From NCBI GenBank assembly GCA_012522445.1, contig JAAYKL010000107.1, positions 1-64,000 on the forward strand: DNA of 64,000 nt, given 5' to 3'. Numbering within the stretch: the stretch's first letter is position 1; every line of letters starts with the position of its first letter. Shown here piece by piece: positions 1-64,000 of this stretch. The translations under genes were made by a program, and so were the position numbers. Below the pieces are notes generated by a model, which worked only from the letters and a program-made list of their open reading frames with translations, did no database searches and was not told where the DNA came from. The DNA comes from Myxococcales bacterium (GTDB lineage: Bacteria > Myxococcota_A > Polyangia > JAAYKL01).

Positions 1-593
1 ATCGCTCGTTCCAATATAACACCCTCGGTGCGCGCATGCTCAACCCGAAACAACGCCGCCACAAAATTTTCCGGCGACATTTCCGCGAGGTCCTTTTCTT
101 TCAGGTCCTTCATTTGCAGCAAGAAGAACGCCATCCGCGGCGAAAAGCGCGAGAGCGCCGGGTCCATCTCGTAAATGAGGCTGGCCACCTCGCAGCTATA
201 ATTCCAGGGCTGCTGCCCACTGTAGAGCACGAATGGCAAAATCGGCGGAAAGAGTCTGCCTCTGTCGGTGTCGATCATCTGCTTGGTTTCGCGCAGATGT
301 TCCATCAGCAATCCCACGTACGTCATCATGCGCTGGGGCATGTAGCGGTTTGGCGTGGATTGAAACTCCATCATCAAGCACACGAGCATCTCGCTGTTGG
401 CGACATTCACGCGCCACACGATGTCGTGGAACCGCTTGTCCAAGCGATTGCTGATTTTCTCAGTCGGCAGCAGCCGAAGCGTGCTGAAGTCGATTTTTTC
501 CACCCACTCGTGACTGACAAACCCCCGGATGAGTTTTTCGATCGCCTCGGGTTGGCTGAAGATTTTTTTGAATCCCGCATCGTGGTTGGACAA
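1..593 (-). CDS. Rpn/YhgA-family PD-(D/E)XK nuclease (Transposase_31-like), 3' end outside window
   Basis: The minus-strand reading frame is open from base 593 to the window edge, about 197 codons, so the C-terminus is missing. It starts at a TTG preceded by AAAGGAGG with four bases between, and no ATG lies nearby. The N-terminus reads MSNHDAGFKKIF, then LIRGFVSHEWVEKI, RFHDIVWRV, VCLMMEFQS and VLYSGQQPWN. This order is typical of Rpn (recombination-promoting nuclease, formerly YhgA-like transposase) proteins. D and E-x-Q residues in the IVWRV/MMEFQS segment fit the PD-(D/E)XK core. Family members cut DNA and promote RecA-independent recombination. No partner gene is visible here. Confidence 0.75.
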   Translation of the reverse strand, partial: MSNHDAGFKKIFSQPEAIEKLIRGFVSHEWVEKIDFSTLRLLPTEKISNRLDKRFHDIVWRVNVANSEMLVCLMMEFQSTPNRYMPQRMMTYVGLLMEHLRETKQMIDTDRGRLFPPILPFVLYSGQQPWNYSCEVASLIYEMDPALSRFSPRMAFFLLQMKDLKEKDLAEMSPENFVAALFRVEHARTEGVILERA

Positions 594-621
594 GTGGCCT
601 CCTTTGGCGGAAGGGTAGCTG

Positions 622-693
622 CGCGTTGCGTCGTGCTTTTCGCTTCATGTTGCGTTGTGCATTTCGCCGCATGTTGCGTTGTGCATTTCGCTG
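622..693. repeat. 24-base direct repeat, three tandem copies
   Basis: Units lie at 622-645, 646-669 and 670-693. The last two differ at one base; the first is more diverged. The core is TGCGTTGTGCATTTCGC. The array sits immediately upstream of the TTG-started Rpn-like gene and so within its likely promoter or leader region. There are no spacers, so it is not a CRISPR. Confidence 0.8.
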
Positions 694-735
694 CGCGTGA
701 TTCCGCTACTGGTACATCGGCCGCTTTTCGGGAAA

Positions 736-758
736 GTTTCCTGCTGAGCGCAAAAAAG
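736..758. promoter_or_regulatory. Repeated upstream motif, copy A (GTTTCCTGC..AGCGCAAAAAA)
   Basis: Twenty of 23 bases match copy C at 1002-1024. Together with its left flank (721-760) it also resembles 24902-24940, upstream of the pilin operon. It contains GGAAAGTTTCC, an inverted repeat. It lies about 145 bases upstream of the Rpn-like start, read on the minus strand. Its role is unknown; a shared operator or ECF-type -35 is a guess. Confidence 0.4.
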
Positions 759-875
759 ATTCTTTTTGTGCTGATTTTTGGCGCGGCATCCCACCGGTCC
801 CACGGGTCCCACTGGTCCTATTTCCCCGCGCGCACACCGCCCAACATACTGTTTTCATTAATGTAATCGTTGCAT

Positions 876-961
876 GGGCGCCCCCTGTGGTCGCCCGTTG
901 TTGCGGGTGCCCTGTCCCCCGTGTCTGCCCTTTCCCTTAATGGAGACGCGCCAGGGGCGAG
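876..961 (-). repeat. GC-rich repeat element, copy 1
   Basis: On the minus strand this stretch contains AGGGCACCCGCAA (901-913) and a GGGGGCGCCC block (876-885). Both recur, fused together, at 2082-2104. Its right end (939-961) is a 23-base exact match to 2188-2210, inside mepA. Translated on the minus strand it gives RPWRVSI and GRPQGAPM, peptide patterns typical of spurious ORFs from interspersed repeats. I infer a small dispersed repeat, not a gene. Confidence 0.5.
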
Positions 962-1001
962 CCCGCAAGAGCCGTTCTGGGTCATTTGGCGGAGCAAAAA
1001 T

Positions 1002-1024
1002 GTTTCCTGCAAAGCGCAAAAAAA
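1002..1024. promoter_or_regulatory. Repeated upstream motif, copy C
   Basis: This copy reads GTTTCCTGCAAAGCGCAAAA and is embedded in an inverted repeat: AATGTTT at its left edge pairs with AAACATT at its right edge. It lies about 85 bases upstream of the RCC1 lipoprotein start. See copies A (736-758) and B (24902-24940). Confidence 0.4.
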
Positions 1025-1106
1025 CATTGCCGCAGTGGGTGTTTTTACGTGCCAATGGGTATCTCGTGTTTAAATGAGGGCACAACTTTTATGAGAGGAG
1101 ATCGCC

Positions 1107-2051
1107 GTGAACACAGTGAAGCATTGGTGGCCATTGTGGGCCCTGGTGAGCCTTGTGGGCTTTGCGGGCTGCGGTTCGGATACAGGCAAATCCCCGGCGA
1201 ATACAGCAGATGAGCCGCAAGACACTGGGGATGCGCCCGGCACGCCCGACAGCGACAATCCCGGCAAACCCACGGACACCGGGGACGAACCCCCAGACAC
1301 CGGGGACGAACACCCAGACACCGGGGACGAACCCTCAGACTCCGGGGACGAGCCCCCAGACACCGGGGACGAGCCCCCAGACACCGAAACGGCACCCGAG
1401 AACACCGACGACACATCGGGGCTTTGCGCCGACGGCACCTTTGATCACGACGGCGATCCCGCAACGCCGTGCGTGCCCCTGACGGTGTGCGGCGACAATG
1501 AATACGCCGCCATCGCCGCCAGCGCCACCAGTGACCGCACCTGCGCACCCTGCCCGGGCAAATCCACCAGCAAGGGCCCCAACGCCGCGTTTTGCACGCC
1601 GTATCAACCGATTTTCCGCGCCATTATGGCGAGCCACCACCACACTTGTGCCCTCGATCAGGACGGCGTGGCCCACTGCTTTGGCCACAACGATGAAGAA
1701 CAAGCTGCCCCGCCCAAAGATGTGCACTTCACCACCCTCGCCGCCGGGGCGTATCACACCTGTGGCCTGGATGCGGACGGCAAGTTCCACTGGTTTGGCA
1801 GCAACGGCGACAGCCAAAACAATTTGCCGGATTTGACCTTCACCGCCATTGCTGCGGGCAGATTCCACACCTGCGCCCTGGACACGGACGGCAAGGCCCA
1901 TTGCGCTGGCAATAACGGCGCTGGTCAGGCCCGTCCACCGGATGGGGTTTTCACCGCCATCACCGCGGGCGTTGATTACAACTGCGGGATTCGCGCCGGA
2001 GACCGCATCGCCATTTGTTGGGGCGAACAGGCCCAAAATCTCTGGCGATAA
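1107..2051 (+). CDS. RCC1-repeat lipoprotein with Asp-rich DTGDEP linker
   Basis: A 314-residue surface lipoprotein. It starts at GTG after GAGAGGAG. The signal peptide ends in a lipobox, LVGFAGC, near residue 22. Residues about 35-100 are a low-complexity linker of repeated TGDEPPD units encoded by 21-base DNA repeats. A Cys-rich segment (CADGTFDHDGDPATPC, CAPCPG) follows, then RCC1-like beta-propeller repeats of the form AAGxxHTCALDxDGxAHCxG (residues about 170-314). Only four or so repeats are present, fewer than the usual seven, so the propeller is short or completed by partners. Function unknown. The linker type recurs at 11861-12568. Confidence 0.75.
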   Translation: MNTVKHWWPLWALVSLVGFAGCGSDTGKSPANTADEPQDTGDAPGTPDSDNPGKPTDTGDEPPDTGDEHPDTGDEPSDSGDEPPDTGDEPPDTETAPENTDDTSGLCADGTFDHDGDPATPCVPLTVCGDNEYAAIAASATSDRTCAPCPGKSTSKGPNAAFCTPYQPIFRAIMASHHHTCALDQDGVAHCFGHNDEEQAAPPKDVHFTTLAAGAYHTCGLDADGKFHWFGSNGDSQNNLPDLTFTAIAAGRFHTCALDTDGKAHCAGNNGAGQARPPDGVFTAITAGVDYNCGIRAGDRIAICWGEQAQNLWR

Positions 2052-2081
2052 GGCCATTTGCAGCGGCGGGCACGCAGGAAA

Positions 2082-2104
2082 AGGGCACCCGCAAGGGGCA
2101 CCCC
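2082..2104 (+). repeat. GC-rich repeat element, shortened copy 2
   Basis: AGGGCACCCGCAA directly joined to GGGGCACCCC, in the gap between the RCC1 lipoprotein and mepA, which are convergent. The first 13 bases match the complement of 901-913. The second block matches the 876-885 block with one change. The intervening bases of copy 1 are absent, as if deleted. Confidence 0.4.
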
Positions 2105-2118
2105 ACAAAATAAATCCA

Positions 2119-2937
2119 TCAATTCGGCTCGATGCACGCCGACAAAGCCAAGTCCAGGCGGCGGTCGTCGGTCAACACCGCATCCGGAATGGAGACGCGC
2201 CAGGGGCGAGAGGGTCCCAGGGGCTGACAAAAGGCCCCCGCCACGCCCCGCGGACAAAAAATCCGCACGTGAAAGTGGTCGTCGTGGGGCGCCGCCCCCG
2301 TGGGTTGGTGCAGCACGCGCTCCGCGCGATCGATCAACTCCCACGATTCGCCCTTACGCACCGCAAACGACAACAAGCGGGCCTTTACCGACGCGCTGAC
2401 AAAGATCCACTGTATGTCGGCCTCATCGCCCTGCAGCAGGCTGCGCACCACCGCCCAGTTTCGCGCCGTGTCAAAGCGCACCACCCGCATGCCCCGCAAA
2501 CCGAGGCCGAAGCGATCGATGCGCGTCGCGGCAGAGGCGGCCACGGGTTGCCCCGCCATGTCCGTTAAGAAAAACGCCAAGTCCACATCCCGGCCCGTGC
2601 GGTGCGACGCGTGCTCGCTGATCCACCCACCGTGGGGCGCGCTGAGATCGCCGACGTGCAACACCGCATCGGGATGGGCGTGCGACAAACGCTCGGCGGT
2701 TCCCGACAACAGCGCGACGAGCTCATGCGTTCCAAAATGCCGGCCGCGCTTTCGGTAGTCGACGCACAACGCTGTGGGGGTGAACACCGCCGGAGACGAG
2801 AGCGCGCCGCAATGGGGAGCGCCCACGCTTTCAAACGCGGACTCCACCCCCAACACCCACGGCACACAGGCGCTGAACCACGCGGTGGCGCACAACAGGA
2901 CACACGCGCATGCCGGCGAAACGCGCGCAGCCCTCAC
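2119..2937 (-). CDS. mepA: Penicillin-insensitive murein endopeptidase (peptidase M74)
   Basis: A 272-residue secreted murein hydrolase that cuts the D-Ala-meso-DAP crosslink. The N-terminus is a hydrophobic signal with a possible lipobox (WFSAC). Zinc-site motifs of the LAS/M74 fold are visible: SEHASHRTGRDVDLAFF (HxxGxxxD) and PHDDHFHVRIFCP (HxH). Its start overlaps the rlmN stop by four bases, so both are probably in one transcript, rlmN first. The C-terminal PSRPWRVSIP is encoded by a 23-base sequence also found in the intergenic repeat at 939-961, suggesting a repeat has been captured in the coding region. Confidence 0.85.
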   Translation of the reverse strand: MRAARVSPACACVLLCATAWFSACVPWVLGVESAFESVGAPHCGALSSPAVFTPTALCVDYRKRGRHFGTHELVALLSGTAERLSHAHPDAVLHVGDLSAPHGGWISEHASHRTGRDVDLAFFLTDMAGQPVAASAATRIDRFGLGLRGMRVVRFDTARNWAVVRSLLQGDEADIQWIFVSASVKARLLSFAVRKGESWELIDRAERVLHQPTGAAPHDDHFHVRIFCPRGVAGAFCQPLGPSRPWRVSIPDAVLTDDRRLDLALSACIEPN

Positions 2938-3986
2938 GGCGCCTTATCATCCTTCAAAGCCAGCAGTTGCCCGCAGGCAGCGTGGATATCGTCCCCGCGT
3001 TTCTTGCGCAAAAACACCGACAACCCTTTGGCGATCAAAATGTCTTGAAAGCGCTGCACCTGTTCTGGCGTAGGCGGCTGCAGCGCCGTTTTGTCGTGCG
3101 GATTGAGCGGCAGCAGGTTGACCTTGGCGCGTATGGGGGCCAGCAGACGCACCAGTTGCCGCGCGTCTTCCTCGCTGTCGTTAACGCCGCGCACCATCAC
3201 ATACTCAATGGTAAAGCGCATGCGATCCGGCAGCGGGTATCGCTTCAGCGTTTGAATGAGGTCGGCCACCGAGACCGAAACATTGGGCACCAGTTGGCGG
3301 CGCACCGCATCGTTGGCGGCGTGCAGCGAGATGGCCAGCGACACCTTGCCACCCGTCAACTCGCCCAGCTTTTCAATGCCGCGGCGAATGCCCACAGTGG
3401 AGATGGTGACGCGGCGCTGCGACAAATCCATGCCGTCCTGGTGGCAAAGCAACTGCAGGGCGCGGGAGACCGCGGCGAAGTTTTGCAGGGGCTCGCCAAC
3501 GCCCATGAACACCACGTTGCGCAATTGCTCTTCCGGCTTGTAAAAGGCGCGGGCGATAAAAATTTGCCCGATGATTTCGGCCGCCGTCATGTTGCGCAGC
3601 AAACCAAAGGCGCCGGAGCGACAAAACGCGCACCCCACGGCACAGCCCACCTGCGATGAGATACACTGCGTCAGCGTGTTGCCCTCGGGGATCAACACCG
3701 TCTCTACCCGCAGTCCGTCCGCCAGGCACACCTCGATTTTCCTCGTGCCGTCCCGCGAGGTGAAGTGCTGGCCCGCTGTGACAGGCAACAACGGCGCATG
3801 GCGATGCAACAGGGCCTTTACATCTGCGGGGAGATTGGTCATCTCATCGGGCGCCAAAACCCCTTTGCGGTGCAGCCATTGAAAGACCTGCATCCCGCGG
3901 TAGGCCGGAAAGCCCTGGGATTGCAAATACTGCGACAATGTCTCGGGCAGCGCGCTGATAAAATCGAATCGTTCGCCAGAATCCAT
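2934..3986 (-). CDS. rlmN: Dual-specificity RNA methyltransferase RlmN
   Basis: A radical-SAM enzyme (350 residues) that methylates C2 of A2503 in 23S rRNA and A37 in some tRNAs. The cluster motif CAVGCAFC (CxxxCxxC) is present, as are FMGVGEPLQNF, SLHAANDAVRRQLVP and the C-terminal RGDDIHAACGQL with its catalytic Cys. The ATG at 3986 (MDSGERF) has GAGG five bases upstream. A GTG two codons earlier is possible but would overlap that site. Downstream mepA overlaps by four bases. Length fits the family. Confidence 0.95.
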   Translation of the reverse strand: MDSGERFDFISALPETLSQYLQSQGFPAYRGMQVFQWLHRKGVLAPDEMTNLPADVKALLHRHAPLLPVTAGQHFTSRDGTRKIEVCLADGLRVETVLIPEGNTLTQCISSQVGCAVGCAFCRSGAFGLLRNMTAAEIIGQIFIARAFYKPEEQLRNVVFMGVGEPLQNFAAVSRALQLLCHQDGMDLSQRRVTISTVGIRRGIEKLGELTGGKVSLAISLHAANDAVRRQLVPNVSVSVADLIQTLKRYPLPDRMRFTIEYVMVRGVNDSEEDARQLVRLLAPIRAKVNLLPLNPHDKTALQPPTPEQVQRFQDILIAKGLSVFLRKKRGDDIHAACGQLLALKDDKAP

Positions 3987-4046
3987 ATTCACCTCGGCCC
4001 GGATACTAATGGGTCATCGGGGCGTGTCAATCAACACAACGAGGCG

Positions 4047-4075
4047 TTGACAACCACATTGAAATACAGCAAAAT
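4047..4075 (+). promoter_or_regulatory. Sigma70-type promoter for the response regulator
   Basis: TTGACA (4047-4052), 17-base spacer, CAAAAT (4070-4075), ending 57 bases before the ATG at 4133. The -35 is a perfect consensus; the -10 matches four of six. Confidence 0.4.
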
Positions 4076-4132
4076 TGAAAACTCAACACACACAAAAAAG
4101 AGCCAACTGCGCAAGGCCGCGAGGTGAAAGCG

Positions 4133-4522
4133 ATGAAAACCGCGAAACAAAACCCACTTTTGTTGCTGGTGGATGATGACCCCAAAATCCTCTCCATTCT
4201 CAAAAAACGCCTGCTCCTCCTCAATTACGATGTCGTCACCGCCGAAAACGGCCATGACGCCTGGCGCATTGCCCAAGAGAATCATCCCGACGCCATTATC
4301 CTCGACATCATGATGCCCGGCATGAATGGCTGGGAAGTCTGCCGCGCCATTCGCTCCGATCCCGCGCTGCAACACACGCCCATCCTCACCCTCTCGGGCA
4401 TCAGCGAAAGCTTGAATGATCTCACGTCGCCGCTCTTTGGCGCCAACGCCCACCTCGACAAACCCTTCGAATTCACCGCGCTGGTTTCCGCCGTCAAATC
4501 GCTGCTGGCCCCGCCAAATTAA
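4133..4522 (+). CDS. Single-domain response regulator (CheY-like)
   Basis: A 129-residue receiver domain with no output domain. It has the acidic pocket LLVDDD near residue 13, the phosphoacceptor D in IILDIMMPGMNGWE, a conserved T/S at ILTLSGIS and K in LDKPFEF. I chose the ATG at 4133 because GAGGTGA lies five bases upstream; an in-frame GTG at 4124 overlaps that site. No histidine kinase is adjacent. It likely acts by protein-protein contact. The stop codon runs into the bidirectional terminator at 4521-4552. Confidence 0.85.
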   Translation: MKTAKQNPLLLLVDDDPKILSILKKRLLLLNYDVVTAENGHDAWRIAQENHPDAIILDIMMPGMNGWEVCRAIRSDPALQHTPILTLSGISESLNDLTSPLFGANAHLDKPFEFTALVSAVKSLLAPPN

Positions 4523-4552
4523 AAAAGCCCGCTGCGAAGGCAACGAGCTTTT
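4521..4552. terminator. Bidirectional rho-independent terminator
   Basis: A 9-base-pair stem (4527-4535 with 4540-4548) encloses a GAAG loop. It is flanked by AAAAAA on the left and TTTT on the right. It can end the response-regulator transcript rightward and the tRNA-Gly transcript leftward, where the T-run is six long and the loop reads CTTC. Confidence 0.8.
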
Positions 4553-4557
4553 GCGAG

Positions 4558-4629
4558 AGCGGGATACGAGATTTGAACTCGCGACTTCCAGCTTGGGAAG
4601 CTAGCACTCTACCACTGAGTTAATCCCGC
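4558..4629 (-). tRNA. tRNA-Gly, anticodon CCC
   Basis: A 72-base cloverleaf on the minus strand. The acceptor GCGGGAT pairs with ATCCCGC, the D stem is ACTC/GAGT, the anticodon stem CTAGC/GCTGG holds the loop TTCCCAA (anticodon CCC), and the T stem GCGAG/CTCGT holds TTCAAAT. The discriminator is U. CCA is not encoded. The terminator at 4521-4552 follows directly. Confidence 0.92.
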
Positions 4630-4721
4630 GCGAAGTGTCCGAACGATAAAGACACGCGCGAAGCCGGTCAAGAATTTTGTTGTCAGAAGTGGCGACACCC
4701 GAAACCGATGCGCCGCGAGGA

Positions 4722-6371
4722 CTACTCTTTTTTGGGCGTGGAGATGGTGCGTATGGCCGCAACTTTGTGTGGTTGCGTTTTGTCCATATCGCCCTGATGT
4801 CGGTATCCCAACACATTGAAGACATTGATGGGCTTGGATTTTCCCTTGGCCTGCACGTTCTCCAAGGGCACGCAATCGAACTCGGCCCCCAGGTGGGCGC
4901 GGGTGGCTTCGCTGATGACCACTTGGGCGGCCTCCGCCGCTGAGCAAAGACGCGCCGCGGTATTGACCGTGTCGCCGATCACCGAATAGCTCATGGTGCG
5001 CGTAGACCCGATGTAGCCCGCCACCAACTCGCCCGTGTTAATGCCGATGCCGATGTGAATGGCCTGCTTGCCGTCGGCGGTGCGCAACGCGTTGAAGTCG
5101 ACGAGCGCTCGCTGCATGTCCACGGCAGCGCGCACAGCCCGCGCAGGGTCGTCGTTGTGCGACATCGGCGCGCCCCACAGCACCATAATTTCGTCGCCGA
5201 CAAATTTGTCCACGGTGCCCTCGTGCTTAAACGCGATGTCCACCATGATTTCGAAATACTCATTGAGCATCTGCAGCACATCCGCCGCTGCCATGTGCTC
5301 CGACATCGAGGTAAACCCGCGGATATCGGCAAACAAAATCGTCGCCACCCGCGCCTCGCCGCCCTTCTGCACACTGAGCTGCCCCGAGACCACCATCTCG
5401 GCCAAGTCCGGCGACAGCAAGCGCGAAAAACGCTCGCGCGTGATGGCGTCTGTTTCGATTTTCTTGGCCATGGAGATGTTTTTGATGAACTGCCCGGTTT
5501 GGTTGCCGATGTTGGACAGCAGGTGCAGGTCCTTTTCGGAGTACGCGTTTACCGCCACCGAAGAGTCGATCAAAATGCAGCCCAGCAATTCGTCTTGGTG
5601 CATGATCGGCACGGCCATGGAGGAGCGGATGCCCTGCATGATCATCGACTTGGCCTCTTTAAACCGCGTGTCAATCTGCGCGTCCGACGAGAGAACGCCC
5701 GCCTTTTCCTTTTGCACTTGGTTGACCAAGGTCGACGAAATCACCAGTTTGTCTTCGGGCTTTTTCATCTTGTAGGCGCGGGGTTTTAGCGCGCCCTTTT
5801 CATCGGCCAGCAAAATCACACCGCGATCGCAGTTCAAAAACGAAAACGTGCTCGTCAGTATTTTTTGCAACACGCTATCCAGGTCTAAGTCGAGGCTGAC
5901 CTCGCGCTGCAATTCGTAAGTAACCCGCAGTTTTTCGTAGTCCGCGCGCAGGTGTTTTTCGTCCTGAATTTCTTTTTCGGGCAAAAAGCGATCTTGGGTG
6001 GCCGCAATTTTGGTGCGCACATGGCTCTGCAGCGCGCCCTCGCTCATGTCGACCACTTGCTGCACTTCTGCCGCTACCTCATCGCTGAGAAACATACAGC
6101 GCGTGCCGCCAAAGGTGATCTCGTCGCCGTCTTGCAGCCGGACTTCTTCGGCAATCCGCTGGCGATTGACGTAGCTGCCGTTCAGACTGCCCAGATCGCG
6201 AAACCAATATCCGGTGGCCCGGTCATACGTAATGAGGGCGTGTTCTTTCGACATGATGCGGTCGAGAATTTGGATGTCGTTTTGTGGCTGCGGGAGTCGC
6301 CCAATCTTGTTGTGCTCTTTCAGTTGAACTTCTCTGCGACCGTGCTCATCAAAAATTACCAATTTGGCCAT
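4722..6371 (-). CDS. FHA-GAF-class III adenylate/guanylate cyclase
   Basis: A 549-residue cytoplasmic signalling protein. The FHA domain (about residues 22-100) has IGR, SKEHA and GSLNGSYVN, which bind phosphothreonine. A GAF domain spans about 165-300. The class III cyclase domain (about 340-530) has the two metal-binding Asp residues in LFADIRGFTSM and KFVGDEIMVLWG, plus GINTGELVAGYIGS and VIGDTVNTAARL. The last gene of an operon with an upstream kinase and PP2C phosphatase, so the FHA domain probably reads phosphorylation by that kinase. Product (cAMP or cGMP) cannot be told by eye. Confidence 0.9.
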   Translation of the reverse strand: MAKLVIFDEHGRREVQLKEHNKIGRLPQPQNDIQILDRIMSKEHALITYDRATGYWFRDLGSLNGSYVNRQRIAEEVRLQDGDEITFGGTRCMFLSDEVAAEVQQVVDMSEGALQSHVRTKIAATQDRFLPEKEIQDEKHLRADYEKLRVTYELQREVSLDLDLDSVLQKILTSTFSFLNCDRGVILLADEKGALKPRAYKMKKPEDKLVISSTLVNQVQKEKAGVLSSDAQIDTRFKEAKSMIMQGIRSSMAVPIMHQDELLGCILIDSSVAVNAYSEKDLHLLSNIGNQTGQFIKNISMAKKIETDAITRERFSRLLSPDLAEMVVSGQLSVQKGGEARVATILFADIRGFTSMSEHMAAADVLQMLNEYFEIMVDIAFKHEGTVDKFVGDEIMVLWGAPMSHNDDPARAVRAAVDMQRALVDFNALRTADGKQAIHIGIGINTGELVAGYIGSTRTMSYSVIGDTVNTAARLCSAAEAAQVVISEATRAHLGAEFDCVPLENVQAKGKSKPINVFNVLGYRHQGDMDKTQPHKVAAIRTISTPKKE

Positions 6372-6413
6372 TTATCACTCTTTGGCTTTCGGCGCCGACA
6401 ACAGGGCCAGCGT

Positions 6414-8381
6414 CTATTTTTCAACCCTCACCGTGCATTTTTTCATCGCGCCATCGGTGCGCTGCAAATCAAAACGGACGCTGCCCTTTACTTCGGTCTG
6501 CTCCGTCTGAGAGATGCTGAGCTTCTGCAAAATATTGTTCCAACACTTGGCCACTGCAGCGTTGCTCGAGTTCCTGGGGATGAGTTCCGACAGCTTGTTC
6601 ACGCCGGACTTCACGGTGTAACCAAACAGCGCAGAGGCGGCGCCATCTTTAACGCAATTTTTGATGGCACTTTGCTGGTTGATCAAAGCCTTGGCCACGC
6701 CACTGGGAACGCCGACGCCCTTGGTGTGTGAGCTAATCGTGCAGGCAATCTCCGCAGGGATTTTTATGTCCTCGGGGATTTTCACGTCCTCGGGGATTTT
6801 CACGTCCTCGGGGATTTTCACGTCCTCGGGGATTTTTACATCCTCGGGGAGTTCCACGCCCTCGGGGAGCTTCACGCCCTCGGGGAGCTTCACGCCATCA
6901 GCGGGTTTCGGCGTTGTGGCAGCAGGTGTTTTGTTGCTGGTGCTGGGGGTGCGCGCCGCGGTGCCGCCAGAACTGGACGCAGCCTTGTCACTGCCGGTTT
7001 GCGGAACGACCGCCAAGGGCGCCGGCCCCGGTGGCAGGGATTGCTGCGCAGGCGTCCCCGAAGCAGCGGAGTCGCCCACAGGTGCTTGCGCCACGCCCCC
7101 ACCGACCTCTGCTGGCGCTTGGGCGCCCCAATGAGCGCGCCCCGGTCCCAGCAAAAAGTACCACGCCGCTGCGCCCCCGGCGCCGAGCAGCAACACCAGT
7201 CCCACCACAACCACCGCGACAACCGCGCCGCGCCCCCCCGACTTCGGCGGTGGCGGGGCCGCTTGTGAGGGCATGGGCATGGTCCCGGTGGCGGGTGTGG
7301 GGGCCGCTTGGGGACGGCTCGCCGGAACAGAAGCCGCAGGGGAAGACGCCGCGACAGGTGCCGGGGTGACGGCGCTGTTGGCGGCTGTTGCCGCAATGCC
7401 CCCGGTTTGTGTAATTCCCAACAGGGCATTGAGGGCAGCGCCCAGCTCCTTCATGTCTGCGGGGCGATTGACGGGGTCTTTTTCGAGGGTCTTCATCACC
7501 AAGGCCTCGAGCTCTGGCGGAATTTGCTGCGATGGGTTCATCACCGAAAAGGCCGGGGGCGGGTCCATCAAGTGCTTGGTCAACATGCCCATGGGCGTGT
7601 CCGATTTGAACGGCAACACACCGGTCAGCATGTGGTACAAAATCACGCCGACCGAATACACATCCGAACGCGCGTCCAGTTTTTCGCCGCGAATTTGCTC
7701 CGGCGACATGTATTGCGGCGTGCCGAAAACCATTCCCGTGCGCGTCAGGGCTTTGCGTTGATCGGTGCTGCTCTCATCCATAATTTTCGCAATGCCGAAA
7801 TCCAACACTTTGACAAAATCCGACTCGTCGCCGCGCGTGTACAGCATGACGTTTTCGGGTTTCATGTCGCGGTGAATGATGCCGTTGTTGTGCGCATTGC
7901 GCAGCGAACCGCAAATTTGGCTGCCGATGTGACAAGCGCGCTGCCAATCCAACGCACCCCTCGCATTGATTTCGTCGTCCAGGCTCACGCCGTCGATGTA
8001 TTCCATCGCGATGTACAAAGAACCTTTGTCCGTCTTGCCAAAATCGTAAATCGTAATGGTGTTGGGGTGGTTCAAACGGCTCGACGCCGCAGCTTCATTG
8101 CGAAAACGCGCATACAGCTCTTCGTCGTTCAGGTGCGGATGCAACACCTTGAGCGCCACGCGGCGATCGATGGCGGTTTGTTCCGCCTCGTACACCACGC
8201 CCATGCCGCCTTCACCGAGCTTGCGCTTCACCAAAAAACGCTCGCCAACAAATGCGCCGATCAGCTCGTCTCGCGACTCCGCAGCGCTGGTATCGACCAA
8301 GGCCGTTCCGCATTTCGAACAAAAAGAAGTGCCCTTGGAGTTGGCCGCATTACATCTTGAACACAATATTTCGTCTGCCAC
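6414..8381 (-). CDS. Membrane Ser/Thr protein kinase (Hanks type) with zinc ribbon and PEDVKI repeats
   Basis: A 655-residue kinase. An N-terminal zinc ribbon (C7xxC10, C21xxC24) precedes the kinase domain (about 49-320) with GEGGMGVVYEA, VALK (K78), HRDMKPENVML, DFGIAKI and GTPQYMSPEQ, so it looks active. A Pro/Ala linker leads to one membrane helix (about 385-410). Outside it a low-complexity stretch ends in eight hexapeptides, PEGVKL then PEDVKI. The terminal domain (about 545-655) has three Cys and is unrecognised. It lies 45 bases downstream of the PP2C gene and 42 upstream of the FHA cyclase. The likely role is to sense an envelope cue and phosphorylate the FHA-linked cyclase or others. 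Confidence 0.9.
   Translation of the reverse strand: MADEILCSRCNAANSKGTSFCSKCGTALVDTSAAESRDELIGAFVGERFLVKRKLGEGGMGVVYEAEQTAIDRRVALKVLHPHLNDEELYARFRNEAAASSRLNHPNTITIYDFGKTDKGSLYIAMEYIDGVSLDDEINARGALDWQRACHIGSQICGSLRNAHNNGIIHRDMKPENVMLYTRGDESDFVKVLDFGIAKIMDESSTDQRKALTRTGMVFGTPQYMSPEQIRGEKLDARSDVYSVGVILYHMLTGVLPFKSDTPMGMLTKHLMDPPPAFSVMNPSQQIPPELEALVMKTLEKDPVNRPADMKELGAALNALLGITQTGGIAATAANSAVTPAPVAASSPAASVPASRPQAAPTPATGTMPMPSQAAPPPPKSGGRGAVVAVVVVGLVLLLGAGGAAAWYFLLGPGRAHWGAQAPAEVGGGVAQAPVGDSAASGTPAQQSLPPGPAPLAVVPQTGSDKAASSSGGTAARTPSTSNKTPAATTPKPADGVKLPEGVKLPEGVELPEDVKIPEDVKIPEDVKIPEDVKIPEDIKIPAEIACTISSHTKGVGVPSGVAKALINQQSAIKNCVKDGAASALFGYTVKSGVNKLSELIPRNSSNAAVAKCWNNILQKLSISQTEQTEVKGSVRFDLQRTDGAMKKCTVRVEK
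6763..6900. repeat. 18-base in-frame tandem repeat inside the kinase gene
   Basis: Seven full units and a partial one, with period 18, core CACGTCCTCGGGGATT and a second variety ending GGGGAGC. Three consecutive units (6781-6834) are identical, indicating recent expansion. The repeat adds six residues per unit (PEDVKI or PEGVKL), so copy changes keep the frame. Confidence 0.85.
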
Positions 8382-8426
8382 GATAAATCCTTTCAGAAAG
8401 CGAGCGCCAGATGTGGTGAACCCCTA

Positions 8427-10037
8427 TCAGTCCCCCCCAGCGCGCGCCGGTTCTTCGTTGTTTTTCTCAGTATTGCCCTTGTCGTCAGCATGATCGTTGT
8501 CGCCGTCATGTTTGTTTTCGGGGAGTTCATCTGCGCCCAACGGCTTGTCCTCCGCTCGCGGCGACGTGCCTTCCCGCTCGAGCGCTTGTCCCGCATCGGC
8601 ACCGGTGTCCGGCGTGCGTTGGCCTTCGCGATACCGCCATTGATGCCTGCGGGAACGCTCCGCGTTTGTGTCCGGCACATTTGCCTCAAGGCCTTGCGCG
8701 TCGCTATCGCGAACGGCACCGCCGTGCACCGGCAAGGGAGGCATGGGCGCCTGCAGCCCCGTCGGGGGAGCGATGGCGTTTGTGTCCCCATCGGGCGCAG
8801 AGGGCACGGGCACATTTATGGGCAGCCCTGGCACAGTGAAATCGCTGTCGTCGTCTCCGCGAAAAAAAGCCAGAATTTCGTTTTGGTAAATCGCCACCAC
8901 AAACCCCAACGAGAGAAAAAACAAAATGACGACGGCCAAAAACAAATAAAAACGCCACGGCACGGACTGCGAGGTGGCAGCCCGATGCACCGTTGCGTTG
9001 GCGGCTTGCGCTGGCGATACAACGGGCGCGGATGAAAGGACTTCGGCAGCGGCAGCGGGTGCGGCGGCGGTGTTCGCAACTTGGGCCCGTTTCGGTTTCT
9101 TGGGATAGGCGCCCACCGCAGTGGTCTCGGTGGGTTCGTGCAAGAAGAAACGCTCGTACCCCGGATTTTCATCTGGTGAAGGCGCCAGGAGGGCATCGCC
9201 TTCGAAGCGCGCCACGATAACGGAAATGTTGTCGTCTCCGCCATTGTCGCACGCCATGCGCGTTAAAATTTCGGCGATCTGTTCGATGTCTGGCGTGGTG
9301 CGTACCACCTCGAGAATTTCTTCGGGCATCACCAAGCCAGAGAGGCCATCCGAACACATGACGAGGACATCGCCGCGCCGCAATACGGTCGATGACAAAT
9401 CGACATGAACCTCTTCGGTCGTGCCCAACGCCTGCAAAATGATGTTGCTGCGATCAAAATGGCGGGCTTCTTCGGGCGAAAGCTGCTTGGCGTCAATTAA
9501 CTGCTGCACCAGGGATTGGTCTTTGGTGGTTTGAAACAGCGCGTCATTTCGAATGATGTGGGCCCTGGAATCGCCAATTTGGCCAAAGATAATGCGCGCG
9601 CCAAACAAGACGGCTGCCGTCGCCGTCGTGCCCATCCCCCGCTGCTCGCGATTCAGCCTTGAGGCCACAAAGATGCGCTTTCCCGCTTCGGAAATGGCTT
9701 CGTTGAGCGTGCGGGCCAAGTCGCGTTCACTCTCTGGAACGGGTGCCTGCCGCATCAACTCGTGAATGGTGTCAACGCCAATTTGGCTGGCGACTTCACC
9801 CGCGGCAGCGCCACCCATGCCATCGCATACCAGCAGCAATGCCCCCTTGGGCGTCAGCTCAATCGCGTGTTGGGTTTGCAGCGCGCAGTGTGTGTCCGTC
9901 GCGAGGTTCGCAATGAGCAAATTGTCTTCATTGTGCTCCCTGACCATGCCCACATCGGTTTTTCCGTACACGTGGATAACGATGCCTGTGCTGTCGGCGG
10001 GAGGGGATGTATTCGAAATATTACTCATGCGGTCCAT
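8427..10037 (-). CDS. PP2C-family Ser/Thr phosphatase with membrane anchor
   Basis: A 536-residue metal-dependent phosphatase if started at MDRMSN (10037). A longer frame to 10184 exists but lacks family-like sequence. The domain (about 25-270) has GMVREHNEDN, VCDGMGG, GQIGDSRAHI, TKDQSLVQQL, VMCSDGLSGLV and DNGGDDNISVI, matching Stp/PrpC. A membrane helix lies near 357-382, followed by a Pro/Glu/Asp-rich exported or periplasmic tail of about 150 residues with no recognisable fold. It is the first gene of the operon and presumably counteracts the kinase downstream. No strong ribosome site marks the start. Confidence 0.88.
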   Translation of the reverse strand: MDRMSNISNTSPPADSTGIVIHVYGKTDVGMVREHNEDNLLIANLATDTHCALQTQHAIELTPKGALLLVCDGMGGAAAGEVASQIGVDTIHELMRQAPVPESERDLARTLNEAISEAGKRIFVASRLNREQRGMGTTATAAVLFGARIIFGQIGDSRAHIIRNDALFQTTKDQSLVQQLIDAKQLSPEEARHFDRSNIILQALGTTEEVHVDLSSTVLRRGDVLVMCSDGLSGLVMPEEILEVVRTTPDIEQIAEILTRMACDNGGDDNISVIVARFEGDALLAPSPDENPGYERFFLHEPTETTAVGAYPKKPKRAQVANTAAAPAAAAEVLSSAPVVSPAQAANATVHRAATSQSVPWRFYLFLAVVILFFLSLGFVVAIYQNEILAFFRGDDDSDFTVPGLPINVPVPSAPDGDTNAIAPPTGLQAPMPPLPVHGGAVRDSDAQGLEANVPDTNAERSRRHQWRYREGQRTPDTGADAGQALEREGTSPRAEDKPLGADELPENKHDGDNDHADDKGNTEKNNEEPARAGGD

Positions 10038-10233
10038 TGAGATGGCGGCCTTCAAAAACGCGCAAACTGGGGGTTGGAGACCTGCCGTGCAACAAAAATG
10101 AGATTTTAACAGATTCGGCCCATAAATCGACATCTTAAATGCGGGAATCTCGCCGGTAACCGCTGTCTTGCCAGGCCCTGCCAATCGGGTCTGCGTGGTC
10201 CGAACAAAACCCGCTGTTTCCTATGTTTTTTTT

Positions 10234-10260
10234 TTGACAGCGCAAAAACTCTCATATACT
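10234..10260 (+). promoter_or_regulatory. Sigma70-like promoter for the acidic protein gene
   Basis: TTGACA (10234-10239) and TATACT (10255-10260) with a short 15-base spacer, 47 bases before the GTG at 10308. The boxes are near consensus; the spacing is below optimum. The sequence AGCGCAAAAA between the boxes also occurs in the motif copies at 736 and 1002. Confidence 0.45.
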
Positions 10261-10307
10261 TTTTCCAGTCATCACACCTGCTTCGTTGCAGGACGGAGGA
10301 ACTGGAT

Positions 10308-10751
10308 GTGCTTGAAATTTATGTGAACGCCCGAAAAACCATCGTACTCAAAAACGCCATTCTCGACGCCATTGAAAACGGGCAGTACGACACCTTGGCC
10401 GACGACATCCGCGACTGCTTCACCGACGAGCAAATCACACAAATTGAAGAGAAACTCGACACCGACGACATCGACGAAACCATCGACAACATCTTGTCCG
10501 AATGGAGCAGCGACAGCGCCGACGAGCTCTTCGATGCGCTGGTCGACGCCATGGCCGAAGTCGATATTGAATTGAACTTCGACAACCTCACCGATATCCC
10601 CGACGACGTTCTCAACGGCGATTTATACGACGACGAAAACATGGCCGATGACGACGAGGACGAAGACTTCGAAGAAGAAGAAGAAACCGAGTACTACTAC
10701 GACGATGAAGACGAAGACGGCGACGAGGACGAGGACGAAGAAGAATACTAA
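10308..10751 (+). CDS. Uncharacterised protein with extremely acidic C-terminus
   Basis: A 147-residue protein not recognised as any family. Start GTG with GGAGGA seven bases upstream; an overlapping ATG two bases earlier opens only a six-codon frame. Residues 1-110 look helical with many Asp/Glu. Residues about 108-147 are nearly pure Asp/Glu with a few Tyr (EEEETEYYYDDEDEDG). There is no signal peptide. It sits alone, divergent from the phosphatase operon, with its own promoter. Possible roles such as a DNA-mimic, metal buffer or chaperone-like polyanion are guesses only. Confidence 0.75.
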   Translation: MLEIYVNARKTIVLKNAILDAIENGQYDTLADDIRDCFTDEQITQIEEKLDTDDIDETIDNILSEWSSDSADELFDALVDAMAEVDIELNFDNLTDIPDDVLNGDLYDDENMADDDEDEDFEEEEETEYYYDDEDEDGDEDEDEEEY

Positions 10752-10818
10752 CCGGGGCGCCCTTCTTCCATCCCGCCTAGCCCCTGTGCCCCGCCTCGAC
10801 AGCCCGCATTTGCGTCCA

Positions 10819-11766
10819 TCACTTTGCCAAACACCCAAACGCCTCGCGCTGCGTCATCGCTGCCGCGCACAGGCGTGAGTCCGGCTCTTCAACCAAAAGC
10901 ACTTGCAGGTACCGACACGCAGTCCGGCGGCGTTGCAACTGATGGGCCATCTCTGCGGCGTGCAGCAGGCCCGACGCGCGCAAACGGCTTGTGTGCCATC
11001 TCCCGAGTTGTCGGTAAACCCGAAAGGCGGCCCGCGCATCGCCGTTTCGCTTGAGGAGATCGCCCAATCGCTGCAGTGCGTGATCATGCCAACGAGAGTG
11101 ATAGCTTCCGATGAGCCACGACGTCTCAATCGTAGCGACAAACTCGCGCAACAACGCCTCCTCTGCGGACGAGTCCCCCGCCTCTGCCGCCAGGGTGATC
11201 AAGCGCCACATGGCATCGTCGTACAGTTGGCTATGCCATCTCCCCAGCGCGCGAATTTGCAACAGCGCCTCTCGCTCTCGTTCCGCGTCGTGCAGTTGCG
11301 CAAAAAGACGCGCGATGCGGTACAAAATGGAATCCCAGACATCGGTCCCCTGTACGTTGCCAGCCAGTGTTTGCAGTCGCGCGATCAGGGCCAAGCGCTC
11401 GTCGCTCGTGTGGGCGCCCTCCAGCATCCAATCGACGGCAGACGGGGCCAAGGCGTGCTCGGGATGCTGCAACACAAAGGCTTCCGCCCTGGCATGCGCG
11501 GTTGGCAGGTCTTCAAAAGAAAAAGAGACGCGCACCCGATCGTAGCAGGCGCGCACATAGGGTGGCTCCTGTTGGCAGAGCGCATCAAATGCGGCAGCGG
11601 CAGCGCTGGTCTCTCCCGCCCGCTCCAGTGCAAAGGCGCGGTCCCACTGCTGCTCCGCATCGGAAGGCGCGTAGGGTTGATACGCTGCGGGCCAAGTGGG
11701 GCCGCAACCCAATGCGCAAAGCAGGAGCACACGCCAAGGCAGAGTTTTCAACCAACGCATTTTCAT
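10819..11766 (-). CDS. TPR-like lipoprotein
   Basis: A 315-residue predicted lipoprotein. The signal ends at LLLCALGC. The rest is alpha-helical with repeated A-rich pairs such as DRAFALERAGETSAAAAAFDALC and ARAAFRVYRQLGRW, resembling tetratricopeptide or Sel1-type scaffolds. It is convergent with the acidic-protein gene. No specific partner is evident. It could belong to a secretion or pilus scaffold, but this is not supported by neighbours. Confidence 0.65.
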   Translation of the reverse strand: MKMRWLKTLPWRVLLLCALGCGPTWPAAYQPYAPSDAEQQWDRAFALERAGETSAAAAAFDALCQQEPPYVRACYDRVRVSFSFEDLPTAHARAEAFVLQHPEHALAPSAVDWMLEGAHTSDERLALIARLQTLAGNVQGTDVWDSILYRIARLFAQLHDAEREREALLQIRALGRWHSQLYDDAMWRLITLAAEAGDSSAEEALLREFVATIETSWLIGSYHSRWHDHALQRLGDLLKRNGDARAAFRVYRQLGRWHTSRLRASGLLHAAEMAHQLQRRRTACRYLQVLLVEEPDSRLCAAAMTQREAFGCLAK

Positions 11767-11860
11767 AAGGCGACAGTAACGGGAAAGAGATGGGGATTAA
11801 AGCAGATTAAAGGAGGCGTGGGTGCGCGTCATGGCGCCACACCCGTGGGCGTGGGCGACA

Positions 11861-12568
11861 TTACAAGGGCATGCAAACGCCGCTGCCATCGTAAGAGCCG
11901 TCCTCGACATCTTGGGCCGGTTCGCACATGAAGTCATCGGGGCATTCATCGATAACCAGCAAACAGGGCATGACACAGTAGACGTTTTCTTCTTCGCCCT
12001 CCCAAGAGACGCATTCACCCTCTTCCTCTACATCGGCTTCGTTGCACTCTCCGGTGAGTTCATCGGGGGCCTCGCACAGGCTGCGGGGCACGCAGGTGTC
12101 CTCGCAGGTGTATCCAACGGGCAGATCCCAGTCTTCGGGATAATCGCAGATGCCGTAGAAGCCGTCGCCGACATTCAGGCAATACACATCGGTGGCACAG
12201 GCGGCGGGCGTACAAGCCATGCGGCAATAGCAGGCGTCATCGTCGTTATCAAGCGTGGTCACGAAACCATCATCGCACCAGAAGACTTCTTCTTCGTCGT
12301 CGTTAACGCCCTCGTAGCAGGGTTCGTTCAAACCGCCCAGGCCATCATTCTCGGTGTCGACGACGTCAGGGTCCGTTGGGTCGTCACCGGTATCCAGTGG
12401 CTCATCACCGGTGTCCTCGGGCTCACTACCGGTGTCCTTGGGCACAGTGTTTTTCCCTGTGTCTCGGATGCTGTCGTCATCGTCTGATGAGCCCGATGAA
12501 AAAGAACACCCGGTCATCACCATCACAGCAGCAAGCATAAGCACCAAAAACATTCCCATTTTTTTCAT
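11861..12568 (-). CDS. Cys-rich lipoprotein with DTGDEP linker
   Basis: A 235-residue lipoprotein starting at MKKMGMF, with GGAGG seven bases upstream. The lipobox is VMVMTGC. The linker carries PEDTGDEPLDTGDDP, the same style as the RCC1 lipoprotein at 1107-2051. The mature part has about 20 Cys in patterns such as ACYCRMACTPAAC and CEDTCVPRSLC, suggesting disulfide-rich small modules outside the cytoplasm. Function unknown. Confidence 0.75.
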   Translation of the reverse strand: MKKMGMFLVLMLAAVMVMTGCSFSSGSSDDDDSIRDTGKNTVPKDTGSEPEDTGDEPLDTGDDPTDPDVVDTENDGLGGLNEPCYEGVNDDEEEVFWCDDGFVTTLDNDDDACYCRMACTPAACATDVYCLNVGDGFYGICDYPEDWDLPVGYTCEDTCVPRSLCEAPDELTGECNEADVEEEGECVSWEGEEENVYCVMPCLLVIDECPDDFMCEPAQDVEDGSYDGSGVCMPL

Positions 12569-12597
12569 GACTGTCCTCCATTCATTTGGATTATTAA

Positions 12598-12626
12598 ATG
12601 ATATAATCACCAGCAAATGCACGCAA
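12598..12626 (-). promoter_or_regulatory. Sigma70-type promoter for the Cys-rich lipoprotein
   Basis: On the minus strand TTGCGT (12621-12626), 17-base spacer, TATCAT (12598-12603), about 30 bases before the ATG at 12568. It lies in the divergent gap with folC. Confidence 0.45.
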
Positions 12627-12768
12627 GAATTCCGCTTCATTTCGCATTGGCAACTGCACATCCCCTCCTATCATAGTTCTCTTCGCCAATTGTTGTTTAT
12701 TTTTGAGAATCCCTTTAGAAAGCAACGCGGCATTGCCATATTTTTGGCAATCACCGCGGGAATTGGAC

Positions 12769-14097
12769 ATGGACGTGCATCAAAAATTCATTTTCGCCGA
12801 ACGCCAATTAAATGAGGGGCTCATCCGCTGCGACGAACAGGCCGCCATCCAGCGCAGAGAACGACACGACCCATCGGCGCGCATGCGCTGCATGCACAGT
12901 TTTTTGTCCCAACTCAACCATCCCCAGAGAGGCATTCCCGCCGTATACGTGGCCGGGACATCGGGCAAGGGCTCTGTCAGCGCCGCCATAGCGGGCATAT
13001 TGCAGCGCTGGCAGCTAAAGGTCGGCTTGCACGTTTCTCCCTACCTGCAGGTGCCCACCGAAAAAATCAAAATCAATGGCCGCCTCATCTCGCAGGCGGA
13101 GTTTGTTGATCTGGTCGACTGGGTGATGCCGGTGGCCCAACAATTTCTCAATGAGACCACGCCCGCTTCCATTCACGGCATGGCCTCCGTCGCCATTGCA
13201 TTCGAGGCCTTTCGGCGCGCTCAAGTCGATGTCATCGTCTGCGAGGCGGGCTGCGGTGCCCGTTTCGATCTCACCAATTTTCTCGACACCGAGGTGGCCG
13301 TCATCACCAATGTTGGGCTCGACCACCTACAAGGCCTGGGCCCCACACTAGAGGACATCGCTTGGCACAAGGCGGGGTGCGCCACACCCGGCAAGCCCCT
13401 GCTCACGGGCGCCACTGGCACGGCATTGGACATCATCCGCGACGAAGCCCGGACCGTCGGCGCATTGCTGACCGAGGTTCCGCCCCAACAAAACGTTTTT
13501 GTGCAAAACGACCTATTGGCGCAGCAAGCCGCGCGCGCCCTGGCCCAACGCATGGACATCCCCGTTTCCGCAGACGCCTTGCGCGAAGGAGCGCGAGACC
13601 TGCGCCTCCCCGGACGCCTCGAACCAATGCCCACACCGCCGCAACACCCCCTTGTTTTTCTGGACGGGGCCCACAATGCCGACAAGCTCAACGCAGCGTT
13701 GCCCGCCCTGTTCGCCAAAGCGCAGCACCGCCACCCCGTCATCGCCGTGGTGGGTTTTTTGGGCACCAAGGCAGCGCCCGAATTGGTGCGTCCATTTGTC
13801 GACCGCGTCCAACACGTCATCGCCACCGAGCCCACGGTTTACGGAAAGGCCCCGTATCCGGCCCACGACACCGCCAAGCTCTTTCACGATGCGGGGATTC
13901 CAAACGAGGCCATCCCCTCCCCCAACGAGGCCCTGCTGCGCGCCATATCCCTAGCGGGAAGCCAAGGTGCGGTGCTCGTCACCGGTTCATTTTACCTGGT
14001 CGGACAGCTCCGCGAGCAGTGGTACCCCCGCAAGACCATCGCCGAAGCGCAAACAAGCTGGCCAGAAGACAATCACATCAAAACGTTTGGGAATTAA
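12769..14097 (+). CDS. folC: Bifunctional dihydrofolate/folylpolyglutamate synthase
   Basis: A Mur-ligase-family enzyme (442 residues from MDVHQKF) that adds glutamate to dihydropteroate and folates. Visible motifs: the ATP loop AGTSGKGSVSAAIAG, HVSPYLQVPTEKI (the family usually has SPHL), GLDHLQGLGPT, WHKAG and FLDGAHNADKL. An in-frame start at 12703 would add 22 residues upstream of the family N-terminus. The region before 12769 has only a weak ribosome site (CGGGAA). No folate neighbours are near. Confidence 0.88.
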   Translation: MDVHQKFIFAERQLNEGLIRCDEQAAIQRRERHDPSARMRCMHSFLSQLNHPQRGIPAVYVAGTSGKGSVSAAIAGILQRWQLKVGLHVSPYLQVPTEKIKINGRLISQAEFVDLVDWVMPVAQQFLNETTPASIHGMASVAIAFEAFRRAQVDVIVCEAGCGARFDLTNFLDTEVAVITNVGLDHLQGLGPTLEDIAWHKAGCATPGKPLLTGATGTALDIIRDEARTVGALLTEVPPQQNVFVQNDLLAQQAARALAQRMDIPVSADALREGARDLRLPGRLEPMPTPPQHPLVFLDGAHNADKLNAALPALFAKAQHRHPVIAVVGFLGTKAAPELVRPFVDRVQHVIATEPTVYGKAPYPAHDTAKLFHDAGIPNEAIPSPNEALLRAISLAGSQGAVLVTGSFYLVGQLREQWYPRKTIAEAQTSWPEDNHIKTFGN

Positions 14098-14138
14098 AAG
14101 GCGACAAAAAGGCGGGAGTGAGCGAACCGCAGCGAGGT

Positions 14139-15101
14139 TCAATCGTCGGTGTCGGCGTCGTCCGACGCGACAGGCCCGTTAACGGGATCGACGGCTCCGG
14201 GATAGTTTTCCATGAACGGCCAAGGCTCGCCGCCGTAAAAACCGATCATGTCGAGCCAAACATCGAATTCGTAAGGTGCACTTCCCTTGGCGAGATCGAC
14301 GGTAAATTGCACCGCGGTGAACTCATCCATGCTGAAGGTCACGGCCTTGCCCCAACCGCCTTGTTTGAAGGCCTCAAAGGGCACCGAGTATTCGCGCCAC
14401 TTGCCGTCAAGCGTCACCGTGACATGGTGGAAGTCAAAACACTTCTCGCCTTTGTCTTCTTTACAAGTGCCGCCCAGGCTTTCGTCCACGACGCCGGGCA
14501 TGTTCAGCGTTACTTTTAAGGTGCCTTCACCCTTGGCCCAAAACACCAGGCCTTCTTGGCCACGTTCGGAAAACTTGCGCGGCATTTTTTCTTTAACGGC
14601 TTCGGCGCACGGCACGTTTAACACCGGGTGATTGGCGCAGTAGCGATCGAAGGTGCCCTCAGTGTCGATAACGGCCGGAATCAACTCCTCGCCATCCTCA
14701 AAATAGGTGCCCAGCCCCACTCCGTTGCCTGCGGTGGTGCCCCGAATGCGCATGGATGTTTCGTTGCCATAAAACTTAAAGGCGCTCTTGCCGGAATTGC
14801 TTTTGGTAAATCCCATGGTGAGGGCTTCGCCATTTTTCTCCAGCGGAACAATTTCATCTTGGTCGGATTTGGGGTCATCGAAGGTGTAGAAGTAGCCAGC
14901 GCTCTTCTCCATCACTTGGTGTGCCGGATCATTTGAGTATTCGAAATTGCTCAACAAATAGGTGATTTCGACCGTGGGTTTGTCGCTGATCTGCACGCTG
15001 GCACCGGAATCTGAAGCGCAACTGGACCATGCAAACAACGCGGTCGCCAAAAGTGTTGCCTTCAAAAAAGAAACGAAATGACATCGAAAATTGCTCTTCA
15101 T
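14139..15101 (-). CDS. Lipoprotein with carbohydrate-binding-like (CIA30/CBM-type) domain
   Basis: A 320-residue protein with a signal ending AWSSCAS, a loose lipobox. The ribosome site AAGGTG precedes the ATG. The body shows a jelly-roll pattern: SMRIRGTTAGNGVGLG, GLVFWAKGEGTLKVTLNMPG, WREYSVPFEAFKQGGWG and FTVDLAKGSAPYEFDVWLD. This is typical of galactose-binding-like domains that hold sugars or polysaccharide. The C-terminus is acidic. No enzyme is attached. It probably binds a surface or environmental glycan. Confidence 0.65.
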   Translation of the reverse strand: MKSNFRCHFVSFLKATLLATALFAWSSCASDSGASVQISDKPTVEITYLLSNFEYSNDPAHQVMEKSAGYFYTFDDPKSDQDEIVPLEKNGEALTMGFTKSNSGKSAFKFYGNETSMRIRGTTAGNGVGLGTYFEDGEELIPAVIDTEGTFDRYCANHPVLNVPCAEAVKEKMPRKFSERGQEGLVFWAKGEGTLKVTLNMPGVVDESLGGTCKEDKGEKCFDFHHVTVTLDGKWREYSVPFEAFKQGGWGKAVTFSMDEFTAVQFTVDLAKGSAPYEFDVWLDMIGFYGGEPWPFMENYPGAVDPVNGPVASDDADTDD

Positions 15102-15154
15102 TTTTTCACCTTTTCTTTTGGGTGGCTTGCAACAAACGCAGCCTTATCGTCGAG

Positions 15155-15182
15155 AGTATAACGAATTCAAAAAGCGCTTCAA
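15155..15182 (-). promoter_or_regulatory. Sigma70-type promoter for the CBM-like lipoprotein
   Basis: Minus strand TTGAAG (15177-15182), 16-base spacer, TATACT (15155-15160), about 50 bases upstream of the ATG at 15101. Confidence 0.45.
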
Positions 15183-15288
15183 TCTTCTGCAAATTGCAAA
15201 CACAAAAAGAGCAAAAATGAACACTGGCGCCCCAAGCGCCCCGCACAACGCGAAACATTATGGCGGAAAAAAAGAAGCTCCCGTGGGG

Positions 15289-16509
15289 CTAACGGCCAAT
15301 GGCGCGCCGAAAAAAGGCATCCTTTTGCATCGTGCCCAACGCCCCTTGCTTGACCTGCTCTTCGTCGTAACCCGCGACCGCATCCGGCGTTTTCCCGGGA
15401 TGCCAGATGGCGACGGGCACCGGGTCGTTGTTGTGGAGACCGGTTTCCACCGGCGTGGGGTGATCGGGCAAAACAGAGAGAATCACCGGCGCTTTCATCT
15501 TTTCGATGCCCGCCAAAATCAAGCGAACCAAGCGCTGATCCAAGTCTTCGATGCAGCGGATTTTCAGTTCGAGGTTGCGTTCGTGCCCCGCTTCGTCGGC
15601 GGCCTCTACGTGCACGTAGACAAAGTCGTGACGTTGAATGGCTTCAAGCGCCGCAGCGGCCTTTCCCTCGTAATTGGTATCGAAAAGTCCCGTGGCGCCG
15701 GGCACTTCGATTTTTTCCATTCCACCCAAGACGCCGATGCCTTGGATCAAATCAACCGCTGAAATCACCGCGCCGGAGATGCCGTACATCTCTTGAAATG
15801 TCGACATGGAAGGGCGACGCCCCAACGACCACGGCCAGATGCGGTTGGCGGGATCTTTGCCCGCCGCCACGCGCGCGAGATTGATGGGATGCGACGCCAA
15901 GATATCGCGGGCTGCAGTCATTAAATCCCGTAGGCGACGCGCTGTGGATTCGGCCTCTGGGTGCAACGCCCGGGGCAGCAAGTCGCGCTCGAGTTCGCCC
16001 ACGTGATCATGCGGTGGCGCGCAACGCACCTGAGGATGACCGAAGCCCTTGAAGACGAGCAGGTGGCGATAGCTGACGCCGGGATAAAACGCAACGGGCT
16101 CTGGCCCTTGTCCGCCCAAAGCCTTTTGCAAGTCTTCGATGAGTACATGGGCTTCGTCGGTGCTGATGTGACCAGCCGAGTGGTTGCGAATGCGCCCGTC
16201 GTCGTCGACACAGATCAAATTGCAGCGCATGCCGACATCGTTGGCGTCCAGCAGCACCCCCATGCTGGCGGCCTCTAAAACGCCCCGCCCTTGAAAGCAC
16301 TCGGTGGGGTCGTAACCGAGCACCGAGAGATTGGCGACCTCTGAGCCCATGGGCATGCCGTCGGGAATGGTGTGCAACAAGCCGCTGCGCCCCTGGCGTG
16401 CGATGTGATCGATGGCGGGCTTCTTCGCGACCATCAGCGGTGTGCGCCCATTGAGGGCTGCCACAGGATGGTCGGACATGCCGTCGCCGAGAATGATAAT
16501 GCTCTTCAT
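15289..16509 (-). CDS. Cofactor-independent phosphoglycerate mutase-like, presumed homoserine kinase
   Basis: A 406-residue alkaline-phosphatase-fold enzyme of the ApgM group. The metal-binding LGDGMSDHP opens the protein, MGSEVANLSVLGYDP holds the phospho-Ser region, and HVEAADEAGHERN plus VLPDHPTPVETG complete the metal ligands. Its ATG overlaps the thrC stop by four bases. A subgroup of this family clusters with thrC and has been proposed as an alternative homoserine kinase. No ThrB of the GHMP or APH type is seen here. The likely reaction is homoserine to O-phosphohomoserine, the ThrC substrate. A genuine glycolytic mutase remains the alternative. Confidence 0.75.
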   Translation of the reverse strand: MKSIIILGDGMSDHPVAALNGRTPLMVAKKPAIDHIARQGRSGLLHTIPDGMPMGSEVANLSVLGYDPTECFQGRGVLEAASMGVLLDANDVGMRCNLICVDDDGRIRNHSAGHISTDEAHVLIEDLQKALGGQGPEPVAFYPGVSYRHLLVFKGFGHPQVRCAPPHDHVGELERDLLPRALHPEAESTARRLRDLMTAARDILASHPINLARVAAGKDPANRIWPWSLGRRPSMSTFQEMYGISGAVISAVDLIQGIGVLGGMEKIEVPGATGLFDTNYEGKAAAALEAIQRHDFVYVHVEAADEAGHERNLELKIRCIEDLDQRLVRLILAGIEKMKAPVILSVLPDHPTPVETGLHNNDPVPVAIWHPGKTPDAVAGYDEEQVKQGALGTMQKDAFFRRAIGR

Positions 16510-17873
16510 CCGGCGTACTCTCTTTGCAACAGCGCTTTGAAGGCCGCGTAGTCTGTCGACATGTTTCCGTAGGATTCGGGGAGTTCTTCGAGGCCCTGTA
16601 GAGACCTGGGCAGGTCGGGTGAGATGCCGAGCAACGCCACGATTTCGTCGGGGAATTTGGCGGGATGTGCGGTCTCCAAACTCACGCAAGGCGTCTTGTG
16701 AAAGGCCGCCCCTTCTTCGGTGTTGAGAAAAGCATCTAAGCCCGCCCACCCCACGGCCCCATGGGGCTCGAGCAGCGCGTTGTGCGCGGCGTACACGTCG
16801 CGAATGGTTTGGCGGGTTTGCGCATCGTCGATGCTGATGCCGAACACCACTTCCCGCAGGCGCTCCATGTCGGGCTGCTGCAGCATCGCACCGCGCTCGT
16901 CGATGTGCCCCCCGTACAGATCGACTAGGCGCGCGAGATTGGAGGGATGCCCCACGTTCATCGCGTTGGAGATGGCGGCCAATGACGGTTCGATTTTTTG
17001 ATACTGCCCCGACGCCAAAAAGCGCGGCACTTCGTCGTTGATGTTGGTGGCGGCGATAAAGCGGGCCACCGGCAGCCCCGATTGGCGCGCGAGCATGCCG
17101 CCCATGAGGTTGCCAAAATTGCCCGACGGAATGCAAACCACGACCGGCTCTCCGCTGGCCACATCCGACACCTGCGCAGCGGCGTAGGCGTAGTACACCG
17201 ACTGCGGCAACAGGCGCCCGATATTGATGGAGTTGGCCGAAGACAAATTGAGTCCCTGCAAGTCGGCATCGGAAAACGCGCGTTTGACCAGGGCCTGGCA
17301 GTCGTCGAATTTGCCGTCCACGGCCACGGTGGCCACGTTGCCGCCCAGGGTTGTCATTTGTTTGCGCTGCCGGTCGGACACCTCGTCGATGGGAAAGAGC
17401 ACCAGGACGCGGATGTTGGGCACACCGGAGAACGCGTGCGCCACCGCCGAACCCGTATCGCCGGAAGTGGCCGTTAGAATGAGCAGCTCGCGACCTTGTC
17501 GCGCAACGAGCCGCCCCAGGGCTCTCCCCATAAAGCGCGCCGCGAAGTCTTTAAACGAAGCCGTCGGACCGCGGTCCAGGCGCAAGAGATGGCGGTTGTC
17601 GCACACGTGCTCCACGGGCACGTCGAAGTTGTAGGCGTCGTGGCAGATGTCGCCGAGTTCGTCATCGGAGAAGACACCCTGCGCATACGGAGACAGCAGG
17701 CGCACAGCCAAATCGGGATAGGACAGGCGGTGCATGTTTTTTCGCACTTCGGTGGCGATGGGCGGAATGTGGGTTGGCATGTAGAGCCCGCGGTCTGGCG
17801 CCTGCCCCTGCAACAAGGCCTGATCGAGCGCCACCTGGGGCGCATGTCGATTGGTGCTGTAATACGAAATCAT
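16506..17873 (-). CDS. thrC: Threonine synthase
   Basis: A 455-residue PLP enzyme converting O-phosphohomoserine to threonine. PLP lysine motif GPTASFKDFAARF, phosphate-binding region ATSGDTGSAVAHAF, IPSGNFGNLMGGM and the N-terminal YYSTN typical of the group are all present. It follows mtnA by 12 bases and is translationally coupled to the PGM-like gene downstream. Length fits the family. Confidence 0.95.
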   Translation of the reverse strand: MISYYSTNRHAPQVALDQALLQGQAPDRGLYMPTHIPPIATEVRKNMHRLSYPDLAVRLLSPYAQGVFSDDELGDICHDAYNFDVPVEHVCDNRHLLRLDRGPTASFKDFAARFMGRALGRLVARQGRELLILTATSGDTGSAVAHAFSGVPNIRVLVLFPIDEVSDRQRKQMTTLGGNVATVAVDGKFDDCQALVKRAFSDADLQGLNLSSANSINIGRLLPQSVYYAYAAAQVSDVASGEPVVVCIPSGNFGNLMGGMLARQSGLPVARFIAATNINDEVPRFLASGQYQKIEPSLAAISNAMNVGHPSNLARLVDLYGGHIDERGAMLQQPDMERLREVVFGISIDDAQTRQTIRDVYAAHNALLEPHGAVGWAGLDAFLNTEEGAAFHKTPCVSLETAHPAKFPDEIVALLGISPDLPRSLQGLEELPESYGNMSTDYAAFKALLQREYAG

Positions 17874-17885
17874 GATGTTGCTCTT

Positions 17886-18914
17886 TCAGTTTGCGTTGGC
17901 GAGGCGTGCCAGGTTGTCGTCGAATGGCGGCAGGACCACGCCGTTGTCGGTAAAGATGGCGGAGATGAGGTGCGATGGCGTCACGTCGAACGCGGGGTTC
18001 ATCGCGTTTACCCCTGCGGCGAGTACGCGGTGTTCGGCCACGTGACTCACCTCTGCGGCTGCGCGCTCTTCGATGGGGATTTGCGCGCCATTGGGACAGG
18101 TTAAATCCACCGTGGAAAAGGGAGCGGCGACATAAAACGGAATGCGGTGGGCATGGGCCGCCAGGGCCACGCCGTATGTGCCGATTTTGTTGGCCACGTC
18201 GCCATTGGCCGCGATGCGATCCGCACCCACGACAACGGCGTCGACCAATCCGCGGGCCAAAACCGATGCGGCAGCGCCATCGGCGATCACCGTTACGTCA
18301 ATGCCATCCTTGGCCAGCTCCCAGGCGGTGAGGCGCGCGCCCTGAAAGAGCGGTCGCGTCTCGTCGGCGATCACCCGGATACGCTTCCCCATGGCCACGG
18401 CGGAGCGGATGACCCCCAGGGCACTGCCCCACCCTGCTGTGGCCAAGGCCCCGGCATTGCAGTGCGTCAACACCGTGTCGCCATCTTTCAAATACGCGGC
18501 CCCAAAATCGCCCATCCTTCGGCATCCGGCGATGTCTTCGTCGCGGATCGCTTGCGCCTCGCGGAGCAGGATATCGGGGTCTGGTCCATGTTGGCGCATG
18601 CACGCCTTCATGCGCGCAATGCCCCAAAAGAGATTGACAGCGGTGGGGCGCGTGGCGGCGAGCTGGTCGCAAGCGCGCAGAATGGCCGCCTCATCCCCGG
18701 GGAATTGCCGGGCCGCCAATGCGACGCCAAAGGCTGCGGTCACTCCGATGGCGGGAGCGCCCCGCACCGTCATATTGGCGATGGCCTCCGCCACCCCAGC
18801 CACATCGCGGAAAGAGCGATAGGTTTCCTCATGTGGCAACAGCCGCTGGTCGATCAAGACCACCGCGTCATCTTTCCAGTACACGGTTTCAAAAGATGGT
18901 GACGACAAGGTCAT
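17886..18914 (-). CDS. mtnA: S-methyl-5-thioribose-1-phosphate isomerase
   Basis: A methionine-salvage enzyme (342 residues) that isomerises MTR-1-P to MTRu-1-P. Motifs: MTVRGAPAIGVTAAFG, THCNAGALATAGWGSALGVI with the catalytic Cys, VIADETRPLFQGARLTAWEL and VVGADRIAANGDVANKIGTYG. The start at 18914 has AAGGAG six bases upstream; a longer frame to 18980 has no such site. No other mtn genes are in the window; it heads the mtnA-thrC-PGM-like operon. Confidence 0.93.
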   Translation of the reverse strand: MTLSSPSFETVYWKDDAVVLIDQRLLPHEETYRSFRDVAGVAEAIANMTVRGAPAIGVTAAFGVALAARQFPGDEAAILRACDQLAATRPTAVNLFWGIARMKACMRQHGPDPDILLREAQAIRDEDIAGCRRMGDFGAAYLKDGDTVLTHCNAGALATAGWGSALGVIRSAVAMGKRIRVIADETRPLFQGARLTAWELAKDGIDVTVIADGAAASVLARGLVDAVVVGADRIAANGDVANKIGTYGVALAAHAHRIPFYVAAPFSTVDLTCPNGAQIPIEERAAAEVSHVAEHRVLAAGVNAMNPAFDVTPSHLISAIFTDNGVVLPPFDDNLARLANAN

Positions 18915-18995
18915 GGTTCTCCTTGAAAAGGGGGCAGTCGACGGCGCGCGACGGCGCCATCGAGCATGGCTCATGTGCACAGTTTTCGTTTGGCA

Positions 18996-19841
18996 TCAAT
19001 ACTGATCGAGCCGGCAAGTGTCGCAGTCCTGGCCCAGTCGAGAAGCCACGGTGGTCGCTTCTTGAATCGTTTTCGCCAGCGTGGAGCGAATGCGGCCTTC
19101 TTCCATAATGAGCAGCCCGGCGATGGTGCACCCTCCCGGCGTGGTCACTTCGTCTTTCAAGGCCGCCGGATGCCGCGCCGACTGCAACAGCAAACGCGCT
19201 GCGCCTTGAAACATCTGCGCCGAAATTTCGCGCGCCTCTTGACGCGGCAGGCCCATCATCACGGCGCCATCCGCCAAGGCTTCGAGGATCATGAACGCAA
19301 AGGCGGGCCCCGCAGCAGACAGCGCAGTGACAACATCGAAGTGGCGCTCGTCGAGCACATGGGTGCGACCGAGTTGCTCAAAAAGAGAACGCGCGCGCGT
19401 CATGGTTTCATCGCTAACTTCTGGACGTGCGGTCAACACGATGGTGCCCTCGCCGATCACGCAGGGGGTATTGGGCATGGCGCGCACAATTTCAACCTGC
19501 CCCGATTGTCCCGGCGCGTTCGCCCACTCTTCGAGCTGCGCCAACGTAACGCCCGTGCAAATGCTGATCAGCAGCTTGCCGCGCAGTTCCTCTCGAATCG
19601 ATGAAAGCACCTCTTGTGCATTGCTGGGCTGGACACTCAGAATCAAAACGTTGCTGTTTTTGGCCGCCACCAAGTTGTCCCGCGTCACCTTCAAGCCGGG
19701 ATACCGATTCTCGAGTTCGCGCACGTGATCTTTGAGCAGCGTCGTCGCATAGATGTCTTCGATGGACTGAAACGAGAGCGACAACAATCCTTTCAAGATA
19801 ATTTCGCCCATTTGCCCACAACCCAAAATGCCAATTTTCAT
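18996..19841 (-). CDS. proC: Pyrroline-5-carboxylate reductase
   Basis: A 281-residue enzyme for the last step of proline synthesis, using NAD(P)H. It has the Rossmann start MKIGILGCGQMGE, VRAMPNTPCVIGEGT, SAAGPAFAFMILEALADG and TTPGGCTIAGL. The ATG at 19841 has GGAG six bases upstream; an ATG four codons earlier overlaps that site. It is probably separate from mtnA, 81 bases downstream. Confidence 0.93.
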   Translation of the reverse strand: MKIGILGCGQMGEIILKGLLSLSFQSIEDIYATTLLKDHVRELENRYPGLKVTRDNLVAAKNSNVLILSVQPSNAQEVLSSIREELRGKLLISICTGVTLAQLEEWANAPGQSGQVEIVRAMPNTPCVIGEGTIVLTARPEVSDETMTRARSLFEQLGRTHVLDERHFDVVTALSAAGPAFAFMILEALADGAVMMGLPRQEAREISAQMFQGAARLLLQSARHPAALKDEVTTPGGCTIAGLLIMEEGRIRSTLAKTIQEATTVASRLGQDCDTCRLDQY

Positions 19842-19998
19842 GCTCCGCTCCATCCGCTATGGCGCTCTGGCACAGTCCTGCGCGCCGCCTTGTTTGCCTT
19901 TGTTTATATGAATAACGTCGCTTCGGAAAACAAAAAGCGTTCAAAGCACTTTGTCGCGCTCCCAGACGTTTGAAAAACGCGCTGAAAAGCATTTTGCG

Positions 19999-20763
19999 TT
20001 ATTTTTTGACCGTCAATTTTTCGATGTGCCGTTCTGGGGATACGCTGTCTAACATGCGTTGCATTTTAACGTGGTCGCCGCCAGTCGCGGCATCGGAGCT
20101 GGCAATTTTGGCATCGCCATATCCACGAAGAGAAGCCGCCAACACCCCTTGGGCAGCGGCATTGGCCAACAGCTCCCCCTGATCCGCCGTAACGCTCAAC
20201 GTGATGGTGTGGAAACGCCCCTCGACGGACTGACCATTGGTGTCGCTCCCCACGGCCAACACAGTGATGTTTTGCAGCAAGGTGCGTGTGTTTTTGCTGC
20301 CCCGCCCTCCTGCGCCGTCGCTCGTGGTCACGAGAATATCAACGCGGTGTCCGGGACGCAGCAGCCCTCCCATGGCCAAGGCGCTGGTGACCGGAATGGT
20401 AACCGCTCGCTGCCCCGGTTGGATTTCATCGGCGAGATCAATGTGGTTGCCGCCAATGCGGTGTTCAATATCGCTCCACTTCAACTCCTGATCGGCGTCC
20501 AAGGACAGCGCCAACGTCATGCCCACCGCCTCGTGACGGCTTTTGTTGCGGATGGCGCGCTCGTCCACCCAGGCAATGGGCACTTGGCGTATGCCCAAAT
20601 GCGATTCCTGCAACACAGTGCCGCGAGACACCTTCTCGTTGAGCACCAACAGGCTAATTTTTTCACCGCCATCGGCGCGCAGCTCCGCTTGTCGCAATTG
20701 CCAAAACACCATCACGCCTGCGGCGATGCCCGCGGCGATCGCCACCAACCACTTACGATTCAT
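19999..20763 (-). CDS. cpaB: Flp pilus assembly protein CpaB/RcpC
   Basis: A 254-residue periplasmic protein with an N-terminal membrane helix and an SAF domain. The segment starting LVLNEKVSRGTVLQESHLG and the GQRAVTIPV...LRPGHRVDILVTT segment are diagnostic. GGAGG lies six bases before the ATG. It is the last visible gene of the Tad cluster, overlapping the gene before it by 11 bases. In complete loci CpaB is followed by the secretin RcpA/CpaC and ATPase; here proC follows. Confidence 0.88.
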   Translation of the reverse strand: MNRKWLVAIAAGIAAGVMVFWQLRQAELRADGGEKISLLVLNEKVSRGTVLQESHLGIRQVPIAWVDERAIRNKSRHEAVGMTLALSLDADQELKWSDIEHRIGGNHIDLADEIQPGQRAVTIPVTSALAMGGLLRPGHRVDILVTTSDGAGGRGSKNTRTLLQNITVLAVGSDTNGQSVEGRFHTITLSVTADQGELLANAAAQGVLAASLRGYGDAKIASSDAATGGDHVKMQRMLDSVSPERHIEKLTVKK

Positions 20764-21289
20764 GCAATACCTCCAGCACTTGAAATAAAAATGTTTGTTC
20801 CTCGGAGACCGGCACCGCAATCCAAAACACGTGTGCCGTCGCGCTGCGCTGATAACGCCAGTTTTCGCCGCCGGTGCGCTGCAAAGCGGCTGGGCGTCCC
20901 CGCGCCATGTCGTCGGATGCGGCATCCAGCACATCGGATGTTGCGCCGGACACAATCGCCCCCCAAATGCTGTGGCGACCATCGCGGCTCAGCGCTGTCA
21001 GAAAAGGCGCCGGGAGCGCGTGAGGGGACTGGGGAATGCGGCAGGTGCGCATCGCTGCGCTGTCACCGGACTCTGCGGGATTTGCGCGATGCAACACATC
21101 GTTTCGGCGCTGAAAATCAAATACCAGGCTGCCGATTTGCAAACACGTGAACGCGTCGTTGGCTTGCGCATCGAACGGTACAGCCAGCCCCGTGCGCGTC
21201 CACAAAAGTCCCAACACCCCGAGGCACATCACGGCGATGCACCACGTTTTTCGTTTCGGTGCCCCGGCGCGCATCATAGGTTGAGCCAT
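20753..21289 (-). CDS. Tad-locus membrane protein of unknown function
   Basis: A 178-residue protein from MAQPMMRA, with AGGTGAAGGA just upstream. An ATG four codons later that overlaps the preceding stop (ATGA) is the alternative. One membrane helix (WCIAVMCLGVLGLLW) near the N-terminus, then an exported domain with paired Cys (FTCLQ, RTCRI). No family recognised. Overlaps with the genes on both sides (16 and 11 bases) place it firmly in the pilus operon. Confidence 0.65.
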   Translation of the reverse strand: MAQPMMRAGAPKRKTWCIAVMCLGVLGLLWTRTGLAVPFDAQANDAFTCLQIGSLVFDFQRRNDVLHRANPAESGDSAAMRTCRIPQSPHALPAPFLTALSRDGRHSIWGAIVSGATSDVLDAASDDMARGRPAALQRTGGENWRYQRSATAHVFWIAVPVSEEQTFLFQVLEVLHES

Positions 21290-21717
21290 TCCTTCACCTG
21301 GTTGGCGATCAGCGCCATGAGATTGTCCGCGGGCACCGTGTTGCACATCAGTATGCGCTTGCCGCGAACCGTGGCATCGGATGCTTCGCGCTGCCAAAAC
21401 TCATGCGACAAATTTTGCGTTACCGACGCATTCGAATGGGCCAGCACCAAGGGGTTGTTGTTTCCGATGCGCGATAACATATCGCTGGTCTCCTGCTCCA
21501 ACGCCGGTGCACCGGCTATCTCTTCACGAACGTGATCGGTGCAGCTCCCCGACATCGCCATCTGCAACACCTGCGATGCGGTCTCGTTTTCGGCGTGCAG
21601 TCGCGCGACGTACAACTCGTGTAGGGCCGAAAAGCCCATCCAACAAATGATCAAAAAAGGTATGACGATCACGGCCTCGGCCATGACAACCCCACGCTCA
21701 TCCACCGCAATGTTCAT
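21274..21717 (-). CDS. TadE-like pseudopilin
   Basis: A 147-residue protein with the TadE-type N-terminus ERGVVMAEAVIVIPFLIICW: a short charged leader, an E at the fifth place after the likely cleavage site, and a hydrophobic helix. The rest is exported. It lies 19 bases after the TadG-like gene. It is a predicted minor component of the Flp pilus. Confidence 0.75.
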   Translation of the reverse strand: MNIAVDERGVVMAEAVIVIPFLIICWMGFSALHELYVARLHAENETASQVLQMAMSGSCTDHVREEIAGAPALEQETSDMLSRIGNNNPLVLAHSNASVTQNLSHEFWQREASDATVRGKRILMCNTVPADNLMALIANQVKEWLNL

Positions 21718-21736
21718 TGCCTCCCCTCCCTCGCGT

Positions 21737-23251
21737 TCAATGCACCACGCGGTCGCCCCACGCTGCGCTTATTTCATTCAACCAGTTCAATTGGGTGCCG
21801 CAACCCGCTATGCCACCTTCACACGCCTCCGCCCCCAAACCGGTGCGCGGCATGCGAAAGCGAATCAGGCGCGACTGCCATTTCATGTGCCAAAGGTCTT
21901 GTGGGTTGGCGCCAAAGTCCGCCGCGGCAATGGCGATGCGCTGTTTCTTCAGGGCCGCGAAAAAGCCGCCATCATCGGTGCGCCCGAAAAAGGAATTGCG
22001 CTGCTTCCCCGTGGCGATGCCGCGCAGGCGAAAGTCTTCGGGGGTGGCATCGGCAGCGACTTGCATGGGCCGGGGCATATCGCTGCTGTCGATGGGCTCA
22101 TTGCCCGACTTGTTCTCCGCCTTGCCTCGGATGACGCAGCCCTGCAGGCGAAGAAAATGATTTCGCCGCACAAACGTTTTTCCCTTTTCGTGCACGATGT
22201 CTTCGACGCTGCACACCGCTTCGCCACCGCAACGTGCATTTCCCAAACAGGGATCGACCCGCATGGACACCACGCGCTCCACCGCTGGCTGGTGCAGTGT
22301 CTGCTGGGCGACGTCCCAAACCTCTTGGCGCACCAACCACTGCCCTTCGACGTATCGGCCTCTTCCCAGCATCGCGGTGCACTTCTGGCACGCGAGCTCA
22401 CCGCACTTTCGGCATTGGGCACTTTGGCAAGAGCGGTATGGCTGCGGTGGCCAAACAGAGGGATTGGCGCACTCCGGTGCATCGGCGATGGGCTGTGGTT
22501 GCTCTACCTCAAACGAATCGGGCGGCGCGCCCCCCATACCGCCGCAAAAGAAACCGCTAAACTGCTCCGCCATGCCGCCGAGCATGCCACCGATGACCTC
22601 GTTGGCCTTCTCGCCCAAGCCGCCCGGCAAGAAAAAGAACGCCACCGAGACCACCTGTTCGGCCGCCTTGCCGCACAGCTCATCAAAGGAACCGCGCTCC
22701 ACGGGCAGGGGTTTCAACACCGGCAGCACCAGCGCCAATTGCCCCGTATTGCCCCCCTCTTTATGCGCGATGTACAAGGACTCGGCGTTGCGCACAAAGG
22801 GCTCGACTTCGACGATGACATCTTGGGCCTTGGCCAAGGCATTGAGCACCTGCTGAATCGGCGTCTCCAGCTCTTTGTACAGGCTGTTCAACTCAATCTC
22901 TAACGACACCAATGGCGCCACCGCACCGCACACCGCACCGGCAGAGACAATGCACGCCACCCCCAACGCGGCGATGATGGTGCCGATGATCGCCATCAAC
23001 AAGCGAATGGCCACCAGGACCGCCAACACCGTCGCCATCACCAAGTTGATGAGCGCCAGGGCATTCATGCAGCGCGCCTTTACCGTCGCCTGCGACCACG
23101 TTGCGCTGTCCGCGAGGTTTTGCGTCAGCGTGTATTCCAGCGTCGCGCTCCCCACGCCGGTCACGTGCAGCAACAAGCCGACGAGCAACACGGCAAAGAA
23201 AGTGGCCAGCACCATGACAGCGCCTTCTTGCGATTGTCGAAACCTCTGCAT
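21737..23251 (-). CDS. TadG-like protein with Cys-rich C-terminal half
   Basis: A 504-residue protein starting MQRF (23251); a GTG at 23257 overlapping the previous stop is also possible. The N-terminus QEGAVMVLATFFAVLLVGLLL is the TadG-type leader and helix. A second long hydrophobic region (residues about 60-110) is unusual. The middle carries a Gly-rich hydrophobic stretch, and residues about 250-350 are Cys-rich (CQSAQCRKCGELACQKC). No vWA domain is visible, unlike many TadG proteins. It is probably an adhesive or structural pilus part. Confidence 0.7.
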   Translation of the reverse strand: MQRFRQSQEGAVMVLATFFAVLLVGLLLHVTGVGSATLEYTLTQNLADSATWSQATVKARCMNALALINLVMATVLAVLVAIRLLMAIIGTIIAALGVACIVSAGAVCGAVAPLVSLEIELNSLYKELETPIQQVLNALAKAQDVIVEVEPFVRNAESLYIAHKEGGNTGQLALVLPVLKPLPVERGSFDELCGKAAEQVVSVAFFFLPGGLGEKANEVIGGMLGGMAEQFSGFFCGGMGGAPPDSFEVEQPQPIADAPECANPSVWPPQPYRSCQSAQCRKCGELACQKCTAMLGRGRYVEGQWLVRQEVWDVAQQTLHQPAVERVVSMRVDPCLGNARCGGEAVCSVEDIVHEKGKTFVRRNHFLRLQGCVIRGKAENKSGNEPIDSSDMPRPMQVAADATPEDFRLRGIATGKQRNSFFGRTDDGGFFAALKKQRIAIAAADFGANPQDLWHMKWQSRLIRFRMPRTGLGAEACEGGIAGCGTQLNWLNEISAAWGDRVVH

Positions 23252-23253
23252 TT

Positions 23254-23949
23254 TCACCGTCCCTGATTGGGCAAGCCCGCCGTCGCCTCCAAGGCGGCAT
23301 AACGGCGCAGGTTCATCAAAGAGCGCGCCACCATATGCGCGTGATTGCTCTCCCAGCGCGCCCGCACATCGTCGTCCATTTCCCGCAACGGTTGACACAT
23401 CCAGCGCGACGCCATGGGCACGGCGCATGGCAAGAGAAGCGTAACGGTGACAAACACCTGCTCTCTCGCGCCATACTGTGTTCGGTAGCCGCCGTCGGCA
23501 TCGCGAAACGTGATGGCCACGGGCACGTCGCTCTCGGGCGTCTGCGCGCGCAACGCCTCCCAGGCGCCGAGCTGCAGGGCATCGGAGAGACTCCCAGCGC
23601 CACCCAACGGCAACGCCAACATGCCAAGCAACATAACGGGGACCTGGCGAATCTGCTGAAACCGCCCCCCTTCCACGGCGTTGGCATAGGCATCCAGCCC
23701 ATCGCCATCCGCCAAAAAGTGGAGGGCATCGCCCTTGTAATCCGCGTCCTCGTGATCGTCTGGCAACACCACGACGGCTGCACGAACCGCTCGCGCAGCC
23801 GCGTGATGCACCAAAATAGAAGCCGTACAGATGAGCGCGAATTGCACCAAGGCCATCATCAGCAAAAACAAGGGGCCGAAAACGATGAGGAACTCCACCT
23901 GCACCGCCCCCCGTTGCCAGTGACGGACCTTTGTGCGCGGCGCCCTCAT
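23254..23949 (-). CDS. TadE/TadG-like pilus protein
   Basis: A 231-residue protein with the leader WQRGAVQVEFLIVFGPLFLL, a TadE-type pseudopilin N-terminus including the conserved Glu after the cleavage point. The rest is periplasmic, without a known domain. The ATG overlaps the tadV stop by four bases (ATGA). Confidence 0.78.
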   Translation of the reverse strand: MRAPRTKVRHWQRGAVQVEFLIVFGPLFLLMMALVQFALICTASILVHHAAARAVRAAVVVLPDDHEDADYKGDALHFLADGDGLDAYANAVEGGRFQQIRQVPVMLLGMLALPLGGAGSLSDALQLGAWEALRAQTPESDVPVAITFRDADGGYRTQYGAREQVFVTVTLLLPCAVPMASRWMCQPLREMDDDVRARWESNHAHMVARSLMNLRRYAALEATAGLPNQGR

Positions 23950-24473
23950 GCGAAAAACCGCTCCAACAAAACATGCGCCACTGCGGCAGCAAAGATGCAC
24001 GGCGCAAACGGAATGCAGGTGTCTGCGAGGGCCTCTGATGGCGCGCGCTGTTTCACCGGCACGCACAACTGCCAGGCCCGTTTCAAATGCTGTTGCAGCG
24101 TTTTCTTGCGCACCCAAATCGACACGCCGCATCCCGCGCCAAACAAAAAGGCGAGGAACTGGATGTGCAGCCCAGAAGCGATGCCACACAGTGCACCGAT
24201 GGCGGCAAAGAGCTTAACGTCGCCACCGCCCATGGCGTTGCGGTAGTACAACAACACAGGCACCAGCATCACGACGAGCGCCGCAATCACGGCATGACCC
24301 AGCGCGCGCCAACCTCCGAAAAGACACGCGATCAAAAGGCCCACCGCCAGCGCGCCCAGCGTGAGGCGGTTGGGAATCATGGTGCGGCGCAAATCGACAA
24401 CGGCGGCCACCGCGCACAAGCCGAGCATCGACAACTCAGCGGCGATTTGGAATGCGTTGACAGACGACATCAC
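23946..24473 (-). CDS. Prepilin peptidase TadV/CpaA (A24 family)
   Basis: A 175-residue aspartic membrane protease that removes leaders from Flp pilins. The two catalytic Asp lie in AAVVDLRRTMIPN and GGGDVKLFAAIG. The N-methylation domain of larger PilD enzymes is absent, as usual for TadV. Several membrane helices are evident. It overlaps the major pilin stop by four bases. Confidence 0.88.
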   Translation of the reverse strand: MMSSVNAFQIAAELSMLGLCAVAAVVDLRRTMIPNRLTLGALAVGLLIACLFGGWRALGHAVIAALVVMLVPVLLYYRNAMGGGDVKLFAAIGALCGIASGLHIQFLAFLFGAGCGVSIWVRKKTLQQHLKRAWQLCVPVKQRAPSEALADTCIPFAPCIFAAAVAHVLLERFFA

Positions 24474-24670
24474 ATTGCGTCGATGGCGCCGGTGGACTCC
24501 GTAATGCGGCTCTGTACGGCGTCGCCAAATTCCTGCCAGAGCGCGATGCCCGCCACCGCCACCAACACGAGAATGATGATGTACTCCACGGTGGAGAGTC
24601 CGCGTTTGTCTCCCCAGAACAGCGCGGCGACAATGGCGTGCAATTTTTGAATGATTTGTTTTCCTTTCAT
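24470..24670 (-). CDS. Flp/Fap-type pilin (major)
   Basis: A 66-residue pilin with the class III leader GDKRG cut before LSTVEYIIILVLVAVAG, including the Glu-Tyr pair in the helix that is characteristic of Flp pilins. It lies between a second tiny pilin and tadV. Confidence 0.88.
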   Translation of the reverse strand: MKGKQIIQKLHAIVAALFWGDKRGLSTVEYIIILVLVAVAGIALWQEFGDAVQSRITESTGAIDAM

Positions 24671-24689
24671 GAGAAGCCTCCCTTGGGTG

Positions 24690-24848
24690 TTAGGGAAATG
24701 GCAGCGACAAAAGCAGCATGAGGGTTTGGTGCCGGCCTTCGAGTGTTGGCCCCAGTGCCACCAGCAGCGAAGCGGCGCCCAAGACGACCGCGAACAACAA
24801 CACGAGTTGCTCTACCGACGCAGTGCCTTTGTTTCTTTGAATATCCAA
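24690..24848 (-). CDS. Second Flp-like small pilin with TTG start
   Basis: A predicted 52-residue protein. The TTG at 24848 has GGGGAGG five bases upstream, the best ribosome site in the region. An ATG at 24881 in frame lacks one. The leader DIQRNKGTA precedes SVEQLVLLFAVVLGAA, with Glu at the place required for TadV cleavage and a hydrophobic helix. The C-terminus is short. It may be a minor pilin or starter subunit. Confidence 0.65.
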   Translation of the reverse strand: MDIQRNKGTASVEQLVLLFAVVLGAASLLVALGPTLEGRHQTLMLLLSLPFP

Positions 24849-24901
24849 AGTGACCTCCCCATGCGCATTTCTGTTTGCCATTTCGTTGCAGAAGGAATCG
24901 C

Positions 24902-24940
24902 CCGCTTTTCGGAAAAGTTTCCTAAAAGAGCGAAAAAAGA
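24902..24940. promoter_or_regulatory. Repeated upstream motif, copy B
   Basis: This copy resembles 721-760 closely: the first 22 bases (CCGCTTTTCGG..AAGTTTCCT) differ at one place, and the AAAAAAGAT tail is shared. It contains GGAAAAGTTTCC. It lies about 55-90 bases upstream of the micro-pilin start, in the same orientation relative to its gene as copy A. Confidence 0.45.
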
Positions 24941-25046
24941 TGAAAAAAGTTTGCGCCGGGGCTGGCCAGCTCCCCTGACAAAAGTCGCAAAAAAGGCGCC
25001 AACCATTGGAAAACAATCGGGAAATGCCGCGATGAGGGCCGCGTTT

Positions 25047-26057
25047 TTAGGGAATGTCGTTTTGTTGCCGACAGAAGAAGTCGCTCCCCGCAAAGGGAGA
25101 TATATCGAAAAGCGCACCAAAATCGGCGGGCGCGGGGGTTTCAATGCACAAGCGATGCTGCGTGAAGGGATGCAAGAAACTGAGGCTGGCCGCGTGTAGC
25201 GCCTGGCGGCGGTGCCCGGCTCGCGAAATGATTTGCGGCGTGAGGCCATCGCTCATGTAGTCGACAAAGAGGCTCTCGTCGGGGCCGTACAGTTTGTCGC
25301 CCACAATGGTGTGCCCAATGTGATCGAGATGGACGCGCAGTTGGTGTTGACGTCCCGTGCGCGGTTTAAGCAACAACAGTGTTCGGTCCCCCTGCTGCGC
25401 CAGCGTGCGGTACTCGGTTAGCGATGGCAACCCATCCGGATCACCGCACCACATCCGCGCCTTGATGAACGAATGGGGATTGGGCGACAGGGGCGCCTCG
25501 ATGCGTCCCGAAGGCGGTGACACCAGGCCGCGCACCACGGCAATGTACTGTTTGACGACTTTCCGCTCCGCAAACAACCCCTTGCCCAAGCGCTCTGCAT
25601 CGCGCGTTTTGGCGCACAATACGAGCCCCGATGTCTCGGAGTCGAGGCGGTGCACCAAGCGCGGTGCGTCTTCGCCGTAGGTTTCGTTGAGCAAGGCGGT
25701 CAGCGTGTTTTTGTAATAACGCGCCGTGGGATGCACCGGCAGCAGCGGCGGTTTGTCCACCGCGAGAAACCACTCATCCTCAAACACCACGCTGAACTCG
25801 CGACAGACCGGTGGCTCGTCCGGCGGCATTTTGTACAGATAGATTTGCTCACCGCATTTCAAGACGCGGTTGGGCCGCAGGAGCTGTCCGGTTTCGTCGA
25901 ACACGCAAGACTTGATAATGCGCTGAATGCGCGTACGCGAAAGCCGGGGAATGCGGTGCGCGATAAAGCGGTCTAGGCGCCACCCGGAGAACTCTTTGAC
26001 AATGTCAAAGACAATCTCAATGTAGTCTTCGGGGATACTGGCAGGGCGATCCAACAT
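25047..26057 (-). CDS. RluA-family pseudouridine synthase
   Basis: A 336-residue enzyme. An S4-like N-terminal domain (WRLDRFIAHRIPRLSRTRIQ) precedes the catalytic domain with HRLDSETSGLVLCAK (catalytic Asp), VVRGLV and RTGRQHQLRVHL. The ATG at 26057 has AAGG upstream; longer frames reach 26150 but add no family sequence. The RNA target (23S rRNA or tRNA) is not decided by sequence alone. It is divergent from the FHA-GGDEF gene. Confidence 0.88.
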   Translation of the reverse strand: MLDRPASIPEDYIEIVFDIVKEFSGWRLDRFIAHRIPRLSRTRIQRIIKSCVFDETGQLLRPNRVLKCGEQIYLYKMPPDEPPVCREFSVVFEDEWFLAVDKPPLLPVHPTARYYKNTLTALLNETYGEDAPRLVHRLDSETSGLVLCAKTRDAERLGKGLFAERKVVKQYIAVVRGLVSPPSGRIEAPLSPNPHSFIKARMWCGDPDGLPSLTEYRTLAQQGDRTLLLLKPRTGRQHQLRVHLDHIGHTIVGDKLYGPDESLFVDYMSDGLTPQIISRAGHRRQALHAASLSFLHPFTQHRLCIETPAPADFGALFDISPFAGSDFFCRQQNDIP

Positions 26058-26213
26058 GACTGGCCTTGTAACAGATGCCCCCCGCAGGGCCAAGGCGTTC
26101 ACAGCGACAAAACCCGCCATTGCGCTTGCATTTCGGCAAAAACCCGGCACAAAATTAGCCCAGTCTCAACACTGTACATTCGATACAATCAAGGTAATGT
26201 GTCGTGCGGAGGT

Positions 26214-27254
26214 ATGGTGGACAACAATTCCCGAAACAAAACAGACAAATCCATTGCCGTGATTACCATGCGCGACATGAACCTGGCCGAAGACCGCACC
26301 ACCCGTCCCGTCGAAGTGCCCACCATGGCCATGCGCCTAAAGACCGCCGCACCGCCGCGCCCCAGCCTCATGGTCATCGCGGGCATGGACATGGGCAACG
26401 TGTTCACCATCGGCGACGACCCCGTCTTTGTCGGCCGCGACACCTCCTGCGATCTCAAAATACAAGACGACAGCATCTCGCGGCAGCACGCCCGCATTGA
26501 AAAACTCTCCGGCGGCTACATCCGCATCACCGACTTGGAGTCGACCAACGGCACGTACTCCAACGGAAAAATCATCAAAACCATTACGCTGGCGCCCGGC
26601 GAAAAAATCTTGCTGGGGCACAACACCGTCATCAAATACCTGCTGCAAGACGACATCGACCTCAAGTACCAACGCGAACTCTACGAGTCCTCCACCCGCG
26701 ATGGCCTCACCGGCATATTCAACCGCCGATACCTGATGCAAAAGCTCACCACCGACCTGTCGTTTGCCCGGCGGCACCGCCTCCCCTTTTCGCTGCTGCT
26801 CTTCGACATCGACTTTTTTAAACGCGTCAACGACACCTACGGCCATCTCGTGGGCGACCAAGTCCTCATGTCCATCGCGCGCATTGTGCAGTCCACCATC
26901 CGCACCGAAGACATGCTGGGGCGCTATGGTGGCGAGGAGTTCATCATCGTCGCCCAGGGCACAGATGCTGCGGGCGCCAAAGTCCTGGCGGATCGCGTAC
27001 GCGACGCCATCGAAAGAGAACCGGCGCTGGCCGTCACCGAAAGGGGTGACTTTGTCCGCGTCACCGTCAGCGTCGGCGCCATCACCTTGGCCCCCGGCGC
27101 CATTCTCGATGCCCCGGGACTGCTGAGCAGCGCAGATGCCAACCTGTATCAAGCCAAGTACAACGGTCGAAACAGCCTGGTGGCCACCGAAATATCTGCG
27201 GCGACCTCCGACCGAAATCTGCGGCGCATTCCCTTTCCCTCGCGCAACAGCTAA
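26214..27254 (+). CDS. FHA-GGDEF diguanylate cyclase
   Basis: A cytoplasmic protein of about 346 residues. FHA domain (about 50-125): VFVGRDTSCDLKI, SISRQHARIE and LESTNGTYSNG. GGDEF domain (about 165-335) with GRYGGEEFIIVA, active, and the I-site RTED five residues before it, so product inhibition by c-di-GMP is expected. GGAGG sits directly before the ATG at 26214, so the following GTG at 26217 may be the true start. It likely couples phospho-Thr recognition to c-di-GMP synthesis. Confidence 0.9.
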   Translation: MVDNNSRNKTDKSIAVITMRDMNLAEDRTTRPVEVPTMAMRLKTAAPPRPSLMVIAGMDMGNVFTIGDDPVFVGRDTSCDLKIQDDSISRQHARIEKLSGGYIRITDLESTNGTYSNGKIIKTITLAPGEKILLGHNTVIKYLLQDDIDLKYQRELYESSTRDGLTGIFNRRYLMQKLTTDLSFARRHRLPFSLLLFDIDFFKRVNDTYGHLVGDQVLMSIARIVQSTIRTEDMLGRYGGEEFIIVAQGTDAAGAKVLADRVRDAIEREPALAVTERGDFVRVTVSVGAITLAPGAILDAPGLLSSADANLYQAKYNGRNSLVATEISAATSDRNLRRIPFPSRNS

Positions 27255-27262
27255 GTCGCTCG

Positions 27263-29116
27263 CTACCCCTCGCTCGTGTTCTTTGGCACGCGGTGCACCG
27301 ACATGCGGCAATCGTCGCAGTCAAATCGCAAGCCCAACCGCCGCCCCTCTGGGTCCACCAAAAACAGGGGCTCGTCGAGATGCGTGGCACCCGCCTCCCG
27401 AAAGCAATGGGGCGTTTCGCGCAATACGCAGTGAATGGAAGTCATCAATTGGGCGTCGGCGTCCAGCCCCCCACACTCCGCTCCCGGAGAGATGCTGTCG
27501 ACGCCGCAACGCCGATAAAACTGTTGGGCGAGACGGTTGATGACATTGAACGAAAAATCGAGATGCGCCTTAGGATAGGGCAACGCCACCTCGCTGCCGC
27601 GCACGTGTTCGCGACGCGGGTACGCCGCCAGAGCAGCCGCCTCCAACGCTGCGAGCGCCCGGCGCCGCAAATCATTCGCCACCGAGACCGGCACAAAGGG
27701 AACCGGTTCGCTCAGCACCCGGACTGCGCGGCACACAAACGGCCCATCCCCGGTCTTCGCCAATCTGCGCGACAGGTCGTCTTGCATGCGCGCGGCGTGA
27801 TTGGCTGCCTCAACAGGGCCGGTCCAATGCGCCTCGGCCACAAGCCCCGCCTCGGTTTGCACGCGCACGCACAAACCGCTCGCCGTCGTATCCAAATCAA
27901 CGCGCACCGGAATGCGCCGGTGGAATGCGGTTTTTTCGATGTGGGCGCAAAACGCGGCATCGAAATTGCGAAAGACCGACTGGCCCACTTGCAACCCCGT
28001 CGCGTCGCGCAAGTGCACGTCTTCGCCCAACACCTTCTGCACCCGCGCGCCCGCCGAATGGCCATTTGGCAGCAACCAACGGAGGCCATCCCCCGCCTGC
28101 AATGTCGCGGAACCGCTCAAGCGAATCACGTGTCCGCGGATGCGCTCCACGACACCAACGGGCTCACCCTGCGAAGACGGCGTATCCACCGCTCCCATCA
28201 CACGCGGCCCAAACAAGCCAAAGTCCGTCGTTCCACGGCGAAATGTCCGCGCGGGATTGGGTTCAAAACGCCCGGAAAACTCGTGACGCGATGCAGGGCT
28301 GGGGATGTTACGCTCCGCCAGGGCCGCGTCCAGGTGGCGGCGCACCCAGGTGACGCTATTGGCGAGCCATGTGCGGTCTTTCAATCGCCCTTCGATCTTA
28401 AAAGAGGTGATGCCGGCATCCAGCAAGGCGCCCAGATGCGCGGTGCGATCCATGTCGCATACCGACAACAAATGTCCCCGGCGCCACTCCTGACCACGGG
28501 CGTCCTGCAGGGTAAAAAACTTGCGACAGGGCTGGGCACAATCCCCGCGATTTCCGCTGCGATCGCCGTGGGCCAAACTCAGGTAGCAACGCCCTGAAAC
28601 GCCGACACACGCAGCGCCGTACACAAAGCTCTCCAACGCAACTTCCGGCACCGCGCGGCGAATATTTTGCATCTCGCGCAGCGACAACTCCCGCGCCAAA
28701 ATCACCCGCTGAAAGCCCGCCGCCGCCAAGAAGGCGATGTGCGCGGCATCGGCGTTATTCATCTGGGTGCTGGCAAACAGGGGGATGGGCGGCAGATTCA
28801 TTTCGAGCAGTCCCATGTCGGCGATGATCAGCGCGTCGACCCCCACGTCGTATGCCGCATGCGCCAGCGCCGCTGCCGCTGACAGCTCGTCGTCGAAGAG
28901 CATCGTGTTGAGCGCGACGTAGACCCGGGCGCCGTACAGATGCGCAAAGCGCACCAACGCCGCAATATCGGAGAGCGCATTTCCGGCTTCTTTGCGGGCG
29001 CTGAAACGCGGCGCCCCAATGTAGACAGCATCGGCACCACAAGCGATGGCGGTCATGCCGCGCGCCACATCGCCAGCGGGGGCCAGCAGTTCAATGTCCG
29101 GTGTTCGGATGTGCAA
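27263..29116 (-). CDS. U32-family peptidase, RlhA/YdcP-like
   Basis: A 617-residue protein. The U32 core (LLAPAGD, GADAVYIGAPRFSARKEAGN, SFVYGAACVGVSGRCYLS, NRGDCAQPCRKFF, SFKIEGRLKD) with its conserved Cys fills the first half. The C-terminal half has a Cys set (ECGGLD, FDCDDCRM). In E. coli the relative RlhA hydroxylates C2501 of 23S rRNA; other members (UbiU/V, TrhP) act on ubiquinone or tRNA. The RNA role here is inferred from overall length and N-terminus. Its stop faces that of the FHA-GGDEF gene. Confidence 0.82.
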   Translation of the reverse strand: MHIRTPDIELLAPAGDVARGMTAIACGADAVYIGAPRFSARKEAGNALSDIAALVRFAHLYGARVYVALNTMLFDDELSAAAALAHAAYDVGVDALIIADMGLLEMNLPPIPLFASTQMNNADAAHIAFLAAAGFQRVILARELSLREMQNIRRAVPEVALESFVYGAACVGVSGRCYLSLAHGDRSGNRGDCAQPCRKFFTLQDARGQEWRRGHLLSVCDMDRTAHLGALLDAGITSFKIEGRLKDRTWLANSVTWVRRHLDAALAERNIPSPASRHEFSGRFEPNPARTFRRGTTDFGLFGPRVMGAVDTPSSQGEPVGVVERIRGHVIRLSGSATLQAGDGLRWLLPNGHSAGARVQKVLGEDVHLRDATGLQVGQSVFRNFDAAFCAHIEKTAFHRRIPVRVDLDTTASGLCVRVQTEAGLVAEAHWTGPVEAANHAARMQDDLSRRLAKTGDGPFVCRAVRVLSEPVPFVPVSVANDLRRRALAALEAAALAAYPRREHVRGSEVALPYPKAHLDFSFNVINRLAQQFYRRCGVDSISPGAECGGLDADAQLMTSIHCVLRETPHCFREAGATHLDEPLFLVDPEGRRLGLRFDCDDCRMSVHRVPKNTSEG

Positions 29117-29216
29117 GATGACACGCTACAGGGCAATATCGAACGCCGTTTGACGGCGCAGACGGTTCGGCGCATTATTGCCGACAACGCATTCAAAGAG
29201 CAACAACACCCACGCC

Positions 29217-30947
29217 ATGCCCACCCAAAACAAAATTCTGTTGGCGCTGCTTCTGTTCTTCGCCTTTTTGTGCCTGCTCTTCGTATGGTACGAACCCCAG
29301 CCAAGGCACCTGCCGAATGTGCTCGCTGCCACACATGGACCGCCGTCCACGGCTGTCCCGCACATGGCTGACGGCGACACCGCCGGCCACCCCGAGCGCC
29401 CACACACATCTCCAAACGATACGCGCGAACCAAGCGCTCCAAGCCAAGCGCCCGTACCCGACATCGCCATCCACGCCGTCATATGGAACCAAGCCACCGA
29501 CACCTGGGTGGTGCGACACGGCGACGTCGTCCCCGCGGGCGAACGCGAAACGCCGCTCATCCCCTTCCGCCCCGCACTGGCGCGCATCGACTACCAACTC
29601 GCCGACGACTTCAAGCCGCGCACGCTCTTCGCCCAGCTCGCACTGCGCAGTCCCGCGCACCACGTTGCGCTCACACAACACCGCCGCGTCGATGGCCCAG
29701 CCGAGTTAGGCGATATCGACGGCACCTTCGCCTTTCGCATTGCCGCAGACGCCATGCGCCCCCACACGGCGTTTCGCTGGCAACTCTTCGAAGCGACCAA
29801 CGACGCCGAAGCGCCCGAAACATTGATCTCCGAAATCCCCTGGACGCCCCTGGACATCCTCGAGACACCCCTCGCGTTGCGCGTCGTCATCATCCCGGCA
29901 CACACGCCCTGTGCCCCTGTGCCCCTGCACATCAATGCCGCCATGCAGCGCGAACTCGAAAACGAACTTTACAACATGCTGCCCCTCTCCTCGCTGCACG
30001 TGGACTGGCGCGCGCCGCAGCGATTCGATGCCCGCAACACCGGCGACCCCGCCGCCATCATCGCCGACCTGGCCGCCCTGCGCGAAGCCGACCGCGCCCT
30101 CCCCGACGTCCTGTACCACGCCATCTTGCCGCACCGCGCCCAACGCTGCCTATCGCCCGGTTACGAGGCGGGCTTTGCCCTGTGGGAACACGAGCGCGCC
30201 GCCTTAGGGCACATGCGCCTCTCCTACGCCGTGGCCATGTCGCGCAACTGGCGGGCCAATGTCGTGCACGAGCTGGGGCACTCCCTGGGCCGACCGCACA
30301 CCTTCGACGACGACCACTACACCCCCTACAACGGACGCCAATGCGGGCGAACCAGCGGATACGGATACGGCGTGCGCCCCGGACCACACGGTGCCCTGAA
30401 TGCCTCCAGCCATTCGCAACTGCGCGACATGAACAGCGGCCTCATTCCCCCCACCGACAGCCTGGCCTCGCACCCCATCTGCGCCACCTTTGGCAGCGCC
30501 CAGCCCACCCTCAACGACTTCATGAGCTACGCCCCGCCCTTTTGGGTCAGCGCCCACACCTTTTCGCGCATCGCGGGCATCTTGGCGGTCTTGGGCCGAT
30601 GGCGCACACCCGCGGGCTCCGCCCAGGTACAAACCCATCTCGCCCGCCACACCCTTGTGGGCTTTGCCGTCGACGATACACCGGCACCGCATTATGTCTG
30701 GATGCGCGGGATGCCCGCACACAACGCGCACTCCGGCGATTCACATCACGCCATCATTAACTGGCACGCCCCGAGCACCCCGCCCTTGCGCCTGTCTCAA
30801 ACCACGCTGCAAACCGCCGCTGGCGAATACGCTGGCGTGGCCATCACCTTACCCGCCGGCACCACCTGTGCAGACATCCGCGCCGTGCACATACTCGACG
30901 AAGGCCAACGACGCGAAATCCCACTTCCCGATTGCCCGGTGAATTGA
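29217..30947 (+). CDS. Membrane-anchored metzincin-type zinc metalloprotease
   Basis: A protein of 576 residues from MPTQNK; a TTG 13 codons earlier is possible. One N-terminal membrane helix (ILLALLLFFAFLCLLFVWY) anchors a large periplasmic or surface part. The active site is VVHELGHSLGRPHTF (HExxHxxGxxH) followed by DFMSYAPPFWVS, matching a Met-turn as in M66/StcE-like proteases. The N-terminal 300 residues and C-terminal 120 are unrecognised. It follows the U32 gene divergently and precedes ddh by 33 bases. Confidence 0.8.
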   Translation: MPTQNKILLALLLFFAFLCLLFVWYEPQPRHLPNVLAATHGPPSTAVPHMADGDTAGHPERPHTSPNDTREPSAPSQAPVPDIAIHAVIWNQATDTWVVRHGDVVPAGERETPLIPFRPALARIDYQLADDFKPRTLFAQLALRSPAHHVALTQHRRVDGPAELGDIDGTFAFRIAADAMRPHTAFRWQLFEATNDAEAPETLISEIPWTPLDILETPLALRVVIIPAHTPCAPVPLHINAAMQRELENELYNMLPLSSLHVDWRAPQRFDARNTGDPAAIIADLAALREADRALPDVLYHAILPHRAQRCLSPGYEAGFALWEHERAALGHMRLSYAVAMSRNWRANVVHELGHSLGRPHTFDDDHYTPYNGRQCGRTSGYGYGVRPGPHGALNASSHSQLRDMNSGLIPPTDSLASHPICATFGSAQPTLNDFMSYAPPFWVSAHTFSRIAGILAVLGRWRTPAGSAQVQTHLARHTLVGFAVDDTPAPHYVWMRGMPAHNAHSGDSHHAIINWHAPSTPPLRLSQTTLQTAAGEYAGVAITLPAGTTCADIRAVHILDEGQRREIPLPDCPVN

Positions 30948-30980
30948 TATGCCAAACACCCTAGGGCAGGAGGCTCACCC

Positions 30981-31967
30981 ATGAACATACGCGTCGGCAT
31001 CGTTGGATATGGCAACCTGGGAAAGGGCGTGCAGCGGGCATTGCCGCAACACCCAGACATGGCGCTACAAGCCATTTTTACACGTCGCGCTATTGATGAC
31101 ATCGACACCGGCACGCCACATGTTCCCGTACACGCAGTCGAGACACTGCCCGATTGGCGCGACCAACTCGACGTGCTCCTGTTGTGCGGCGGAAGCGCCA
31201 GCGACTTGCCCGAACAAACCCCCCGCTACGCCGCCCTGTTCAACGTCGTCGACAGCTTCGACAACCACGCCCAAATCCCATCCCACCGCCAGCGCGTCGA
31301 TCCCGTGGCCAGAGCCGCCCAACGCGTGGCCATCATCTCAGCGGGCTGGGACCCGGGCCTCTTCTCGCTGTACCGCCTCCTGGGCGAGGCCATCTTACCA
31401 CGCGGAGAAACCCACACCTTTTGGGGCGAAGGCATCAGCCAAGGGCACTCCGACGCCATCCGCCGCGTACCCGGCGTGCTCGACGCCCGACAGTACACCA
31501 TCCCCAATGACGCGGCCCTCGAAGCGGCGCGCACCGGAGACGGTCCCCCGTTGTCGCCCCAGCAACGGCATCGCCGCGTGTGTTACGTCGTGGCCGCAGC
31601 AGGCGCCAACACCGCCGATATCGAACAACGCATCGTCACCATGCCCGGCTATTTTGCGGGCTACGAAACCGCGGTGCACTTTGTCTCGTCCGAAGAACTG
31701 CAACGCGACCACAGCGGCATGCCCCACGGCGGCACCGTCATCCGCTTTGGCCACACCGGCGAACCCCGTCCCGTTGCACACCGCCTCGAACACGCGCTCC
31801 GCGCCGGCGCCAACCCGGATTTCACCGCGTCGGTGCTCATCGCCTGTGCCCGCGCCGCCGTACGCCTACACCGCGAAGGCATCTCGGGCTGCCGCACCAT
31901 GCTCGACATCCCCCCTGCCTACCTCTCGCCCCGCAGCATTGACGACCTCATCGCAGCGCTGCTCTAG
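30981..31967 (+). CDS. ddh: meso-Diaminopimelate dehydrogenase
   Basis: A 328-residue NADPH enzyme making meso-DAP from tetrahydrodipicolinate in one step, for lysine and murein. Motifs: IRVGIVGYGNLGKGVQ, LLLCGGSASDLPEQ, NVVDSFDNHAQIP, SAGWDPGLFS and FWGEGISQGHSDAIRRV. AGGAGG lies seven bases upstream of the ATG. No dap genes are adjacent. Length is typical. Confidence 0.93.
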   Translation: MNIRVGIVGYGNLGKGVQRALPQHPDMALQAIFTRRAIDDIDTGTPHVPVHAVETLPDWRDQLDVLLLCGGSASDLPEQTPRYAALFNVVDSFDNHAQIPSHRQRVDPVARAAQRVAIISAGWDPGLFSLYRLLGEAILPRGETHTFWGEGISQGHSDAIRRVPGVLDARQYTIPNDAALEAARTGDGPPLSPQQRHRRVCYVVAAAGANTADIEQRIVTMPGYFAGYETAVHFVSSEELQRDHSGMPHGGTVIRFGHTGEPRPVAHRLEHALRAGANPDFTASVLIACARAAVRLHREGISGCRTMLDIPPAYLSPRSIDDLIAALL

Positions 31968-32042
31968 CCCCAGGACAGCCCAGGCGGCAACACCCCAGAC
32001 ACCGCGTAAAATTGGCGTGACGTTTATGTGGCGTGACGTTTA

Positions 32043-32444
32043 TTAGGAAAGGCCCGCTTCGCTCCGGAGGCGCTGTGCGGTGTCAAACAATTGTCCCCAA
32101 ATTTTGGGGCTGCTGTGTCCCGCGTCCAGCATCAAAAGCAAAAATAAATTTTCGCCCAACGCGCTGACGATGTACTCGTAGCGATCGGTCTGCATCTCCA
32201 CGCAGCGCACCTCGCCCAAAGAGAAATCGTGAAAACGCGTCACGGCGCGCATAACAATAATGCCCATGTGGGCGGCGCAGAGCCTCGTTTCGAAGGGATC
32301 TAGGCAGGAGTAATAATCGATGGTTTCCCCTTCGTGATCGAAAAATATCGCCGCTTTAAAGCCCGATACAGACGATGCCGCCTCGCGCAAAATCGCCGTA
32401 AACGCCGATTCTTCTGTGTCGCGGGGATGGCTAGGGAGTGTCAC
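32043..32444 (-). CDS. Roadblock/LC7-domain protein
   Basis: A small (133 residues) protein starting at a GTG at 32444, which overlaps the PpiC stop by 14 bases. The sequence FTAILREAASSVSGFKAAIFFDHEGETIDYY and the following ILVMRAV-type helix match the Roadblock/MglB fold, which regulates small GTPases. The frame is open farther upstream, but that part overlaps PpiC in another frame. No MglA-like GTPase is in the window. Weak ribosome site, so translational coupling is likely. Confidence 0.7.
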   Translation of the reverse strand: MTLPSHPRDTEESAFTAILREAASSVSGFKAAIFFDHEGETIDYYSCLDPFETRLCAAHMGIIVMRAVTRFHDFSLGEVRCVEMQTDRYEYIVSALGENLFLLLMLDAGHSSPKIWGQLFDTAQRLRSEAGLS

Positions 32445-33372
32445 TGGTTGTCTCAAGGGCGTCCGGCACATCTGAAATGCGTATCCGCGCCTTTTGATAA
32501 AGCCCCTCGATTTGTGCCTCGACGCGTTTGACGCGCTCGTGGGCCAACAGGGATTCGGCGAGCTCGGCGCGCGCCACCGCAAAGGGAATGCGGACCTCGG
32601 GCAAGGTTTCGATGAAGTACACCACATGCCACCCAAAGCTCGTCTCAAAGGGCTTCCCCACCTGGCCGGGCCGCTGTATTTCGAAGGCCTTCTCCACAAA
32701 GGGCGGCACAAACTTTTTGTATTCGCGATCGAAGGGGGGCAGGTTTTCAACCCGCACAAACTTGGCAACGCCCACATCTTTGGCCACTTGCTGCGCCGCG
32801 GCGCGAAAGGCTCCCTCTGAAGCAACCCCCGCCACCGCCGCCGCCACTTGATCGGCTACCAGGCGCGCCTGGGCCGGCTCCAGGCCTTTTTTCCCGGTGC
32901 GCACCAGCGCGTGAATCATGCGGCGTTGTTCGCCGTGCCAATACTTTTCTTTGCGCGCTTCATATCCCTTGCGGAGCTCTTCTTCGTCGAGGTCGGACTC
33001 CTGAATGCGCTCCCCCGCGTGTCGCATCCAGGCCAAGGCCAAGGCGTCGCGAAATCCCAGCGTTGCCTCGGTGTGCGCGGCGTATCCCCGCGCGATGGCG
33101 GCATCTGCGAGCAAGGCGTCGCTTATCAATGCGTCGAGCGCAGCGCGTGGAGAATCCAACTCGGGGGTTTGTTGCAAGGTCCAGGAGACATCTGAAGCCG
33201 TGATCGCAATGCCGTTGACGCGCGCCACCAACGGATCATTTTCGGCGGTTCGATGACGCAAGTGATGCACGGCGCGCTCTGCGCTGGGCACCGGTGCCGC
33301 TTCATCGCAGGCCACACCCCACAACAGCAGAAAACAAAAACAAACGATTTTCACCAATGGTCGCGGTTGCAT
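32431..33372 (-). CDS. PpiC/SurA-type peptidyl-prolyl isomerase lipoprotein
   Basis: A 313-residue lipoprotein: signal ending LLLWGVACD. The SurA-like N-terminal helical region (ARVNGIAITASDVSW) leads to a parvulin domain (about 165-270) with MIHALVRTGKKG, FVEKAFEIQRPGQVGKPFETSFGWHVVYF. It probably helps fold outer-membrane proteins in the periplasm. It is followed by the overlapping Roadblock gene. Confidence 0.85.
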   Translation of the reverse strand: MQPRPLVKIVCFCFLLLWGVACDEAAPVPSAERAVHHLRHRTAENDPLVARVNGIAITASDVSWTLQQTPELDSPRAALDALISDALLADAAIARGYAAHTEATLGFRDALALAWMRHAGERIQESDLDEEELRKGYEARKEKYWHGEQRRMIHALVRTGKKGLEPAQARLVADQVAAAVAGVASEGAFRAAAQQVAKDVGVAKFVRVENLPPFDREYKKFVPPFVEKAFEIQRPGQVGKPFETSFGWHVVYFIETLPEVRIPFAVARAELAESLLAHERVKRVEAQIEGLYQKARIRISDVPDALETTSDTP

Positions 33373-33446
33373 ATCGCCCCAGTATAAGGAAAAGGCGCGC
33401 GCTTAGGTAACGAGAAAAGACATCTTGAGGACGCGAGACATCGCGG

Positions 33447-34745
33447 TCAACGCACCCGCACCAATGTCGACGGCTCGCCCGCCACGGGATGAATGGCCCA
33501 CCAGCCATCGGGCAGCACCGGCAGCGACCAGTCGAAGAGCCATCGCGCGTCCTTGGGGGCCAGGTTTACGCAACCGCTGCTGCGGCGATTGCCGAACCGG
33601 TTATGCCAATAGACGCCGTGGATGGCATAGCCCTGGTGAAAGAAGAGCGTCCAGGGCACGTCGTGCAGCGAGTAATAGTGCTTGTTTTGATCGGTTGACT
33701 CGACCTCGCCCAAAGTCTCATCGACGGGCTCATCATCGGTGTTGTCCATGGGAATGGCCGCCACCTTGGCCCAAACGCGAAAGGAGCCCTTGGGCGTGCG
33801 CGACGCCCCGCCCCGACCAGTGGAGGTCAACGTGGCCCAAACCGGCCGTTCGCCTTCGTAGGCCGTAACGATTTGGTTGGCCAAGTCCACATCGATCCAG
33901 CGCTCGTCGGAAGCGACGCTGTCGGGTAGCGGCGCCGTCGTCGCCACCTGGACGTCCCGGGCATGCACCCAATGCGTTTCATCAATGCGGTAAAACACGT
34001 GCTTCCCCACGGTGCGGCGCTCTTGCACGCTGAACTGCGTGTAACGCGCCAGCCTCTCGACGCGCACGGCCTGGCGCAAACTAGGCTCCGAAAACGACCA
34101 GGCATTCTCGCGGTTGACCCACCCCACTGGCCATGTCACCTCATCGCGAATCGCAACGCCGGAAAACGTGCTGATGCGCCGCGTCACCCGCGCCGCACGC
34201 TGGGGTACATAACGCCCCTCAACCGTGCGGTAATAGGAATCGCCGTCGATGTACACCGAACGCTCAATGGCAAAACCGTAGCCGGGCATCACCTCGCGCA
34301 CCTCGCGATAACCACCGGCGAAGCGTTCGTACTCAATGGCGTTTTCGTGCACGAAGGCATAGGGCCAGGGCATCAACTCTTCGTCGCGCATCGGGGGCTG
34401 CGCTTCGGCTTCGGGCGCCGTGTCATCGGGTTGCACAAACCGACCGCAAACCCACGAGTTGTCGCCGATGCGATACCAATAATTATCGCTACATCCCGGT
34501 CCCACTTCGCGCGCCAACACCGGCAGACGCGATTCGCCCACCACAGTTCCGTGACGCTTTGATTTGCCGCTGGGCGCCGCCCGGACCGTCAGACGGGGCG
34601 TTGTGACCAGCAGGGAGGTCGGCAGCGGTTCTTCGGTGGCCACCGTTTCGCCTCGCAGCGAAATGACCTGCGCCTGCGCCACAGCGCTTTGGGACAGCAT
34701 CAAAAACAAACTGAATATCAATCCCCATCTCATCAGACCACGCAA
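33447..34745 (-). CDS. L,D-transpeptidase (YkuD) with SH3-like N-terminal domain
   Basis: A 432-residue secreted enzyme that makes 3-3 murein crosslinks or attaches proteins to murein. Starting at TTG 34745 is favoured: GAGGAGG lies eight bases upstream; a later ATG at 34733 has no site. The signal MRWGLIFSLFLMLSQSAVAQAQ precedes an SH3-like segment (LTVRAAPSGKSKRHGTVVG). The YkuD domain ends in HGVYWHNRFGNRRSSGCVNL, with His and Cys catalytic residues. It is divergent from the lipid kinase gene. Confidence 0.9.
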   Translation of the reverse strand: MRGLMRWGLIFSLFLMLSQSAVAQAQVISLRGETVATEEPLPTSLLVTTPRLTVRAAPSGKSKRHGTVVGESRLPVLAREVGPGCSDNYWYRIGDNSWVCGRFVQPDDTAPEAEAQPPMRDEELMPWPYAFVHENAIEYERFAGGYREVREVMPGYGFAIERSVYIDGDSYYRTVEGRYVPQRAARVTRRISTFSGVAIRDEVTWPVGWVNRENAWSFSEPSLRQAVRVERLARYTQFSVQERRTVGKHVFYRIDETHWVHARDVQVATTAPLPDSVASDERWIDVDLANQIVTAYEGERPVWATLTSTGRGGASRTPKGSFRVWAKVAAIPMDNTDDEPVDETLGEVESTDQNKHYYSLHDVPWTLFFHQGYAIHGVYWHNRFGNRRSSGCVNLAPKDARWLFDWSLPVLPDGWWAIHPVAGEPSTLVRVR

Positions 34746-34970
34746 TGCAAAATCCTCCTCGTCCCCCACAGCGTTCGCCCCCAAGAACGCTCCAAACATA
34801 AAAGACAATTCCAATCTTTTCAAAATACGCGCGTTCCCCAAATGGATTCAGTGCAACACCTGTCTTCGACGAAACCGAGACGACCCGATTTTTCGTTGAA
34901 AAAAATTTCCCACTCTATACAGATAAAGGAACTCACTGATGCATATGACGCGTTTATTTCAGGAGACATT

Positions 34971-36014
34971 ATGACGACTGTGCCATCTCAACCCTTGCTG
35001 CTGGTGGGCAACCCCACGTCCGGTGCCGGAAAAGCCCGCAAGGCCATTGAGAAAGCCCTCGAGTTCCTGCACGAACAGCGCATTCCCTGCGAGTTTCGCC
35101 CCACCCTGCCCCATGGCGGCACCATCGAAGTGGTGCGTCGGGCCATCGACGACGAAGGCTTTCGCACCCTGGCATTCATGGGGGGCGACGGCACATTTTA
35201 CGAAGTCGCCACGGGGATCTGCCGCTCTCGAGAGCCCAGCCAAGTGCGCCTCGGCATGCTGCCCGCGGGCACCGCCAACGACCAGGCGCGCTCCTTTGGC
35301 ATCTCGGCCAGCGAAAAGTCCCTGCCCGACAACATCCAAATTCTGGCGGAGGGACACACCACCTCGCTCGACGTCGGGCGCATCCGCACCTTCCACGACA
35401 ACGGCACGCTGGCCCACGAAGACTTCTTTTACGACTCCCTGGGCTTTGGCCTCTCAGCGGCCATTTTGGCCTTCCGCAATCGCGAACTCCAACTGGTGCA
35501 AGGCGTTCCCATCTGGCGCGACATGTACCAAGGGCATGCGGTTTACGTGCGCGCTGCCATGCACGAACTGGCCCTCAACTGGGTCCTCCGCGATCGCTTT
35601 TCCCTCGAACTCACCCTGGACGGCGAAGTCCACCATTTCGAGCGCCTCTCCGACCTCGTGATCAGCAACACCATGCTCTACGCCGGCGAGTGGATCATCG
35701 ATCCCAACGCCCAACACGACGACGGCTACTTCGAGATCGGCCTCTTCTCCGGTGTACGCGACTGGACGAGCAAGCTCATCGTCCACCACAAACACAGCCC
35801 ATTGACCTTCGACATGCTCGAAAAGGTGGGGCTCTCGCACGCGCCCGTGCTCAAGGCCCGCTCCATCGGCCTGCAGTTTTTCAGGCCCGAAGTGCAAAAC
35901 CCATTGCCGGCGCAGCGCGATGGCGAGGAGTTCGCCCCGGCCAATCTGGTGCAAATCGACGTCATTCCCCGCCTGATGACCATCATCGTGCCCCGAGACC
36001 ACCACTGGATTTGA
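34971..36014 (+). CDS. Diacylglycerol/lipid kinase family protein (YegS-like)
   Basis: A 347-residue kinase. The ATG at 34971 has AGGAGA five bases upstream. Motifs: LLVGNPTSGAGKA, the nucleotide-binding AFMGGDGTFYEVATG and MLPAGTANDQARSFGI, as in the DAGK catalytic domain. It phosphorylates diacylglycerol or a related lipid. Cytoplasmic or peripheral. A GAF-like gene follows 43 bases later. Confidence 0.85.
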   Translation: MTTVPSQPLLLVGNPTSGAGKARKAIEKALEFLHEQRIPCEFRPTLPHGGTIEVVRRAIDDEGFRTLAFMGGDGTFYEVATGICRSREPSQVRLGMLPAGTANDQARSFGISASEKSLPDNIQILAEGHTTSLDVGRIRTFHDNGTLAHEDFFYDSLGFGLSAAILAFRNRELQLVQGVPIWRDMYQGHAVYVRAAMHELALNWVLRDRFSLELTLDGEVHHFERLSDLVISNTMLYAGEWIIDPNAQHDDGYFEIGLFSGVRDWTSKLIVHHKHSPLTFDMLEKVGLSHAPVLKARSIGLQFFRPEVQNPLPAQRDGEEFAPANLVQIDVIPRLMTIIVPRDHHWI

Positions 36015-36057
36015 CCGTATTTTGACAACACCGCCCAACCGGGCGATACGAGAACCC

Positions 36058-36618
36058 ATGAGCACCAACACCAACCGCCGCGGACAACACAGGCGATATG
36101 CCGATCGCCGCATCGCCGCGTTGCTGCAAATTCACGAAATCTTTTTCTACGAGCCCCCGGGCCTGGCGCGCCAAGAGCAACTCATACAGGCCATCCAAAG
36201 CGATTACGAAACCGATCGCGGCGCCTTGCTCGTCCCCGATGCCCAACACCCCCACGCCCTGCGTTTTTTGTGCCGCAGCGGCGACTGGGGCTTGAGCGCT
36301 GCATCATTCTTGTCGGGAAGCGGCATCACCGCCCTGCGCAACGCCCACAGCGAAACCCCCGGCGCCCTCACTCTCTCGCGCTTTCGCCCCACCTCCCTGT
36401 TCTCCGATGAATCGTGGAACGCCCTGTGGCACGACGACTTGCTCACGCCCGCTTCGGCATTGCTCAGCGTCAACATCGCCGCGCCCACCGGCGAATCCCT
36501 GGGCTGGCTGCTTCTGGCGCTCAACGGCGCCTCTCGCGAATGGAGCAGTCACGACCGCGATCTCGCCGAGGAAATCGCGCTACTGCTGGCACAGGCCATG
36601 CAACGGGGCGTCATTTAA
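36058..36618 (+). CDS. GAF-like domain protein
   Basis: A 186-residue protein from MSTNTN; a TTG at 36022 that adds 12 residues is an alternative. The body (about 25-185) shows the alternating pattern of GAF domains: DYETDRGALLVPD, TPASALLSVNIAAPTGESLGWLLLA, EWSSHDRDLAEEIALLLAQAM. No output domain. It may sense a ligand and pass a signal to the neighbouring lipid kinase, though this is inference only. Confidence 0.55.
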   Translation: MSTNTNRRGQHRRYADRRIAALLQIHEIFFYEPPGLARQEQLIQAIQSDYETDRGALLVPDAQHPHALRFLCRSGDWGLSAASFLSGSGITALRNAHSETPGALTLSRFRPTSLFSDESWNALWHDDLLTPASALLSVNIAAPTGESLGWLLLALNGASREWSSHDRDLAEEIALLLAQAMQRGVI

Positions 36619-36692
36619 ACGCCCGCCACCGTTCCGATTTCCATTGTGTGAGGGTTGTTTGTCGCGGTCCTGCTGATTGCAGCGGTCTTGAT

Positions 36693-37877
36693 TTATTGCA
36701 GATCGATAATGATGGTGGGACAGCCCCAGGTGGCGGTGAGTTCGGCGCCGCCTTTTTGCAACTGGTCACAAATGGCCTCGCACATGCGCACCTCGGTCAA
36801 GTCGTCGCGCGTCCAAGTCCAACCGAGGCCCTGGGCGCAGTCTTTGTCGTAGGGCACCACCTCGCCGTTGAGATAGAAGTTGACGTTGTCGCTGTCCACG
36901 TCATCGCCATCCTGCGTGGGCACCTCGAAGTCGCACTGCACGATCGATGCAGCGATCTCTGAAAAGGCCTCCTCGAGATTGGCTTGATCATCGGCGTACA
37001 AGAATTCGGTGAACGGCGTGCCGCCCGCTTTGGCAATGGCGTTGAGCTGATCAAAATCAACACCGCCGCCAAAACCAATTACAAATGTTTTCACGCCCGC
37101 TTCGAGCAGCTCCGCTGATTTCTCGCCGAGCTGTTCGGCCGTCGCACCGCCGCTCGATACATAACGGTTGCCCCGGCACGTGTCCGCGCCGTCCGAAATG
37201 ATGAGCAAGTAGCTCTGCCGGTCGCTGCTCAAAAAGTTGGGCGCATAATCGGTGTTCAAGTACAAATCCATCGCTCCGCGCAGCGGCGTAGCGCCTTCGG
37301 GCGAGTTGGCGTCGTATTCGCGCTCAAGCAGGTCGACAATCGCCATCGACTGCGACTCTCCGGGGATTGTGTCCATCAGCGGCGAAGAGCCCAGCTCGCA
37401 ACCGGAGCCACGCGGAAAGATGTCGAAGCCGAACTCGATGTTGCCGGTGCTGTAGTCGGCATAATCGGTTAGCAGGCTGATAATCGCGGGCTTGGCGATG
37501 CTCCAGCGGCCGGGATTGTCGTCATCGTCCCATCTACCTGTCGCATCGTTGAACTTGGGATCCATCGACCCGGACATGTCCTGCAGGATCATCATGGCCA
37601 CGGGCACCGGGGTAACGGTGAAGTCGTTGGCCGCACACACCGCATCCGATGGATCGTCGTTGTTCGCACCGTTGTTCTTTCCGTTATTGCTGTTGTACAG
37701 ATCGTCGATGGTGCCGTCGCTGCCGTTGTTATCGCCATGTTTTCCGTCGTTGTCGGCATTAACGCCGTCGGACGCATCGTCCCCGTTCTTTGTGCCGGTG
37801 GCGTCATTGCTGCAGCCAAGAGCCAGAAAAACAAGGGCCAACAGCCCAATGAAGTATTTCGAAAACGCGGTTTGCAT
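36693..37877 (-). CDS. vWA-domain lipoprotein (copy 1 of tandem pair)
   Basis: A 394-residue lipoprotein: LVFLALGC lipobox, then an Asn/Asp/Gly-rich linker (DGKHGDNNGSDG). The vWA domain has the MIDAS residues LQDMSGSMDP, ATPLRGAM and LLIISDGADTC. A C-terminal region carries conserved Cys (CEAICDQL, WGCP). It is paralogous to 38136-39482: their N-termini (KYFIGLLAL), vWA domains and C-termini are nearly the same. It probably binds a partner or metal at the surface. Confidence 0.85.
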   Translation of the reverse strand: MQTAFSKYFIGLLALVFLALGCSNDATGTKNGDDASDGVNADNDGKHGDNNGSDGTIDDLYNSNNGKNNGANNDDPSDAVCAANDFTVTPVPVAMMILQDMSGSMDPKFNDATGRWDDDDNPGRWSIAKPAIISLLTDYADYSTGNIEFGFDIFPRGSGCELGSSPLMDTIPGESQSMAIVDLLEREYDANSPEGATPLRGAMDLYLNTDYAPNFLSSDRQSYLLIISDGADTCRGNRYVSSGGATAEQLGEKSAELLEAGVKTFVIGFGGGVDFDQLNAIAKAGGTPFTEFLYADDQANLEEAFSEIAASIVQCDFEVPTQDGDDVDSDNVNFYLNGEVVPYDKDCAQGLGWTWTRDDLTEVRMCEAICDQLQKGGAELTATWGCPTIIIDLQ

Positions 37878-38135
37878 ACGGAACTCCTTTTCAAAAAACA
37901 GCAGAACAGAACAAAATCCGTTCTCGCTTAATTTACACGCCTACAGAACCACAGATTGTTCATTTTCACTGTATTTAGTCGAATGAGCGAGGTGTTTTTA
38001 TGAAGAATGAAAAAAAAATCTCATTCTGCCAGAAAGTACGGGTCATTCGGGATGCTGACCGCGCCACGGACATCTTTTCAATGCCTGGCCATGGCCCGCG
38101 TTCTCGTTGTGAAGGTGTTTTTTTGTAAAAGCGGT

Positions 38136-39482
38136 TTATTGCAGATCGACGACGACCGTGGGGCATCCCCAGGTGGCGGTGAGCTCGGCGTTGCCTTTTT
38201 GCAGTTGATCACAAGTGGCCTCGCACATGCGCACTTCAGTCAAGTCGTCGCGCGTCCAAGTCCAGCCGAGGCCCCGGGCACAGTCTTGGTCGAAGGGCAC
38301 CACCACGCCGTTGAGATAGAAGTTGACGTTGTCGCCGTCCACGTCGTCGCCATCCTGCTTGGGCACTTCGAAATCGCACTGCACAATCGACGCGGCGATC
38401 TCTGAAAAGGCCGCCTCGAGATTGGCTTGATCATCGGCGTACAAAAACTCGGTAAACGGCGTGCCGCCCGCCTCGGCAATGGCATTGAGTTGGTCGGGAT
38501 CAATGCCCTCGCCAAAACCGATCACAAATGTTTTCACGTCCGCTTCGAGCAGCTCTGCGGATATCGCGCCGAGTTCTGCGGGCGTCGCACCTGTACCCTG
38601 AGTGCCATTGGGCCGACAATTGTCGGCGCCATCCGAGATGATGAGCAAGTAGCTCTGCCGATCGCTGCTCAAAAAGTTGGGCGCGTAATTGACATCCAAA
38701 TACAAATTCATGGCGTAGCGCAACGGCGTAGAACCTGCAGGCGTAAAGCCAGCGCCGTACTCAATTTCAAGCAAGTCGATGATTTCCAAAGACTGCGACG
38801 CACCGGGAATCGTATCCATCAACGGCGAAGATTCCAGCGTACAACCGCTCCGGTTGCGCGGAAAGAGATCAAAGCCAAACTCGATATTGCCCGTGCTGTA
38901 GTCGGCGTAATCGTCAAGCAAGCTGAGCAGTGCAGGCCTAACGATGTTCCAGCGACCGGGATTGCTAGGATCATCGGGATACCCAGCTCGCATCGACCCG
39001 GACATGTCTTGCAAGATCATCATGGTCACGGGCACCGGGGTAACGCTGAAATCGTTGGCCGCGCACACTTCTTCGGAGGGATCGATGATTTCGATGCCGT
39101 CCTGCGGATCATCGTAGCCATCGCAATTGGAATCGATGCCGTCGCCGGGAATCTCTTTGGCGCCGGGATGGATGTCGGGATCTAAGTCGTTGCAATCGAA
39201 AATGTCGCTCCAGCCATCGCCATCGCGATCGCTGCCATCAATGTCGTAGGGCAAGTCGTCGCGCCAGTCGGGAAAGTCCTTGTCGCCCTTCCCGTCTTTA
39301 TCGCCATCTTTATCGCCATCTTTGCCGTCGTTATCGCCGTCTTTGTCGCCATCTTTGCCGTCGTTATCGCCATTGGACGCATCGTCCCCGCTATGTTTGC
39401 CTGTGGCGTCATTGCTGCACCCAAAGGCCAGCAAGGCGAGAGCCAACAATCCGATGAAGTATTTCAAAAACGCGGTTTTCAT
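38136..39482 (-). CDS. vWA-domain lipoprotein with DGDKDG repeats and MopE-like motif (copy 2)
   Basis: A 448-residue paralogue of 36693-37877, starting MKTAF with AAAGGAG upstream. The lipobox is LLAFGC. The linker is KDGDKDGDNDGKDG repeats. It carries an extra segment not in copy 1: GDGWSDIFDCNDLDPDIHPG followed by DGIDSNCDG, the MopE-type putative metal-binding motif. The vWA domain has LQDMSGSMRAG and LLIISDGADNC. Asp-rich repeats plus MopE motif suggest calcium or copper binding outside the cell. Confidence 0.85.
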   Translation of the reverse strand: MKTAFLKYFIGLLALALLAFGCSNDATGKHSGDDASNGDNDGKDGDKDGDNDGKDGDKDGDKDGKGDKDFPDWRDDLPYDIDGSDRDGDGWSDIFDCNDLDPDIHPGAKEIPGDGIDSNCDGYDDPQDGIEIIDPSEEVCAANDFSVTPVPVTMMILQDMSGSMRAGYPDDPSNPGRWNIVRPALLSLLDDYADYSTGNIEFGFDLFPRNRSGCTLESSPLMDTIPGASQSLEIIDLLEIEYGAGFTPAGSTPLRYAMNLYLDVNYAPNFLSSDRQSYLLIISDGADNCRPNGTQGTGATPAELGAISAELLEADVKTFVIGFGEGIDPDQLNAIAEAGGTPFTEFLYADDQANLEAAFSEIAASIVQCDFEVPKQDGDDVDGDNVNFYLNGVVVPFDQDCARGLGWTWTRDDLTEVRMCEATCDQLQKGNAELTATWGCPTVVVDLQ

Positions 39483-39666
39483 ATCGGGCTCCTTTGTCGA
39501 AAACATCTGAACGTGTCCCAAAACCGTTCCTGTTAATTTATGTTCTCACGAAAATTCGGAACATTCATCTTCATTGTATTTAGTCGAATAGGCGAGAGGT
39601 TTTTACGAAGAAAATGAAAAAAGACACCCACACGCGTCGTAGAAACTTCATGTGCCAACAGAAACC

Positions 39667-40914
39667 TCAGCGACAATGCACCACCGCGCTGAGAATGCGC
39701 CCGCCGCGATCCGAAGATTCGGCATAAACGAACAGCGCCGCATCGCCGTTCACATCCACATCGGCGAGCAAAAACTCCGACTTGTCGGCATAAACCTGAA
39801 ATTCGCCGCCCATCTTTTGTCCCCACACATCGAAGCGGTTGATGCCGAGCAAAAAATTGCGTTGGTACGAGCGTATCTGGGCGCTAAACACCGGACCGTT
39901 GGCGCTGGCGCTGTCAATGCGCGGACCCCTGGGACCGTCGGCCCGCGAAATGCGTTTGGGCGCAGAGAGCACCGTCCCTGAATTGCCGATCCGCGCAAAG
40001 TAGAATTCTGCTTCGCCGTCGTCGTCGCGGTCGTCTCGAAAGGCGATGCCAAAGCCGTCCGCCATGGGAATGACCGCAGGTGCCGCATCAAAAACGCGCA
40101 CCTTGGCCACCTCGGCAAAGTTGTCGAAGGTCAAATCGGGGCGAATCTGGGCCGCTTGCAATGCGTAGGAAAAATCAAGGCGAGATACGCCATCGATGCG
40201 TTGGGTCCACAGCAGCAACATCTGCGAGGCATCGTGAGACAACGCCGGTCCAAACGCGTTGCCATCGGCGGGCACAAGGGTGGCATCGATGGTGTCCAAT
40301 GTTGCGGCGTCTACCCGGTGCAGGTGGATATTGGCGCGATTGTTTTGCACGGAGGGCCAACCGATCAGCAGCGCTTGTCCCATTGGGGCGAGCACCAAGG
40401 TATCGGCAAAGGCATCGACGTGAACCAGTTGGCGGAGCGCCGAAATCTGTAGCGTCTTTCCATTGATGCGCGCCACGTGCAGCGCGCCGGGCGACACGCC
40501 ATATCCCTGCGTCACCACCCCCACTGCGATATCGCCATCGGGCAACACCACTGCGGCAATGGCGCGGGCATCGAAATGCCTGGCCTCTTGGGGGAAAAAC
40601 GCCTTGGGATGAGCGCTTGGAGATGCGGCGAAATGTGTGGTGCCCAGCAGCGCGGGCTCTGTCTTCAGCGCGCCCTGATTGTCGAGCATGGCGAATTGTG
40701 TCATCCCATCCGCTGACCACAGGAGCAAGAGGCGCTCGTCATCGATGCGCAACAGGCGAAGCGCCTCGGGGGTGTGAGCGGATTTTGCCACCACGATTTC
40801 GACCGCCATGCGGCAACTTTGCTGGGTGCGCTTTTCACCGCATCCCAAGACAACGCTGAGCGAGATGAGCAACGCCCACCCCACCAACCATGTCGCACGC
40901 TGCGCACCGCGCAT
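39667..40914 (-). CDS. Lipoprotein, probable beta-propeller, unknown function
   Basis: A 415-residue lipoprotein (VVLGCGE lipobox). The rest is beta-rich with repeated patterns LLLWSADGM, ALLIGWPSVQ, MLLLWTQRIDG and AALFVYAESSD. This looks like a WD/YVTN-type propeller without a named family. No catalytic motif is visible. It lies 12 bases downstream of the pyrophosphorylase and may be co-transcribed. Confidence 0.6.
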   Translation of the reverse strand: MRGAQRATWLVGWALLISLSVVLGCGEKRTQQSCRMAVEIVVAKSAHTPEALRLLRIDDERLLLLWSADGMTQFAMLDNQGALKTEPALLGTTHFAASPSAHPKAFFPQEARHFDARAIAAVVLPDGDIAVGVVTQGYGVSPGALHVARINGKTLQISALRQLVHVDAFADTLVLAPMGQALLIGWPSVQNNRANIHLHRVDAATLDTIDATLVPADGNAFGPALSHDASQMLLLWTQRIDGVSRLDFSYALQAAQIRPDLTFDNFAEVAKVRVFDAAPAVIPMADGFGIAFRDDRDDDGEAEFYFARIGNSGTVLSAPKRISRADGPRGPRIDSASANGPVFSAQIRSYQRNFLLGINRFDVWGQKMGGEFQVYADKSEFLLADVDVNGDAALFVYAESSDRGGRILSAVVHCR

Positions 40915-40926
40915 GAGCGGATGTGC

Positions 40927-42027
40927 TTAGAGAACGCCCTGCGCCGTGAGCATGGCGCGCAAGGCCTCTTGCTGATCGACGATGTCCTGCACCAACTTAA
41001 TGGGCAGGAAGCGGCTGGCCGATCCCTCTCGCGGGACCACCAGCCAACTGACATCGACAAACTCGGTCATCTGACCCACCAGGCGCTCGAACTGCACCAC
41101 CTCTTGGCCATCGACCTTCTTTTTGACCGCAAACCAGCTCAGGGGCGGGGTGTCGCGCAGGGTCTCGGCGTTGAACACAAAGGTGTTGGTGTTAAACACC
41201 GAGATGCTCGTCGGATCAAAATCTTGCGGCAGGCGAAAAAACTCCATGATGGCGACCTTGTTGCCGACCACCGCCGGGAAGCCGCCCACATCGCCCTTGT
41301 AAGCCGTGGCGAGCTCCACCGACATGGGCTTATTGCCCGCGATGTGCATGCCGATAATGACGGGATCGAGGCTGGCACCCAAATTGTCGACATTGGAGAG
41401 CGTCAAGTAGCGACCGCCGCCATTGATAAACGTTTCGAGTTCACCGCTGGCTTTGATCGCGTAGGGGAAATCGCCGTGGCCAGGCGCATACAGCGAAGGC
41501 GTGCCGTCGTCGGCTTGAAAAACGCTGCCGTCTTCGTTGAGGCGCAGCGACACGAACTGGTGAAAGACCCGCACGTGCTCCAGCAGGTTGATTTCTTTCA
41601 AGTGCTGTCGCGTGGCCGCATCGGTGGCGAAGCTGTTCATGAGAAACACCGACGCTTGACCGCCGCTCACGGCGCGCACCTGGTTGATTTTGAAATCGAG
41701 GAATGAGCGCTCGGCGCACACCGGCACCACGCCCTTGGGGACACCGCCAAAGCGCGTCGCCATCCCACCGTTGAGGATGACCGCCCCCACCTGCCCTGCA
41801 GCGATGGCCCGGCGACCGATTTCGGCAAACTCGGAATAGGCGTCGCTGTCCTTGAGCGGTACATTTTGCAAAATGCTGCTCGGCGGGTGGGCGATGGCAT
41901 CGCGCGTGCGAGCGGCATCTGGGCTGTATCCCTCTTTTTTCAAGGTATCCTGGAGTTGTGCAAAGGGAATTTGATCAAAACCATAGCGGTTCAAAACATC
42001 CTGAGAGTGCGCATCGATTTGTTTCAC
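40927..42027 (-). CDS. UTP-sugar-1-phosphate uridylyltransferase (UDPGP family)
   Basis: A 366-residue enzyme of the UDPGP/UGP2-type group. Signature VILNGGMATRFGGVPKGVVPV binds the nucleotide, and YLTLSNVDNLGASLDP is a later conserved part. It lies in front of the propeller lipoprotein. It makes UDP-glucose, UDP-GlcNAc or a related sugar donor; the exact sugar is undecided. Length is shorter than eukaryotic UGPase. Confidence 0.85.
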   Translation of the reverse strand: MKQIDAHSQDVLNRYGFDQIPFAQLQDTLKKEGYSPDAARTRDAIAHPPSSILQNVPLKDSDAYSEFAEIGRRAIAAGQVGAVILNGGMATRFGGVPKGVVPVCAERSFLDFKINQVRAVSGGQASVFLMNSFATDAATRQHLKEINLLEHVRVFHQFVSLRLNEDGSVFQADDGTPSLYAPGHGDFPYAIKASGELETFINGGGRYLTLSNVDNLGASLDPVIIGMHIAGNKPMSVELATAYKGDVGGFPAVVGNKVAIMEFFRLPQDFDPTSISVFNTNTFVFNAETLRDTPPLSWFAVKKKVDGQEVVQFERLVGQMTEFVDVSWLVVPREGSASRFLPIKLVQDIVDQQEALRAMLTAQGVL

Positions 42028-42114
42028 GGATCACCTCGCTAGAAAGTTAGATGGTAATTGTTGGCCAGGCCAGATCGGTCACCCATTATACACAGGTTGC
42101 CGACTTTGAAAATG

Positions 42115-43281
42115 CTAAGGCTGGGAGCGCGCTGTGTGCCGATGATGCAATTTCATATGCCCCGCTTGGATGCCCTCGGAGGCCAGAGCGGCCAGCGCTG
42201 CCAAGTTGGATGCCAGTCCGGCGCACACCGCGACTTGGGCCAGCTCCTGCGCCGTGGTCACCCCGGTGATCTCGATGCACTTGGCCGCTGCGGGATGCGC
42301 CCGAGACGCCCCGCCGACAATGCCCACCGCCATGGGCATTTCAATTTCTCCCCGCAACTGGGTGCCGTCCCACTGCCAGGTGCCCAATGGACCGTAGGTG
42401 CCCCCGTGAGCGGCATAGGCATGTCCGCCGGCTTCCACGGCGCGCCAGTCGTTTCCCGTGGCGAGCAATACGGCGTCGACACCGTTGAAAATCCCCTTAT
42501 TGTGCGTGGCCGCGCGATAGGGATCGGCCGTGGCAAAATCGCTGGCCGCCGCAATGCCTGCGCCGACCTGTTCGCCCGAGAAGTCGCCCCGCGCCAATGC
42601 CGCAGCGGGCACCTGACAGGAGGCCCTGGCCAAACGCCGATCGGCCAAGTTGGTCAAAATGCGCAACCCCACCTGGGCGCCGGTCACGGTAGCCAGATAC
42701 GGTGCAATCGCCTCGGCCATCGTGTTAACGGTGTTGGCCCCCATGGCATCGCGACAGTCCACAACCAGGTGCACGACAATGCGCGTGGCGTCGCCGACAT
42801 CGCTGCGCACCAGGACCTCTCTCGCACCGCCGCCCAGCGACACCATTTGCGGTTGCACCGCATTGCTGCGCGCCAAAATTTCATCCGCCACCGCCCGTAC
42901 TTTTTCGGCAGCAAGGGCATCGGCGCCGCGCAATTCAATTTGTGCCACCGTTAGGGGGGGATCGGTCGACGCCACAAAACCGCCGCCCGCGCGAATCATG
43001 CGTGCGGCATTGGAGGCCGCTGCGATGACCGAGGGTTCTTCGATGGCCATGGGCACGAGGACGTCTTGACCGTTGATGAGAAAGTTGGTGGCGATGCCCA
43101 GGGGAATCGCGAGCTTTCCAATGGCATTTTCCACCATGGCGTCACAGTCGGCATCGGTGAGCCCGCCTTGCACAAGGGGTTCGAGGCTGCCATCCCGGGT
43201 CCACGCGGCCACGATTTGGCGGCGCTCGGCCATGGTCTTGCGATAAAATTGCGAAATTCTAGATGACAAACGGCGCTTCAT
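42115..43281 (-). CDS. mvaA: Hydroxymethylglutaryl-CoA reductase, class II type
   Basis: A 388-residue enzyme reducing HMG-CoA to mevalonate (or degrading mevalonate). Motifs: RMIRAGGGFVASTDPPLTVAQ, DCRDAMGANTVNTMAEAI, THNKGIFNGVDAVLLATGND and AAHGGTYGPLGTWQ; the class II active-site Glu, Lys, Asp and His regions are present. Its C-terminus carries a His (HMKLHHRHTARSQ). No other mevalonate genes are adjacent. Whether it acts in synthesis or breakdown is open; class II enzymes are known in both roles. Confidence 0.9.
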   Translation of the reverse strand: MKRRLSSRISQFYRKTMAERRQIVAAWTRDGSLEPLVQGGLTDADCDAMVENAIGKLAIPLGIATNFLINGQDVLVPMAIEEPSVIAAASNAARMIRAGGGFVASTDPPLTVAQIELRGADALAAEKVRAVADEILARSNAVQPQMVSLGGGAREVLVRSDVGDATRIVVHLVVDCRDAMGANTVNTMAEAIAPYLATVTGAQVGLRILTNLADRRLARASCQVPAAALARGDFSGEQVGAGIAAASDFATADPYRAATHNKGIFNGVDAVLLATGNDWRAVEAGGHAYAAHGGTYGPLGTWQWDGTQLRGEIEMPMAVGIVGGASRAHPAAAKCIEITGVTTAQELAQVAVCAGLASNLAALAALASEGIQAGHMKLHHRHTARSQP

Positions 43282-43306
43282 GCCTTGGGTGTGTAGACCA
43301 AAAACG

Positions 43307-44923
43307 TCAGTTCGTCACGACACCACTTCTCTTGAACAAGACAAGCTGCTGTGCCCGGGACCTGATAGACAGCGCACCGGGGTGATTGGGGCGCAGCTCC
43401 AACGCGGAAAGAGACAGTTGCAAGGCCAACGCCCCGTCCCGGCGCAACTCCAGCGCGATCTCGGCTTTTTTGAGCTGAATATCAAAAAAGGTTTCCAACT
43501 GTGTGGCATCCCAAAGTTCGGCGCGACGCACCCTGCGCCGCTCGGGTTGCATCAATTCGTCGCGGGCGCCTTGAATGACGTTTTGGATGTCGATAATGGT
43601 TTGGCGCTGTTCTTTGTCGGCCTGGGTGAAATTGTTCAAATCGAACGTGGCCAGGGCGCGCTGAAAATAGCGCTCAATCTCGGCCTCGGTGGAGGTGGCG
43701 TGGGCCGACAGCACCTGGTAGGGATTGGCGAGTTTGAGCTGTGTCAAGTGCGCGCTGAGTTTTTCGAGGGGGATGGCCGCGCTTCCCTGGGGATTGAACT
43801 CGTGCAGCACAAAGACGCCCCGCGCGATTAATTGGTGCATGAGGCGCTGTGACGTCACGCGAAACAATGGCGAAATGCTGAACGCGAACGACACCTGCAC
43901 CGGTTTTTCGATGATGTGCCGAACCCATTCCTTTTCTTTGTTGTTGAGGTCGAGGGCGTGCAACTCTTGGGCTTTCTCGCGGTCCACCGCGATGTAGCGC
44001 GACTGGTGTTCGACGAGAAACTGCTCTTCATCCCGGGTCAGCCGCTCTTCACGCCAGCGAGAAGGGGCCTTCGTTTGGGGCCGCTCCACAGCGTCAGACG
44101 CCGTCGGCGCCATAGGCAGCAACGAGCAACGCGGCAAATTGCGGGGGAACATGATTTGGCTGCGGCGGGTACAAGTGCCGCCACTCCACCGATTGACCTC
44201 GTCTAAAATGGCCCGGCCGCGATCGTAAATCATGCGGGCCAACTGCGCGCGATCGGTGATACCGGCTTTTTGCAGGGCTTCGATGGAATGACGCGCCTTC
44301 CCGCTCTGCAACAAATGGTCGTACATATCGGCGGTTTCGGTGTTAATGCGCCCCATGGCGTGCAGCATGCGCCCCATCTCATGGCGCGAAATGGTGGATT
44401 GGATGCCCAGGGGCAAGCCCTCTTGGAAGTGCAATGTAATGTGATCGGATTCGCGGGAAAAAATAAGGGCACCGGTAAAACTTTGCTCGCTTTCCACTTC
44501 AATCAATTGCGCGGCGAGACCCGGCAAAATGGCGCAGTGGTCGGCGTGGAACAAATTTTGGCGTTCCGGGCGCTCTTCGCCCAGCGCCTGCAAGGCGAGT
44601 TCTCCCGTACTGAGCGTGCTGTCTGTTGCGCTGGCGGTTTTTGTGGCGGTGGCAGATGCGCTCGGCGATGGCGGCGATGCCCACTTGACGATGTTGGCTT
44701 GTCGCAGCGCATTGAGGCGATCCATGATGTCGTCGAGAACGGCGCCCAGCAGTTGCGCTATCTGGGCCGTCGTGTGCTCTCCATCCAAGAGCGGAAACAT
44801 GGCCAGGGTGAGCGGGTCGAAGGAAAATCGCCCCAAATCAACCTGCGAGACCAACACCGGCATTGGCAGTGGCGTCTCCGAAGCAGTCGACGTGACCTCA
44901 TCGCGTTGTAGAGGCGTCATCAT
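43307..44923 (-). CDS. DUF4388/PATAN-like protein with degenerate J-like domain
   Basis: A 538-residue cytoplasmic protein. An N-terminal segment (about 25-90) resembles a winged helix (FPLLDGEHTTAQIAQLL). A DUF4388/PATAN-like region (about 135-230) reads SFTGALIFSRESDHITLHFQ. Near 410-470 is a J-domain-like stretch, NPYQVLSAHATSTEAEIERY, lacking the HPD tripeptide. The ATG at 44923 has GGGGG upstream; an in-frame TTG lies nine codons earlier. Such proteins are common in Myxococcota. Function unknown, perhaps a scaffold in signalling. Confidence 0.6.
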   Translation of the reverse strand: MMTPLQRDEVTSTASETPLPMPVLVSQVDLGRFSFDPLTLAMFPLLDGEHTTAQIAQLLGAVLDDIMDRLNALRQANIVKWASPPSPSASATATKTASATDSTLSTGELALQALGEERPERQNLFHADHCAILPGLAAQLIEVESEQSFTGALIFSRESDHITLHFQEGLPLGIQSTISRHEMGRMLHAMGRINTETADMYDHLLQSGKARHSIEALQKAGITDRAQLARMIYDRGRAILDEVNRWSGGTCTRRSQIMFPRNLPRCSLLPMAPTASDAVERPQTKAPSRWREERLTRDEEQFLVEHQSRYIAVDREKAQELHALDLNNKEKEWVRHIIEKPVQVSFAFSISPLFRVTSQRLMHQLIARGVFVLHEFNPQGSAAIPLEKLSAHLTQLKLANPYQVLSAHATSTEAEIERYFQRALATFDLNNFTQADKEQRQTIIDIQNVIQGARDELMQPERRRVRRAELWDATQLETFFDIQLKKAEIALELRRDGALALQLSLSALELRPNHPGALSIRSRAQQLVLFKRSGVVTN

Positions 44924-44981
44924 GGCATCCCCCTTCGCTTTGGTTGTCAAAGATGTCTGCGACGAGCAGGCACCTAATGGT

Positions 44982-44990
44982 AGTATACCA
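44982..44990 (-). promoter_or_regulatory. Extended -10 promoter for the DUF4388-like gene
   Basis: Minus strand TGGTATACT, a TG-N-TATACT extended -10, about 60 bases upstream of the ATG at 44923. The -35 is poor. Confidence 0.4.
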
Positions 44991-45018
44991 TAAAATTAAC
45001 AAGCACTTCGGCAATCGC

Positions 45019-45047
45019 TTGACATTGGAGAAAGAGAAAGATATGGG
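45019..45047 (+). promoter_or_regulatory. Promoter for rpsT
   Basis: TTGACA (45019-45024), 17-base spacer, TATGGG (45042-45047), 33 bases before the GTG start. The -35 is perfect, the -10 weak. Confidence 0.4.
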
Positions 45048-45080
45048 AGTCAGCCTGTTGAGTAACAGAGGAGCATAATT

Positions 45081-45356
45081 GTGGCCAATCACGTTCAAGC
45101 AAAAAAAAGAGCTCGCCAATCGGTGAAGCAAAAACAACGCAATCGATACGTCCGTTCCACGGTGCGCACATCCGTTAAGGCCGTGCGCCGCGCCATTGAG
45201 CAAGGCGAAAGCGCGCAAGCCACCGAAGGCTTAAAAACGGCGATCCGCAACCTCGACAAGGCGGTCACCAAGGGTGTTCTCAAGCGCCAAACCGCCTCCC
45301 GCACGATTTCTCGGCTGACCATCGCTGTCAATCGCGCCACCGCCGCTGGCAACTAG
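45081..45356 (+). CDS. rpsT: 30S ribosomal protein S20
   Basis: A 91-residue S20. GTG start with GAGGAG eight bases upstream. The sequence ANHVQAKKRARQSVKQKQRN is the usual N-terminus. It binds 16S rRNA near the 5' domain. It stands alone, divergent from the DUF4388-like gene. Confidence 0.97.
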   Translation: MANHVQAKKRARQSVKQKQRNRYVRSTVRTSVKAVRRAIEQGESAQATEGLKTAIRNLDKAVTKGVLKRQTASRTISRLTIAVNRATAAGN

Positions 45357-45436
45357 CCACACCCACATCCAGCACATATCCCACAACGGCATCCCCCGCT
45401 ATCGGTGCGCCGACGCTGCGTTTTGCTGTGTCGCGT

Positions 45437-46432
45437 TCACGCGAGCATACACAAATCGATGATGGCTTCTTCCAAGACCAATCGCGGGGGGCGGCGACTG
45501 GACTTTAGCGCCAAATCGGCGCGCGCAATGCGCATGAGAGAACTCTCGAGGTGCAGCCCGCTCGCAAAGCGCTGACTCTGCGCAATCGTTTTGGACACCG
45601 CAAACGGCGGCACCCCAATGAGCGAAGCCATTTCGGCTTGTGGCAGGCGCTGTTCGGCGACGATGCGCGCTCGAATCAATTGGCGCATGTGTCGTGCGAC
45701 GAGGGCCAAAATACGCAGCGGTTCTTCGCGGTGAAACAAGAACTCCTCCAACAGGGCCAGCGCCCGCGCCGTATTGCGGCTCCCCAAGGCGTCTGTCAAA
45801 TCGAACACCTTGTTTTGGCGAACAAACGACACCACCTCGGCCACGTGCTCCGCGGTGACATCGTCCGTGCCCGCGTACAGCGACAGGCGCTCCAGGGCGT
45901 CGTTCAACGCTGCAGCATCCGGACCGACGGCCGCCGACAACGCTTGTGCTGCCCCCGATGCCAGCTTGATGCCACGGTTTTTGGCGCGGGCGGCAACAAA
46001 TGGCGCAATCTCTTTTTCTTTGAGCAGCTCCGCCAGGTGCACGTATTTTTTGCGGTTGGCCTTGGCAAACAACCCCCTGCGCAAATCGAATTTGGTGCCG
46101 AGAAACACGAGACAGGTCTCCGGTGCTGGATTTTCGAGATAGGCCTCCAAGGGCGGCATATCCGCGGCTTTGAGCCTCTCGGCATCGTCGACGAGAATCA
46201 GACGCCGCGCCGCCATCATGGGCAGGGAACGCGCCGCCATCGTCAATTTGTCTCCGGTGGTTTCATCGGCACGGCAGCGGCTGTAGTTAAATTCGGCCAT
46301 GGCACCGCGCAAGACGACTTCTTTTAACCGCGCGACAAAGTGGGTGATGAAAAAGGATTCGGGACCGTGCACGAAATAAATCGGGGCCACGTTTTCGGGG
46401 GTCAGAGACTGCGTCAGCGCCATGAGTTCCAT
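45437..46432 (-). CDS. holA: DNA polymerase III delta subunit
   Basis: A 331-residue clamp-loader subunit that opens the beta clamp. N-terminal VAPIYFVHGPESFFI, then AEFNYSRCRADE, LILVDDAERLKAADMPPLEAYLENP, and VFDLTDALGSRNTARALALLEEFL are typical of HolA. The C-terminal helical part ends LEEAIIDLCML. It is convergent with rpsT. Confidence 0.9.
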   Translation of the reverse strand: MELMALTQSLTPENVAPIYFVHGPESFFITHFVARLKEVVLRGAMAEFNYSRCRADETTGDKLTMAARSLPMMAARRLILVDDAERLKAADMPPLEAYLENPAPETCLVFLGTKFDLRRGLFAKANRKKYVHLAELLKEKEIAPFVAARAKNRGIKLASGAAQALSAAVGPDAAALNDALERLSLYAGTDDVTAEHVAEVVSFVRQNKVFDLTDALGSRNTARALALLEEFLFHREEPLRILALVARHMRQLIRARIVAEQRLPQAEMASLIGVPPFAVSKTIAQSQRFASGLHLESSLMRIARADLALKSSRRPPRLVLEEAIIDLCMLA

Positions 46433-46589
46433 CGGCGCAGATTAACACGGCAACGCGCAAAACCCAATGAACTCCGCCATGCCGCAGGTCATCAAAAAAG
46501 CTTTTTCCCACGGCACGAAGGAACCAGCGCGCGCCGCCATTCGGATGTTTTGGGTATATTTTTACCGTCAGCGGCTATAATCATGCGCC

Positions 46590-48908
46590 ATGGATATCCA
46601 ATGCGAAAAATGCCAAACCGTCTACACGCTCTCTGAACACCTCATTCAACCTGCGGGAACCCCCGTTCGGTGCACCAAGTGCCAACACGTTTTCAACGCT
46701 TATTACAAAGCGGACCCCAATGTACCGTGGACGGTGAAACAAACCGGTGGCGGCGTCCTGCGTTTCGACAGCGTGGTGTCATTGCAAGACGCCATGCGCG
46801 CCCAGCGCATCGCCGAAGATGACGACGTGTCCCGTTCTGGCGGTCCCTGGAGCAAAGCCGCCGTTCTGCCCGAGTGGCACGCCCTGTCATCATCATCGCC
46901 CACACGCACGCCTGCCACGCCTCCCGCAGAGGCCGTACTGTTCAAATCCGAACGCTCCACCTATCCCCCAACCATGGCCCCTCCCACTCCTGTGCCGCCG
47001 CCGCCGCCAAAAACGCCCACATCCAAGCCTGTCGAGAGCGCGCCGCCACCGAAGCCCGCAACAGTCGAAGAGCCCGCAACAGTCGAAGAGCCCGCGCCCG
47101 CGCCCGCGCCCGAACCCGAACCCGAGCCCGCGCCCGAACCCGAGCCCGAGCCCGAAGCCGAAGCCGAAGCCCAACAAGAACCCGCGCTGGGCACCATCCC
47201 CCCCGCCGAAGACGACGCCTGGGAGGCGGGCGCACCGCCCGAACTGCGCGAACCCACTTGGACCAGCACCCGCATTACCGGATCGCCCACCACCCCCGAC
47301 GACTTCGACATGCCACCCAAACGGCGTCGGCGCATCGCGTGGATTGTCACCCTAGGCCTGCTCGTCGCCGCTGCGGCTGCGGTGTACCTCCTGCTCCCGC
47401 ACAAGGACAGCGTCAAAAGCCAATTGGGCGAGGTCGTGAGCTCCAAAGACCAAGGCCGCCACCGCGCGCTATTGCTCAAAGGGCGCGAAGACTTTCTGCT
47501 CGACACCCCCGCAGCCTGGGAGCGGGCGGACAAAAACTTTCAACGGGTATTGGAACTGTCCCCCCAACATCCACAGGCACTGGCATCCCTGGCACAACTG
47601 CACGCAGTTTGGGCCCAACATCTATACGACGCCGATGTGGACGCGCGTTGGGATGCCCATGCGCAAGACCAGGCCCCAACCCCTCAAATCGACAAAAACA
47701 CGCAGCGATTCGAATCGCGTCTGACCACCGCCCAGCAATGGGCAACGCGCGCAGTGCGCGAAGCGGCCGATCTCCCCGACGCCCATCTCGCCATGGCCGA
47801 TGTCCTGCGCCTACGCGGCGACCTGGAGGGGGCGCAACAGCACTTGCAAGCCCTGCCCAAGAGCAGCCACAACGCCGAGTATCACTACATCCACGCGCTG
47901 TTTCTTTTGGCCTCTGGCACCCGTGTCGATCACGTAACCCGCGAACTCGAAGCCGCCTTGCCGGTTCCCCCCTCCCTGCGCATGCTGTACCGCATCGCGC
48001 GGTTGCAGGCGGCGCAACACCAGCACAACGAAGCGCGCGCCACCTTGGAGCGCATCCTGCTGCTCAACGCCAAACACGACCCATCGCGTACTTTAATGGA
48101 TCGCCTCAACCGCAATTTGCCCATCGCGCTTGCCAAACCGCCGCAACCCAGCGCCAACACCTCGAGCGATACCGCAAGTGACGAGGAGCACCAGGCCCGC
48201 GCAGGCGGCACCGACAGCGCCTTGTCTGCGCCCATCGCCGATGTCGATGACGATGCCACCGCGGAAGATACCGCGCGCATCAAGCTCGCCCGTGCCATGC
48301 GCATGCAAGAACGCGGCAATTGGTCTGAGGCCGCCCGCCTGTATGGCGATGTGCTGTCCGTCGAACCCAGCAACCTCGACGCACTGGTCGGCATGGGATA
48401 CGCGCAACTGGAACTCCGCGCCACCGGCCAAGCCATTGCGCACTTTCGACGCGCCTTGGCACAAAACGCTGCCTACGGTCCCGCTGTCTCTGGCATGGGC
48501 GATGCGTATCGCGCGCAGGGACAAAACGACGAAGCCATCAAGTGGTACCAGCGCTACCTGGATGCCCATCCCCACGGCAGCCAGGCCGCCCACGCACAAC
48601 GCCACCTGACCGCCCTCTCTGCCCCTCCCCGCAGCGATGATACCAGCGCCGCACCCGCTCCCATTCCAAGCAGCGACACCGAATCACCGCAAGACGCCGA
48701 CATCGCGCCCACGCCGCAGACCGCCGACGATCCGACACCACCGAAGAGCACCGATGCGCCCCCATCCACCGCACCGCCTCAGCACAGCGCGCCGCCCGAA
48801 AACACACCCGCTCCGCCACCAACGGCGCCAGGAAATAGCGAAAACAGCGCACCGCCGCCCATCGCACCGCCCCCCCAAGCGCCACCGGCCGCCAGCGACG
48901 ACGCATGA
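46590..48908 (+). CDS. Zinc-ribbon (MJ0042-type), Pro/Glu linker, membrane TPR protein
   Basis: A 772-residue protein. The N-terminal MJ0042-type zinc ribbon (QCEKCQTVYTLSEHLIQPAG...RCTKCQHVF) begins it. A Pro/Glu/Ala-rich linker with PEPEPAPEPEPEPE repeats follows. One membrane helix lies near 247-270 (IVTLGLLVAAAAAVYLLL). TPR repeats follow (about 290-680), such as SEAARLYGDVLSVEPSNLDALVGMGYAQLE. A Pro-rich tail ends it. Such proteins are common in Myxococcota and may tether an assembly complex. It is followed by sppA. Confidence 0.75.
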   Translation: MDIQCEKCQTVYTLSEHLIQPAGTPVRCTKCQHVFNAYYKADPNVPWTVKQTGGGVLRFDSVVSLQDAMRAQRIAEDDDVSRSGGPWSKAAVLPEWHALSSSSPTRTPATPPAEAVLFKSERSTYPPTMAPPTPVPPPPPKTPTSKPVESAPPPKPATVEEPATVEEPAPAPAPEPEPEPAPEPEPEPEAEAEAQQEPALGTIPPAEDDAWEAGAPPELREPTWTSTRITGSPTTPDDFDMPPKRRRRIAWIVTLGLLVAAAAAVYLLLPHKDSVKSQLGEVVSSKDQGRHRALLLKGREDFLLDTPAAWERADKNFQRVLELSPQHPQALASLAQLHAVWAQHLYDADVDARWDAHAQDQAPTPQIDKNTQRFESRLTTAQQWATRAVREAADLPDAHLAMADVLRLRGDLEGAQQHLQALPKSSHNAEYHYIHALFLLASGTRVDHVTRELEAALPVPPSLRMLYRIARLQAAQHQHNEARATLERILLLNAKHDPSRTLMDRLNRNLPIALAKPPQPSANTSSDTASDEEHQARAGGTDSALSAPIADVDDDATAEDTARIKLARAMRMQERGNWSEAARLYGDVLSVEPSNLDALVGMGYAQLELRATGQAIAHFRRALAQNAAYGPAVSGMGDAYRAQGQNDEAIKWYQRYLDAHPHGSQAAHAQRHLTALSAPPRSDDTSAAPAPIPSSDTESPQDADIAPTPQTADDPTPPKSTDAPPSTAPPQHSAPPENTPAPPPTAPGNSENSAPPPIAPPPQAPPAASDDA

Positions 48909-48936
48909 GGCATCTCGCCAACGGAGAACACGATTT

Positions 48937-50694
48937 ATGAATCTCATTAATTACTCTCACACCGGAAGCCGCATCGCCCTGTGCGGTGCCGCTCTTTTTC
49001 TCTTCATCTCCTGTGGGTGGGGCGAGTTTTCCGCACGAGACGCTGCGCCCAAAGCACCCATGGCCGTGCTCTTCGAGATCGACGGTCCCTTGCCGCAGTT
49101 CGCCCAGCCCGCGCTGTTCGGCGTCGATACGCCCTCTCAATTTCAACTCGAAAAAAAAATCAAACGCGCGAGCAATGACATCCTGGTGCAAGAAATCGTT
49201 TTTCACATCGGAGCACCGCAAATTGGCTGGACGCGCGCGTTGGAGCTTTCAAATGCCATCGCCAGGGCTGCCAAACGAAAGCCCGTCACCTGCCTTGTGA
49301 CATCCGCAGACAACCAGGCCTATTGGATGGCGGCCCGGAGTTGTCCCACCTTATTGGTGGCGCCTGCCGGTGACATTGCGCTCGTCGGACTTGCCGCTGA
49401 AAACATCTTCGTAAAGGATTTGCTGGACAACATCGGCATTGCCATCGATGTCCTGGCCGCTGGACGCTACAAAAATGCCGCCGAAAGCCTCACGCGAACC
49501 GACATGTCCGAAGCCTCTCGCGAAACGACCACGGCCCTGCTCGACAGCCTGCACGCGACCTTTGTCTCCGGCATTTCCCAGGGACGAAAACTGCCCCGCG
49601 AACAAATTGACGCGCTCATCGACAACGGGCCGTACACCGCTGACGACGCCCACAAGGCCCAATTGGTGGACGGCGTAAAATCTGTGGGCACCCTCTTCAC
49701 GGCGCTGTCACAAAAATACGAAGGTGGCCTGGTGGCCGATTACGGCAAAGAAGCGCCAAAGCCCATAGAGGTCGGCGATCTCTTCAAGCTGTTCAGCGGC
49801 AAACGCCCTGAGGCGACACAGGACACCAAGCCCAAAATCGCCCTAATCTCACTGATCGGCACCATCAAAAGCGGGCGCGAAACGGACGCCATCTTTGCCG
49901 CCGAAGATAGCGTTTACGACCTCAGCCTCATCGAAACCCTCGCCAAGGCCGCCGAAGACAAATCGGTCAAGGCCGTCGTCTTGCGCATCGACAGCCCCGG
50001 TGGCAGTGCGTTGGCTTCCGACAACATCTGGGAAGCCGTGCAAGCCCTGGCTGCCGTCAAACCCGTCGTCGCCTCCATGGGCGATGTCGCAGCCTCGGGA
50101 GGGTATTACATCGCCTCGGCCGCCACCGAGGTCATCGCCGCACCGACCACCATCACGGGTTCCATCGGCGTCATCGGGGGAAAGGTCGTGGTGCAAAAGG
50201 CCGCCGAAAAATGGGGCGTCAAGAGCGAACGCATCGCCCGAGGGCGCAACGCCGGCATGCTCAGCCCTTTCGAACCCTTCAGCGAAGCCGACCGCGAACT
50301 CTTAACCCGGCACATTCAACACACCTACGAACTCTTTGTGGCGCGCGTCAGCACCGGACGCGATCTCCCCGCCGAAGACGTACACGCCCACGCCGAAGGC
50401 CGCGTGTGGAGCGGCGCTGATGCGCTCAAACACAAACTGGTCAACGCCACAGGGACCCTCGAGACGAGCATCCAGCGCGCGCGCAAACTCATTCATGACG
50501 AGCGCATCCCCGTCGAGCTCTACCCGCAACCACGCAATTTTTTCGAAGTGATCGCCGAACAACTCAATGCGCCGACTGACGAAGCGCGCCTGCTCTCACA
50601 ACTCCCCGGCGCCCAAGACGCCACTGTGCTGGGACAACTCCTCCTGCGCGAATCCGTCCTCGCGGTGTCGCCGCACTTCCTCCGCATCCGCTAA
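48937..50694 (+). CDS. sppA: Signal peptide peptidase SppA (S49, 67K form), lipoprotein
   Basis: A 585-residue protease with two S49 domains; the second holds the catalytic Ser in SMGDVAASGGYYIASAA. The Lys that pairs with it lies in AAGRYKNAAESL in the first domain, as in E. coli SppA. The N-terminus ends in a lipobox, FLFISCGW, rather than a plain membrane helix. The ATG at 48937 has GGAGA upstream; the frame is open to 48637 but overlaps the previous gene. It digests leftover signal peptides. Confidence 0.88.
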   Translation: MNLINYSHTGSRIALCGAALFLFISCGWGEFSARDAAPKAPMAVLFEIDGPLPQFAQPALFGVDTPSQFQLEKKIKRASNDILVQEIVFHIGAPQIGWTRALELSNAIARAAKRKPVTCLVTSADNQAYWMAARSCPTLLVAPAGDIALVGLAAENIFVKDLLDNIGIAIDVLAAGRYKNAAESLTRTDMSEASRETTTALLDSLHATFVSGISQGRKLPREQIDALIDNGPYTADDAHKAQLVDGVKSVGTLFTALSQKYEGGLVADYGKEAPKPIEVGDLFKLFSGKRPEATQDTKPKIALISLIGTIKSGRETDAIFAAEDSVYDLSLIETLAKAAEDKSVKAVVLRIDSPGGSALASDNIWEAVQALAAVKPVVASMGDVAASGGYYIASAATEVIAAPTTITGSIGVIGGKVVVQKAAEKWGVKSERIARGRNAGMLSPFEPFSEADRELLTRHIQHTYELFVARVSTGRDLPAEDVHAHAEGRVWSGADALKHKLVNATGTLETSIQRARKLIHDERIPVELYPQPRNFFEVIAEQLNAPTDEARLLSQLPGAQDATVLGQLLLRESVLAVSPHFLRIR

Positions 50695-50883
50695 CCCCGT
50701 TCGAAACGCCTGAAACCCGCACTTAGCGCATTCGACTTCCGGAACGGATAATCTCTCGCAGCCAATGCCGCTCAAAACAATGCTGGTCAATAGATCCTTT
50801 TGGACCCATGGTACGTCTCCATCACCACAACCACTTTGAAGCCCGGAAACACCGGTCCTTCACCGCCCAAAGGAGAGAGCAGC

Positions 50884-52881
50884 ATGGCGCGTTTTCATTG
50901 GATATCCATCGTTCTTCCGCTGGCCGTCTTGGCCTGTGGTACCGAAAAAACCAACAACACGGCAGAGCCCATCCGCGTCATTCGGGTCACCACCGACCCC
51001 GGCGATGATGGCAACGTTTCCGCCATTGCCGACGCCCATACGCCGGCACACCGTTTTGCACCGCGCGCCATGGCACCGACTCCGCCACAACCAACCGTCG
51101 TCCCCGTACCCAACGATCAGTTACCCCTCCTAAAAAACCGACTGACACAGTGCTACGGTACGGCCAAACGCCCCACATCTCAAATCGCGCAGCCGTCGCA
51201 ACCCAAGCTGGCACCGCTCGGTATGGTGCGCCGCGAATCACCCACTGGCAGCTTGGGCGAAGGCCGACAGCACACGCCATCACCGAAGACTGCCGCCGCT
51301 CCAGCACCCGTCAAAGAGTCCAGCAAGCGCGTCGTTATGGAAGACGCGATGCCCCAGGGTGTCCCGATGGAAATGACGGCTGACAACGCCCTGCCCCCGT
51401 CCGCCGAACCGCTGGCCATTGCGTCCGGTGATACGTCCAGCGCTGTGCCCTACGATAGCTGGGGCGCCTCCATCTACCTCTCCAACGACGACTCCATGAG
51501 CCTGTCGTCGGCGCAGCGCGTCATCTACGCCATCGACAACTTCCTGCCGCTGCCCACCGCCCATATCCGCCCACACGAGCTGCTCAACTACTTCTCTTTT
51601 CAAAAGGCCGCCGTCGCACCCGGGCGCGACTTCTCGCTGCTGCCAACGATATCCGATCGACCCGACAGCGATGGCAATCACACCTTGGCCCTCAGCGTGG
51701 CCGGCCGCTCAATAGAACGCGAACAACGCCGCAACGCGGTGCTCACATGGGTCATTGATCGCTCGGGCTCCATGGCGGCTGAGGGACGCATGGCGTACCT
51801 CAAAAAAGGCCTCATGCGCAGCCTCGCAGAGCTCAAAAATGGCGACATGATCCACATGGTGCTCTTCGATCACGAAGTCTGCACGCCCATCGAAAATTTT
51901 GTCGTGGGGCGCGACGATATCAAAATCCTCGAATCCGCCATCCAGCAACTGGCCCCCAAGGGCGCCACCGATCTGCACAGCGGGCTCACAACGGGCTACG
52001 CCATCGCCGATGCCACCTACCAACCCTCCTACAACAACCGGCTGCTGCTCATCACCGATGCCCTGGTCAACACCGGCATCACCGACGACTCCCTCATCTC
52101 TACCGTGGCCAAACATTACGATACACGCCGCATTCGACTGTCCGGCGTGGGCGTCGGTCGCGACTTCAACGACGCGCTCCTGGATCGCCTCACCGAGCGC
52201 GGGCGCGGGGCCTATGTCTTCTTGGGTTCAGAAGCCGAGGTCGACGCCGTCTTTGGCGAGCGCTTCATCTCGCTGCTCGAGACCACCGCCCTAGACGTTC
52301 ACTTTCGCCTTCAGCTACCGCCGTCGCTGCGCATGAACGTCTTTTATGGCGAGGAGAGCTCCACCGAAAAACACGACGTCCAGGCCATTCACTATTTCGC
52401 CGGCACCACGCAACTCTTCTTGTCCGATTTGAAAGCGCGCGACAATCAGCTCCGCCCGCAGGACGACATCATGTTCACCGTGGAGTACCAAGACCCCACG
52501 ACCCAGGAGAAACGCGTTCACGAAGAGGCCTTCCGGCTCGGGGACATCGCCGCACAACACGCGTTGAACGTTGAGAAGGGGCGCCTCATGATGACATGGA
52601 TCGACCTGATTTCCGCCCTGGCCATGCGGCAACCACCAAAAGTCTACCGCTACAAAGCCGACTCACATAGCGATCCCGAGGCCTGGCAACTCTGCGAGGA
52701 TGGACGGGCTCTGCTCCAGCAACGCGCCCAACACCTCAGCAGTGATGCCGAAACCACGCGCGTGCTGCAATTGTTCGACAAGTACTGTTCGCGCTTTGAG
52801 CGTCCGCGAAACCCGGTCAAACGCCAGGTCGAAACGCCCACCCCCTCTTGGCCCAGCGCCCTCCCCGAACCCGCCCGCTAA
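50884..52881 (+). CDS. YfbK-type vWA lipoprotein
   Basis: A 665-residue lipoprotein, signal ending LAVLACG, with AGGAGA nine bases upstream of MARFHW. A disordered region precedes the vWF_A N-terminal segment (STNDSMSLSSAQ-type, reading NDDSMSLSSAQRVIYAIDNF). The vWA domain (about 285-470) has the MIDAS motif VIDRSGSMAAEG, followed by the DUF3520-type C-terminal part (IEKGRLMMTWIDLI-type, reading VEKGRLMMTWIDLISALAM). It belongs to the same class as E. coli YfbK. It probably takes part in envelope protein contacts; function unproven. Confidence 0.82.
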   Translation: MARFHWISIVLPLAVLACGTEKTNNTAEPIRVIRVTTDPGDDGNVSAIADAHTPAHRFAPRAMAPTPPQPTVVPVPNDQLPLLKNRLTQCYGTAKRPTSQIAQPSQPKLAPLGMVRRESPTGSLGEGRQHTPSPKTAAAPAPVKESSKRVVMEDAMPQGVPMEMTADNALPPSAEPLAIASGDTSSAVPYDSWGASIYLSNDDSMSLSSAQRVIYAIDNFLPLPTAHIRPHELLNYFSFQKAAVAPGRDFSLLPTISDRPDSDGNHTLALSVAGRSIEREQRRNAVLTWVIDRSGSMAAEGRMAYLKKGLMRSLAELKNGDMIHMVLFDHEVCTPIENFVVGRDDIKILESAIQQLAPKGATDLHSGLTTGYAIADATYQPSYNNRLLLITDALVNTGITDDSLISTVAKHYDTRRIRLSGVGVGRDFNDALLDRLTERGRGAYVFLGSEAEVDAVFGERFISLLETTALDVHFRLQLPPSLRMNVFYGEESSTEKHDVQAIHYFAGTTQLFLSDLKARDNQLRPQDDIMFTVEYQDPTTQEKRVHEEAFRLGDIAAQHALNVEKGRLMMTWIDLISALAMRQPPKVYRYKADSHSDPEAWQLCEDGRALLQQRAQHLSSDAETTRVLQLFDKYCSRFERPRNPVKRQVETPTPSWPSALPEPAR

Positions 52882-52999
52882 CCAACCAAGCGGCATCGCG
52901 CCGCCAACCACAACAAGCCCGCCCGCATCGTTCGCCCGCAGAAGCCGCGCAATGTACCGTTTGGATTTGGGGTTGTGCGCCGGGCAAACGCCCAGAGAA

Positions 53000-54571
53000 T
53001 CATGTGGCGCCCAAGAAGAGCTTTAGTGTGGTCGCCGCATCGTGTTTGTCGAAGTCGATGTGCTGCAATTCTTCGCGGTGGCTAATGTTGTGAAACAAGG
53101 TGTCGAGGTGGTGATAAAACGCCTCACACTCCGCAATAATGGGCACCAAGTGCTGGGACTCCAACGCATCTTCATCGCGCAGGCGCTCTACCAGCATAAT
53201 GAACCGATCGAACTGTGCATAATCCGAGTAGCGCAACAACTGGTATCCCATCGAACGAAAATAAGAGACAAAGGTTTGAATGAAATTAACGGTGTCGGTC
53301 CCCACCCATTGGTCGGCGGTGCGCAGGGCATCGTTGGCCTTGGCGATAAAAGCCTGCAAGATCTTTTGGAACATCCAGATGTCGCGACGCAACCGGACAG
53401 AACGCGTAATGTCAGAGGTGAAGTCGGCAAAAATGGCGTCGCCATTAATATCGGTCTGGTACTCGCGCGCAATGAGCACCACGGTGTTTTGCAAAAAACT
53501 GCGAAACGCGTTCATCGAAAGATGAATGGTCGTCATTAAATCATCGGGGTCTTGCACCTCGTCGATGGAGGGCAATAAGTGCTCAAATACTTTTTTCAGT
53601 TCGAGGCGCAATTGGTGGCCTGCTGACATCAGCAATTCTCGCAGGGACTTGAGCCCCACAAACTCGAGGTTCAATTCGTCGTACTGCTGTTTGACATGCG
53701 CCGCCGAAAGCGTTTTGTACCCGCGCGAGAATCCCTCCGACATCCACTTGGCCGATCCGGAAACATAAAACTCGGAAAAGGCCAATCCATCGGAGTGCAG
53801 CAAAGCCAAGTAGGAAAAGAGCGGACCAAAGCCATTGCGCGCCACATCTTCGGTCTCAATGATGTCGATGTAGTGCAGCAGCCGAAAGAGCGACAACTGG
53901 GTCATCGTGGTCACGCGCTGCGCCGTATGGCTGTCGATGCTGGGCAAAATATCAACGATGATTTGGCTGGAGATGGCGTCGTATTCGGAGCGGAAATCAA
54001 AGATGGCGAGGGGATTAAAGTACAACGAACGATGAATCTCCCGCTGCACCAGCGCGATCACAGACGAAAAAACATGGTATGAAATCGCCCCAGAGAGCAG
54101 CAGCGTGTTGGCGGTTTCCAACAAATTATCGAGAACGGAAACCATCAAGGCCAAGCTTTGGTTCGGCGTATCCTGCTCCAGAGAGCGCCGCATGATGTCG
54201 GTGCGCAGCAAGTCGGAGGTTTGGAAACTGTCGATGAAGCGCTCAAAATCAAACGCGCAATCTGTGCTATTGCAGAGCCGTCGCCCTTGTTCGCACAGTG
54301 TTCGCAACGACGAGACGAGCAACTCCATCTCCACGTCCCAAGATTTTTCGGCGACGGGAACGCGGCGAACGATGTTTCCAGGATGATTGGCGGGATTGCC
54401 AAAACAAACGAGGCCCTTGAGCAACATTTCAAAGCGAAACAAAAACTGAGCCCGGTGCGCCATATCATGGGATTCAAACCATATCCGGCGCGCATCCGAT
54501 TGCTCCTGCCGCAACCAGGTGGAGGCCTTCATCAGCTCGGCATAATAATTTCGTTTCGCAGACATTGTCAT
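53000..54571 (-). CDS. Uncharacterised 523-residue protein in the ruvAB transcript
   Basis: A mostly helical cytoplasmic protein with no signal peptide or membrane helix and no family I recognise. Features: LRQEQSDARRIWFESHDMAH near the start, several blocks rich in Leu/Phe, and a C-terminal HxxE-like segment ECEAFYHHLDTLFHNISHREE. It lies 22 bases downstream of ruvB in the same orientation, so it may share the ruvAB transcript. No catalytic motif can be proposed with confidence. Confidence 0.75.
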   Translation of the reverse strand: MTMSAKRNYYAELMKASTWLRQEQSDARRIWFESHDMAHRAQFLFRFEMLLKGLVCFGNPANHPGNIVRRVPVAEKSWDVEMELLVSSLRTLCEQGRRLCNSTDCAFDFERFIDSFQTSDLLRTDIMRRSLEQDTPNQSLALMVSVLDNLLETANTLLLSGAISYHVFSSVIALVQREIHRSLYFNPLAIFDFRSEYDAISSQIIVDILPSIDSHTAQRVTTMTQLSLFRLLHYIDIIETEDVARNGFGPLFSYLALLHSDGLAFSEFYVSGSAKWMSEGFSRGYKTLSAAHVKQQYDELNLEFVGLKSLRELLMSAGHQLRLELKKVFEHLLPSIDEVQDPDDLMTTIHLSMNAFRSFLQNTVVLIAREYQTDINGDAIFADFTSDITRSVRLRRDIWMFQKILQAFIAKANDALRTADQWVGTDTVNFIQTFVSYFRSMGYQLLRYSDYAQFDRFIMLVERLRDEDALESQHLVPIIAECEAFYHHLDTLFHNISHREELQHIDFDKHDAATTLKLFLGAT

Positions 54572-54593
54572 TTTGTTATGCGGCTCCCTCGCA

Positions 54594-55628
54594 TCACAAG
54601 AGCCGCTGCTGTCCTTTGCGAGATGGCGTCACGCCCAAGTGCGCAAATGCACGCGGTGTGGCAACGCGGCCCCGCGGTGTTCGCTGGATGTATCCATTTT
54701 GCATGAGATAGGGCTCATATACATCTTCAATTGTATCGCGCGGCTCTGAAACAGCGGCAGCGATGGTTTCAATGCCCACCGGCCCCCCGTCAAACAACTC
54801 GACAATTGCCGACAAAATGCGGCGGTCCATATCGTCAAATCCCGCTTCATCTACCTCGAGGCGTCGCAGTGCGTGCTGTGCCAATTCGCGGTGAATGGTG
54901 CCCGATCCCTCCACCTCTGCAAAGTCGCGCACACGGCGCAGCAGCCGGTTGGCAATGCGTGGGGTGCCGCGAGCGCGGCGGGCGATTTCGTGAGCCCCGG
55001 GATCGTCGATGGGGATGTTCAGCAAGCCCGCAGAGCGCAAGATGATTTTTTTCAAATCTTCAGGCGGGTAGTAATCGAGGCGAATGTTGACGCCGAAGCG
55101 CGACAAGAGCGGCGAGGTGAGCAAGCCCGTACGCGTGGTGGCGCCCACCAGCGTGAACGGCTGCAAGGGGAGTTTGTACGAGGCGGCGTGGGGGCCATCG
55201 CCGGCGACGATATCGATCTCAAAGTCTTCGATGGCCGGATACAGGTTCTCTTCGACCACCGGGGTAAGGCGGTGAATCTCGTCGATGAAGAGCACGTCGC
55301 GCGGTCCCAGTTTTGTCAGCAACGCCGCGAGCGTGCCTTTGTGCTCAATGGCCGGCCCCGATGTGGTGTGAATCGACACCCCCATCTCTGCGGCAATGAT
55401 ATGGGCCAAAGTGGTCTTGCCAAGCCCCGGCGGACCGCAAAACAAGACGTGATCGAGGGGTTCGCCGCGCCGACGTGCCGCCTCAATGAAGACGCGCAGG
55501 TTGTCGACGTGCCGCACTTGTCCCACGTATTCGGAGAGCTCGGTGGGGCGCAGCGCGATGTCGAATACACGCTCGTCACCTTGCAATTGCACATCGATAA
55601 CGCCGCGATTTGTGTCGTTGTCGTTCAT
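54594..55628 (-). CDS. ruvB: Holliday junction branch migration ATPase RuvB
   Basis: A 344-residue AAA+ motor. Walker [13 protein letters not shown], Walker [11 protein letters not shown], sensor [19 protein letters not shown] and the winged-helix C-terminus with [13 protein letters not shown] are all present. An ATG at 55628 is chosen; a GTG two codons earlier overlaps the ruvA stop (GTGA). ruvC is not in the window. Confidence 0.95.
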
Positions 55629-55630
55629 AG

Positions 55631-56221
55631 TCACTTGGCGCGCAAAACGGACAGCGCTTCGCGCAACAGCACCTCAAAGGACGCATCCGCTGGCTGAGCG
55701 CGGCGCACTTCGCCGATCACGCGTTCCACTTCAGAAGCTTTGAATCCAAGATTTTTCAACGCCGAATCCAGCTCGGAAAATACACCCATCACCGGAGCGG
55801 AGGCAGCACTCCCCGTTGCGACCACACGGCCTGACAACTCCAACACAATGCGCTCGGCTGTTTTTTTGCCAATCCCGGGAATGGTGCAAAGACGCCGCGT
55901 ATCGCCCTCGTTGATGGCCCTGGCCAGCGTGGCCGAATCCATGGCACCAATCACCGCCAGTGCCACCTTGGGACCCACACCGCTCACCTTGCCTATCAGC
56001 GTGCGAAACAAATGGCGCTCATCCGGTACGGAGAACCCGAAAAGACGTATCTCATCTTCGCGCACGTGTGTGTGAATCCACAATTCGGCTTCTTGTCCGG
56101 TGGGGGGCAGGGATGCCAAGGTGGAAAGTGGCAGCGAAATTTCAAATCCCACGCCGTTGTTGTCGAGTGTAATGCCCTCTGCAGTCTTGTCGCAGATAAT
56201 GCCTTTGAGACGTCCAATCAT
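55631..56221 (-). CDS. ruvA: Holliday junction DNA helicase RuvA
   Basis: A 196-residue protein starting [12 protein letters not shown], the family N-terminus. Helix-hairpin-helix regions ([39 protein letters not shown]) bind the junction. A more upstream ATG at 56233 adds four residues and a far longer frame exists but is not family-like. RuvB follows directly. Confidence 0.93.
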
Positions 56222-56324
56222 GCGGAGAAGCATAGCGATTGTGCGCCGAACAAACAAGAACTGAGCGCGTGCGCATGCGCCATTTCCGCGCCGTTTCAAC
56301 CGCCCGACACCAGCAGGCGAGGGG

Positions 56325-56873
56325 TCAGGCGCGCTTGCGTGTAAAGCGCCAAAAAGCCCAGATGTCGGTGATCGCGCGAAAGGCTGCCGTGATGGCAACA
56401 ATGGCCACCAGCACGTCGGCTACCAACAGGGTTGTTTCGTAGGGACCGGGTTCTTTCAGGGCGGCGCCCACAATATGCCCCACGTATCCCAGCAGCGTCA
56501 GTCCCGTCGCCAGCAAGGCCATAAGCAGGTGAGAGATGGCGCGGTTTAACAAGCTTTTGGGGGTTCGCGTAATGTGCTGCTGTTGTGCGGTGGTCAACCG
56601 TTGCCAGTTGCGAAAGCGACGCACAAACATCGACCAACTCAAAAAGACAACGACGGGCAGTGACATCATTACCAGCAGCTCCACCTTGGTTTCGTGCAGG
56701 GGAGAGCGGTAGGGGTTTTGCAAGTTGATCAGCAAAAAACCCGCCGCCATGCTGGTGTGGCAAATGGAGGCCCGGAGGTCGGGGATAAATGCAGCCGCGT
56801 CCCGCAGCTCGGCATTGTTAAGCGACATGGTCATAATGCATCGACTATTGAAGGCCCCGGGCGCGCATGTCAA
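56325..56873 (-). CDS. Small membrane protein, unknown
   Basis: A 182-residue protein starting at TTG 56873 with GGGAG six bases upstream, its start overlapping the previous stop by four bases (TTGA). Later ATGs (56834, 56828) lack a site. Three or four membrane helices are visible: ELLVMMSLPVVVFLSWSMFV, LLMALLATGLTLLGYVGHIV and LLVADVLVAIVAITAAF. No family recognised. The helix layout resembles that of the neighbour at 56870-57355 only in part. Confidence 0.6.
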   Translation of the reverse strand: MTCAPGAFNSRCIMTMSLNNAELRDAAAFIPDLRASICHTSMAAGFLLINLQNPYRSPLHETKVELLVMMSLPVVVFLSWSMFVRRFRNWQRLTTAQQQHITRTPKSLLNRAISHLLMALLATGLTLLGYVGHIVGAALKEPGPYETTLLVADVLVAIVAITAAFRAITDIWAFWRFTRKRA

Positions 56874-57355
56874 TCGTTACTCCCGTTTTCGTCTGCTTTT
56901 AACGGAGGTGCCACTGTTGTCGCGGTGCAGCGCAACAGCAACACGGCATTGGCGATGACGAACAACAGCAGCGCGACACCAACGACAACGCCAATGGTGT
57001 CGATCACTGACCAGGGAGCGGCATGGCGATACCAAGCCAGCAAGGGAATGCGCAGCAGACTCGAGGCAAGCAACGCGCCAAAGGCGTACCAGATCAGGGC
57101 CATTTTCTTCATTTTGCCCGGCGTCTCATGCGTGCCTGAGGTCATGGCCGCTCGTTGTTCCTCGGCGGCACGGCGCAACACCATTATCACCAGACCGAGC
57201 ACCAGTGCACTTCCCAGCAGCACCTTCATGCGCCCCAGGTGCCCCAAGCCGTGCTCTGCAGGATAGAGGACCACACCCAAGGCTGCCGTCACGACGCTGC
57301 CGAAACAAGCCTTCATATAGTGTCTTTGAAAACGCTCTGCGCACTGTGCGGACAT
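56870..57355 (-). CDS. Small membrane protein, unknown
   Basis: A 161-residue protein with about four membrane helices (FGSVVTAALGVVLYP, VLLGSALVLGLVIMVL, ALIWYAFGALLASSLLRIPLLAW and VGVALLLFVIANAVLLL). No family recognised. It is translationally coupled to the following small membrane protein. There is no strong ribosome site at 57355; an in-frame ATG at residue 14 is possible. Confidence 0.6.
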   Translation of the reverse strand: MSAQCAERFQRHYMKACFGSVVTAALGVVLYPAEHGLGHLGRMKVLLGSALVLGLVIMVLRRAAEEQRAAMTSGTHETPGKMKKMALIWYAFGALLASSLLRIPLLAWYRHAAPWSVIDTIGVVVGVALLLFVIANAVLLLRCTATTVAPPLKADENGSND

Positions 57356-57508
57356 GATGCGCTTGTTTCAAAATCGAGCCGCTGTGTCAACCGACAACCC
57401 ATGCCCATCACCGCACGCTACCCGCGCGCCGCCAACCGCAGACTCGCTTCGGAAGGCCGCTTCTCATCCCTTCTGCGCTTGTGAACGCCATCGATGCCAG
57501 CTACATAG

Positions 57509-58370
57509 ATGAGCATGAATCTCTTTGTATCCGAGGACACTGGTTACGCGTTATTGGACTGCGGCGACGAACGAAAACTCGAACGCTTTGGCCCCTGGAT
57601 CCTGGACCGGCCCTCTCCCCAGGCCATCTGGTCCAAACGCACGCCGCAGCGCTGGAGCGAGGCCCACGCCTTTTTCGAACGGCAGGAGTCCGGCAACGGC
57701 GAATGGCGCGTGCACCAACCCAAATGCCACACACCTTGGCGCGCGCAATTCTTCGGTTTGCAGTTTGAAATCCGCCTCACCGGCTTTGGCAACGTGGGTC
57801 TCTTCCCCGAACACCGCGCACACTGGGACTGGCTGCGCGACAGCATCCGCACACGTGCCCAAACCGCCAACGCCCCCCACATCCTCAACCTCTTTGCCTA
57901 CACCGGTGGCGCATCGCTGGTCTGGCGCCCTCGCCGGAGCGCGCGTCACCCACGTGGACGCCGCCAAAGCCGTTAATGCCTGGGCCATTGCCAACGCCAA
58001 ACACAACCGAAGCCCCGCAGAACGCCTCCGTTTTCTGGCCGAAGATGCCCCCAAATTCATCAACCGCGAGATTCGCCGCGGCCGGCGTTACGATGGCATC
58101 ATTCTCGACCCGCCGAGCTTCGGGCGCGGTACCGCAGGCGAGGTCTGGAAAATTGAACGCGATTTTTATCCGCTGCTTTGCCAGTGCCAAGAGCTACTCA
58201 GCGAGCATCCGCTTTTTTTGCTAATTACCGCCCATTCGCCGGGCATCACCCCCATGTCTCTGCAAAGCCTCATGCCCATGAGCGACGGCACCTGGCAACG
58301 CGGCGAAATGCTGCTGCAGTCCCCTCACGCTGCGTTACCCGCTGGCGTATACCTGCGCTGGACACCATAG
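57509..58370 (+). pseudogene. Frameshifted class I SAM-dependent rRNA methyltransferase (PF10672/RlmI-like)
   Basis: The first part (57509 to about 57920) encodes MSMNLFVSEDTGYALLDCG, GNVGLFPEHRAHWDWL and LNLFAYTGGASLVW. The rest continues in the frame offset by one base: LAGARVTHVDAAKAVNAWA, then the conserved DPPSFGRGTAGEVWKIERDF, a SAM-methyltransferase catalytic loop. Both parts together make a complete enzyme of about 286 residues. One extra base in the run near 57921-57935 restores the frame if removed. Either a sequencing error or a recent mutation; a programmed shift is unlikely. Confidence 0.8.
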
Positions 58371-58445
58371 TCCCAACGCGCCCTCAGGCGTGCAACGCAC
58401 GGGGAAAAATACAATGCGAAATGATGGCGTTTGAAAGGGAAACGA

Positions 58446-58844
58446 CTAGCGTTTGGAGAACTGAAAGGAACGACGCGCGCCGGCTCTGCCGTACTTTTTG
58501 CGTTCCACTTCACGCGCATCTCGGGTGAGAAAACCCGCTTTTTTGAGCGACGAACGCCGCTCGGGATCAGCGGCTTGCAACGCGCGGGCAATGCCGTACT
58601 TGCAAGCATCGGCTTGTGCCGAAGAACCGCCGCCGCGCACATTGATTAAGAAGTCGTATTGCCCATCCGCCTCGACCAATTCAATGGGCTGGCGCATGAT
58701 CATGCGGAGAATGGAGCGCGGGAAATAGATCTCTTCCTCTTTGCGGTTGACAATTACTTTGCCCGTTCCCGGGGTCATCCACACGCGCGCAATGGCGCTC
58801 TTGCGTTTCCCCGTAGCGTACCAACGATCTGTACTGGTGGTCAT
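58446..58844 (-). CDS. rpsI: 30S ribosomal protein S9
   Basis: A 132-residue S9: [19 protein letters not shown] near the start, and the basic C-terminus RRSFQFSKR that reaches the decoding centre. It follows rplM by 20 bases, the standard order. Confidence 0.97.
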
Positions 58845-58864
58845 GAACCGTTCCTCTCTTCAGT

Positions 58865-59299
58865 TCAAAATGTGAGCTTTTCGGGTTTCTGGGCCGCATA
58901 TCCGTGTTCGGGGGCGGGGCCAGCGTGTATTTTGAGTTTGGACAGCATTTGGCGGCCGAGCTTGGACTTGGGCAGCATGCCCTTCACCGCGTACTGGAGC
59001 ACCATCGTGGGGTTGGTCTCCAGCAGCTCGCGCGCCGACTTTTCGACGAGCCCACCGACCCAGCCGGTGTGCGAATAGTATTTCTTGTCGTCGAGTTTTT
59101 TGCCCGTCAACGCCACCTTTTCGGCGTTGATGGCCACCACGTAATCGCCGGTGTCGACATGAGGGGTGTAAGTCGGCTTGTGTTTGCCCATCAGCATCAT
59201 CGCGATTTTCGTCGCGCTACGACCGAGATTTTGACCCGCCAGATCGACAATGTACCACTTGGCGTTCACATCTGCAGGTTTGGCATTGTACGTTCCCAT
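58865..59299 (-). CDS. rplM: 50S ribosomal protein L13
   Basis: A 144-residue L13: WYIVDLAGQNLGRSATKIA, GDYVVAINAEKVALTGKKL and KLKIHAGPAPEHGYAAQKPE. ATG 59299 (MGTYNAKP) has GGAG six bases upstream; an earlier in-frame start at 59311 overlaps that site. Usual operon with rpsI. Confidence 0.97.
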   Translation of the reverse strand: MGTYNAKPADVNAKWYIVDLAGQNLGRSATKIAMMLMGKHKPTYTPHVDTGDYVVAINAEKVALTGKKLDDKKYYSHTGWVGGLVEKSARELLETNPTMVLQYAVKGMLPKSKLGRQMLSKLKIHAGPAPEHGYAAQKPEKLTF

Positions 59300-59434
59300 T
59301 GAAGGCTCCACTTATCTATTGGTTATCATGTCGTTTTCGCGACATTTAAAGCGCACTTCTTATGCTGAAGGCGCCACGGTGTCAAGCGATGTTTTGGCAG
59401 GCGATTCCAAAATGCTGCCCAGGGCATCGCCACC

Positions 59435-59716
59435 TCACATCATGTTAAAATCTTTGGGGTTTTTTAGTACTTTCGCGCACGCATCCAAGTATTGCCGCTT
59501 CACCTCATCGTTGATTGTCAAGTTTTGAGAAGCGACGTCCCGCAGCAGTGATTCAAGTTGCAAACACTCATTCCAATGCGTCGAGAAGTCCTCGTACCGC
59601 AATTTGGCGATCAAGTAGCCGCTGTGGCGCACGGTTTCGTCAAATGCCAATGCGCCAAACTTCTCTTCAAAGCGCTGAATGTACTGCCGATACACGTCCA
59701 AAAACTCTGCCGCCAT
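59435..59716 (-). CDS. Small conserved-looking protein of unknown function
   Basis: A 93-residue helical protein from MAAEFLDVYRQYIQRF, with GAGGGG upstream of the ATG. It is charged and has no signal. No family recognised. It is followed in the same direction by rplM about 135 bases later, but a shared transcript is uncertain. Confidence 0.6.
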   Translation of the reverse strand: MAAEFLDVYRQYIQRFEEKFGALAFDETVRHSGYLIAKLRYEDFSTHWNECLQLESLLRDVASQNLTINDEVKRQYLDACAKVLKNPKDFNMM

Positions 59717-59730
59717 AAAACCCCTCGCTT

Positions 59731-59806
59731 TCCTACAATCAAATACAGCGGCAGCTAAGCACACCGCTTCCTAGAATCAAATACAGCGGCAGCCTAAGCA
59801 CACCGC
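59731..59806. repeat. Tandem 37/38-base direct repeat
   Basis: Copies at 59731-59767 and 59769-59806, sharing AATCAAATACAGCGGCAGC and CTAAGCACACCGC, with two differences. It lies in the gap upstream of 59435-59716 and downstream of 59822-60487. It may be a duplicated regulatory site or a processing region. Confidence 0.75.
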
Positions 59807-59821
59807 GAAACATCTCGCGCA

Positions 59822-60487
59822 TTACGCGACATAGCTCATGCCCGCCCACAGCGCGAATCCCGAAACGGACAACACCCATAAAACAGCGCGTCGCTTGCCG
59901 GCGCTTTGCACGGAAGACACACACAGCAACAACGACGCCAAAATCCACGTGCCGAGTCCCACAAAGATCAACAACGAAAACAGCGGTGAAGGATCGGCGG
60001 GGCGCTGCAAGACAACGGTGTTCGTTTTTCCCATCGCCTCGCGCGCAGCGGCTTGCTCGTGCAAACGCACAAGTTGCGCCTCGGCCATTGCGAGATAGGA
60101 CACGTTGGGCTGTTGCCAATACCGCGTCGAGAGAATGGAACGCCGCACCACCTCCCACACGAAGATGGCCTGCGCCACATCGCCGCGCATGCTGGCGCTA
60201 CGCCCCATCACCGACAAATGCCACAGCGCCCGCTCGGGCCAAGGACTGCCAGGCATCCAGGCCCGCGCCGCGTTTTCAAATGCGCCAACCACCGTGACCC
60301 AATCGGCATCCGCCTCCTGCAATTGCACCGCATGCGAAAAATGTCTCTGGCCGTCCAACCACAGTCGCACTGTGGCCAAGACGACCACCGCCGCCAAGAC
60401 AAACACCGCCCACTGCACAGCAGAGATCCAAATGCGACCAGTGGTGCGAGGCTCCTGCGGCGATGGGGGCGGGTGTAACGACAGCAT
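59822..60487 (-). CDS. Membrane protein with helical periplasmic segment, unknown
   Basis: A 221-residue protein with a membrane helix near 24-44 (VQWAVFVLAAVVVLATVRLWL), a helical soluble middle (FENAARAWMPGSPWPERALW), and two C-terminal helices (LFSLLIFVGLGTWILASLLLC and VLWVLSVSGFALWAGM). It lies six bases after the ABC permease, so probably part of the transporter operon. Confidence 0.65.
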   Translation of the reverse strand: MLSLHPPPSPQEPRTTGRIWISAVQWAVFVLAAVVVLATVRLWLDGQRHFSHAVQLQEADADWVTVVGAFENAARAWMPGSPWPERALWHLSVMGRSASMRGDVAQAIFVWEVVRRSILSTRYWQQPNVSYLAMAEAQLVRLHEQAAAREAMGKTNTVVLQRPADPSPLFSLLIFVGLGTWILASLLLCVSSVQSAGKRRAVLWVLSVSGFALWAGMSYVA

Positions 60488-60493
60488 GAATGA

Positions 60494-61291
60494 CTAGAGA
60501 AAATCGCGACGCCGGATCAACAAAATAGATAGCGTGACAAAGGCCGCACTCAACGCCACCCCATAGCCAATGGTCGACACCAGGTATCCTGTGGAGACAA
60601 ATTGGGCGTGGACGGTGGCAAAGGTGTCCTCGACGATTTTTCCCGACGGATAAAACAAGTACAAATTGGGCGTCACCACGGCCACGACGTCGAGAAAAGG
60701 CGACAACCAGCTAATGTCTTTTCGCTGAGCGAGTTCGGCGATCAAATGCGCATTGCGCCCTGCGACAAACAAGCCCAATGAAAAAATACCGCTGAGAAAC
60801 GGACTGGAAAACGAGGTGAAAAACAAGGCCATCGCCACGATGACCAGCGTCTCCACAAATATCAGCAGCAATGCAACAACGAGCCCCGCTGTAATGGTGC
60901 CGCCCTGAAAATAAACCAGCGGAAAGAACACCAACAGCATTAGGCTCATCTGCACCAACACCACGCTGACCAAGCCAAAGTACTTGCCGATCACATAAGC
61001 GACACGCGACACCGGCTTGGCCAAAACAGGGTAGATGGTTCGTTTTTCAATTTCTTTATTGAGCAATGTGATGCCCAAAAAAATGGAGATCAGCACCGAC
61101 ACAAAAGAAATGCCCATGAGGCCAATGTCGATGGTCGAGCGCAGCTTTTGGTTGAGTGAGAGTTGCCCCAACACCAGGCTAAACAAAATCAGCGCGATGG
61201 CGAAAAACAAAAATCCGTAGAGAATGCGGTCGCGGATCGCCTCTCGAAATGTATTTTGAATGATGGCAAAAACTTGGCGCATATTGTTCAC
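60494..61291 (-). CDS. ABC transporter permease (ABC-2/NosY-like)
   Basis: A 265-residue integral membrane protein with six helices. It begins FREAIRDRILYGFLFF, followed by ISIFLGITLLNKEIEKRTIYPVLAKPVSR, a motif shared by NosY-type permeases. It presumably works with the ATPase gene at 63584-64000, though the BamB and YfgM genes lie between. Substrate unknown. Confidence 0.85.
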   Translation of the reverse strand: MNNMRQVFAIIQNTFREAIRDRILYGFLFFAIALILFSLVLGQLSLNQKLRSTIDIGLMGISFVSVLISIFLGITLLNKEIEKRTIYPVLAKPVSRVAYVIGKYFGLVSVVLVQMSLMLLVFFPLVYFQGGTITAGLVVALLLIFVETLVIVAMALFFTSFSSPFLSGIFSLGLFVAGRNAHLIAELAQRKDISWLSPFLDVVAVVTPNLYLFYPSGKIVEDTFATVHAQFVSTGYLVSTIGYGVALSAAFVTLSILLIRRRDFL

Positions 61292-61367
61292 TGACGCGTT
61301 CGGTGCGGGATTCTCCCCGCGTTTAGCACGCGCGCAATCCCCCGCAGGGAAGCCGCCGCATCATAGC

Positions 61368-62576
61368 TTATCGAATGGAAAAAGCATACAGGGTCGACCA
61401 GTTTCCCAGCACAAAGAGATAGCCGCCATACTCACTGGGACGAGAAAAGAACCCGCCATTCATGTCGAGGCGCTGCAGCACTTCGCCGGTGCCCACGGAG
61501 ATTGCGTACATTCCCGCCTCGGTGTCCGTCACGAGCAACACGTCGTCGTAAAGCACGGGATCGCTCTTGTGTCCCATGCCGAACATCGATGTTAAGCGGG
61601 TCTCGCCGGTCTCGGGATTCAGCACCGTCATGCCCCGGTTGCCCGCGCGCAACACCACCACTTCTTCAAAGGCCTCGCCCATGCCCGTCACCATGTCGAG
61701 ATCGGGACGCGCCCACAGGATGTTGCCCGTCTCGGCATCCATGCCAAAGACACCGCCAGCCACCGAAGCTGCGATTGCGGTTTGGCGGATCACCACGGGG
61801 GTGGCGTCGATGTCGGAGAGCTTGAATTCGTTGGGCTTGAGATTGGCCACGGCTTCAGACGCCAAGTCCTGCTCCCAGTTGGCCACACCGGTGGCGGCGT
61901 CCAGCGAGACGAGAAAACCGTCGCTGAACCCCACGTAAACACTGTCGCCATCAAAGCGCAAATCGCTGTATCCCGCTGCGCTAAAGCCCTCGACCGGCGC
62001 GCGTCGATAGCGCCAAATGGTCTCGAAGGTCATGGGATCAACCGCCATCACCGTGTTGTCGGCATTGGCGAAGTAAATGGTGTCTTCGCGCAGCCAGATT
62101 TTTCGCCGTATCTCGGCACCGGTCTCCAATTGGGCAAGCAAGCGCCCGGACCGAGCGTGCAGCGCGTACAAAACGCCGTCATCGGTACCGAAATAAACGC
62201 GGAGGCGTTCCGCATCGTAAATGGGCGTGGATCCCACCGGCGTGCGCAGCGAATAGCGCCACACCGTTTGGCCAGAAAAGGCATCCAGGCAATAAAATCC
62301 CCCCACGGCCGCACCGATGAAAACGCGGCGCGCATCGGTATCAAAGCCAATGCCCGCCGTCTCGACCGGATAAAAGCGATCGTTGGCCTCGAACATGCCG
62401 GGCACCTGAAAATTGGGCATGTTGGAGTGCAGGGGTTTCTGCCAGCGAAATGTCAACACAGCGTGTTGGGGGTGTTTTTTGCTGTGGGTTGGAGCCGGCT
62501 GCATGTGGCGACAGGAAAGCGCAAGCAAAGCGAACGCCAAGCAAAGCGCCACCGGACGCCAGCGCATCCGTTTCAC
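61368..62576 (-). CDS. bamB: BamB-like beta-propeller lipoprotein
   Basis: A 402-residue lipoprotein (LALSCRHM lipobox). PQQ-type propeller repeats are clear: FSGQTVWRYSLRTPVGSTP, DATTGVANWEQDL-like DAATGVANWEQDL, METGNILWARPD-like DAETGNILWARPDL and GTGEVLQRLDMNGG. Its ATG overlaps the YfgM stop by four bases, repeating the E. coli yfgM-bamB order. It probably assists outer-membrane protein insertion. Confidence 0.85.
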   Translation of the reverse strand: MKRMRWRPVALCLAFALLALSCRHMQPAPTHSKKHPQHAVLTFRWQKPLHSNMPNFQVPGMFEANDRFYPVETAGIGFDTDARRVFIGAAVGGFYCLDAFSGQTVWRYSLRTPVGSTPIYDAERLRVYFGTDDGVLYALHARSGRLLAQLETGAEIRRKIWLREDTIYFANADNTVMAVDPMTFETIWRYRRAPVEGFSAAGYSDLRFDGDSVYVGFSDGFLVSLDAATGVANWEQDLASEAVANLKPNEFKLSDIDATPVVIRQTAIAASVAGGVFGMDAETGNILWARPDLDMVTGMGEAFEEVVVLRAGNRGMTVLNPETGETRLTSMFGMGHKSDPVLYDDVLLVTDTEAGMYAISVGTGEVLQRLDMNGGFFSRPSEYGGYLFVLGNWSTLYAFSIR

Positions 62577-63454
62577 TGAAGGACTCCGCCACCCGCGTCG
62601 CGCATTTGCAAGAGCTGCTGCAAAATTTCGGGGCTAATGCTCACGGGCAAGTCGGGTACTTGGGCCGTAGGATCTAAAGAGAGCAGCATGGAGCGCGCTT
62701 CCACAAAAAGATAATCCTGGGCATCGGGTTTGCCCTCGGCGACGAGCTTGTCCATTAGGGATGCCAGCCGCGTGCGTGCCACGTCATTGTTGCCAGACTG
62801 CCAGTCGCTGCGCGCCAACTCCAGATCGGCCCAATGCGACAGGCGCCCCGAAGAAGTCTTTTTGAGATCAGCGGCCACAGTGGCGGCCTCGTCGGATTTT
62901 CCCGCGGCGTTTAATACGGAAATAAGGCCCACCTGAGCACCGGGATCGAGCCATGTTTGGGGGGCGGAGCGCTCACGTAAGAATGCGCGCAATTTGGTTG
63001 CGGCATTGAGGTCGCCTTTGTCGGCCATGGCCGCCCCTTCGAGGAGCGACAAAATGGGCGCGTAAAGGTCGTCCAACTCGCCTTGAATTTTGGCAGCCCG
63101 CGATAGGGTTTCGGTGCTGCGCGCTTCGAGGCTGTCGAAGGTAAGCATGCCGTCGTTTTGCGGCGGGGGGATATCAGCGCCGGGCGCGGGCGGCAGAACC
63201 AAGGCCGTGGTGGCATCGAGAACCCCAGAGAGTTTGGCGGTCATGTCCGCATTTTTTTTGTCGCGGAAGTGATGGTAGGCAATGGCGCCAAGGGAAGCGA
63301 TTAAGGCCACCGCAATTAGGGCGCCCACTTGACGGCGGTACTGCACCAGCCAGTCCAGAAAAGACATCGAACTCGTTACGAAGTCGTCTTGGGTGGGATC
63401 CAGGTCTCTGGCCTTGGCGGCCTTGTCCTTGACAATGATTTTTTTTCGCGTCAC
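62573..63454 (-). CDS. YfgM-like membrane-anchored TPR protein
   Basis: A 293-residue protein. The GTG at 63454 has GGAAG upstream; a longer frame to 63493 is less supported. One membrane helix near 40-60 (GALIAVALIASLGAIAYHHF) anchors a helical repeat region (DAATKLRAFLRERSAPQTW, DEAATVAADLKKTSSGRL). It matches YfgM in position and design. It could chaperone secreted proteins next to BamB. Confidence 0.7.
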   Translation of the reverse strand: MTRKKIIVKDKAAKARDLDPTQDDFVTSSMSFLDWLVQYRRQVGALIAVALIASLGAIAYHHFRDKKNADMTAKLSGVLDATTALVLPPAPGADIPPPQNDGMLTFDSLEARSTETLSRAAKIQGELDDLYAPILSLLEGAAMADKGDLNAATKLRAFLRERSAPQTWLDPGAQVGLISVLNAAGKSDEAATVAADLKKTSSGRLSHWADLELARSDWQSGNNDVARTRLASLMDKLVAEGKPDAQDYLFVEARSMLLSLDPTAQVPDLPVSISPEILQQLLQMRDAGGGVLQ

Positions 63455-63583
63455 GTGTCTTCCATTTCGTTCGCCCGCAGCGCTACGTCGCACCGTATTT
63501 CGGGGTTCTGCGGGGGCAATTCAGGGCGTGGTTATATGACTTCCGTTTTGGCGGGTCAATGGGGTGAAATGCGGGAAAGAACA

Positions 63584-64000
63584 TCAGACGTTTAGCGCCA
63601 TCGCTTTTTCGACAAACAAGTCTTCCAGCGTGCGGTTTTCGCCCGAATCGGTTTTGAGCAATTCCGTCAGCGGTCCCTCGGACACCTTGCGCCCATGATT
63701 GAGAATGACCACCCGATCGCACAGGCGCTCCACATCGGACAAAATGTGCGAGCTGAACAAAATGGTCACGCCGGAATCGCGCAGCTCCTGCATCAAATCC
63801 ATGACGAATTTTCGGCCGATGGGGTCGAGGCCCGACATGGGCTCGTCGAGAATGAGCAAGGAGGGCTTGGCGATGAGGGCCTGAGCAATACCGATGCGCT
63901 GCAGCATTCCCTTGGAGAATTTGCGCAGCGGACGCGTCGCCGCGTGAGACAAACCAACCCGCTCGATGAGCTGGTCGCGCCGTTCGGAAATTTGGGCAGA
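63584..64000 (-). CDS. ABC transporter ATP-binding protein, 5' end outside window
   Basis: The C-terminal 138 residues of an ABC ATPase; the frame continues past the edge on the upstream side. Signature [15 protein letters not shown] (ABC motif), Walker [14 protein letters not shown] and the switch SSHILSDVE. The Walker A is outside the window. It lies 129 bases upstream of the YfgM-like gene and likely partners the permease at 60494-61291. Confidence 0.9.

Follow-up and report, generated by a model that had tools for sequence, protein, structure and literature searches.

The window, i.e., the whole stretch of 64,000 nucleotides analysed here, contains a gene for a protein with the fold of archaeal-type phosphoglycerate mutases (ApgM), which probably represents an alternative homoserine kinase of the TIGR02535 branch and provides O-phospho-L-homoserine to the product of the adjoining thrC gene in place of the usual kinase ThrB. 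This reading, which was drawn from sequence comparisons, is the same as that of the original prediction and is supported by the position of the protein in a phylogenetic tree, a separate phosphoglycerate mutase of the iPGM type in the same genome, the lack of a recognisable ThrB and the linkage to thrC, while the enzymatic activity itself is a proposal. The idea of such a homoserine kinase is already in print as a proposal, as stated in the accessible parts of the respective papers (GapMind; 'ThrB2'). New at this locus are the overlapping arrangement with thrC, the family-wide replacement of ThrB with one altered ThrB, and an argument at the level of single residues.

Gene arrangement and linkage to thrC

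The mutase-like gene (15289..16509, minus strand) codes for a protein of 406 amino acids, which we annotate from family models, tree, residues and predicted structure as a putative homoserine phosphotransferase. It is preceded on the same strand by proC, mtnA and thrC, in this order. The thrC gene (16506..17873, minus strand) codes for a threonine synthase of 455 amino acids, as indicated by a TIGR00260 score of 248 bits (cut-off 167) and the Pfam domains Thr_synth_N and PALP. Upstream of it are mtnA for methylthioribose-1-phosphate isomerase (17886..18980, minus strand; TIGR00512, 416 bits, cut-off 279), whose start is the one given by the ORF tool and may truly be at an inner ATG, and proC for pyrroline-5-carboxylate reductase (18996..19853, minus strand; 259 bits, cut-off 197), for which we claim no link to threonine synthesis. 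Reading the minus strand, the ATG of the mutase-like gene (16509-16507) and the TGA stop codon of thrC (16508-16506) share the sequence ATGA (16506..16509), confirming the predicted four-base overlap as well as the predicted position of mtnA just upstream. The ATG is preceded, at a distance of 8 bases, by a purine-rich stretch, AAAGAGAG (16525-16518). We found no terminator-like site between thrC and the mutase-like gene, and a promoter scan of the locus gave matches at chance level only. Two further ORFs of the window (11861-12661 and 14139-15101) appear to code for lipoprotein-like products without Pfam matches, and relatives of the second one are located near the same genes in other genomes of the family (L056, L057, L059, L061).

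The arrangement is conserved in the family of the window's genome (f1), where thrC directly precedes the mutase-like gene in all 14 genomes, including that of the window (G000) and G009, where a contig end truncates the gene behind thrC. Start and stop codons overlap by 4 bases in 12 of the 14 and by 1 base in L057, and are separated by a 3-base gap in L059. Of the 13 other family loci, six have mtnA upstream of thrC, five of them directly before it and L063 further up. Beyond the family, contigs were searched by peptide patterns, and 80 named loci were kept of at least 553 relatives, two of them being records of the family genomes G012 and G006. These loci are mostly from Bacteroidota, with others from Acidobacteriota, Chloroflexota, Verrucomicrobiota, Spirochaetota, Cloacimonadota and further phyla. 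On the same strand and within 300 bases, thrC was present in 68 of the 80 loci (after the mutase-like gene in 49, before it in 19), and a homoserine dehydrogenase gene within 700 bases in 40; either of the two was recorded in 69. The expected clustering of this subgroup with threonine genes is thus evident within the family and across phyla. Among the low-scoring mutase-like relatives, none of 11 loci contained thrC, most of these loci reaching 1.5 kb to each side. Because some members on the TIGR02535 side of the tree are located away from thrC (L187, L189, L190 and L191, and L067 with thrC 3.7 kb off), this branch is not exclusively linked to threonine.

Two of these members, L187 (G074:C1, 6243-9797) and L191 (G073:C67, 8219-12586), form a branch located near genes for a class-III aminotransferase and a CDP-alcohol phosphatidyltransferase, and possibly belong to a lipid head-group pathway. 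Another locus, L069 (G028:C19, 9429-11420), codes for a protein of 663 residues in which a nucleotidyltransferase domain is fused to a mutase-like domain, and adjoins the gene of an Asp/Glu racemase-methyltransferase protein.

A different function has been proposed for the TIGR02535 protein CbiU of Dehalobacter, namely that of an L-threonine kinase for the cobalamin side chain (PMC4285132, in the available text). Such a reaction would involve the same chemistry, with a substrate closely related to homoserine. No cobalamin gene was found among the scanned neighbours of the mutase-like gene (folC, thrC, mtnA, proC), and a genome search for threonine-phosphate decarboxylase (CobD, TIGR01140) gave no match over the cut-off, the best one (175 of 290 bits) being located just before a hisB-like ORF, as read by eye. 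Considering both the neighbours and the CobD search, we regard this function as highly improbable for the window's protein.

Family membership and predicted structure

The mutase-like protein matched the model TIGR02535, named 'proposed homoserine kinase', over positions 1-391 of 397 with 504.1 bits (cut-off 446.3). It also exceeded the cut-offs of TIGR00306 (apgM; 494 bits, cut-off 320) and of the 'equivalog' model NF003242 (PRK04200; 523 bits, cut-off 426), which is named cofactor-independent phosphoglycerate mutase, and stayed below that of a further mutase model, NF003104 (325 bits, cut-off 489). Pfam assigned a Metalloenzyme domain with a PhosphMutase cap and no other domains; TIGR00191 was absent among the NCBIfam matches and GHMP domains among those of Pfam. 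In a model calculated by AlphaFold2 from 15 sequences (mean pLDDT 94.3, pTM 0.89), the closest solved structure was 2zkt_B (Z 46.4, 2.2 Å over 367 residues), followed by 3kd8 and 3idd, with bacterial iPGMs at Z values of about 20. The predicted fold is that of a mutase, which says nothing on the substrate.

These scores and structures are what would be expected if the gene coded for an ordinary archaeal-type phosphoglycerate mutase that lies behind thrC by happenstance, and 2zkt, 3kd8 and 3idd are also the only sequence matches of the protein among solved structures. The tree of ApgM proteins and proposed homoserine kinases suggested by the original prediction separates the two groups: among 115 proteins, that of the window and 101 others are on one side, and two mutases from the PDB, the only rows that are named mutases with solved structures, together with 11 low-scoring relatives on the other side, with an SH-aLRT support of 100. 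Because long branches meet at this split, we use it only together with the residue evidence given below. The protein is placed with the TIGR02535 branch, apart from the solved archaeal-type mutases.

ThrB and phosphoglycerate mutases in the genomes

The source assembly comprises 3.12 Mb in 143 contigs and is 88.24% complete and 1.53% contaminated. No ThrB was detected over the cut-off in this 88% complete genome, the best scores being 11 bits for TIGR00191 and 22 bits for TIGR00938 (cut-off 256), which extends the earlier statement that the window contains no other ThrB candidate to the genome. A full bacterial iPGM is present (683 bits), together with one homoserine dehydrogenase (218 bits) and one member of the histidine phosphatase family (PF00300, 46.5 bits). 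The genome scan for ThrB and a glycolytic mutase therefore agrees with the predicted role, and the opposite case of a normal thrB elsewhere, with the mutase-like gene as the only one for a phosphoglycerate mutase, was not found in this genome. Homoserine kinases similar to shikimate kinases are known from Desulfovibrio, according to the accessible part of PMC5764234.

Among 39 genomes compared, TIGR02535 scored over the cut-off in 14 (13 of the 14 f1 genomes, namely G000-G008 and G010-G013, and G014 of another family), ThrB in seven, and both in none. A survey of 372 genomes of the phylum gave TIGR02535 in 18 and ThrB in 85, again without overlap. The absence of ThrB from all 18, compared with 85 of 372 overall, corresponds to a hypergeometric value of 0.008 and a two-sided Fisher value of 0.017, both ignoring kinship, which inflates the statistic since 11 of the 18 genomes belong to one family. 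A better control than the whole phylum is the set of genomes coding for mutase-like proteins with low scores (112 to 194 bits), where ThrB was present in 11 of 23, compared with none of 21 on the TIGR02535 side, i.e., the 18 over the cut-off plus three with members just below it (p 2e-4). Because neither type exceeded the cut-off in 269 of the 372 genomes, the absence of ThrB taken alone is weak evidence, and another, unrecognised homoserine kinase in this phylum is plausible. The 18 genomes include that of L188 (G354:C57), the best-scoring TIGR02535 match of the phylum, which is located on a 4-kb contig whose G+C at third positions, about 0.33, sets it apart from the other loci viewed, and is possibly a contamination.

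Regarding an ordinary mutase, iPGM was detected over the cut-off in 14 of the 18 TIGR02535 genomes. The other four (G005, G006, G013, G074) would fit a glycolytic role of the mutase-like gene, although G006 contains a second, low-scoring mutase-like gene.

One genome of the family, G002, contains thrC with the mutase-like gene and additionally a gene for a bifunctional aspartokinase/homoserine dehydrogenase (thrA) followed by a ThrB-like gene (L073, G002:C126, 7373-9901, and L044, 1501-2415). The product of the latter stays below the cut-off of TIGR00191 (134 of 168 bits) and just exceeds that of NF002288 (196 bits, cut-off 194). It differs from nine other aligned ThrB proteins in all three of the motifs which we take to be the functional motifs of GHMP enzymes, having GFN with Asn for Asp, GLGGE for GLGSS and CGLGP for SG[AS]GP. 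We take the gene to be a leftover that is losing its function, although, being of full length, it may have another role. Two loci from other phyla go against a simple replacement of ThrB: in L109 (Anaerolineae, 1998-5843) and L110 (Verrucomicrobia, 4976-7209), an intact-looking ThrB gene scoring over the cut-off (252 and 227 bits, respectively) adjoins the mutase-like gene in divergent orientation, the latter being followed in L109 by a thrC of a second type.

Such neighbours would also fit a different role in threonine synthesis, for instance one in which the protein acts on phosphohomoserine, as a phosphatase or regulator, or is the partner of an unrecognised homoserine kinase, and so would the lack of both known types in most of the phylum. 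The available text of PMC7311316 adds to this that BT2402, a TIGR02535 protein of Bacteroides thetaiotaomicron, failed to complement an E. coli thrB mutant (cited there as a personal communication); its authors leave the activity open. The same text reports that BT2402 mutants require added threonine for growth, that the curators of TIGR02535 proposed this family as a homoserine kinase, and that in GapMind 29 of 148 prototrophs had a homoserine kinase of low confidence only, TIGR02535 being present in 15 of these 29 strains without ThrB. This distribution, the altered motifs of the ThrB-like protein of G002 and the fact that the mutase-like gene is the only candidate found in the window's genome, where ThrB was searched with TIGR00191 and TIGR00938, make another role in threonine synthesis unlikely, and we keep to the homoserine kinase.

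Residues of the active site

To compare the sites, 101 sequences of the TIGR02535 side (23 gathered by score or window membership and 78 by pattern) were aligned with 13 of the mutase side. All 101 have D9, D305, H309, D349, H350 and H359; at position 56, 99 have Ser and two have Thr (L067 and L093). Together with S56, these residues presumably represent the nucleophilic Ser and the metal ligands, as in iPGM.

Nine columns are nearly fixed on each side of the tree and yet different. Giving the TIGR02535 residue first and the counts out of 101 and 13, these are columns 110 (His/Arg; 95, 13), 111 (Ser/Arg; 98, 13), 114 (His/Arg; 101, 12), 147 (Tyr/His; 95, 13), 165 (Pro/Asp; 97, 13), 225 (Trp/Leu; 101, 11), 227 (Trp/Arg; 101, 13), 259 (Gly/Ala; 96, 12) and 302 (Glu/Lys; 101, 13). 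The net change is a loss of five basic residues and a gain of one acidic residue, and the basic residues of the mutase side are absent from the window's protein, where the four Arg and the Lys correspond to H110, S111, H114, W227 and E302. A further Glu, E306, occurs in all 101 sequences and was not seen among the 13; in the sequence, the metal ligand D305 lies between E302 and E306. Since the peptide patterns include HVEA[TAS]DEA, both Glu residues were partly selected in the 78 pattern-gathered sequences, whereas E302 is also present in all of the other 23.

The five basic positions may well serve to bind phosphoglycerate on the mutase side, and their exchange suggests the loss of the phosphoglycerate site and makes a zwitterionic substrate likely. 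This argues against phosphoglycerate as the substrate and fits homoserine. A profile comparison with a substrate-bound bacterial iPGM matched over 76 columns of the metal domain, and because of this limited match the exchanged residues are not tied to known contacts of 3-phosphoglycerate. In the accessible literature on BT2402 and the family, we found no description of the nine-column set, which provides a short list of residues bearing on the change of substrate.

Taken together, the residue comparison, the family models, the iPGM of the genome and the tree disfavour an ordinary phosphoglycerate mutase, and the linkage of the mutase-like gene is to thrC; we consider a mutase that lies behind thrC by chance distinctly unlikely.

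Proposed reaction and its consequences

As a homoserine kinase, the protein would be a member of the alkaline phosphatase superfamily which has kept the archaeal-type mutase fold and changed its substrate, and would convert homoserine to O-phospho-L-homoserine for the threonine synthase encoded just upstream, replacing the GHMP kinase ThrB. Ser56 would be phosphorylated by a donor and the phosphate then passed on to the hydroxyl group of homoserine, in a ping-pong mechanism with two metals. As a guess, not ATP but a small phosphoester would act as the donor, for example phosphoenolpyruvate or a phosphoglycerate. We put forward only tentatively, and at somewhat less than even chances, that the enzyme is such a ping-pong phosphotransferase instead of a nucleotide-dependent kinase, in which the Ser-phosphate inherited from the mutase transfers to homoserine a phosphate group taken from a glycolytic phosphoester or from another phosphoamino acid, and in which the five lost basic residues and the invariant Glu mark the change of substrate. 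If so, a whole branch of bacteria would make threonine without spending ATP directly at the homoserine step.

Counting against the assignment as homoserine kinase are the NF003242 score, the many genomes with neither type, the ThrB genes of L109 and L110, the failed complementation by BT2402, the members away from thrC and the incomplete assembly. Homoserine kinase is among the steps most often missing from predicted amino acid pathways. Were the function proven, bacteria wrongly predicted to be threonine auxotrophs would be recognised as prototrophs, and the label 'phosphoglycerate mutase' would be corrected.

Comparison with known systems

The closest counterparts are the TIGR02535 or 'ThrB2' proteins such as BT2402, which score over the cut-off of the same model and share the linkage to threonine genes and the complementarity to ThrB (PMC7311316 and PMC9026213, in the available text). 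In the accessible part of PMC9026213, 'ThrB2' is named in 300 gut genomes, of which 278 lack thrB. For BT2402, the available text of PMC9765024 describes conserved zinc sites and a lost calcium site, and Arg38 of the window's protein corresponds to an Arg reported there. We found no enzyme assay of a TIGR02535 protein in the accessible open-licence literature. The window differs from the BT2402 type in belonging to another phylum and in its gene order, in which thrC precedes the mutase-like gene and its stop codon overlaps the start codon of the latter, unlike the order in Bacteroidetes.

The archaeal-type cofactor-independent phosphoglycerate mutases (PH0037, 2zkt, and the Thermoplasma acidophilum enzyme, 3kd8 and 3idd) have the fold and the Ser and metal residues in common with the protein at 27–30% identity, but differ in the exchanged basic residues. 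With the GHMP homoserine kinase ThrB (TIGR00191), which belongs to a different superfamily, it shares only the proposed product and the place in the pathway. Finally, PhpG, the CMP-5'-phosphonoformate--3-phosphoglycerate transferase (NF038358), is related by score (217 bits, well under the cut-off of 545) and has different substrates; it represents a mutase relative which is named a two-substrate transferase by NCBI.
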